Assembly: GCA_027622905.1 (NCBI GenBank)
Contig: JAQBVV010000021.1
Location: 1 to 32,803 of the forward strand
Length of the DNA: 32,803 nt
Reading direction: 5' to 3'
Origin: Acidobacteriota bacterium
GTDB lineage: Bacteria; Acidobacteriota; Vicinamibacteria; Vicinamibacterales; UBA2999
Shown here: in pieces, positions 1 to 32,803 of the stretch
Position numbering within the stretch: position 1 is the stretch's first letter
Layout of the letters: every line of letters begins with the position of its first letter
The notes under the pieces: model-generated
Database searches by the model: none
Seen by the model: only the letters and a program-made list of their open reading frames with translations
What the model was told of the DNA's origin: nothing
Translations under genes and position numbers: made by a program

Positions 1-49
1 TTAGGGCCACGAAGGTGGCCAGGATGATGTTGGTCCAGTCGGAAAGCAT
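1..49 (-). CDS. N-terminal start of a probable membrane protein (partial)
   Basis: Read on the minus strand, an ATG at 49 opens a frame that runs off the left edge after 16 codons (MLSDWTNIILATFVAL). The residues after the charged start are hydrophobic, as in a first membrane helix or a signal anchor. A purine-rich GAAGGGAA stretch lies a few bases upstream and could serve as ribosome binding site. Too little is visible to name a family. The gene would be read away from the rest of the window. Confidence 0.5.
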   Translation of the reverse strand, partial: MLSDWTNIILATFVAL

Positions 50-156
50 GGATTCCCTTCGTTTGTCAGCTCGATCGGCTGCTTCGAATTCAGCGTGTGC
101 ACGTCGCCTTCAGGCATCATGCGCCATGGGCGCGGCCGGGAAGTGACCCCTCTGTC

Positions 157-180
157 GACGAGCCGAGGGCGAAATGCGGG
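157..180 (+). repeat. Imperfect direct repeat, left copy
   Basis: This 24-base segment matches 1467-1490 at 20 of 24 positions in the same orientation; both begin GACGAGCCGA. The two copies bracket the decayed spermidine-synthase-like gene. They may be copies of an interspersed repeat or a trace of the rearrangement that truncated the gene. GC-rich sequence raises the chance of coincidence. Confidence 0.4.
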
Positions 181-216
181 AGCCCCCCTTCTGGCGAGGG
201 ACGGCCAGTCTCCTCC

Positions 217-1434
217 TCAGAAGCCGCGCCGCAACTCCGCCTCCAGCGCCGGAGGCGCAATAAACACGCTACCCGGGTAGCGACGATACCGGGCGATGGC
301 GTCGAAGATCGGCTTGGTATCGTACCGACCGAGCGACAGGCCCGCCAGGTACTGCAGGCGAAGGCTTCGATCGCGGTTGATCTCGGCGTCGCTGAGCCAG
401 CTGGCCAGATCGCGGGCCTGGCCGAGGTATTGGAACAAGAAGCTCTGCGCGGAGTCGAGGTCGACCTCGGCAAGCGACGCGGCAACTCGCGGGTTGGCAG
501 CGAGGCGCTGTGCCAGCGCCCCGACATCGATCGTCGTCGGGCCCAGTTGCCCCAGCATCACGACGTCGTAACCGTTGCCGGCGACGTCGCTGTTCCACAC
601 GGTGCCGTCTGGAAACGCCTGGAAGAACGTACCCATCTGGCTCTTCACCGCCTCCTCACTGGTCTCGTAGAGCGGTACCCATTGTGCGGCGACCCCGCCA
701 GGGTTGAGATGCTGCTTGACGAGCTCGAAGTACTCGACGGAGTAGAGCGAGGCGGCACCGCGCACCCACGGATGGATCGGATCGGAAGTGATGACGTCGA
801 ACGTCTCACGCGTGGTGGCCATGAAATGACGGGCGTCGTCGAAGACGATCTCGACCCGCGGATCGTTGATCACGTCGTAGTTCTCGGCGATGAAATACTG
901 CCCGGCCGCGGCAGGAACGAGCGGCTCGATCTCGCAGATCACGATGCGCTCCACCCCCGGATGGGTCACGAAGGAGCCCGCGGTCACACCGGCCCCGAAA
1001 CCAACGACCAGAACGGTCTTGGGGTCGGGATGGATCAAGCCTGGTGCATGGCCCAGCAAACGCTCGATGCGCATGTCTCTCGCGTCGTTCGACGCCACGA
1101 CCTTTCCGCCGACATGCATGTTGCGCGGCTCTCCACCTGCACGGGTGGATACCGCCACCGACGTGCTACGGCCTTCGCCAAGGTAATGATAGGCCTCCAC
1201 GTTGTCCTATTCCCCGACGTAGTGGCCGTAGGCGATCAAGCCGCTCTCGGTCGCCACGACAGCGCGGCTCATCACGACTCCGAACAACAACGCGCCGAGG
1301 CCGGCGGCCAGGGCCGCGAACGAGCGACGCGACGCGCGGTTGGCGAATCCGAATGCCACGGCCGCCGAGAGGCCGGCCAGCAACTGGTACGAGACTTTGC
1401 GTGTAACAAGTCTTCGTTGCTGCGCGTGTGCGCT
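217..1434 (-). pseudogene. Decayed membrane-fused spermidine-synthase-like protein
   Basis: The 327-codon frame from GTG 1200 to 217 encodes a Rossmann methyltransferase-type domain of the polyamine-synthase superfamily. It shows the glycine loop VVGFGAGVTAG, the acidic CEIEP strand end, and ITSDP followed by a segment typical of bacterial fused spermidine synthases. Upstream in the same frame the protein similarity plainly continues: about 70 codons read as one or two hydrophobic helices and then YGHYVGE. It is cut by a TAG at 1207-1209 and ends at a TGA at 1435-1437. Family members normally carry many membrane helices ahead of this domain, and almost all are missing. So the gene is 5'-truncated and carries an internal stop. 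An AGGA just after the TAG sits 4 bases before GTG 1200, so the catalytic-like domain might still be translated alone. Confidence 0.65.
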
Positions 1435-1466
1435 TCACGCAGTCCTCGGAGCGCGTCGCTTGTCAC

Positions 1467-1490
1467 GACGAGCCGAAGGCGAGGGGCGGG
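1467..1490 (+). repeat. Imperfect direct repeat, right copy
   Basis: This is the partner of 157-180 (20 of 24 identical, same orientation). It lies between the broken 5' side of the spermidine-synthase-like remnant and the 3' end of the tRNA-Ala gene, where integrated elements often recombine. Confidence 0.4.
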
Positions 1491-1510
1491 TCGGCCGCCT
1501 TGGGAAAAGA

Positions 1511-1586
1511 TGGTGGACCTGACCGGGATCGAACCGGTGACCTCCTGAATGCCATTCAGGCGCGCTCCCAACTGCGCTACAGGCCC
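1511..1586 (-). tRNA. tRNA-Ala (anticodon GGC)
   Basis: The minus strand folds into a full cloverleaf of 76 bases including an encoded CCA. The acceptor stem is GGGCCTG/CAGGTCC, the D stem GCGC/GCGC, the anticodon stem CCTGA/TCAGG around ATGGCAT (anticodon GGC), and the T stem ACCGG/CCGGT with TTCGATC. The acceptor stem has the G3:U70 wobble that specifies alanine, and the discriminator base is A. A weak TACGAT about 20 bases upstream could be its -10 element. The gene remnant at 217-1434 begins about 75 bases past its 3' end. Confidence 0.97.
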
Positions 1587-1723
1587 AGGGTGTGGGTGCC
1601 GACTGCGATCGTAACACGCCGCGCGGACGCGACGGCGAGCCGTCGTGATGGCACGGCGGCAGCTCAAGCTGTACAGGGCGGCGACGGATCGGCGTTTCCC
1701 CGGCAGACGTTGATCGGGGGCTG

Positions 1724-1939
1724 CTACGCGACGCTGGATGCCTGGCGTCGATGGGCAAGCGTCAGCCAGTCGGTGAGCTGGCGCGCGGCTTCATCGGGTG
1801 TCGGACCGTAGAATGGCATCATTGCCGTCGGAACCCCTGGTGAGCGCAGCAATTGGGCGCGCCAGCGGTCACTGACGTGCATGACCTCGATGAGGTACGC
1901 GCGCCCTCCGATAGTCTCTTCAAAGCGATGAACGGTCAT
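1724..1939 (-). CDS. Small hypothetical protein, 71 aa
   Basis: I choose ATG 1939 (MTVHRFEETIGGRAYLIEV...) rather than the upstream in-frame start, because the upstream residues are arginine-rich, low-complexity and unlike protein. The 71-residue product is soluble and mixed alpha/beta in character: a short beta-like N-terminus (GGRAYLIEVMHVSDRWRAQLL), a Pro/Met loop, then an amphipathic helix (DEAARQLTDWLTLAHRR). Short proteins of this look recur as lone conserved hypotheticals, and I recognise no named family. There is no clear Shine-Dalgarno sequence. The gene lies upstream of the tRNA on the same strand and is divergent from the gene at 2194. Confidence 0.6.
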   Translation of the reverse strand: MTVHRFEETIGGRAYLIEVMHVSDRWRAQLLRSPGVPTAMMPFYGPTPDEAARQLTDWLTLAHRRQASSVA

Positions 1940-1983
1940 AGTTTGTTGTGTAGATACGTGAAGGCGGAACGGCGTCGATCTTA

Positions 1984-2013
1984 CGCTTCGCTCGCGGTAG
2001 ATCAAGCGAAGCG
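1984..2013. repeat. Inverted repeat, 8-bp arms
   Basis: CGCTTCGC (1984-1991) and GCGAAGCG (2006-2013) are perfect complements around a 14-base loop. The element lies upstream of the 71-aa gene, in a 254-base divergent intergenic region. It may be an operator or an RNA hairpin; no T-tract follows. Confidence 0.4.
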
Positions 2014-2060
2014 CTACGCGAAGACCGCATCCACGTAGCAAGATGCGGACACTACGCCCG

Positions 2061-2075
2061 ACGAAATAATTTCGT
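2061..2075. promoter_or_regulatory. Perfect 15-bp palindrome, candidate operator
   Basis: ACGAAATAATTTCGT is a perfect 7-1-7 dyad, flanked by CTAC and GTAG that extend the symmetry loosely. It is AT-rich in a GC-rich region and lies between divergent genes, which fits binding of a dimeric regulator. The regulator is unknown. Confidence 0.45.
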
Positions 2076-2105
2076 GTAGCGGTTTCTCAACAGTTTTTGC
2101 ACGTG

Positions 2106-2125
2106 TCATCCACATGTTTTCCACA
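2106..2125 (+). promoter_or_regulatory. Two DnaA-box-like sites in tandem
   Basis: TCATCCACA (2106-2114) and TTTTCCACA (2117-2125) each differ by one base from the DnaA box TTATCCACA. They share orientation and are offset by 11 bases, one helical turn. A perfect CACAGG-T-CCTGTG dyad follows at 2122-2134. The surroundings are locally AT-rich. No dnaA, dnaN or other usual origin neighbour is present, so DnaA-dependent regulation or chance is more likely than an origin. Confidence 0.35.
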
Positions 2126-2166
2126 GGTCCTGTGAATCGAGACGCGTTGCCGCCGGGCGGGAGGGT

Positions 2167-2172
2167 TACAAT
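2167..2172 (+). promoter_or_regulatory. Candidate -10 element for the gene at 2194
   Basis: TACAAT lies 21 bases before the GTG start and is a good -10 hexamer. No -35 at normal spacing is convincing: TTGCCG at 2147 gives only 14 bases. The resulting leader would be short but would still include the GGGAG ribosome binding site. Confidence 0.35.
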
Positions 2173-2193
2173 GGCCCTTTTCCTGGGAGATTT

Positions 2194-3573
2194 GTGAGGG
2201 TTGTGACGATCCGCATAGGTGTGCTCGCGGTGTGCTGCTGTGCGGCGCCACTCCTGGGCGTTGCGTCGGCCGACGACCTGCTGCTCCGTCTGTTTCTCGC
2301 CGACGGGGGCAGCGTCGTGAGCTACGGCGAGTACGCGCGCCTTGGCGACCGCGTGGTGTTCTCAATGGTCACGGGTGGTGACGCAGAGCCCCGCTTGCAG
2401 GTGGCCACACTACCGACGGAGGCGATCGACTGGGCGCGGACGGAGCAGCATGCGACGTCCGCTCGATATCAGCGGTACGTCGAGACCAGGGCCGAGGAGG
2501 ATTTTCAGCGCCTGAGCGACAGTGTGGCTGGGGTGCTTGGCGAAGTGCTGCTGACCACGAACCGGGAGCGCGCGATTGAAGTCGCTCAGCAGGCGCGAGC
2601 CACGCTGGCGGAGTGGCCGCGACAGCACTACGGATATCGTCAGCGGGATGTGCGCGAGATCCTGGCGTTCCTTGACGAAGTGATCTCGGACCTCCGGGCG
2701 GCGGCGGGCATGACGACGTTTGATGTCGCGTTGGTCGCCATGGCGCCTGATGTTGCGCTCGAGCCGATGGCGGCGATGCCGTCTCCGCGTGAGCAGATCG
2801 ATCAGATGTTGCTGGTCGCGTCGCTGACCGAGCGGCCCTCGGAGCGCGTCGCGTTGCTGCAGACAGCACTGTTGATGCTGGACGAAAGCGCGACTGCGAT
2901 CGGGGCTCGGGATGCGGCCGGCTTGCGCGGGATCGCCGAGGCGCGAATTCAAGAAGAGCAGGCCATCGACGCGAAGTACACTGAGCTGGCTCGTCGAACG
3001 ATGGACGACGCAAGGCGCAGCGCCGAACGGGCACGGATCAGCGATGTCCAGCGCATCCTGACGCGCATTCCTCGGGAGGATGCCAGACTTGGTGGGCGGC
3101 GACCGGAGATCGTGCGCGCCTTGCGCGCCTCGGTCCAGTCACAACTGGACGCCGCGAGGCGGCTGCGTCTCCTGCAGGATCAATGGACAATTCGGCGTTC
3201 GTTGTACCGCGACTATGAGCGCGCAACGGGTGGGAAGTTGCTCCAGCTGGCGAAGCTGCGTCCAGAGCTCGAGGCCATTCGCCAGCAGGAAGGCCCGGGG
3301 CCCGACGAGCTTCGCGCGCTGCAGTCGAGGCTGCGCGGTGGGGCCGAACAGTTGGCTCGACGCCGTCCTTCAGGTGATCTGGAGTCCATGCACAACCTGT
3401 TGGTGAACTCGTGGCGTTTCGCGGAGCATGCGGTGAACGGACGGTACCAGGCGGCGCGGGTCGCCAGCGATGCGACGGCACGCGAAGCCTCTTCCGCAGC
3501 GGCCGGCGCGCTGCTGCTCGCGCGCGCGCAGCGCGAGGTCAGCGACTTTCTCGCCCCCCCCCGGCTCCAGTGA
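2194..3573 (+). CDS. Exported helical protein of unknown function
   Basis: A 459-residue product starts at GTG 2194, with TGGGAGA a few bases upstream. The first ~26 residues form a signal peptide: an arginine, a hydrophobic core rich in Leu, Val and Cys, then a cut near ASA-DD. The mature protein is almost all helical and charged, with long stretches of alternating Glu/Arg/Ala/Leu (about residues 85-130 and 230-440) that suggest helical-repeat or coiled-coil structure. I see no catalytic motif. The gene ends by overlapping the AddB-like start by 3 bases (GTGA), which suggests translational coupling, although an exported protein has no obvious role with a cytoplasmic nuclease. A run of nine C lies in its last codons. 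Confidence 0.8.
   Translation: MRVVTIRIGVLAVCCCAAPLLGVASADDLLLRLFLADGGSVVSYGEYARLGDRVVFSMVTGGDAEPRLQVATLPTEAIDWARTEQHATSARYQRYVETRAEEDFQRLSDSVAGVLGEVLLTTNRERAIEVAQQARATLAEWPRQHYGYRQRDVREILAFLDEVISDLRAAAGMTTFDVALVAMAPDVALEPMAAMPSPREQIDQMLLVASLTERPSERVALLQTALLMLDESATAIGARDAAGLRGIAEARIQEEQAIDAKYTELARRTMDDARRSAERARISDVQRILTRIPREDARLGGRRPEIVRALRASVQSQLDAARRLRLLQDQWTIRRSLYRDYERATGGKLLQLAKLRPELEAIRQQEGPGPDELRALQSRLRGGAEQLARRRPSGDLESMHNLLVNSWRFAEHAVNGRYQAARVASDATAREASSAAAGALLLARAQREVSDFLAPPRLQ
3554..3562 (+). repeat. C9 homopolymer at a gene junction
   Basis: Nine consecutive C lie in the last codons of the exported-protein gene, just before the start of the AddB-like gene. A -1 shift here would put ribosomes from the first frame into the second frame, which is open across the junction from 3411. 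It may be a slippage site, a phase-variable tract or a sequencing error. Confidence 0.6.
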
Positions 3574-6506
3574 TCACGCCTCGCACGACGCGGCTCGTGC
3601 GAGTGCCGAACCTCTGGACGTTCCGGCAGACGCTGGCTGAGCTCGCATGTCAGGGGTCCCTCTTCGACATACGCGATCGGCTGGTCGTGGTGCCCACACG
3701 CGCAGCCGCCGCCTACCTGCTGCGCTCGATCGAAAGCAGACTCCTGCGTTCCGATGCCGCGCTTGCGCTGCCAGACCTGGTCACGCCTGGCGAGCTGGTC
3801 GCCCGGCTGGGTGAGCGGTTGCCCCAGCACATCGGCGTACTGACCGACGCCGAGCGCGAGGTGATCGCGGGAGTGGCGAGCCGGACCGCCATCGCCGAGG
3901 GGCAGGAACCCCCGTTTCGGCTACGGCCTGGACTTATCGCCGAGATCGTGCGCTTCTATGATGCGCTCCGCTGGAATCTCAAGAGCGTCGATACGTTCGA
4001 ACGCCTTGCGCTCGGGGCGCTGGAGCCTGGTGCCGCCGAGGACAGGGGAGCCGAAAGACTCGTGCAGCAGACGTGCTTTCTCGGAGGCGCGTTTCGACAC
4101 TTCGAGCGCCTCACAGAGGCGACGGGCCGGATGGACGACCACGCGTGTCGACGGCGTCTCGCCAGCGAACCGGCGACCGCTCCCTGGAGACACGTCGTGC
4201 TCGCCGTCGGTGACGACGCCACCGACCCGCACGGCATGTCTCCCGCCGACTGGAATCTGCTCGCTCAGGTGCCCGGCCTCGAGCGCATTGACGTGGTGGC
4301 GACCGACGCGACCGTGGCCGGTGCCTTTCACCAGCGCATCCGTGACGCGCTGCCGGGGATCGAAGAGACTCGCGCCGAAGCGGATGGCTCGGCTCCGCCC
4401 CCGGTGCTCCTTGTTCCGTCTGACGACGGATTGACGCACGTCGCGCGAGACCGCGAAGAGGAGGTCGCCGGGTTTGCCCGCTGGGTGCGACAGGAGATGC
4501 GCACGATGGATCCGGACGCCATCTCGTCCCCCGATCGCATGGCACTCGTGGTCCACCGTCCGTTGCCGTATGTGTATCTGGCGCGCGAGGTGCTCAGGTC
4601 TGGCGGCGTTCCGTCGCAGATGTTCGATGCGCTGCCGCTGGCGTCAGAACCCTACGCGGCCGCGCTGGACCTGGTCATCGATTTCGTCAGGGGCCATGGA
4701 GGGCGGCGTGCTGCGACCGCGCTGCTGCGTTCGCCCCACTTCGGGCTTGGTGCGTCGAAGGCGCCAGTCGCCATGCGCGATGTTGACGCCCTTGACCGTG
4801 CGTTGAGCGACGCGGGCTACCTCGGGGAGCTCGAGACGCTTGGCCGCCTGGTCGCGACGTGGCGCGAGGCGGAATCGGGCGGGCGCCGGCGGCGTGCCCT
4901 TCGGGCTGGCGAAGCACTGGTCGAGGTTGCCGATCAGCTGGCGTCGCTACTCGCGCCGGCGCCGTGCGCCGAGCATCTCGACACGTTGCTGGCCTTCCTC
5001 CGGCGGTACGAGCGCCTCCCGCGGCTGGATGATGCGCTTCGGCCCAGGCTGTTGCGTGGCCGCGCCGCGGTGCTCGAGGTACTGACGAGTCTTGGCCAGG
5101 CCTATGCGCGGTTCGATGCCGTCGATGTGCCATTTGATGAGGTCGCGGCGGTCATTCGGCGCTGGATCGAGGCCCACACATTCGCGCCGAAGACCGGGGA
5201 GGCCGGGGTGCACGTGGTCGACGCCGCGAGTGCCCGGTTCGGAGACTTTGACGGCGTGCAGCTGGCTGGCCTCGTTGATGGCGAGTGGCCGGACACCCCT
5301 CGCCGAAATATCTTTTATCCGCCAGCGCTCCTCCGCGAACTCGGATGGTCGGCCGAAAGCGATCGACTGGACGGGGTCCGCGCAAGGTTTCGTGACCTGC
5401 TGCACCTGCCGTCGTCGCGCCTCGTGGTGTCGAGCTTCACGCTGGAAGATGACGCGGTCGTGGCGCCGTCGCCGCTGATCGACCTGCTGCCGGCTGCCGG
5501 CCTGGAGACGCGCGCCGCCGCGACGTCCGCGGCGCGCATGTTCGAAGTCGAAGCACTCGGCATCGACCCCGTGGTGGCGAGTCATCTCGGTGCGTTCGCG
5601 CAGGCGGCCGCAGGACGGCGGACCAGATCGATGAGCAGGCGGACGGCTGGGCACACGGACGGTCACACAGCCTCGTCGTACTCCCTCAGTGCACTCGAGC
5701 GATATCAAGACTGCCCGTTCAAGTTCTTCGCGGCCGACGTCCTGAAGCTGGAGGAGCCGCCCGAGGACGAGCCGATGCTGTCGCCGCGCGCGCGCGGCAG
5801 ATTTCTGCACGAGGTCTTTCAGCATTTCTTCGAGGCCTGGGATGCACGAGGCTACCGAACGATCTCTGTCGACCACGTGGACGAAGCGCGTGACCTGTTT
5901 CAGGAGGTGGCGACCCCGCTGCTCGAACGTTTCTCACAGGCGGAAGCGTCGCTCGAGCGTGCCCGGCTGTTCGGCACGGCCGTCTCGATCGGGATCGTTG
6001 ATGTGGTCATCGGGCTCGAGGCCTCGCGGCCGGCGCCGATCCGCGAGCGGTGGCTTGAGTACCGCCTCGAGGGCGATTTCTCTCTTGGGGTGCCAGGCGG
6101 GCGGCGGATTCCGCTCAAGGGCGTGGCCGACAGGATCGACCTGCTGGAAGGCGACCGGCTCCGGGTGATTGACTACAAGTCTGGGTACGGCCCCAATCCG
6201 AAGCGTGCCTTGCAGGCCCCGATCTACGCGCTCTGTGCGCAGGAGCGCCTGGCCGAGCGGGATGGGCGCACATGGGAGATCGACGAGGCGGCGTATGTCG
6301 TATTCGCCGGAAAGCGGCCGCTCGTACGGGTGGTGCGATCGGAATCCGAGCGGGATGCGGTCCTGGAGAGTGCGCGAGCACGGGCGATCGGACTGGTCGA
6401 GGGCATCGAGCAGGGGGTGTTCCCACCGCGGCCGCACGAGACGAGGATGTGCACGTACTGCGCGTACCCGTCAGTCTGTCGGAAGGACTACGTTGGCGAC
6501 GACTAG
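3570..6506 (+). CDS. addB: AddB-like helicase/nuclease subunit (PD-(D/E)XK, Fe-S)
   Basis: This 978-residue protein is the likely B subunit of a heterodimeric AddAB-type enzyme that resects double-strand breaks and loads recombinase. The N-terminal half resembles an inactivated UvrD-type core: VVVPTRAAA stands where a Walker A would be, and no GKT is present. The C-terminal nuclease shows ADRID (about 853-857) and DYKSG (D868, K870). Cysteine C715 (YQDC) together with C961-x2-C964-x5-C970 matches the four-cysteine iron-sulfur staple of AddB. I start at GTG 3570, overlapping the previous stop, because residues just after it (NLWTFRQTLAELACQ) look like true protein while the longer frame upstream is a shadow. 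The AddA-like gene overlaps its 3' end. It could also be called a generic PD-(D/E)XK family protein. Confidence 0.88.
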   Translation: MITPRTTRLVRVPNLWTFRQTLAELACQGSLFDIRDRLVVVPTRAAAAYLLRSIESRLLRSDAALALPDLVTPGELVARLGERLPQHIGVLTDAEREVIAGVASRTAIAEGQEPPFRLRPGLIAEIVRFYDALRWNLKSVDTFERLALGALEPGAAEDRGAERLVQQTCFLGGAFRHFERLTEATGRMDDHACRRRLASEPATAPWRHVVLAVGDDATDPHGMSPADWNLLAQVPGLERIDVVATDATVAGAFHQRIRDALPGIEETRAEADGSAPPPVLLVPSDDGLTHVARDREEEVAGFARWVRQEMRTMDPDAISSPDRMALVVHRPLPYVYLAREVLRSGGVPSQMFDALPLASEPYAAALDLVIDFVRGHGGRRAATALLRSPHFGLGASKAPVAMRDVDALDRALSDAGYLGELETLGRLVATWREAESGGRRRRALRAGEALVEVADQLASLLAPAPCAEHLDTLLAFLRRYERLPRLDDALRPRLLRGRAAVLEVLTSLGQAYARFDAVDVPFDEVAAVIRRWIEAHTFAPKTGEAGVHVVDAASARFGDFDGVQLAGLVDGEWPDTPRRNIFYPPALLRELGWSAESDRLDGVRARFRDLLHLPSSRLVVSSFTLEDDAVVAPSPLIDLLPAAGLETRAAATSAARMFEVEALGIDPVVASHLGAFAQAAAGRRTRSMSRRTAGHTDGHTASSYSLSALERYQDCPFKFFAADVLKLEEPPEDEPMLSPRARGRFLHEVFQHFFEAWDARGYRTISVDHVDEARDLFQEVATPLLERFSQAEASLERARLFGTAVSIGIVDVVIGLEASRPAPIRERWLEYRLEGDFSLGVPGGRRIPLKGVADRIDLLEGDRLRVIDYKSGYGPNPKRALQAPIYALCAQERLAERDGRTWEIDEAAYVVFAGKRPLVRVVRSESERDAVLESARARAIGLVEGIEQGVFPPRPHETRMCTYCAYPSVCRKDYVGDD

Positions 6507-9500
6507 CCTGCCACTGCCGTTCGACGGCCCCGGTGATGCCGTGACCGGGACGGGCGGTGTTGACGATGCCGCGCGCGCCCACGCCGTGAATCCGCGTTTC
6601 AACGTCGCACTGGAGGCATCGGCCGGTACCGGGAAGACCCGCGTACTGGTCGATCGCTATATCAACCTGCTTCGGGCGGGTGTGGATCCATCAAACATCC
6701 TGGCCATCACCTTTACCCGCAAGGCGGCTGCCGAGATGCGCGAGCGGATCATGGGCACACTCAGGACCGCGGCTGAGCGTGGGGAGTTCACTCCAGCCAG
6801 ATGGCTGGAACTGCGGGAGCGCACCGGGGACATCAGCATCAGCACGATCGATGCGTTCTGCCTGTCGCTACTACGCGAGTTCCCCCTCGAGGCCGATCTC
6901 GACCCGGCCTTTTCGGTGGCCGATGAGACCGAGCTTCCAAGACTGGTCGACGAAGCCCTCGATCGCGCCCTGCGCGCGTGCCGGGCTGTGGCCCGCAACG
7001 ATGAGAACGTGGCACTGGCGTTCTCTCAGCTGGGTGAGCGGCGCGCCCGCGCGGGACTGACAGGTCTGCTGCAGCGGCGAATCGTGGCCCCCGGCATCCT
7101 GTCGACGTATCTTGCGTCCGCCGGGGACGCGGACCTGAATGTGGTGAGCGCCAGCCGGCGTGCCGCCGCCGCGCTGGTCGGCGTCTGCGAGTCGATGCCA
7201 GGGGGGCTCGAGGGTTTCCTGGAGTCCGGGCCTTCTGCGCCAGCCTTCCTGCTGTTGGCCCGCGGTCTTCGGCAGCTCCGCCTGTCCGTCGCGGGGGGGG
7301 TGCCGCTCGAACCGGCTGTCGTGCAGACGGTGTTCTCTCGAGCGCGGGAACATTTTCTGACGCAGGACGGGAAGCATCGCCGCATGTCTCCGTACCCGAA
7401 GGTCGCGTTCTCCTCTGAATCCGACTGGCGGGCGCATAAGGAGCGGGTCGTGGATAACGCACCGGCCGTGCTGCGAGCGTCGGACGCCGCGCGCTGCGAT
7501 CTGAACGTGCTGGTCTCCCGCGGGATCTGGCGGATGTATCGCATTGCGGAAGCAGAGTACCGACGGACACTTGACGCCCACGCCATCCTTGACTTCTCGG
7601 ATCTCCTGCTGCGAGCGCTGGAGTTGTTGCGGCGCATGGACGATTTCGCCCAGAGTCGATATCGGCTCGAGTCTCGCTATCACCACGTACTCGTCGACGA
7701 GTTTCAGGATACGAGCCGCGCACAGTGGGAACTGGTGTCGCTGCTCATCCAGTCATGGGGTGAGGGTGCCGGACTGGCGCACACCGGCCCGCTCCAGCCG
7801 TCCATCTTCATCGTGGGCGATCGTAAGCAATCGATCTACGGGTTTCGTGACGCCGATGTGTCGGTGCTCCGTGAGGCGGCGCGGCATCTTCAGGGATTGC
7901 GTCCGCACGGCCAGGTACGGCACACGATTTCGCGCAGCTTTCGGGCAGCGGCGCCGCTGTTGGCTTTCATCAATGACGTGTGCCACGACATCGAGAAGGT
8001 GCCCGACCGCGCGGACGCGTTCGAGTATGCCGACGCGGACCGCTTTCCGGTTGACGCCGCCGCTGTTGCGGATGCGGACGAGGCGCTCGGGTTGGTGGTC
8101 GGCGAGACGGCTGAGGCCTGTGCAGCGATGACGGCCTCGGAGATCGTGAGACTGATCTCGACAAGCGCCACGGTCCGCGACCGCGAGACCGGTGTTGCGC
8201 GCGCCATCCGCGCGGGCGACATTGGCATCCTCTTCCGGACGCGGGAGAGCCACAGGGAGTTTGAGGCTGCGCTCGCCGACGTGAACGTCCGTTCGTATGT
8301 CTACAAAGGCCTCGGGTTTTTCGACGCGGATGAGATCAAGGATGTGCTGGCGCTCGTCCGCTACCTGGCGGATCCGGCGTCTGATCTGTGCGCTGCGGCG
8401 CTCATGCGTTCTCGCTTCTTTGGCGTGTCGGACGAGGCGCTGCGCCGCCTCGCGCCGAATCTCTCGGGTGCGCTGCTGGCCGACGCACCGCCATCAGGGC
8501 TGTCGGCGCTCGATGTCGACGATCGCCATGTCCTCGAAGAGGCGCGTCAGGCAACCATGAGGTGGCGTGGTCTCGTCGATCGGGTGCCAGCGGCGGAACT
8601 TGTCGACCAGATCCTCAGCGAGTCCGCCTACGCCTTCGAACTTCGTGGCGCGAGATTCGATCAGGCACGGGAGAACCTCAAGAAGATCCGGTCACTGATG
8701 CGACGTACGCAGAACCGCGGCTTCGGCACGCTTGCCCGACTGGCGGCGCACCTGAGCCGACTCGCCGTGGGCGACGATGCCAATGCCGCGATCGATGCGC
8801 TCGACGCGGTGAACCTGATGACCGTGCACGCGGCCAAGGGGCTGGAGTTTCCCGTCGTCTTCGTCGTCAATCTGGCCAGAGGGACGGGCGGGAGGCGAGA
8901 CCCGGTACGCGTGACGGCTGATCCGTCTGGAGAGGGAGGCTCGGTCGCCGTCGGTGATTTTCAATCGGAGGCGGACGACGACCTGGCAACCAGGGAGCGG
9001 GAGGAGACCAAGCGGCTGCTCTACGTTGCGCTGTCGCGCGCTCGCGATCGTCTCTATCTCGGTACCGTGCTCAAGGCTGGGCGCATGTCGATGGCACGCG
9101 GCAGTCTCGGCGAAGTGTTGCCGGTATCGTTGTCGAGTCAGTTCGAGACAGCGGCAGGCGGTGCGGGGTGGCGTGCATCATCGGGCAGGGTTCACCGGTT
9201 TCGTACATGTGTGTCTCGGACCTCGCAGAATGTGGCCTCCAACGGCCCAGACGCCGCCGGCCGGGTAGTTGAGCCGCAGGTGCAACCGGTCGAACCAGCG
9301 GACGACTTTTCGGTGCTGGTGCCCGTGACGGATGAATCGCAGCCAGCTGTCGCGAGTGCCGACCCTTCGAGGGGGAGGACGCCTGAAGCGGGGCGCGAGC
9401 GCGGGGGTGCTCGACGAGCCGAGCATGGGCATTCTGACCGCGTCGTGGGAACGCTGGTGCATCGCATGATCCAGCGTTTCGGTTTGGATCTGTCGGGTGA

Positions 9501-9900
9501 CACGTCGACGATGCGACGAGCGGCATCGGGAGTGCTCCGGCTGGACGAGGCGTTGGCGGCTTCGGTGGAGCGGACCGCGACCGAGGTGGCCGATGCGGCA
9601 GTGGAGTTCTACCGTGCGATCTCTGGACGGAGCGATGTCCGCGCGTTGTACGCGGCCGGCCCGCCGCTCCATGAAGTTCCCTTCACGGCGCATCTGGATG
9701 GCGTGGGTGTGCGCGGGACCATCGACTGTCTGATTCGGACGGCTCCCAGTGAGATCGCCGTCCTCGAGTTCAAGACCGGCCGCCCGCGCATCGAGCACAG
9801 GGCTCAGCTGGAGGTCTACCGCAAGGCTGCCGAGCGTCTGTTCCCGGGCTTCTCGGTTGACGCGCGCCTCGTCTACGCGGAGGCACCTGCAGCTGGCTGA
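6493..9900 (+). CDS. addA: AddA-like UvrD-family helicase-nuclease
   Basis: This 1135-residue partner subunit of the AddAB-type complex unwinds DNA with ATP and cuts it with its C-terminal nuclease. Visible motifs: Walker A ASAGTGKT (42-49), AITFTRKAAAEM, DEFQDT (402-407), VGDRKQSIYGFRDAD (441-455), TVHAAKGLEF (about 777-786) and YVALSRARDRLY (helicase motif VI). The nuclease has H990, D1078, E1092-x-K1094, Q1105 and Y1109, a complete RecB-type set. TTG 6493 is chosen because GGAAGGA lies 5 bases upstream; GTG 6541 is a later alternative. The start overlaps addB by 14 bases, so translation is probably coupled. A run of eight G at 7293-7300 lies in frame. Confidence 0.92.
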   Translation: MATTSLPLPFDGPGDAVTGTGGVDDAARAHAVNPRFNVALEASAGTGKTRVLVDRYINLLRAGVDPSNILAITFTRKAAAEMRERIMGTLRTAAERGEFTPARWLELRERTGDISISTIDAFCLSLLREFPLEADLDPAFSVADETELPRLVDEALDRALRACRAVARNDENVALAFSQLGERRARAGLTGLLQRRIVAPGILSTYLASAGDADLNVVSASRRAAAALVGVCESMPGGLEGFLESGPSAPAFLLLARGLRQLRLSVAGGVPLEPAVVQTVFSRAREHFLTQDGKHRRMSPYPKVAFSSESDWRAHKERVVDNAPAVLRASDAARCDLNVLVSRGIWRMYRIAEAEYRRTLDAHAILDFSDLLLRALELLRRMDDFAQSRYRLESRYHHVLVDEFQDTSRAQWELVSLLIQSWGEGAGLAHTGPLQPSIFIVGDRKQSIYGFRDADVSVLREAARHLQGLRPHGQVRHTISRSFRAAAPLLAFINDVCHDIEKVPDRADAFEYADADRFPVDAAAVADADEALGLVVGETAEACAAMTASEIVRLISTSATVRDRETGVARAIRAGDIGILFRTRESHREFEAALADVNVRSYVYKGLGFFDADEIKDVLALVRYLADPASDLCAAALMRSRFFGVSDEALRRLAPNLSGALLADAPPSGLSALDVDDRHVLEEARQATMRWRGLVDRVPAAELVDQILSESAYAFELRGARFDQARENLKKIRSLMRRTQNRGFGTLARLAAHLSRLAVGDDANAAIDALDAVNLMTVHAAKGLEFPVVFVVNLARGTGGRRDPVRVTADPSGEGGSVAVGDFQSEADDDLATREREETKRLLYVALSRARDRLYLGTVLKAGRMSMARGSLGEVLPVSLSSQFETAAGGAGWRASSGRVHRFRTCVSRTSQNVASNGPDAAGRVVEPQVQPVEPADDFSVLVPVTDESQPAVASADPSRGRTPEAGRERGGARRAEHGHSDRVVGTLVHRMIQRFGLDLSGDTSTMRRAASGVLRLDEALAASVERTATEVADAAVEFYRAISGRSDVRALYAAGPPLHEVPFTAHLDGVGVRGTIDCLIRTAPSEIAVLEFKTGRPRIEHRAQLEVYRKAAERLFPGFSVDARLVYAEAPAAG

Positions 9901-9924
9901 CGCTGGTCCGTTCCTTTTTGGTGC

Positions 9925-9966
9925 GCGCCCGCGGCGGCTGGCCGACGGGAGGTAAATCGCGGGCGC
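9925..9966 (+). terminator. Inverted repeat downstream of addA
   Basis: GCGCCCGCG (9925-9933) and CGCGGGCGC (9958-9966) are perfect 9-base complements with a 24-base loop, starting 25 bases after the addA stop. No strong T-run follows (only TTCTC), so intrinsic termination would be weak. It could instead stabilise the transcript. Confidence 0.35.
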
Positions 9967-10063
9967 TTCTCGGAAAATGCGCTGCGCGGGTGCCCGAATG
10001 CGCCAGCAGCCCGTTTTTCAGCGCAATTGGAGGTCAAAAGACCGGCATCACGTGACTTCTGCA

Positions 10064-10093
10064 TTGCGCCGCCTGGAATCCATCTCCTACAAT
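10064..10093 (+). promoter_or_regulatory. Sigma70-like promoter for the zinc-ribbon gene
   Basis: TTGCGC (10064-10069) and TACAAT (10088-10093) are 18 bases apart, about 40 bases before the TTG start at 10136. This fits a new transcription unit starting after the hairpin downstream of addA. Confidence 0.5.
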
Positions 10094-10135
10094 CAATCGG
10101 TCAGGACGCGCCGGCGTTCAGTAAGGGAGTGGCTT

Positions 10136-10381
10136 TTGACGACAGAACAGGAGACGCGCGTGGCGCTGACTTGCGCAAGCTGCGGAAACGATCAGAATTT
10201 TCTGGTGAAGACGCTTCAAATGCATGTTGTGCACCTGGACGACTCACGAGTCGAGGTGTCCGAAGAGGGTCGGCCGGCAGTGCTCGAGGTGCTCTGTGAT
10301 GAGTGCGAGAACCCGTTGCAGCTCGAGGATATGGACGCAGGCATTCGTCGGGAACTCCTGCTGACGATCGGCGCTCGATAG
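10136..10381 (+). CDS. Small zinc-ribbon protein, 81 aa
   Basis: The product carries two CxxC knuckles, LTCASCGN near residues 12-15 and CDEC near 62-65, separated by about 45 residues. This spacing is expected of a small zinc ribbon. The region between is beta-rich (FLVKTLQMHVVHLDDSRVEV). TTG 10136 is favoured by AAGGGAG at 10123-10129, 6 bases upstream; a GTG nine codons later is possible. Such proteins may bind nucleic acid or act as adaptors, but no specific function can be read from this sequence. The neighbour downstream also has a CxxC-type zinc module. Confidence 0.75.
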   Translation: MTTEQETRVALTCASCGNDQNFLVKTLQMHVVHLDDSRVEVSEEGRPAVLEVLCDECENPLQLEDMDAGIRRELLLTIGAR

Positions 10382-10465
10382 TCCCACCCGGGCGGTCGGT
10401 TCGTTCCGCCGCTGAGCTCGCTCATACATCCGGCAGGTCGTTCGGCGGCTGCCGTCCGTTGGACA

Positions 10466-10494
10466 TTGACATCTCCGTGTACCGCTCCTAAGGT
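10466..10494 (+). promoter_or_regulatory. Promoter giving a near-leaderless transcript
   Basis: TTGACA (10466-10471) is a perfect -35, with TAAGGT (10489-10494) 17 bases away as a partial -10. The start site would fall near 10501, only a few bases before ATG 10506. If so, AAGG at 10490-10493 would lie upstream of the transcript and could not act as ribosome binding site for the TTG at 10500. Confidence 0.45.
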
Positions 10495-10505
10495 TACGCT
10501 TGCTT

Positions 10506-10961
10506 ATGCGGGGTGGGACGTTTCGTTCGTTCGGCGCGGGTTCGGTGGCCGTTGCTCCCGACGTGGACCGTGGTTTCGAGGCTCGCTGCTTCGCCGATGA
10601 GGTCGTCGTCGACTTTCCGTCGGTCGCGCCAGCGGTCGACCGCATGCGAAGCGCGTTTCTCCTGGAAGAGCGATACGCGGCGCTGAGCGCCGCCGTCACT
10701 GTCACACGCCGAGAAGCGAATGATGGCGCGGTCGTTCCGCTGGAAGTATCGGTGCGCTGCACGTGCGTCGACTGTGGCGGACGCGGCGAGGCGTGGACCG
10801 AGCGCTGTGCCCGCTGTCAGGGCAGCGGCCTGGTGTTTCAATCGCACCACGTGCAGGTCGCGGTGCCGGCAGGCGTCGCAGAGGGTGCCTGCTTCAGCTT
10901 CACCATCACTCCCCGCCACAACCTGCCGACTCGCGTCGACCTTCGAGTGCTCATCACGTAG
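10506..10961 (+). CDS. DnaJ-like zinc-finger protein lacking a J domain
   Basis: Residues 87-108 contain two copies of the DnaJ zinc-finger repeat: CVDCGGRG (87-94) and CARCQGSG (101-108). They are followed by HHVQVAVPAGVAEGACF, which resembles the start of the DnaJ C-terminal substrate-binding domain (the VxIPxGVxxG region). There is no J domain and no HPD motif, and DnaJ has four such repeats rather than two. So it may hold one zinc and bind unfolded protein without driving DnaK. The N-terminal ~80 residues match nothing I know. The start is ATG 10506; TTG 10500 is in frame and is the alternative. The next gene follows 8 bases later. Confidence 0.75.
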   Translation: MRGGTFRSFGAGSVAVAPDVDRGFEARCFADEVVVDFPSVAPAVDRMRSAFLLEERYAALSAAVTVTRREANDGAVVPLEVSVRCTCVDCGGRGEAWTERCARCQGSGLVFQSHHVQVAVPAGVAEGACFSFTITPRHNLPTRVDLRVLIT

Positions 10962-10969
10962 AGGCCTTT

Positions 10970-11377
10970 GTGGGTCGTCACGTCCGACTTCTTGGCATTC
11001 TTGTCTGGCTGTGGGGAGCGCTGGGCGGGTTGGTTGGGGTGTCGATGTTGCTGCTGGCAGACGGCGCGCTCGCGCTCTCGGAGCAGGCCGACAGCGAGCG
11101 GCTGTTGCTTGCGACGGGCATCTCCGCCGCGGTTTTTGCGTCGATCGGCGTATTCGCGCTGCTGTGGGGCCTGGTTCACATCTGGACGTCTGCGCTGCTG
11201 CATCGCCGCGCAGGCGCGGGTCGTGTGCTGATGCTGGGGCTCGGCCTGGTCAACATTCTCGTATTTCCGTTCGGCACGGGGCTGGGCGTCTACGCATTCT
11301 GGGTGCTGCTGACCCACGAAGGGCGCGAGCTGTTTCAGGTGGGGGGCGTACCGCCGTCCGAGTCCGCGCTACCATAG
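10970..11377 (+). CDS. Small integral membrane protein, three helices
   Basis: This 135-residue protein has three hydrophobic segments of about 22-28 residues: LLGILVWLWGALGGLVGVSM, then around ISAAVFASIGVFALLWGLV, and around VLMLGLGLVNILVFPFGTG. It ends with a soluble tail after YAFWVLLTHEGRELF, a pattern seen in several small uncharacterised inner-membrane proteins. GTG 10970 follows GAGG by 5 bases. The gene begins 8 bases after the DnaJ-like gene and ends 10 bases before mrp, so the three are probably co-transcribed. No function can be assigned. Confidence 0.75.
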   Translation: MGRHVRLLGILVWLWGALGGLVGVSMLLLADGALALSEQADSERLLLATGISAAVFASIGVFALLWGLVHIWTSALLHRRAGAGRVLMLGLGLVNILVFPFGTGLGVYAFWVLLTHEGRELFQVGGVPPSESALP

Positions 11378-11387
11378 TGGATTGCCT

Positions 11388-12488
11388 ATGACTGTTACCC
11401 CTGATCACGCAGCAGTGCTCGACGCGCTGAAGGTTGTCGTCGATCCCGATCTCCGTCGGGATATCGTCTCGCTTGGCTTCGTGAAGGATGTCACGATCGA
11501 TTCGGGCCGTGTGTCGTTCACGATCGAGCTGACCACGCCGGCGTGTCCGGTGAAGGACCAGCTTCGCGATCAGGCGGCTGCCGCCGTTCGCGCCCTGCCA
11601 GGCGTCGTGGACGTGACGGTGCAGATGGCCGCCAACGTGCGGTCGGTGTCGATGCCGGAAACAGGACGCACGCCGTTGCCGGGCGTCAAGAACGTGATCG
11701 CGGTCGGTGCCGGCAAGGGCGGTGTTGGCAAGACGACCGTGTCGGTGAACCTGGCCCTGACGCTCGCCAAGTGCGGCAGCCGGGTGGGCATCCTCGACGG
11801 AGATATGTACGGGCCCAATGTGCCCATCATGCTCGGGTTGAGCACGCAGTTGGAGACAGACGGGAAGCAGATCGTGCCGGCGGAAAAATTCGGGATCCAG
11901 GTGGTCTCGATGGGGTTTCTCACGAAGGATGACGCGGCCGTGATGTGGCGCGGTCCGATGCTGCACGGTGCCGTGCAGCAGTTCTTTCGCGACGTGGCGT
12001 GGAAGGACCTGGACTACCTGATCGTCGATATGCCGCCAGGGACCGGCGATGTGGCGCTGAGCCTCAGCCAGACGGTTCCGGTCGCGGGGGCGATTCTGGT
12101 CACCACGCCGCAGCAGGTCTCGCTGGCGGATACGAAGCGCGCGATCAGGATGTACCAGAAGCTCAATATTCAGCCAATCGGGCTGGTTGAGAACATGAGC
12201 TACTACGCGTGCACCAATTGCCATTACGAAGCCGACATCTTCGGGCACGGCGGCGGCGAAGCGCTCGCCGCGGAAATGGAAGTGCCGTTTCTGGGACGGG
12301 TGCCGATGTATCAGCCGATACGCGAGGGGAGCGATGCGGGAGTGCCCTTGATCAACAGTGAACCTGATTCGCCGGCCGGCCGAGCGTTCCTGGCGGTTGC
12401 CGAGGGTGCCGCCGCGCAGATCTCGATCGCGGCGCACAGGGCGGTGGAGGCGAATAAGGGGAAGATTCCCCTTATGCAGGTTCGGTAG
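11388..12488 (+). CDS. mrp: Mrp/ApbC iron-sulfur cluster carrier ATPase
   Basis: This cytoplasmic P-loop protein of 366 residues carries and transfers Fe-S clusters to apoproteins. The N-terminal DUF59/MIP18-like domain spans about 5-85 (VVDPDLRRDIVSLGFV, TTPACPVKDQ). The ATPase domain has the deviant Walker A GKGGVGKT (109-116), DMPPGTGDV (switch/Walker B region) and C275-x2-C278 in the YYACTNCHYEADIFG segment, the cluster-bridging cysteines of the family. Length and order match typical Mrp. ATG 11388 is preferred; TTG 11382 is in frame. It ends in a 17-base tail-to-tail overlap with apbE, and an inverted repeat covers that overlap. Its place near zinc and redox proteins is suggestive only. 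Confidence 0.95.
   Translation: MTVTPDHAAVLDALKVVVDPDLRRDIVSLGFVKDVTIDSGRVSFTIELTTPACPVKDQLRDQAAAAVRALPGVVDVTVQMAANVRSVSMPETGRTPLPGVKNVIAVGAGKGGVGKTTVSVNLALTLAKCGSRVGILDGDMYGPNVPIMLGLSTQLETDGKQIVPAEKFGIQVVSMGFLTKDDAAVMWRGPMLHGAVQQFFRDVAWKDLDYLIVDMPPGTGDVALSLSQTVPVAGAILVTTPQQVSLADTKRAIRMYQKLNIQPIGLVENMSYYACTNCHYEADIFGHGGGEALAAEMEVPFLGRVPMYQPIREGSDAGVPLINSEPDSPAGRAFLAVAEGAAAQISIAAHRAVEANKGKIPLMQVR
12454..12475. terminator. Inverted repeat within the mrp/apbE 3' overlap
   Basis: ATAAGGGGAA (12454-12463) and TTCCCCTTAT (12466-12475) are perfect 10-base complements around GA. The element lies in the last codons of mrp and includes the TAA stop of apbE, so it would form in both transcripts. It is placed where a bidirectional terminator is needed, but no T-run follows on either strand. 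Confidence 0.45.
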
Positions 12489-13488
12489 TCGTCGGCGACA
12501 ACGTCCGACGGAACGCCTCGGTCATCTCGATGCGCACGGTCCCTTGCGCCGGTATCAGGTAACAGGCGGCGATATTTCGACTGTTGGCCCACCGCATGCC
12601 CTCTTCGGGCCCCATGACATAGAGCGCCGTGGACAGCGCGTCGGCCGCCAGACCGCGCTCGTGCCACACGGTGACAGCACCGGCAAACGGAGCGGGACGG
12701 CCCGTTCGAGGGTCGAGGACGTGTCCGACTCGCGTGCCGCCGGCATCCAGGTCCCGTTCGGATCCAGCGGTGGTGGCGAGCGATCCCTCCGCCATCTTGA
12801 CCCAGAGGACGGACTGATCACGCCGGTGCGGGTGGGCAACGCCGACGGACCAGCCGTCGCCTTGTGGGGCGCGGCCACCCACGGCGATCTGGCCGCCGAT
12901 GTCGACCATCCACGGACCGTCGCCGAGCAGTGTGGCCACTCGATCCAGCGCCTCGCCCTTCCCGAAGGCGCCCACGTCTACCGTGACCTCGGCGCGCCGC
13001 GTCAACGTACAGCGCTCGCGATCGAATTCGAGTAACGCCAGGCCGGACGACGCCAGTGCCGCGAGACGAGTCTCATCCGAGGGGACCGATCCTTCACCGT
13101 GGATGTCCCAGGCGGCGAGGAGCCGTCCGATCGCGGGATCGAATGCTCCACCGGTAGCACGGGACCATTCCCACACCTGTCCAAACATCTGGCAGAGGCG
13201 CGGCGCTGCCGTCCAGGCACGGTCGACCGGATGTCGGTTGAGTGCCGAGATTCGGCTCGAGTCGCGCCACGTGCTCAACTCTGCCTCGGCATCCTCGATG
13301 GTCCTCAGCGCCGACTCGAGCGTCGCGAGCCCGTGGTCGTGCGTGTCGGCGTAGGCCGACAGCCGGGCTCGGGTACCCATCAGATAGACATCGCGCGATA
13401 CGAGCACCGACGCGGAGTCATCGGCAGAGACGGCCACGCAGCCCGCCAGTACGAGGAGCGCAGCGGTCCTCAGCATGCGAGGAGTCAT
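12472..13488 (-). CDS. apbE: FAD:protein FMN transferase (ApbE), lipoprotein
   Basis: ApbE transfers FMN from FAD to a threonine or serine of exported flavoproteins. The 338-residue product begins at ATG 13488, overlapping the previous stop by 4 bases (ATGA). Its N-terminus MTPRMLRTAALLVLAGC is a lipoprotein signal with the cysteine at 17. Family features seen: DVYLMGTRARL, FDPAIGRLLAAWDIHG, VDVGAFGKGEALD (flavin/Mg region), MVDIGGQIAVGG, and AADALSTALYVMG with the conserved Asp. Its likely client is encoded two genes upstream (13940-14500), making this a self-contained flavinylation operon. The gene meets mrp tail to tail with a 17-base overlap. Confidence 0.95.
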   Translation of the reverse strand: MTPRMLRTAALLVLAGCVAVSADDSASVLVSRDVYLMGTRARLSAYADTHDHGLATLESALRTIEDAEAELSTWRDSSRISALNRHPVDRAWTAAPRLCQMFGQVWEWSRATGGAFDPAIGRLLAAWDIHGEGSVPSDETRLAALASSGLALLEFDRERCTLTRRAEVTVDVGAFGKGEALDRVATLLGDGPWMVDIGGQIAVGGRAPQGDGWSVGVAHPHRRDQSVLWVKMAEGSLATTAGSERDLDAGGTRVGHVLDPRTGRPAPFAGAVTVWHERGLAADALSTALYVMGPEEGMRWANSRNIAACYLIPAQGTVRIEMTEAFRRTLSPTTTEPA

Positions 13489-13943
13489 GCCACTTCGCGA
13501 GCGATGGGCAGCGGCCGGTAGCGGGCAAGCTTCGCGCTGATGATCAGGTGTGCGGCGTAGACCATCGTGAACACCGCACCGCTTGCCACGTGGACCACGA
13601 CCAGTGCCTGGAGCCATGCGTCGCTCGTCGAGACCTGGAGGAGGTAGCCGGAGATGACCATCGCCGCGAACAGGCCGAGCGAGGTCAGGCCGGAGCGTCG
13701 GTTGGGTATGCGTGACGCGCCGAGCTTCTTCATCACGTGCGAGTTGAAGATGATGCCGAAAATCAGGATGAAGGCTGGCGATGCCACGACGTGCAGGCTC
13801 AGCATCGACGTCTGCCAGGGATGATTCACGACCGCAAAGGGGTCGCCGTTCTGCATCGCGTATTTCATCCAGAGGTACGCGAACCCGGTGACGATGACGA
13901 CCAGCGACAGCGTGTTGAACGTCCACCGTTCCCAGCGCTTCAT
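13485..13943 (-). CDS. Four-helix membrane protein with paired His (DUF4405-like)
   Basis: The 152-residue protein has four hydrophobic segments (about 8-30, 48-70, 86-104, 110-133). Histidines lie in pairs on helix 2 (H51 and H69) and on helix 4 (H118 and H132). This is the arrangement expected for two stacked b-type hemes ligated between two helices, as in small cytochrome b and DUF4405-type proteins. It probably moves electrons from quinol across the inner membrane to the FMN-binding protein. It overlaps both neighbours by 4 bases (ATGA), so its translation is tightly coupled with the FMN protein and ApbE. Heme binding is inferred from residue placement only. Confidence 0.8.
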   Translation of the reverse strand: MKRWERWTFNTLSLVVIVTGFAYLWMKYAMQNGDPFAVVNHPWQTSMLSLHVVASPAFILIFGIIFNSHVMKKLGASRIPNRRSGLTSLGLFAAMVISGYLLQVSTSDAWLQALVVVHVASGAVFTMVYAAHLIISAKLARYRPLPIAREVA

Positions 13944-14500
13944 TGCCCATCTCCGACACCGCGTAGCACTTCGTCGATTGCGAGGGTGCGTCGCACTGCG
14001 CTGTTGGCCGCCCGTGCTGTCAGCGTGGCCCCCGCGATCGGCCGAATCGCGCGGTCAACGGCAAGATCGTCACCAAGTCCGTGCCCTCGGTACTGGTCAA
14101 GCCACGCCTCGGGCGCAAGGTACTCGGGAGGTTCGAGGAACGCGGTGACGTCGATCCGCAACACGCGCCCCTGCGCGTCGAGCGAGATCAGCAGGCTTTC
14201 TCTCTTGGTCCTCACCGTGTGGGTGTCCACGTAAGCCCGTCCCACAGCCTGACCGTTCTCGGTGGCGACGTACCTGGCGACCAGAGGCGAGGGCGGGTCC
14301 GCCCCTGCTCTGGACTCGACCCGTTGCATCTGATCCGGCGTCAGAAACACCCGTTCGGCCCTGACTTCCGCATCGCCGTAGACCGCTGCCAGCGCCTCTT
14401 CGCGACTCAGCGCCTGCGCGGCGACAGGCCAAGGCCAGAGGCCCGAGGCGGCCAGACCCACACCGAGCGTCAGGAGACCGCGAGTCAGTGCGCCCTGCAT
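13940..14500 (-). CDS. Exported FMN-binding domain protein (ApbE client)
   Basis: The 186-residue product has an N-terminal signal peptide (residues 1-29, ending PVAAQA). It is followed by an FMN-binding domain like those of RnfG and NqrC: YVATENGQAVGRAYVDT, then ISLDAQGRVLRIDVTAFLEP, and the C-terminal IAGATLTARAANSAVRRTL. The GAT core (T159) is the probable covalent FMN site. The usual Ser/Thr before the Gly is Ala here and the upstream Asp is Arg, so the site is slightly off consensus. The gene starts 2 bases after the porin stop and overlaps the next gene by 4. It is likely a periplasmic electron carrier between the His-rich membrane protein and an outer acceptor. Confidence 0.88.
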   Translation of the reverse strand: MQGALTRGLLTLGVGLAASGLWPWPVAAQALSREEALAAVYGDAEVRAERVFLTPDQMQRVESRAGADPPSPLVARYVATENGQAVGRAYVDTHTVRTKRESLLISLDAQGRVLRIDVTAFLEPPEYLAPEAWLDQYRGHGLGDDLAVDRAIRPIAGATLTARAANSAVRRTLAIDEVLRGVGDGQ

Positions 14501-14502
14501 GC

Positions 14503-15837
14503 CTAGAACGCGTACCCGAGGTTGACGTTGAACTGATTGCGGCCGGTGCCGGCTTCGTTCGTGACCCATTGGTAGTCGGTCTTGATGGCCACGTTCGGAA
14601 TCGGCTTCAATTCGATGCCGAGCGTCCTGAGAACACCATCGCGCGCGAGGTCGCGCACAAAGCCTCCAGGGACACGGTGCTGCGTATCGATCCGCTCGTA
14701 GCGCGCGTAGGGTGAGAGGGCGACGGGCGTCATGACTTGAGAGAGCAGGTTGTAGCTTGCCTGGAGGTACCCGCCCTGCATCGTTTCGGCGACAGGGGAA
14801 CCTGCGGGGAGACCAAGTGCCAGGCTCGTCTCGCCAGCGTGATCGATCGACGCCTGCGCGAACAGTGCGCGCAGGTCGAAGCCGCGCATCTGCGCCTGTC
14901 CATGCACTTCGACGACTCTGGTTCCCACGTCGAAGCGTGAGTCGTCGAGCGTGATCTGCTCCTGACCGGAACCGCCGTTGTAGAGGCCGATTCCCGCCAC
15001 GACTCCTGGGATCGGCGTGACGTCCAGGCGCCCGGAGAACGCCAGGTTTGCTGCGAGAGCCTTGCCTCCCTTCTGGCGGCCTCCGCGCAGGCCCGCCGAG
15101 GAGAATCCGGCGCCCCTCAGCCCGTTGGTCACGTAGGCGCGAAAGCTGACGATTCCAGCCGAACCCAGTACGCCGGCACCGTTCTCCCGCCATGTTGTCG
15201 GCAGGATCCGTTGCTCTGTTTCCGGTCGCTTGGCACCCGCGAAGACTGTCGGTTCGTGAAACTCGTTCACCAGCCCGAGTGGCAGCAGAATCATCCCCGC
15301 GCGCAGCGTCAGGTTGTCACTGGCCCGGAAATCGACATAGGCAAACTCGACGGAGATTTCGTTGGCGTGTTCGACCTCGATCTCCGAGTTGAACAGGAAC
15401 CTGTCGTTGAATCGGTAGCCCGCGTACAAGATATGCCGCAGGAAGTCGAGGCGTGTGGTCGGTGCGCCGCCGATGCCTGACTCGTTCTCGGCGTCGAAGT
15501 TTTCGAGCAGCATCTCCCCGTAGCCGGCGAACGAGACGCCTTCCGATGCGCGGTAGACTGCGGCAGCCGACGGAGCCAGTCCAAGGTTCCGTCGCCGTTC
15601 GTCCGTGAGCTCCTCGCGGGGGGATTCCCCGCTTCGCAGTCGCTCGAGCTCGGTGGCCAGCAGATCGATGCGGCGGATCAGCTCCTGGACTTGATCCTCT
15701 GGCGACAGCTCTGGCGGCTCAGCCTCGGCGACAACCTCCGGGTTCTGATCCGCTTGTACGGATGGCTGTTGCGCCGCCGCAGGACGAAGGAAGAGCAGAG
15801 AGACGAGTGCGGCGAGAGCGGCGAAACGGAAACGCAT
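14503..15837 (-). CDS. Outer-membrane porin with N-terminal coiled coil
   Basis: The 444-residue protein starts at ATG 15837 (GGAAGG lies 10 bases upstream) with a clear signal peptide, MRFRFAALAALVSLLFLRP then AAAQQ. A charged helical segment (about 46-85, with DQVQELIRRIDLLATELERL) looks like a coiled coil. After it comes a long run of alternating beta strands with tyrosine and aromatic ends and a C-terminal GYAF ending in Phe, the outer-membrane barrel signature. The architecture resembles phosphate-selective-porin-like families. It is first in the flavin operon, directly upstream of the FMN-binding protein. Probably it admits the substrate or terminal acceptor of that system; the identity of the solute cannot be read from sequence. 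Confidence 0.85.
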   Translation of the reverse strand: MRFRFAALAALVSLLFLRPAAAQQPSVQADQNPEVVAEAEPPELSPEDQVQELIRRIDLLATELERLRSGESPREELTDERRRNLGLAPSAAAVYRASEGVSFAGYGEMLLENFDAENESGIGGAPTTRLDFLRHILYAGYRFNDRFLFNSEIEVEHANEISVEFAYVDFRASDNLTLRAGMILLPLGLVNEFHEPTVFAGAKRPETEQRILPTTWRENGAGVLGSAGIVSFRAYVTNGLRGAGFSSAGLRGGRQKGGKALAANLAFSGRLDVTPIPGVVAGIGLYNGGSGQEQITLDDSRFDVGTRVVEVHGQAQMRGFDLRALFAQASIDHAGETSLALGLPAGSPVAETMQGGYLQASYNLLSQVMTPVALSPYARYERIDTQHRVPGGFVRDLARDGVLRTLGIELKPIPNVAIKTDYQWVTNEAGTGRNQFNVNLGYAF

Positions 15838-15859
15838 GACTTTCAGACCTTCCAAGATA

Positions 15860-15874
15860 TGAGACTGAGTCTCA
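15860..15874 (-). promoter_or_regulatory. fur box: Fur-box-like operator of the flavin operon
   Basis: TGAGACTGAGTCTCA is a dyad with TGAGAC/GTCTCA arms around TGA. It matches the 15-base Fur core TGATAATNATTATCA at the outer TGA/TCA and several inner positions; GAGA-type arms are known in natural Fur boxes. It lies between the operon promoter and the porin start, about 10 bases past the expected start site, a position where a bound repressor blocks transcription. Confidence 0.5.
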
Positions 15875-15889
15875 CTTTCAATTGGGAAG

Positions 15890-15917
15890 TCTATATCCGA
15901 CCGCTTTTGTCGGTCAA
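15890..15917 (-). promoter_or_regulatory. Promoter of the flavin operon
   Basis: On the minus strand TTGACC (15917-15912) and TATAGA (15895-15890) are 16 bases apart. The start would be near 15883, giving a leader of about 46 bases that includes the Fur-like palindrome and the GGAAGG ribosome binding site. A weaker alternative pair, TTGAAA (15881-15876) and TATCTT (15859-15854), would place the palindrome exactly in the spacer but the ribosome binding site upstream of the start. Confidence 0.5.
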
Positions 15918-15966
15918 GGGCAAAGATGGCGACCGCCCGGGAGGGTTGGAGGATAGTATCCTGGAC

Positions 15967-17280
15967 GTGGACTCCCTCGCGCTTCCCTTCACTAAACGGA
16001 CGCTCGCCAACGGCCTTCACGTCGTCGTCCACGAAGACCATCACGTTCCGATCGTCGCGGTGAACCTGTGGTACCACGTCGGGTCGAAGAATGAACAGCC
16101 AGGTCGGACCGGGTTCGCCCACCTCTTCGAGCACCTGATGTTCGAGGGGTCGGAGCACCACAACACGGGTTTCTTTCCCCCGATTCAGCAGGCCGGCGGC
16201 CTCCTGAACGGGTCCACCAACACGGACCGCACGAACTACTGGGAGGTGGTCCCGACCAGTGCTGTCGACCGCGCGCTCTGGATGGAGTCGGACCGCATGG
16301 GCTTCCTGTTGCCAGCGGTCACGCCTGAGCGCTTCGAGAACCAGCGCGACGTTGTCCTCAACGAGCGTCGGCAGAACTACGAAAATCGACCCTACGGACT
16401 CGCGGTCGTGGCGTTGACCGCCACGCTGTTTCCCGAGACGCATCCGTACCATTGGCCCACGATAGGGTCTGCCGACGACATCCGGGCCATGCGGTTGGAA
16501 GATGTCCAGGCGTTCTTTCGCACGTTCTACCACCCGGCCAACGCGTCGCTGACGCTGGCCGGCGACATCGACACCGATCGGGCGTTCGATCTGGCCGATG
16601 CGTATTTCGGAGAACTGCCGCCAGGGCCGCTACCAGCGAAGGTGGGTGCCACGGCCGAACTCGGCAGCGAGGTGCGACTCGTGCTCGAGGATCGCGTCGA
16701 GATGCCTCGACTCTACATGGCATGGCTGTCTCCAGCCATGTTCGACCAGGGCGATGCGGAGATGGATCTGCTGGGCGATCTACTCGCCAACGGCAAGACC
16801 TCGCGCCTCTATCGCACGCTGGTGTACGAGCGCCGCGTCGCGCTTGACGTGTCGGCCTACCAGCGATCGCAGGAGCTTGCCGGATCGTTTCTACTGGTCG
16901 CCACCGCCGCGCCGGGTGGGTCGCTGCCCGATATCGCCGCCCACATCGATGAGGAGTTGCAGCGGGTCGTCGACGCCGGGCCGTCCTCGGACGAAATGGA
17001 GCGCGCCCGTGCGCAGGTCGAAGCCCACTTCATGTACCGACTGCAAACGGTCGGCGGGTTCGGCGGCAAGTCCGACCAGTTGAACGCCTATAACGTCTTT
17101 CGGGGCGACCCCGGTTTCTTCGCGGCGGATGTCTCCCGCTACCACGACGCCACGACCTCAGGCCTGCGCGCGGTCGCTGCACGTGTACTGGCGTTCGATC
17201 GGCGCGTCGTACTGAGCGTCGTGCCCTCAGGACGGCGCGACCTGGCCCTGTCCGATTCGGCGCTGGTGTCTGTGTCCTGA
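15967..17280 (+). CDS. M16 zinc peptidase, catalytic type
   Basis: This 437-residue protein belongs to the M16 (pitrilysin/processing peptidase) family. The inverted zinc motif HLFEH (52-56) is intact, and E133 in the QRDVVLNERRQNYE segment is well placed as the third zinc ligand. N- and C-terminal M16 domains are both present, as is the usual half-family length. No signal peptide is seen from GTG 15967. GGAGGA lies 13 bases upstream, further than ideal. The longer frame further upstream is shadow of the divergent operon's promoter and porin. The next gene encodes a second M16 protein without the zinc motif, so the two probably form a heterodimer. Substrate is unknown. Confidence 0.9.
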   Translation: MDSLALPFTKRTLANGLHVVVHEDHHVPIVAVNLWYHVGSKNEQPGRTGFAHLFEHLMFEGSEHHNTGFFPPIQQAGGLLNGSTNTDRTNYWEVVPTSAVDRALWMESDRMGFLLPAVTPERFENQRDVVLNERRQNYENRPYGLAVVALTATLFPETHPYHWPTIGSADDIRAMRLEDVQAFFRTFYHPANASLTLAGDIDTDRAFDLADAYFGELPPGPLPAKVGATAELGSEVRLVLEDRVEMPRLYMAWLSPAMFDQGDAEMDLLGDLLANGKTSRLYRTLVYERRVALDVSAYQRSQELAGSFLLVATAAPGGSLPDIAAHIDEELQRVVDAGPSSDEMERARAQVEAHFMYRLQTVGGFGGKSDQLNAYNVFRGDPGFFAADVSRYHDATTSGLRAVAARVLAFDRRVVLSVVPSGRRDLALSDSALVSVS

Positions 17281-18647
17281 TGCGCGTTGACCGCTCTCGT
17301 TTACCGGAGGTCGGTGCTGACCCAGCCTTTCGGTTTCCCGACATCGTCAGGCACACGCTTCACAACGGCTTGCAGCTCAGAACCATCGAGCGCCGCACGA
17401 TGCCGGTGACATCGATGGTCGTGCAGGTCGATGGTGGGGCCGTGGCGGATCCGCGCGGTCGGGAGGGCCTTGCCGCGATGACGGCCGACATGCTCGACGA
17501 GGGCACCGGGTCGCTGGGTGCGATCGAGGTGTCCGAGGGCCTCGCCCGGATCGGCGCGCGCTACGATGCCGACGCGGGAGCCGATGTCACGAGCCTGTCC
17601 CTCACGACGCTCCAGCGCTTTGCGGAGTGCGGCGTGGCGTGGCTGGCGGAGTTGCTGATCCGGCCGAGCCTGCGCTCCGCCGATTTCGATCGCGTGCGGC
17701 AGATGCGGCTCGATCGCCTCCAGCAGTTGAAGGATCTTCCCGCTGCGGTCGCCGAGCGCGCGTTTCTTCGGTTGATGTATGGCGATCATGCTTACGGGCA
17801 CCTGGCGATCGGTGATGCCGTCTCACTCGGCGCGATGACCCTCGAGGATGTGACCGCCTTTCACGCGCGTCGGTTCGGCCCGTCACGCACGACGATCACC
17901 ATCGCGGGCTCCGATACGCACGATGGCCTGCTTCGACTCGTCGACGGAGCGTTCTCAGGCTGGTCGGATGATGCGACCATCGATGAGCCGGCGTCAGCCA
18001 GCGCGGGCCAACCGGAGGCATCGAGCCGTTTGACCGTCGTCCCGCGCGAGGGGGCGCCGCAGTCGGAGCTCAGAATCGGGCACCTGTCTGCGCGGCGGGA
18101 CTCACCTGACTACCCGGCGTTGCTCGTGATGAACGCGGTACTCGGCGGTGAGTTCGTCAGCCGGATCAACCTGAAGCTTCGGGAAGAGAAGGGATACACC
18201 TATGGTGCGCGCAGCGGATTCGACTGGCGCCGCGGACTGGCGCCCTTCGTGCTGCGGGCGAGCGTCCATACCGAGGCCACAGCGGACGCGATCAGCGATT
18301 GCCTGGCTGAACTGGAGGGAATCAGAGGGCCCCGGCCCCCGTCCGACAGCGAGATGGTGCTGGCGAAGGCGTCGCTGACGCGTGGTTACCCGCGAGGATT
18401 CGAGACAGCGCAACAGGTGGCCCGGTCGGTCGCGCGTCTGGCGCTGTACGGGCTTCCCGATACCTACTTCGAGGAGTTCGTCCCTCGCGTGCAGGCCGTC
18501 GAGGCGGCTGACGTCGTGAAAGTGGCTGGGCGCTACATCGATCCCGCGAGAGCAGTCGTGCTGGTCGTCGGAGACCACCAGTCCATCGCCGACTCGCTGT
18601 CGCCGCTCGGCCTCGGCGAACCGAACCTGCTGGCGGCTGACGACTGA
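17280..18647 (+). CDS. M16-family protein, non-catalytic partner
   Basis: The 455-residue product has the M16 fold but no HxxEH: the equivalent stretch reads GREGLAAMTADMLDEG. It keeps the C-terminal arginine/tyrosine region GYTYGARSGFDWRRG that binds substrate in the beta-like subunit of M16 peptidases. ATG 17280 overlaps the previous TGA by one base (TGATG), so translation is coupled. In M16 pairs the zinc-bearing and the R/Y-bearing chains combine to make one active enzyme, which is what this arrangement implies. A predicted location, cytoplasm or periplasm, is unsettled because no signal peptide is evident in either chain. Confidence 0.9.
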   Translation: MRVDRSRLPEVGADPAFRFPDIVRHTLHNGLQLRTIERRTMPVTSMVVQVDGGAVADPRGREGLAAMTADMLDEGTGSLGAIEVSEGLARIGARYDADAGADVTSLSLTTLQRFAECGVAWLAELLIRPSLRSADFDRVRQMRLDRLQQLKDLPAAVAERAFLRLMYGDHAYGHLAIGDAVSLGAMTLEDVTAFHARRFGPSRTTITIAGSDTHDGLLRLVDGAFSGWSDDATIDEPASASAGQPEASSRLTVVPREGAPQSELRIGHLSARRDSPDYPALLVMNAVLGGEFVSRINLKLREEKGYTYGARSGFDWRRGLAPFVLRASVHTEATADAISDCLAELEGIRGPRPPSDSEMVLAKASLTRGYPRGFETAQQVARSVARLALYGLPDTYFEEFVPRVQAVEAADVVKVAGRYIDPARAVVLVVGDHQSIADSLSPLGLGEPNLLAADD

Positions 18648-19439
18648 GTCTCTGGAGGTTTCCGCCGCTGGAGAACGGCGTGGTATCCGAGATGTCGGCG
18701 ACCACGGCCGTCAATTACTCCGCGACCTGTGGGGGATGGCCCCCTGGGGCTGCGCCAACGTGGGCGGTCAGCTTGCCGTGAGTGGTCGCGCTGGCTACGT
18801 CTGGTTCGCGGCGGCGGGACGCCGCTGCGCCGAAGCTCAGAACCTCGGCCGTGAGAGCGAATCGCCGTACCCAGGAGTTGTCAGACGAGCGCGTGGTCGC
18901 CGAACCCCCTATCCATGCCGCAATAGACACCCTTCCTGACCGGCGGCTGCGCGATCGCGTGGCCCATCCGATCCATGGCGCGCGTTGCTGATCGCGGTGG
19001 GGCGACTGACTCGAGCTGGAATGCTCATGGCCTCGGCGCGAACCCGGAGGGTGGTGCCGGAGCGATAGGTATATACAGCCGCGCTCACCGGAATGTTGAG
19101 CCGGGTCGGCTCCCAACAGGCGCCGTGGCGTTCCCTCCACGTCGCGTCCCGGGAGCAGTCCTACTTCGGCGGACTGTCCATGCGCCACCTCCAGTTGCGC
19201 CTCGGGGTCGCCCCGGGGCTACGGATGTGAACGTTTGTTGTCACACGCGCGAGAGAAACTGTCCGTCACTTCGCGCGTGCAGCACCTACTGGCGACACGA
19301 TACTCCAGACCTGTTTGTGAAACAACCGATCAATCGCGATGGTAGTGGTCAACTTTGGCCGACCGGCTGGATCCCAACGATCATCTGGGTAAAAACGGGG
19401 GCACGTCACGATTCATTCAGGCGCATTGCCTCACCAGCG
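18648..19439. other. Gene-poor stretch, possible mobile-element debris
   Basis: No frame here looks like a real gene; those present are arginine- and serine-rich and lack ribosome binding sites. The segment around 19340-19415 (starting GTGGTCAACTTTGG and including a run of A then G) reminds me of the non-coding end regions of IS21-type elements, but this is from memory and weak. A short minus-strand stretch near 19000-19120 (NIPVSAAVYTYRSGTTLRVR) reads like protein before it shifts frame, so a gene fragment is possible. Confidence 0.3.
19244..19279. repeat. Inverted repeat, 9-bp arms
   Basis: CACGCGCGA (19244-19252) and TCGCGCGTG (19271-19279) are perfect complements around an 18-base loop. 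It lies in the gene-poor stretch, upstream of nothing and about 600 bases after the M16 pair. It could be a terminator without T-run or an element end. Confidence 0.4.
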
Positions 19440-20501
19440 CTACAAGTTCCGCCGCAGGAACCGCGTCAGTACATATCCATCGACGAACTTGAAGGGCGCG
19501 TGTCCCATGCTGTAGTGGCCGCACGGTAGGACTGCGACTTCGTGCGGCAACCTGCGGGCGCGAAACGCGTCAACCAGCATCTTCGAGAGATCCACCGGAA
19601 ACGTCAGATCGTAGCGAGCGTAGACCAGCAGCGTGCGCGCGTGGGCGACACGGTCGAGATACGAGAACGGGCTGATGGGGCGCCACAGGTCGCGTAGCCG
19701 GTCAAGGTCGATGTGGCCGTCGAGTCCTTCGCGCACGTGACGCGTGGAGAGCCCCCGCCAGACGACATCGGCAAACCATGGCGAGACGTGGTTGAGCGCC
19801 GCCGCGCGGATGCGGGACTCGTGGGCTGTGGTCAGCATGGCCAGGCACGATCCGAGGCTTGATCCGAGAATGCCGATCCGCTCGTATCCTTCCTGCGCCA
19901 GCCAGTCGATCGCACGACGCGCGTCGAGCACGGCCTGCCGGCATGCCTGAATCGTGCGCCCGACATTCGCACTCACGATGTAGTCGGCGCGGGTCAATTC
20001 GGCCGGCATGCGCGCGTCATGGTACGGCAGGCTCATCCGCAGGGCCGAGACGCCGAAGCGCGCCAGCAGGCGGGACAGCCCGATATGTCCCTCGGGGTCG
20101 GAGTTCCACTGCGGCAGGACGACCACTGCGCGGCCGCGCGGGCCCGCTTTACCGACGGCCGGCTGGTCAGGCGACGGAAACCACCGAGCCTCCACGGTGT
20201 TGTTCTCTGGATGAGGCGTCGTGAGCGCGCTCGGAAACCGGAGCGTACCTGCTTCGCCGTGCCGCTGCGTCTCCAGCGGGGCGTGTTCGAAGTCGTAGGC
20301 ACGGAGAGGTGGCACGTCGAAGAAGGCCGTGGTGTCGGCCATCTGTGCTGTGACCCAGTCGCCCAGGCGGTCCCCATGGTCGCGGGCACCTTCCGAGTCG
20401 TCGCCGATCCAGTCGAGTCCCCAGTCAAACGGCCGTACCATCCGGTCCTTGCTCACCGAGGCAAGGTAGTGTTCCCACGCGTGAAACAGAGGGGCCAGCA
20501 T
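19440..20501 (-). CDS. Alpha/beta hydrolase (dienelactone-hydrolase-like)
   Basis: This 353-residue protein has the nucleophile elbow GSSLG (G213-x-S215-x-G217), an acid-bearing LLVYARYDLTFPVD strand, and a histidine in PCGHYSMGHAP near the C-terminus, so the Ser-Asp-His triad is complete. The QWNSDPEGH region before it may form the oxyanion hole. No signal peptide is present. I start at ATG 20501, 4 bases after the amidase stop. No Shine-Dalgarno is visible and translational coupling is likely. Co-transcription with an amidase suggests a shared small-molecule ester or amide pathway; the substrate cannot be inferred. Confidence 0.85.
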   Translation of the reverse strand: MLAPLFHAWEHYLASVSKDRMVRPFDWGLDWIGDDSEGARDHGDRLGDWVTAQMADTTAFFDVPPLRAYDFEHAPLETQRHGEAGTLRFPSALTTPHPENNTVEARWFPSPDQPAVGKAGPRGRAVVVLPQWNSDPEGHIGLSRLLARFGVSALRMSLPYHDARMPAELTRADYIVSANVGRTIQACRQAVLDARRAIDWLAQEGYERIGILGSSLGSCLAMLTTAHESRIRAAALNHVSPWFADVVWRGLSTRHVREGLDGHIDLDRLRDLWRPISPFSYLDRVAHARTLLVYARYDLTFPVDLSKMLVDAFRARRLPHEVAVLPCGHYSMGHAPFKFVDGYVLTRFLRRNL

Positions 20502-20505
20502 CGGT

Positions 20506-21849
20506 TCAGGAGAGGTACCGCTCGATGGCCGATGCCGTGTCGAGGAGTGTCGCCGTGTCGTGTCGCCGACCGACAAGTTGCGCGCCAACAGGCCATCCAT
20601 CGCGCGTACAGCCACAGGGAATCGAGACCGCGGGATGGCCGGTCAGATTGAAGAGCTGCGTGAGTCGCAGCGTAATGTTTCGGACAGATTCCTCGGACTC
20701 GCCGATGCGTACGGTCATTGAGCCGATCGTCGGCGCGGGTATCGGGAGCGTCGGCAGCAGCAGGCCGTCACAATCTGACAGCGCGTCGTCCACGTCGCGC
20801 GTCAGCACCTCGCGTCCGCGCAGTGCGCGAACGTAGTCCTCCGCCAGGATGTATCGTCCCATTTCAAGTCGCAGGCGCACGTTCGGCGTGTAGTCGTCAG
20901 GGCGGCTATCGAGCGTCGCCGCGTGGTAGGCCGCTGCTTCCGACAGCACGATGTGGAGGTAGACCGGAGCGATGTCATCGGCGCGTGCCATGTTCCGCTC
21001 GTGCAGTTCCACGCCGGCAGCCTGGAGACGCTCGCATGCGCGATCGAAGCGTTCGGCGACCTCAGGGTCGATGACCGCCATGAAATAGCCGCGCAGCACA
21101 CCGAGCCGAAGACCGCGCGCGGCGGGGTCCTGCCTGCCTGGTGCTGGCGGCACTCCTCGGAGTGCGTCGAACAGAATTCTGGCGTCCGCGACCGAGCGGC
21201 AGATCGGACCGACGTGGTCCATGGTGCCACTGAGCGGGACCACGCCGTCGACCGGCACGTCGCCGATCGTGGGCTTGAGTCCCACCAGACCGCACACCGC
21301 CGACGGTATCCGGACCGAGCCACCCGTGTCGGTCCCGATCGATGCATACGCCATGTTCGCAACGACCGATACCGCGGATCCCCCTGACGATCCGCCCGGC
21401 GATCGGCTGGGGTCGAGCGGATGCCGTGCCGGTCCGAACGCCGAGTCTTCGTTCGTGGTCCCGAACGCAAACTCGTGGAGGTTGGTCTTGCCGATGATCA
21501 CGGCGCCCGCTTCCCGCAGACGCGTCACGATCGTCGCATCCGCCGTGGCGACGTGGTCTCGACGGACCCGCGACGCCGCGCTGGTCATGCATCCGTCGAC
21601 ATCGATCAGATCCTTGAGCGAAATCGGCACGCCGTGCAGCGGTCCTCGATACTGTCCGGCGTTCATCTCGGCGTCTGCCTGTGCCGCCTGGTCCCGCGCT
21701 GCGTCCGCAAGAACAGTGATGAACGCGTTGAGCGACGGGTTTCGCTCGGCGATGGCCTCGAGGCATCGGTCCGTGATCGAGCGGGATGTCAGGGATCGCG
21801 ATCGCAGCGCCGGGGCAATTTGCGCGATCGTTCGGGCGTCAGCGTTCAT
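20506..21849 (-). CDS. Amidase signature family protein (GatA-like)
   Basis: The 447-residue product has a complete amidase-signature triad: K79 (ISLKDLIDVDG), cis-Ser S154 (PGGSSGGSA) and S178 (TDTGGSVRIPSA). Amidases with this fold hydrolyse amides, and GatA uses it to release ammonia for tRNA amidation. No gatB is in the window, so a catabolic or detoxifying amidase is more likely than the tRNA enzyme. The start is ATG 21849; the small gene just upstream overlaps it by 11 bases. The alpha/beta hydrolase follows 4 bases after its stop. Confidence 0.92.
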   Translation of the reverse strand: MNADARTIAQIAPALRSRSLTSRSITDRCLEAIAERNPSLNAFITVLADAARDQAAQADAEMNAGQYRGPLHGVPISLKDLIDVDGCMTSAASRVRRDHVATADATIVTRLREAGAVIIGKTNLHEFAFGTTNEDSAFGPARHPLDPSRSPGGSSGGSAVSVVANMAYASIGTDTGGSVRIPSAVCGLVGLKPTIGDVPVDGVVPLSGTMDHVGPICRSVADARILFDALRGVPPAPGRQDPAARGLRLGVLRGYFMAVIDPEVAERFDRACERLQAAGVELHERNMARADDIAPVYLHIVLSEAAAYHAATLDSRPDDYTPNVRLRLEMGRYILAEDYVRALRGREVLTRDVDDALSDCDGLLLPTLPIPAPTIGSMTVRIGESEESVRNITLRLTQLFNLTGHPAVSIPCGCTRDGWPVGAQLVGRRHDTATLLDTASAIERYLS

Positions 21850-22015
21850 GCTCACCCGCGTGCGTATCGAGTGGGCCGGCGGCGGCGAGGTTCCAGTCGG
21901 CCGACCTGAGTGCGGTCGTGGCACGCGCGAGCGACTCCAGCAGCGGCCGAAGGTCTGGCAGCCCTTTCCTGTCCGCATCCCGCACGGCGTCTTCCAGCCA
22001 CGACGTCGTTTTCAC
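21839..22015 (-). CDS. Small hypothetical protein coupled to the amidase, 58 aa
   Basis: From GTG 22015 (VKTTSWLEDAVRDADRKGL) the 58-residue frame is helical and amphipathic, with balanced Asp, Arg and Leu (LRPLLESLARATTALRSADW). It overlaps the amidase start by 11 bases in another frame. Small helical partners precede some amidases (GatC- or AtzG-type), which is one possible role, but I see no match strong enough to name it. It is divergent from pyruvate kinase with only 33 bases between starts. A weak GGTGG precedes the start. Confidence 0.5.
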   Translation of the reverse strand: MKTTSWLEDAVRDADRKGLPDLRPLLESLARATTALRSADWNLAAAGPLDTHAGEHER

Positions 22016-22048
22016 AGCGCCACCGGTCGGTATTGTAAGCTGGCGTTG

Positions 22049-23464
22049 GTGAGGCATACGAAGATCATCGCGACTGTGGGTCCGGCGACGAGCACCGATG
22101 CGGCCATCGACGAGCTCATCGCCGCGGGCGTGGACGTGTTTCGGCTTAACTTTTCGCACGGCACGCACGAGATCCACGGTGAGGTGCTCGCGCGCATTCG
22201 TGCAGCCGCCGAGCGGCAGCAACGCTCGGTGGCGGTGCTCCAGGATCTGTCTGGCCCGAAGATTCGTACGGGTCCGCTGACCGACGGCGAGCCCATCCGA
22301 CTCGGCGAAGGGGAGGCACTCCAGATCGTCGTCAGTGATCTCGCCGGTGGGCCGGGCCGGGTGTCAACGGGCTACGCGGACCTGCCGTCGGCGGTGCGGC
22401 CCGGCGACACGCTGTTGCTGGACGATGGCAGGTTACAGCTGCGGGTGGAGGAGACCGGTGCGTCGGGCATTCGAACCACCGTCGTGTTCGGCGGGATGCT
22501 CGGCGAGCACAAGGGCATCAATGCTCCCGGCGTTGAGTTGCCGTCAGCAGGGCTCACGCCGAAGGACCTGGTGGACCTCGACTTTGGTGTACGCATCGGC
22601 GTGGATCTGGTCGCCTTGAGTTTCGTGCGCAGTGCCGCTGATCTCACGCTGGCTCGCCAGAAGCTTCGCGAGGCGGGCGCACCCCACGTGCCGCTGGTGG
22701 CCAAGCTCGAGCGTCCGGAGGCGGTGGCGGCCCTGGAAGCGATCCTGGTCGAGGCCGACGCCGTCATGGTGGCGCGCGGCGACCTGGGACTCGAACTGCC
22801 GCTCGAGCACGTCCCACACGTGCAGAAGATGGTGACACGCAGGGCCGCGGCGCTCGGTGTCCCGGTGATCGTCGCCACCCAGGTGCTGGAGTCGATGCGT
22901 ACCGAACCCCGTCCGACGCGTGCAGAGGTCAGTGATGCCGCCTACGCGGTGGACACTGGTGTGGACGCCATCATGCTCGCGGGGGAGACCGCCATTGGAC
23001 TGCATCCGATCCGGGTGGTGCAGACGCTCGACGCCATCATTCGCGACGCGGAGGTGATGCCGCTGGCAGGGCTGGCCCAGCTTGAAGACTCGCGCGTGCT
23101 CGGCGGCCACGGGCGCGCCGTGTGCGAAGCCGCCGTCACCCTGGCGGAGCACGCGAATGCCAGCGCGATCGTCGCGATGACGCGTGGTGGAAAGACGGCG
23201 AGGATGTTGTCTGCGCTGCGACCGCGTGTTCCGATCTACGCGGTGACCGATCAGCCGACGATTTCGCGTCAGCTCGCTCTGGCCAGGGGAGTGGTGCCGC
23301 TGCTGGCGGACCTCAGCGGCGACGTCACGGCCGCGGCGGTCAGCATTGGCGAGATGCTGGTGGTGCGTGGAGCGATTCCCGCCTCATCGACGATCGTGCT
23401 CGTCAGCATCGCGCCTGACCTCGCCAGCGGACCGTCGAATTTTCTCAAGCTCCAGAGGATCTGA
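22049..23464 (+). CDS. pyk: Pyruvate kinase
   Basis: Pyruvate kinase makes ATP and pyruvate from phosphoenolpyruvate in glycolysis. The 471-residue product, the usual length, shows ATVGPAT, RLNFSHG (R32, N34, S36, H37), QDLSGPKIR (D66, K71), the active-site VAKLERPEA (K219, E221), VMVARGDLGLEL (D245), VIVATQVLESM and AGETAIGLHP. The effector-binding C-terminal domain begins near residue 355. GTG 22049 is chosen because the conserved HTKIIATVGPAT follows at once; TTG 22046 is adjacent. No ribosome binding site is obvious. It converges with the SRPBCC gene, with 31 bases between. Confidence 0.96.
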   Translation: MRHTKIIATVGPATSTDAAIDELIAAGVDVFRLNFSHGTHEIHGEVLARIRAAAERQQRSVAVLQDLSGPKIRTGPLTDGEPIRLGEGEALQIVVSDLAGGPGRVSTGYADLPSAVRPGDTLLLDDGRLQLRVEETGASGIRTTVVFGGMLGEHKGINAPGVELPSAGLTPKDLVDLDFGVRIGVDLVALSFVRSAADLTLARQKLREAGAPHVPLVAKLERPEAVAALEAILVEADAVMVARGDLGLELPLEHVPHVQKMVTRRAAALGVPVIVATQVLESMRTEPRPTRAEVSDAAYAVDTGVDAIMLAGETAIGLHPIRVVQTLDAIIRDAEVMPLAGLAQLEDSRVLGGHGRAVCEAAVTLAEHANASAIVAMTRGGKTARMLSALRPRVPIYAVTDQPTISRQLALARGVVPLLADLSGDVTAAAVSIGEMLVVRGAIPASSTIVLVSIAPDLASGPSNFLKLQRI

Positions 23465-23495
23465 CCAGCCCCGCGCTCATCAAATCCGCGCTAAA

Positions 23496-23963
23496 TTAGT
23501 TCGCCCAGCGATCTTCGAGGTATTTCTTCAGCGCGTTGAGCGTGGGCACCCACCCGACGGCCATGATGTCGTAGTACCGCGCCCAGCGAGGGTTGGTCTC
23601 ATCAAATCCTGATTGGCGCAGGAACAGCTGCGTGCGGTCACCCTCGGGCCGGCACGTGGCTTCAAGCGCCATCGGGCCGATCGGATCGCCTTCCGGTGGA
23701 ATCCAGTACGTGTCGGCGACGAAGAACTCCTGCCCGACTTTGAACTCCATGACCGTGCCGTGGAGCGCTCCCCCCAGTGGCCCGAGGACCGCGTCCCGCC
23801 ACTCGGTCGTTTCCCATCCCACGGCGTAGCTGCCAAGCGGTCGAGGCGTGCAGACAGCGCCGCTCACTTCCCACCAGACCCTCAACGCGTCGGCGTCGAA
23901 GAAGGCATCCAGCACTGCAGCGGGCGGGGCGTTGATGACGAGGCTATGAGTGAACTCACGCAT
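23496..23963 (-). CDS. SRPBCC (AHSA1-like) domain protein
   Basis: This 155-residue protein has the START/SRPBCC layout: an N-terminal strand (FTHSLVINAPPAAVLDAFF), a tryptophan-rich helix-turn (DADALRVWW), several beta strands (GTVMEFKVGQEFFVADTYW, then MALEATCRPEGDRTQLFLRQ), and the long C-terminal helix (VPTLNALKKYLEDRW). Proteins of this fold bind a hydrophobic ligand in a deep cavity, and the AHSA1-type subgroup often acts in stress response or polyketide-like chemistry. No ligand can be assigned. The start is ATG 23963; the gene is divergent from the LOG-family gene with 78 bases between. Confidence 0.85.
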   Translation of the reverse strand: MREFTHSLVINAPPAAVLDAFFDADALRVWWEVSGAVCTPRPLGSYAVGWETTEWRDAVLGPLGGALHGTVMEFKVGQEFFVADTYWIPPEGDPIGPMALEATCRPEGDRTQLFLRQSGFDETNPRWARYYDIMAVGWVPTLNALKKYLEDRWAN

Positions 23964-24041
23964 ACAGACTGCAGGTCGACAAGAGGATGCTACCGACGAT
24001 AAGCATTTCACATTTCGCGGGTCGGCGCGGATAATCGCTGG

Positions 24042-24899
24042 ATGCAGCCACTCGCCTATCGCGATCACGCGTTCCTCGACAGCGACGAGGCCAGGCCTCT
24101 CCGTATTCTGGCCGAGTACCACGAGCCGCTGGCGCGATTCACTGCCCAGCACATCCAGGACACCGTCGTCTTCTTCGGCTCGGCCAGGACCCTCAGTCGT
24201 GAGGACTCCACATCGGTGCTGGAGCGCCTGAGGGCCGGCGCGCCTGATGGCACCGGCACCCCGTCGGATGAGGACGTGGCAAGGGCTGAGGCGGCGGTGG
24301 AGTGGTCTCGGTACTACGAGGAGGCTCGCGAACTGGCGAAACTGCTCACAGCATGGTCGCTGGCGCTCGGGACTGCGCACCAGCGCTTCGTGGTGACCTC
24401 CGGTGGTGGTCCGGGCATCATGGAAGCGGCCAACAGGGGAGCGACTGAAGCCGGAGGCAAGACAATCGGCCTGAATATCAGACTCCCGTTCGAGCAAGGA
24501 CCGAATCCGTACATCACGGAGGGGCTGCACTTTGAGTTTCGGTACTTCTTCATGCGGAAGTTCTGGTTCGCCTACCTGGCCAAGTCGCTCGTTATTTTTC
24601 CTGGTGGCTTCGGCACGCTCGACGAGATGTTCGACATCCTGACGTTGATGCAGACGGACAAGCTCGCGGCGAACATCCAGATCGTTCTCTACGGCTCGGA
24701 GTATTGGAATCGGGTGCTGAGCTTCGACGCGCTGCGTGACGCCGGCGCCGTCAACACCAGTGACGTCCGTCTTCTCGATCGGGCCGATACGCCGTCGCAG
24801 GCATTCGAGCTGCTGAGAAGCCATCTGACTGGCCACCATCTGCCACCGGCCGGGGTGCCGACACCCGCTGTTCCCGAGATCGCGAAGACCCGGTTCTGA
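24042..24899 (+). CDS. LOG-family protein (TIGR00730-type)
   Basis: The 285-residue product has both LOG-family motifs, SGGGPGIMEAANRGA (about 120-134) and PGGFGTLDE (187-195). The family includes cytokinin-activating phosphoribohydrolases and the bacterial PpnN-type nucleotide hydrolases, which cleave the N-glycosidic bond of nucleoside monophosphates. An N-terminal extension of about 40 residues precedes the Rossmann core (VVFFGSART), and an inserted helical pair (about 62-104) lies before the first motif, as in the larger bacterial members. ATG 24042 is the start. It converges with the DUF1343 gene 20 bases downstream. Confidence 0.9.
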   Translation: MQPLAYRDHAFLDSDEARPLRILAEYHEPLARFTAQHIQDTVVFFGSARTLSREDSTSVLERLRAGAPDGTGTPSDEDVARAEAAVEWSRYYEEARELAKLLTAWSLALGTAHQRFVVTSGGGPGIMEAANRGATEAGGKTIGLNIRLPFEQGPNPYITEGLHFEFRYFFMRKFWFAYLAKSLVIFPGGFGTLDEMFDILTLMQTDKLAANIQIVLYGSEYWNRVLSFDALRDAGAVNTSDVRLLDRADTPSQAFELLRSHLTGHHLPPAGVPTPAVPEIAKTRF

Positions 24900-24919
24900 G
24901 GCCGGCGCACCTGCGCGGT

Positions 24920-26110
24920 TCAGTACAGCAGGTAGGGCGTGCGGCGTCGTCGGAACTCGTCCTCATCGACGCGCCAGCGTGATGTCACGTCCGTCAGGGG
25001 TGTGTCCGACTCGACGTCGGAACGAAGCGCGTCGTTGCCCGCCAGGATATCGATGGGCAGCAGGCGGTGCTCGTATTCGTACGGGGGCGGCCTCCAGGCA
25101 AACGTGGCGGGATCCAGCCGACGACACATGCCGATCAGTGCCAGTCCAGTGATCACCGGTCGAAACTCGTCTCGGCTCGTCACGTGGATCTGGCAGCCGC
25201 CGCACGTCTGCTGCGCGTGTTTCTGAAACGTCGGTTGAAACACGGCCGGCCTGAAATACACGCCCGGGAGCGTGAGTCCGTTCATCCCCGCCGCAAACGC
25301 CTCCGCATCGATGCCAGGTGCGCCGACAAGTTCGAACGGACGCGTTGTTCCCCGACCCTCCGAGACAAGGGTGCCCTCGAAGAGCACCGTGCCGGGATAC
25401 ACGATCGCCGTGTCGAGTGTCGGCATGTTCGGCGACGGAAGCACCCACGGCAAGCCTGTCTGGTCCGCGAAGAACCGCCGGTCCCACCGCTCCATGGGGA
25501 CGATCTCGAGCGACGCGCCGATGCCACCCTCTTCGTTGAAGAGTGCCGCCAGCTCGCCGATCGTCATGCCGTGCCGCATGGGAATCTGGAACTGTCCGAC
25601 GAACGATTCGAATCCGGCGGACAGCATCGCGCCTTCGACATGGAGGCCGCCGATGGGGTTGGGCCGATCGCAGACGATCACGGGCACGCCATGGCGCCCG
25701 GCGGCCCGCAGACAGTTGGCCATCGTGTAGATGAAGGTGTAGATACGTGCGCCGACGTCCTGGAGATCGACGACCAGGACATCGATGCCCGCCAGCATCT
25801 CACCGGTGGGTTCGCGAGTCTCGCCGTACAGCGAGAACACCGGAACGCGACGCCGGGGATCGGCCGCGTCCGGCGTCTCGATCATGTTGTCCTGCAGATC
25901 GGAGTGGAAGCCGTGCTGAGGGCCGAAGATGGCGGCGAGCTGCACGTCGCTGGCATCCGTGAGGCGATCCACGATATGTCGGAAGTCCCGGTCAACCGAC
26001 GCGGGATTGCAGACAACGCCCACACGTGCGCCACGCAGGCGTTGCGAGGCGAGCAAGACGTCGGATCCGAGTCGCACTGCGCCGTCAGTCGTATCTGATG
26101 CGGCTGCCAT
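24920..26110 (-). CDS. DUF1343 protein (NamZ exo-N-acetylmuramidase-like)
   Basis: The 396-residue product has the DUF1343 landmarks: GVVCNPASV, FGPQHGFHSD, DNMIETP, VFSLYGETREPTGEMLAG, VVDLQDVGARIYTFIYTM, VCDRPNPIGG and GRGTTRPFELVGAP. A characterised member, NamZ, removes N-acetylmuramic acid from peptidoglycan ends. In that subgroup GPEHG carries an acidic residue, from memory, whereas here the stretch is GPQHG, so activity may differ. No signal peptide follows ATG 26110 (MAAASDTTDG), although export would be expected for a wall enzyme; the 180 upstream in-frame bases do not supply one. It is the last gene of its strand before a REP-like region. Confidence 0.88.
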   Translation of the reverse strand: MAAASDTTDGAVRLGSDVLLASQRLRGARVGVVCNPASVDRDFRHIVDRLTDASDVQLAAIFGPQHGFHSDLQDNMIETPDAADPRRRVPVFSLYGETREPTGEMLAGIDVLVVDLQDVGARIYTFIYTMANCLRAAGRHGVPVIVCDRPNPIGGLHVEGAMLSAGFESFVGQFQIPMRHGMTIGELAALFNEEGGIGASLEIVPMERWDRRFFADQTGLPWVLPSPNMPTLDTAIVYPGTVLFEGTLVSEGRGTTRPFELVGAPGIDAEAFAAGMNGLTLPGVYFRPAVFQPTFQKHAQQTCGGCQIHVTSRDEFRPVITGLALIGMCRRLDPATFAWRPPPYEYEHRLLPIDILAGNDALRSDVESDTPLTDVTSRWRVDEDEFRRRRTPYLLY

Positions 26111-26265
26111 GCTCAGGCGGGTCTCTCGAACCCAGGCGTGGTCGAGGGGACGGATGATGTGCGCGCGAGCATGGACCCTGGCGAGTCTGTCATCGGTGTG
26201 CGTCGTCGTCAAACGGAGGCCCGGCCGTCTCTGGCGGAGGTGTATGCATCGCGCGGAGGGTGAAT

Positions 26266-26399
26266 CAGGGGCCACCACCCTGTCCAGGCCCACGGTCCGA
26301 GAGCGTTTTTCGATTCGGTGGAGACCGAAAAACGCGGGAAAGCGCTTTTCGAAAAGGCCTGGCCCCTGCGAGAAGCCCTAGACCCAAGCGAAAAGCGCT
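26266..26399. repeat. Nested inverted repeats, REP/MITE-like element
   Basis: Several perfect inverted repeats are nested here. CAGGGGCCA (26266-26274) pairs with TGGCCCCTG (26360-26368), CCAGGCC (26284-26290) with GGCCTGG (26356-26362, overlapping), and GCGTTTTTCG (26303-26312) with CGAAAAACGC (26326-26335). AGCGCTTTTCG (26341-26351) pairs with CGAAAAGCGCT (26389-26399), and CTTTTCGAAAAG (26345-26356) is itself a palindrome. It sits between divergent genes, so it is not a terminator. A mobile palindromic repeat (REP or MITE) is the likeliest reading; no transposase is present. Confidence 0.6.
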
Positions 26400-26441
26400 G
26401 TAGGTGTGCGGGTGGCGCTGGTGTGCCGGGGGTGGTTGCGG

Positions 26442-26447
26442 TATAAG
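26442..26447 (+). promoter_or_regulatory. -10 element suggesting a leaderless transcript
   Basis: TATAAG lies 6 bases before ATG 26454, so the start site would be at or next to the start codon. No clear -35 is seen at normal spacing. A Shine-Dalgarno sequence is also absent before this ATG, consistent with leaderless translation. Confidence 0.4.
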
Positions 26448-26453
26448 ACGACC

Positions 26454-27887
26454 ATGCCTACAACGCGAGTACTGCTGGTGGTGTGCCTCATGGGCCTCAT
26501 GTGGGCTCCCGCATCAGCCCAGCGGCCCACCGATCCGTTTCCGACGCCGATAGCCGCCACCGAGGGCGTCATTCGAGTCAGTTTCGTGGAGTTCGCCTCG
26601 ATTCCCGACGCCGGTGGCGAGGCCGCCCGCATGATGCTCCTGGTGGACGAGCCGGGTACAAGGCGTCTGTTCGTCAACGACATGCGCGGCCCGCTGTTCA
26701 CGGTCAGCTATGATGGCGGCACCGTCACGAACTATCTGGACATCAACGCCAGTAAATGGGGAGTCAACGTCGAGTCTGGTGGCCGGGAGCGCGGCTTCCA
26801 GAGTTTCGCCATCCATCCACAGTTCGGTGAGCCAGGCACGCCAGGCTTCGGCAAGTTGTACACCTGGACCGATAGCAGTAATACGGCGCCGCAGCCCGAC
26901 TTTTCTCCTGGTGGGGGGGGCAACACACACGCCACGATCCTGCTCGAGTGGACGGCTGCCAATCCTGCGGCGGCGACCTACGATGGTGGCGCTCCGCGGG
27001 AGTTGCTGAGACTGGAACAGCCGTTCCGCAACCACAACGCCGGCCATATGAGTTTCAATCCACTCGCCGTACCAGGCGCCGGCGATTTCGCCCTGTTGTA
27101 CGTGGGCGTGGCGGACGGCGGCAGCGGTGGCGACCCGCTCGGCGTCGCGCAGAATCTTGGCGGGCCGTACGGCAAGATCCTGCGCATCGACCCGCTGGGT
27201 TCAAACAGCGCCAATGGCAGGTACGGCATTCCCGCGGGCAACCCGTTCGCCAGCGACGGCGACGACGCCACCCTCGGCGAGATCTACGCCTATGGCGTGC
27301 GCAACCCGCAGCGATTTGGTTGGGATTCACGAAACGGCAACCTGTTTCTTGCCGATATCGGACAGAACATCGTCGAGGAACTCAGTCTCGTCACCCCGGG
27401 AGCGAACCTCGGGTGGAACGCGTGGGAGGGCAGCTTCGGGTACGTCGATCGTTCGGGGGTCCGTCTGACCGATCAGCGCGGCGATGCCGGCGTGACGTAT
27501 CCGGTCGTGGAGTACGCGCAGGCTGATCCGTTACTCGGGTCGGATTCCGCGATCACAGGCGTGCATGTCTACCGCCACGATGCGATTCCGCAACTGGAGA
27601 ACCTGGTGCTGTTTGGCGACTTCCCCAGCGGCGAGATCTTCTATATTCAGGCCGACGCACTGCCAGATGGCGGGCAGGATGCCATCCGCAGGATTCTGCT
27701 CAACGACGATGGAGAACCGAAGACGCTGCTCGAGCTGATCCGGAGGAAGAACGTCGAGCAAGGTCGAGCACCGGCGTCCCGTGCGGATCTGCGCTTCGCC
27801 GCGGGGCCGGACGACCAGGTGTTTCTACTCAACAAGCACGACGGGACGATCCGCCTGCTCGTGCCCGACGCGAGCGCTTCGCGATGA
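26454..27887 (+). CDS. PQQ-type sugar dehydrogenase (aldose dehydrogenase-like), secreted
   Basis: The 477-residue product has a signal peptide (about 1-23, PTTRVLLVVCLMGLMWAPASA) and then a beta-propeller resembling soluble aldose and sorbosone dehydrogenases. Recognisable segments are RGFQSFAIHPQFG, HNAGHMSFNP (catalytic-His region), GGPYGKILRIDPLG, YGVRNPQRFGWDS, LFLADIGQNIVEELSLV and GANLGWNAWEG. Such enzymes oxidise sugars at the periplasmic face using PQQ; binding here is inferred and I have not placed all cofactor residues. ATG 26454 is preferred over the in-frame GTG at 26406, which would add residues that do not look like a signal peptide. A G8 run lies in frame at 26913-26920. The amidohydrolase follows after 69 bases. 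Confidence 0.85.
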   Translation: MPTTRVLLVVCLMGLMWAPASAQRPTDPFPTPIAATEGVIRVSFVEFASIPDAGGEAARMMLLVDEPGTRRLFVNDMRGPLFTVSYDGGTVTNYLDINASKWGVNVESGGRERGFQSFAIHPQFGEPGTPGFGKLYTWTDSSNTAPQPDFSPGGGGNTHATILLEWTAANPAAATYDGGAPRELLRLEQPFRNHNAGHMSFNPLAVPGAGDFALLYVGVADGGSGGDPLGVAQNLGGPYGKILRIDPLGSNSANGRYGIPAGNPFASDGDDATLGEIYAYGVRNPQRFGWDSRNGNLFLADIGQNIVEELSLVTPGANLGWNAWEGSFGYVDRSGVRLTDQRGDAGVTYPVVEYAQADPLLGSDSAITGVHVYRHDAIPQLENLVLFGDFPSGEIFYIQADALPDGGQDAIRRILLNDDGEPKTLLELIRRKNVEQGRAPASRADLRFAAGPDDQVFLLNKHDGTIRLLVPDASASR

Positions 27888-27916
27888 CGGCGCGACGGTA
27901 GACGGACGGACAAGAA

Positions 27917-27940
27917 GAAAGAAAGAAAGAAAGAAAGAAA
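27917..27940 (+). repeat. (GAAA)6 tetranucleotide repeat beside a ribosome binding site
   Basis: Six consecutive GAAA units are followed by AAA and GAAGGAG, the ribosome binding site of the amidohydrolase gene. They lie in the untranslated space between two genes. Slippage would change the length just upstream of the Shine-Dalgarno sequence, not the frame, so any effect would be on expression level. Confidence 0.85.
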
Positions 27941-27956
27941 AAAGAAGGAGATGTCA

Positions 27957-29258
27957 ATGCGCATTGTGAGACCGACACGACGCTTCCGCATGCTCGCCGC
28001 GCTGCTGTGTGCCGGCCTTCCGCTGGCTGCGGCGTGTGGCGGGGCTGACGACAACCAGGCTGCCGAAGGGGCGGGTGTCACCGCATTCGAAGGCGCACGG
28101 CTCATCGTGGGCGACGAGAGCGCGCCGATCGAGAACGCCACGTTCCTGGTCCGGGACGGACAGATCGTGCAGGCTGGTGCGAGCGCCGATGTGGAGGTGC
28201 CGGCTGGCGCCACCCGCGTCGATCTGAGCGGCAAGACCGTGATGCCGGCCATCATCGACACGCACACGCATCTCCGCTCGCAAGCCCGCGAGACGCTGAT
28301 CGAGGACCTGCAGCGCCGCGCGTACTACGGCGTGGCCGCGGCGATGAGTCTCGGGCAGGACGTGGGTGACGTGCCGTATCAGGTGCGCGGCGAGGTCCTT
28401 CCTGGCACCGCGCGGTTCCGGACGGCAGGTCGCGGCATCACGAGGCCGGAGCCGGGCAGGGGTGAGGTGCCGTATTGGGTGTCGACCGATGCGGAGGCGC
28501 GCGGGGCGGTGCGAGACCTGGCTGCGCTCAACGTCGACATCGTCAAGATCTGGGTGGACGATCGCGACGATATGTACGACAAGCTGACGCCGGAACTGTA
28601 CGGCGCGATCATCGATGAGGCGCACATGCACGGTCTGCGTGTCACGGCCCACATCTTTGAGATGACGGATGCGGTGGGACTGCTGCGCGCGGGTGTCGAT
28701 GCCTTCGCGCATGGCGTCCGCGACCGCGATATCGACGACGAATTCGTCACGCTGGCCCAGGAGCGCCCCGATCTGGTCCTCGTGCCGAACCTGCCCAACA
28801 GAGGGGTCGCGGTCGATGTCAGCTGGGTGGCCGATACGGTGCCCGCCGATGACCTGGCGATGCTACAGGCGGCGGCGATCGATCGGCCGGACGCGCAGGA
28901 GGCATTCGGGATTCAGGCGCGCAACCTGGCGAAGCTCAACGCGGCGGGTGTACGGATCGCCCTTGGCACTGACGGAAATACGCCCTATGGGCCACACGTG
29001 GAGATGGAGGACATGGTGGCGGCGGGCATGTCGCCCCACGATGTGATCGTGGCGTCGACACGCAATTCCGCCGACTTCATGCGCCTCGCTGATCTCGGGA
29101 CCGTGGAGGCGGGCAAGAGTGCCGACTTCATCGTGCTCGATGCGAACCCGCTGGACGACATCACGAACACGCGGCGCATCAGTGCCGTCTACATGCGCGG
29201 CGCTGCGGTTGATCGGCAGGGCCTGCGGGCCGGCTGGGCCGCTGGCGGCGCAGAGTGA
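27957..29258 (+). CDS. Amidohydrolase-family lipoprotein (imidazolonepropionase-like)
   Basis: The 433-residue product starts with MRIVRPTRRF, a hydrophobic stretch and LPLAAACGG, a plausible lipoprotein signal (cysteine 27). Metal ligands typical of the family follow: D101-T-H103-T-H105, K197 in DIVKIWVDD (possible carboxylated lysine), H232 (VTAHIF), H252 (DAFAHGV) and the Asp of ALGTDGN. Two ATG codons are in frame. AAGGAG ends directly against 27951 but sits 6 bases before 27957, so the latter is the start. It probably follows the sugar dehydrogenase in one transcript. A substrate cannot be named; related proteins cleave cyclic amides or peptides. Confidence 0.88.
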   Translation: MRIVRPTRRFRMLAALLCAGLPLAAACGGADDNQAAEGAGVTAFEGARLIVGDESAPIENATFLVRDGQIVQAGASADVEVPAGATRVDLSGKTVMPAIIDTHTHLRSQARETLIEDLQRRAYYGVAAAMSLGQDVGDVPYQVRGEVLPGTARFRTAGRGITRPEPGRGEVPYWVSTDAEARGAVRDLAALNVDIVKIWVDDRDDMYDKLTPELYGAIIDEAHMHGLRVTAHIFEMTDAVGLLRAGVDAFAHGVRDRDIDDEFVTLAQERPDLVLVPNLPNRGVAVDVSWVADTVPADDLAMLQAAAIDRPDAQEAFGIQARNLAKLNAAGVRIALGTDGNTPYGPHVEMEDMVAAGMSPHDVIVASTRNSADFMRLADLGTVEAGKSADFIVLDANPLDDITNTRRISAVYMRGAAVDRQGLRAGWAAGGAE

Positions 29259-29317
29259 AAGAGTAAGCAGAGTAGCAGGGACACGGCACGGGCCGTTGAA
29301 AGAGAGATGAGGGACGT

Positions 29318-30088
29318 ATGAGAACACGGCTGAGTCACGTTGGCCTGGTCGGCCTGTTGCTGTTGCTTGGCGCTCGCGAGGCATCGGCGGAGATCATGCG
29401 ATGGCAGATCGACGGCGAGAACCGTAAAGCAATCGTGTATGCGCCGGAGGACGCCAAGGGAGAACGGGGCGTCCCGGTCGTACTGTCGTTTCATGGGCGC
29501 GGCGATGACATGGTGAACTTTCAGTACACCGACGTGCACAAGGCATGGCCGGAGGCGATCGTCGTGTACTTTCAGGGTCTCTCAACCGGGGGAGGGCTCC
29601 CCGGATGGCAGTCCGGACGGGGGGCCGACAACGACCGTGATCTCAAGCTGGTCGATGCGGCGCTCGCCACGCTGCGCGAGACGTACAACGTCGACGAGGA
29701 CCGCACCTACGCGACCGGATTCTCCAACGGCGGAATGTTCACCTACCTGCTCTGGGCGGAGCGCCCGGGCCTCTTCGCGGCGTACGCGCCGGTGGCGGGT
29801 CGCCTCCGTCCGTCGGTCGAGCCCACGCAGAGGAAGCCGATCTTTCACGTGGCAGGTCGGCGCGACCGGCAGGTGGATTTCTCGGAGCAGCGGGCCGCGA
29901 TCAGGTTCGCGGTGGACGTGAATGGCGTGAGTGGCACGACGACGTCGTGTGGAGAGGGCTGCACCCTGTACGGAGCCGATACGACAACTCCGGTGATGAC
30001 CTGGATTCACCCTGGCGCCCACGTCTATCCGCGCGACACCTCCGAGCGGATCGTGGCGTTCTTCCGGGATCACCCGCGCACGCCCTGA
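29318..30088 (+). CDS. Secreted PHB-depolymerase/feruloyl-esterase-like hydrolase
   Basis: The 256-residue product has a signal peptide (about 1-24, ending REASA). The core is an alpha/beta hydrolase close to the LpqC/PHB-depolymerase family: VVLSFHGRGDD (oxyanion region), GFSNGG (S136 nucleophile), APVAGRLRPS, FHVAGRRDRQVDF, and the late histidine in WIHPGAHVYP. It has no separate carbohydrate- or polymer-binding domain. GAGGG lies about 6 bases before ATG 29318. It follows the amidohydrolase by 59 bases and may belong to the same transcript. It converges with the metallo-beta-lactamase-fold gene. The natural ester is unknown. Confidence 0.85.
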   Translation: MRTRLSHVGLVGLLLLLGAREASAEIMRWQIDGENRKAIVYAPEDAKGERGVPVVLSFHGRGDDMVNFQYTDVHKAWPEAIVVYFQGLSTGGGLPGWQSGRGADNDRDLKLVDAALATLRETYNVDEDRTYATGFSNGGMFTYLLWAERPGLFAAYAPVAGRLRPSVEPTQRKPIFHVAGRRDRQVDFSEQRAAIRFAVDVNGVSGTTTSCGEGCTLYGADTTTPVMTWIHPGAHVYPRDTSERIVAFFRDHPRTP

Positions 30089-30230
30089 TCGTCTGCCGGC
30101 CTGAAGCTGGCCGTGTTTACCTGCGCGTTCGAGCTGTCGAGGGAGCCGGCCGAGGGGGCCGATCGTGGAGAGTCGAATCGGTCGTGCTGGTGGACTGGGG
30201 CGATGCGCCGTCCGGTGGTCGAGAGGCGAC

Positions 30231-30254
30231 AGCCGACCCCCTCGGGGGCCGGCT
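30231..30254. terminator. Strong hairpin between convergent genes
   Basis: AGCCGACCCCC and GGGGGCCGGCT (30231-30241 and 30244-30254) pair over 11 positions with one weak pair, around TC. On the minus strand the weak pair becomes a G-U wobble, so the hairpin is stronger for the transcript of the gene ending at 30286. No T-run follows. A second inverted copy of AGCCGGCCGAGGGGG lies at 30144-30158 and could pair with this arm in a larger fold. Confidence 0.45.
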
Positions 30255-30285
30255 GCCGAGTCGAATGTCAGCCTGCTAGCTAAAT

Positions 30286-31404
30286 TTAGTTGTCAGCCTG
30301 ATACATCTTCGTGAAGTTGTTTCGCGGATTGGTGACGCTGAACGAGCCGTCCCGATTTGCGCTCACCTTGATCCAGTGCGCCGGGCCGTTGTGCACCGGG
30401 GCGTCCGGCCACGTCTCGTTCGGTCCGGACAGCGGGGCGACAGGCATGAGGTCGAGCTGCTGGTCAACGGTATTCGCGATGAACATGCCTGGAACCGTGT
30501 ACTCCTGACCGCTCAAGAGCGAGAAGTGCATCATCCACACATCTTCGAGACCCGGCGAATTCAGAATGACGCGCATCGACTCCGGCTGTCCGCCCTTGCG
30601 GGTGCCGTTGTTGATGATCGACACACGCGGCGCAAGCCCGTTCACCAGCTGTGGTGTGTTCGATCCCACCGGCGAGGGCGGCCCTTGCCCGTGATGTCCC
30701 GAGAACAGGACGTCGACCGTCCCGATGTGGTTCTCCGGGCACATCAACGCGCCCTCGACGTTCCAGGTGATGTCGCCGGGGTGCACGGCCGTGAACTCGC
30801 CGAACCTGATGTGGCTGCCGACCGACTGCGCGTTCTCACCGGTATCGGGCCCCTGGGCCTGCCAGCTGGCGCAGTAAGGATTCGGGGACCCGCCACCTCG
30901 CAGGTTGGACTGAATAGCGTCGCCGCCTGCCGTGATGATGGTCCATTCCAGTCCATCGATCGAGATGGTGTCGCCCGGATCGACGATGGTCCGCGACGCC
31001 TTCGCGATGAGCCCTGGATAGACGTCAGCGAGGAACGCCACGGTCGCCTCCTGTCCCTGCACGGACGGGCCGGCGTCGTAGTACGCCCTGATCGGGACCT
31101 GGCTTTCGAGGGTGGCCAGGCCGCCGAAGTGATCGCCGTGCCAGTGGGTCTGAACGTAGTGGTCGATCTGTGTCAGTCCCGCGTCCCGGACGGCTTCCAC
31201 GATGCGCCCGGCATCGCGTGCCGCGTTTGCGCCGCCGTTGCCGGAGTCGATCAGCACCGATCCGCCTGTCGGCGTCACGAAAAGCGTGGCGTTACCGCCT
31301 TCGACGTCGACGACGTAAATATCAAGCGTCTCGCGCGCCTGCGCCGATAGCAGGCCGCTGCCCAGCACGATACTCACGAGAGTGATGAGAAATTGTTTGC
31401 GCAC
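30286..31404 (-). CDS. Secreted metallo-beta-lactamase-fold hydrolase
   Basis: The 372-residue product has a signal peptide (about 1-22, ending LLSAQA) and a metallo-beta-lactamase fold like that of ComEC-type extracellular domains. The metal motif HWHGDH (H87, H89, D91, H92) is intact, preceded by SVLIDSGNGG and followed by HPGDITW and FSGHHGQG, the latter with further histidines. GTG 31404 is supported by AAGGAGA 6-7 bases upstream. It is divergent from the cyclase-family gene, 166 bases apart, and converges with the esterase. It could cleave esters, phosphodiesters or lactones; nothing in the sequence decides. Confidence 0.88.
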   Translation of the reverse strand: MRKQFLITLVSIVLGSGLLSAQARETLDIYVVDVEGGNATLFVTPTGGSVLIDSGNGGANAARDAGRIVEAVRDAGLTQIDHYVQTHWHGDHFGGLATLESQVPIRAYYDAGPSVQGQEATVAFLADVYPGLIAKASRTIVDPGDTISIDGLEWTIITAGGDAIQSNLRGGGSPNPYCASWQAQGPDTGENAQSVGSHIRFGEFTAVHPGDITWNVEGALMCPENHIGTVDVLFSGHHGQGPPSPVGSNTPQLVNGLAPRVSIINNGTRKGGQPESMRVILNSPGLEDVWMMHFSLLSGQEYTVPGMFIANTVDQQLDLMPVAPLSGPNETWPDAPVHNGPAHWIKVSANRDGSFSVTNPRNNFTKMYQADN

Positions 31405-31570
31405 GTATTATCTCCTTGGATTGGAACCGGTAGCCGCACAGGTTACCACCGCGTCTCCCCGGGGACAAGCGCTCCCGGCAGGTGGACCGGAGTCTGGTGG
31501 TGGGGCCGGAACTGGGGGTTCGGAGCCTGCGCCGGGTAGAATCTGACACGAAATACTGATTGGAGGACCC

Positions 31571-32611
31571 ATGAGACGCTCTTTGACGGTGATGGCCGTG
31601 TGCATCGGATTCGTTTTTGCCGGTACGACCGGCGGATTTCAGCTCCGGGCGCAGGCACAGGCCGACGCTGCCCCCGAGGCGCCAGCGCCGGTGGCCCCCG
31701 CGGACACCGCCGAACTTCGCGCGCAGTACGAGCAGTGGAGGCAGGAGTTCAAGACCTGGGGCAGGTGGGGAACCGGGGACAACAAGGGGGCCTCGAACCT
31801 GATTACCCCGGAAAAGGTGCTCAGCGCGACCGGTCTGGTCAAGAACGGGATCGTCGTGTCCCTCGCAGCGCCTGAGCCGCAGGTCGCCGCGGCCGATGTG
31901 GGCGAGAACGGGCTCTTCAACCGGACGACACTCAGAATCACGGATGGCGGCACAGCCGACAACTACCAGGTCAGCTACCACGGACTCACCGTGGCCCACA
32001 TGGACAGCTGGTGCCATTTCTTCGAGAACGGTCAGATGTACAACGGGGTTCCGGTCGAGGGAAACCTGAATGAGGCCGAGGGCTGCAAGAAGGGCAGCAT
32101 CATGAACTGGAAGGATGGCGTGACGACTCGCGCCGTCCTCTACGACATTGCTCAGTTGAGGGGCGTCGAGTGGGTCGATCCGCTTGAGCCGATCACGCGA
32201 GCCGACCTTGAAGCGTGGGAGGAGATCTCAGGTGTCAAGGCGGGGCCCGGTGACGTGGTGTTGCTGTACATCGGCCGCTGGAAGCGGCGCGCCGCCGAAG
32301 GACCCTGGAGTGGTCAGGTGGCCGGCTACTATGCCGACACGATTCCCTGGATGCACGAGCGGATGCCGGCCTTTCTTGGTCACGACTTCAACATCGACTG
32401 GAATCCGAGACCGGGTTGGGAGGGCATGCGAAATCCCGTCCACATCGCGGCGCTCAACTGGATGGGCATCAATATCGTCGAGTGCCTCGATCTGGAGGAG
32501 GCCGTCACGGTGGCGAGGCGACTCAACCGCTACGAGTTTCTGATCACGTTCGCGCCGCTGCCCGTTGAAGGCGGCACCGGGTCGCCGCTGAATCCGCTCG
32601 CGATCTTCTAG
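31571..32611 (+). CDS. Secreted cyclase-family protein (kynurenine-formamidase-like)
   Basis: The 346-residue product has a signal peptide (about 1-30) and a short Ala/Pro linker, then a cyclase-family domain. The metal motif is HMDSWCH (H143, D145, H149), the usual HxDxxxH of metal-dependent kynurenine-formamidase-type and isatin-hydrolase-type enzymes, with VLLYIGRW and GHDFNIDW later. The family opens amide or lactone bonds of small rings. GGAGG lies 4 bases before ATG 31571. Export is unusual for kynurenine formamidase, which favours a different, extracytoplasmic substrate. It is divergent from the MBL-fold gene. Confidence 0.88.
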   Translation: MRRSLTVMAVCIGFVFAGTTGGFQLRAQAQADAAPEAPAPVAPADTAELRAQYEQWRQEFKTWGRWGTGDNKGASNLITPEKVLSATGLVKNGIVVSLAAPEPQVAAADVGENGLFNRTTLRITDGGTADNYQVSYHGLTVAHMDSWCHFFENGQMYNGVPVEGNLNEAEGCKKGSIMNWKDGVTTRAVLYDIAQLRGVEWVDPLEPITRADLEAWEEISGVKAGPGDVVLLYIGRWKRRAAEGPWSGQVAGYYADTIPWMHERMPAFLGHDFNIDWNPRPGWEGMRNPVHIAALNWMGINIVECLDLEEAVTVARRLNRYEFLITFAPLPVEGGTGSPLNPLAIF

Positions 32612-32640
32612 AACCGTTCTCGGCATGTCGAGACGCCCCG

Positions 32641-32670
32641 GGCCAGGTCGACCATGCGGTCGGTCTGGCC
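32641..32670 (+). terminator. Strong stem-loop after the cyclase gene
   Basis: GGCCAGGTCGACC (32641-32653) pairs with GGTCGGTCTGGCC (32658-32670): 13 base pairs including two G-U wobbles, closing an ATGC loop. It starts 30 bases after the cyclase stop. A second small hairpin (CCCGC/GCGGG at 32670-32685) overlaps its 3' edge. There is no T-run, so rho-independent termination would be imperfect. Confidence 0.5.
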
Positions 32671-32699
32671 CCGCCGCGAAGCGGGCTGGCGTCCGGTAG

Positions 32700-32803
32700 C
32701 GCCCACCGGCTCGGGCCCTCAGTACAAACAAGCGCTTAGGACCCGGGCAGGAATAACTTGCTCGTCGTGGCCACCGATGCATCCCACCGGGCTGCGTTGC
32801 TCT
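32700..32803. other. Unassigned right-end sequence
   Basis: No gene is visible. The stretch from about 32735 (GACCCGGGCAGGAATAACTT) to the edge gives me the impression of a recurring flanking or terminal sequence of a mobile element, but I cannot name one and no inverted partner is within the window. Confidence 0.2.

Follow-up and report, generated by a model that had tools for sequence, protein, structure and literature searches.

A single (GAAA)6 microsatellite ahead of the Shine-Dalgarno site of an Acidobacteriota amidohydrolase gene, probably a lineage-specific product of slippage

Tandem repeats placed beside a ribosome binding site raise the question of whether changes in their copy number set the output of the gene behind them. 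Here, we examine a (GAAA)6 array located directly ahead of an amidohydrolase gene in an uncultured bacterium of the Acidobacteriota, asking what the array is, how it arose and whether it could act as a switch. The window, i.e., the whole stretch of DNA analysed (32,803 nt), is contig C140 of a 3.43-Mb assembly in 239 contigs.

Anatomy of the gene spacer

The features on which the argument depends are as follows.

26406-27887, plus strand: upstream gene, an open reading frame (ORF) for a glucose/sorbosone dehydrogenase-like secreted protein (GSDH; Pfam PF07995, E = 1.9e-21)
27888-27956, plus strand: intergenic spacer, 69 nt between the dehydrogenase and amidohydrolase genes, open in the frames of both
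27912-27951, plus strand: all-purine run of 40 nt, enclosing (GAAA)6 and the Shine-Dalgarno site
27917-27940, plus strand: (GAAA)6 microsatellite, read directly from the sequence
27945-27950, plus strand: Shine-Dalgarno (SD) site AAGGAG, read from the sequence, with GGAG-type sites at the equivalent place in relatives
27951-27953, plus strand: in-frame ATG touching the SD (zero spacing), probably unused
27957-29258, plus strand: amidohydrolase-superfamily gene, 433 aa (Pfam PF01979, E = 1.1e-21)

Re-reading the sequence confirmed, at every coordinate, the sequence-only reading that (GAAA)6 lies just before the SD of the amidohydrolase gene, and also that the ATG at 27951 has no usable spacing to AAGGAG, as the SD ends at 27950. 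Directly 3' of the array stands AAAGAAGGAG (27941-27950). Tandem Repeats Finder (TRF) delimits the array at 27915-27946 (period 4, 8.2 copies, 93% match); the perfect period-4 stretch measures 26 nt. On the minus strand, a 206-aa ORF (27647-28267) crosses the array, which it reads as FFFLSFFLSFFLS; lying opposite two coding regions, this antisense ORF looks spurious.

The dehydrogenase gene ends with a stop codon at 27885-27887. Its more likely start is the ATG at 26454, to judge from the signal peptide that follows, and the listed GTG is likely too early (26406-26456). Just before this gene, at 26350-26400, stands a 20-nt unit repeated imperfectly in tandem (2.6 copies, 72% match). The downstream product belongs to the amidohydrolase superfamily (78 bits for Amidohydro_1, PF01979, whose cutoff is 25), and among the 25 of 49 NCBIfam families listed, none reached its cutoff. 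It carries a lipobox-like LAAAC motif and is presumably a lipoprotein. Matches to it occurred in 97 of the 99 genomes searched; the source genome itself holds 14 (E of 0.001 or better), and many relatives hold ten to twenty-five each.

The amidohydrolase start is most likely the ATG at 27957, given an SD-to-start spacer of 6 nt (AAGGAG, then ATGTCA, then ATG) and the beginnings of related proteins at this position: MRIM (G003), MRFM (G026, G011) and MRLM (G022) in place of MRIV here. Each of these four starts follows an SD-like GGAG site, as judged by eye on the printed DNA. The protein of G016 is less similar in this region and begins MQI, and several further relatives begin MH. Only 27951 and 27957 offer in-frame starts 3' of the upstream stop; the former, with zero spacing and at odds with the start conserved in relatives, is probably not used.

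Rarity of the array

We compared the array with five simulated 3.43-Mb genomes (order-3 Markov model, trained on a 328-kb sample). In the simulations, period-4 runs reached at most 15-19 nt, against 26 nt at the array, and runs of purines or pyrimidines at most 16-23 nt, against 40 nt; exceeding all five simulations, neither the array nor the purine run is attributable to chance. With perfect tandem units beyond chance, the array is a true microsatellite. It is also the sole (GAAA)3 or longer in the whole assembly, and the only perfect period-4 tract of at least 14 nt in an 8.6% genome sample plus the window. One other place in the genome, in contig C66, has a purine run of at least 24 nt, and this site appears to be the coding end of a gene.

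The repeat was also considered as a feature of leaders in general. Genome-wide, this was ruled out because (GAAA)3 is found nowhere else in the genome. At the level of the order, (GAAA)5 was present in 1 of 162 genomes, the source genome, and in 0 of the 161 others. A phylum-wide feature was likewise rejected: the pattern of (GAAA)3, up to 15 nt, GGAG, 4-9 nt and ATG occurred in 7 of 396 genomes, the source genome included, and its backward control gave none. In three of the six other genomes the ATG opens an ORF exceeding 300 aa; in the remaining three the ORFs have 18, 32 and 71 aa, with masked residues in the 71-aa one. Nothing in these matches points to a shared system. Purine leaders show a weak excess over the backward control across the phylum. 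No second genome of the same genus surfaced among the 162 order genomes and the 99 searched for the amidohydrolase.

The same gene in relatives

Among 91 loci encoding relatives, of which three are the window itself, the upstream sequence sufficed in 89; L071 and L033 were left out as short contig ends. The 86 other loci comprise 75 distinct upstream sequences, some genomes having been counted twice via two collections. In the stretch compared (120 nt ahead of the point aligned with residue 1 and 15 nt beyond it), the array was absent from all 86; the longest purine run was 14 nt, and GAAA stood in tandem at most twice.

The dehydrogenase gene lies directly ahead of the amidohydrolase gene in three family members, with gaps of 29 nt (G003), 14 nt (G026) and 78 nt (G016) compared with 69 nt here, none containing the array. 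Elsewhere among the relatives, the pair is separated or the neighbouring gene was not seen. Being absent from the three relatives with the same neighbour, the array is lineage-specific, and the neighbourhood is partly kept around a spacer drifting in length and content. The G016 spacer (L064, bases 1414-1491) contains two palindrome-like copies, GGCCGGCTTCAGCCGGCC and GGCCGGCTGTAGCCGGCC, unrelated to the array and perhaps a REP-like repeat.

Copy number and translation

Because the array stands 5' of the SD, neither the SD-to-start spacing nor the reading frame depends on copy number. Between the upstream stop and 27951 there is no in-frame ATG, GTG or TTG, which means that slippage cannot produce on/off frame switching from such a start; the array sits between the stop codon and the start at 27951, and a frame change with copy number, one mark of a contingency locus, is absent. 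A scan for sigma-70-type promoters found none in 27600-28100, spacer included.

We folded the spacer together with some 60 nt from the gene on either side while varying the array from 0 to 12 units, a prediction that applies to naked RNA only. For arrays of 0, 6 and 12 units, predicted mean accessibility was 0.79, 0.78 and 0.72 at the SD, and 0.73, 0.69 and 0.67 at the start codon. The array itself was predicted to be 0.97-0.99 unpaired.

These results bear on the proposal that slippage would alter the purine tract and spacing upstream of the SD and that repeat and start choice interact. The array is indeed a tetranucleotide array of a potentially slippage-prone type upstream of an SD. The supposed interaction with start choice is not visible: the position of the array 5' of the SD fixes the SD-to-ATG spacing and the frame, relatives that lack the repeat use the equivalent of 27957, and predicted accessibility is near-flat. 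An effect of slippage on expression through the purine tract is possible in principle, for which ribosomal protein S1 or standby binding would be a route.

Origin and function of the array

We favour, with a probability of about 0.72, the interpretation that the array is a lineage-specific microsatellite born of slippage, forming an A-rich, unstructured leader and serving at most as a weak, constitutive landing or enhancer region. Replication slippage would have expanded a purine-rich SD leader, located in the spacer between the two genes, to (GAAA)6. In the mRNA, the array would remain unpaired and A-rich just 5' of a good SD serving the ATG at 27957, at most a weak and constitutive region for ribosome landing or enhancement. 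Changes in copy number would then act slightly or in a graded way, any regulatory effect being small or absent. In this reading, the array is perhaps mildly helpful for ribosome landing, and not a phase switch.

Two observations sit less easily with this interpretation. Of all places in 3.43 Mb, the array lies beside an SD, as would suit a role in expression. Additionally, purines make up 95% and A 67.5% of the leader just upstream of the SD, against averages of 51% and 19% in 107 crude SD leaders (maxima 0.95 and 0.70, a set that possibly includes the amidohydrolase gene's own leader); given this extreme content, selection for translation may apply.

A rival reading makes the array a selected translation enhancer, an A/G-rich, unstructured leader that recruits the 30S subunit via S1 or a standby site, its repeat form being incidental. 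The predicted lack of pairing throughout the array and the extreme A content beside a strong SD are consistent with such a role, which we nevertheless consider unlikely, as none of the relatives examined has the array before the same gene. The T7 gene 10 ribosome binding site (RBS) resembles the leader here in its similar AAGAAGGAGAT wording; its upstream enhancer is not known to be a tandem repeat. In that RBS an established enhancer precedes the SD, differing from our array in having been experimentally tested, and most variants were enhancer-independent in Agrobacterium (PMC8748333), which speaks against this reading.

Slippage might instead grade translation or transcript level, as at a contingency locus, yielding mixed amidohydrolase amounts within a population. 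In Haemophilus influenzae, tetranucleotide arrays of more than 2 units (i.e., at least 3) count as candidate phase-variation tracts, a threshold that the array passes; taking the bracketed counts of Table 3 in that paper as within-ORF, the tetranucleotide tracts of H. influenzae are coding and shift the frame, whereas ours is non-coding and single (PMC2651432). A further case is the (AGAT)n array of Moraxella catarrhalis uspA2, like ours a microsatellite of tetranucleotide units that precedes an ORF and stays outside the coding frame, for which mRNA differences of up to 3.37-fold are reported (PMC7302503). That array is strain-variable, was tested at 12-19 units, acts on mRNA level and precedes a gene for a surface protein (PMC7302503). 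Six units are short by comparison, and ours is single, adjoins the SD and precedes a metabolic-type hydrolase with no obvious character of a surface antigen. Neither the genome sample nor the window showed a set of such loci, copy number barely affects predicted accessibility, and neither frame nor SD spacing changes; a contingency locus is therefore improbable here. Our literature search for GAAA repeats together with phase variation found nothing. Still less credible is a single translational rheostat, in which GAAA slippage by the SD would give graded, heritable expression of a secreted amidohydrolase with frame, promoter and SD spacing unchanged.

Finally, an assembly or strain-mixture artefact, with the array misassembled or its true copy number different, would fit a fragmented assembly (239 contigs, 4.13% contamination) and is nonetheless most improbable, as 24 nt is far below usual read length, both flanking genes are intact and the same gene pair is adjacent in three relatives.

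Implications

Acidobacteria are barely mentioned in the literature we found on simple sequence repeats and phase variation. As it stands, the locus is a clean example of a single microsatellite arising in a gene spacer; were its copy number to vary and to tune expression, the Acidobacteria would join the groups with microsatellite-based tuning.
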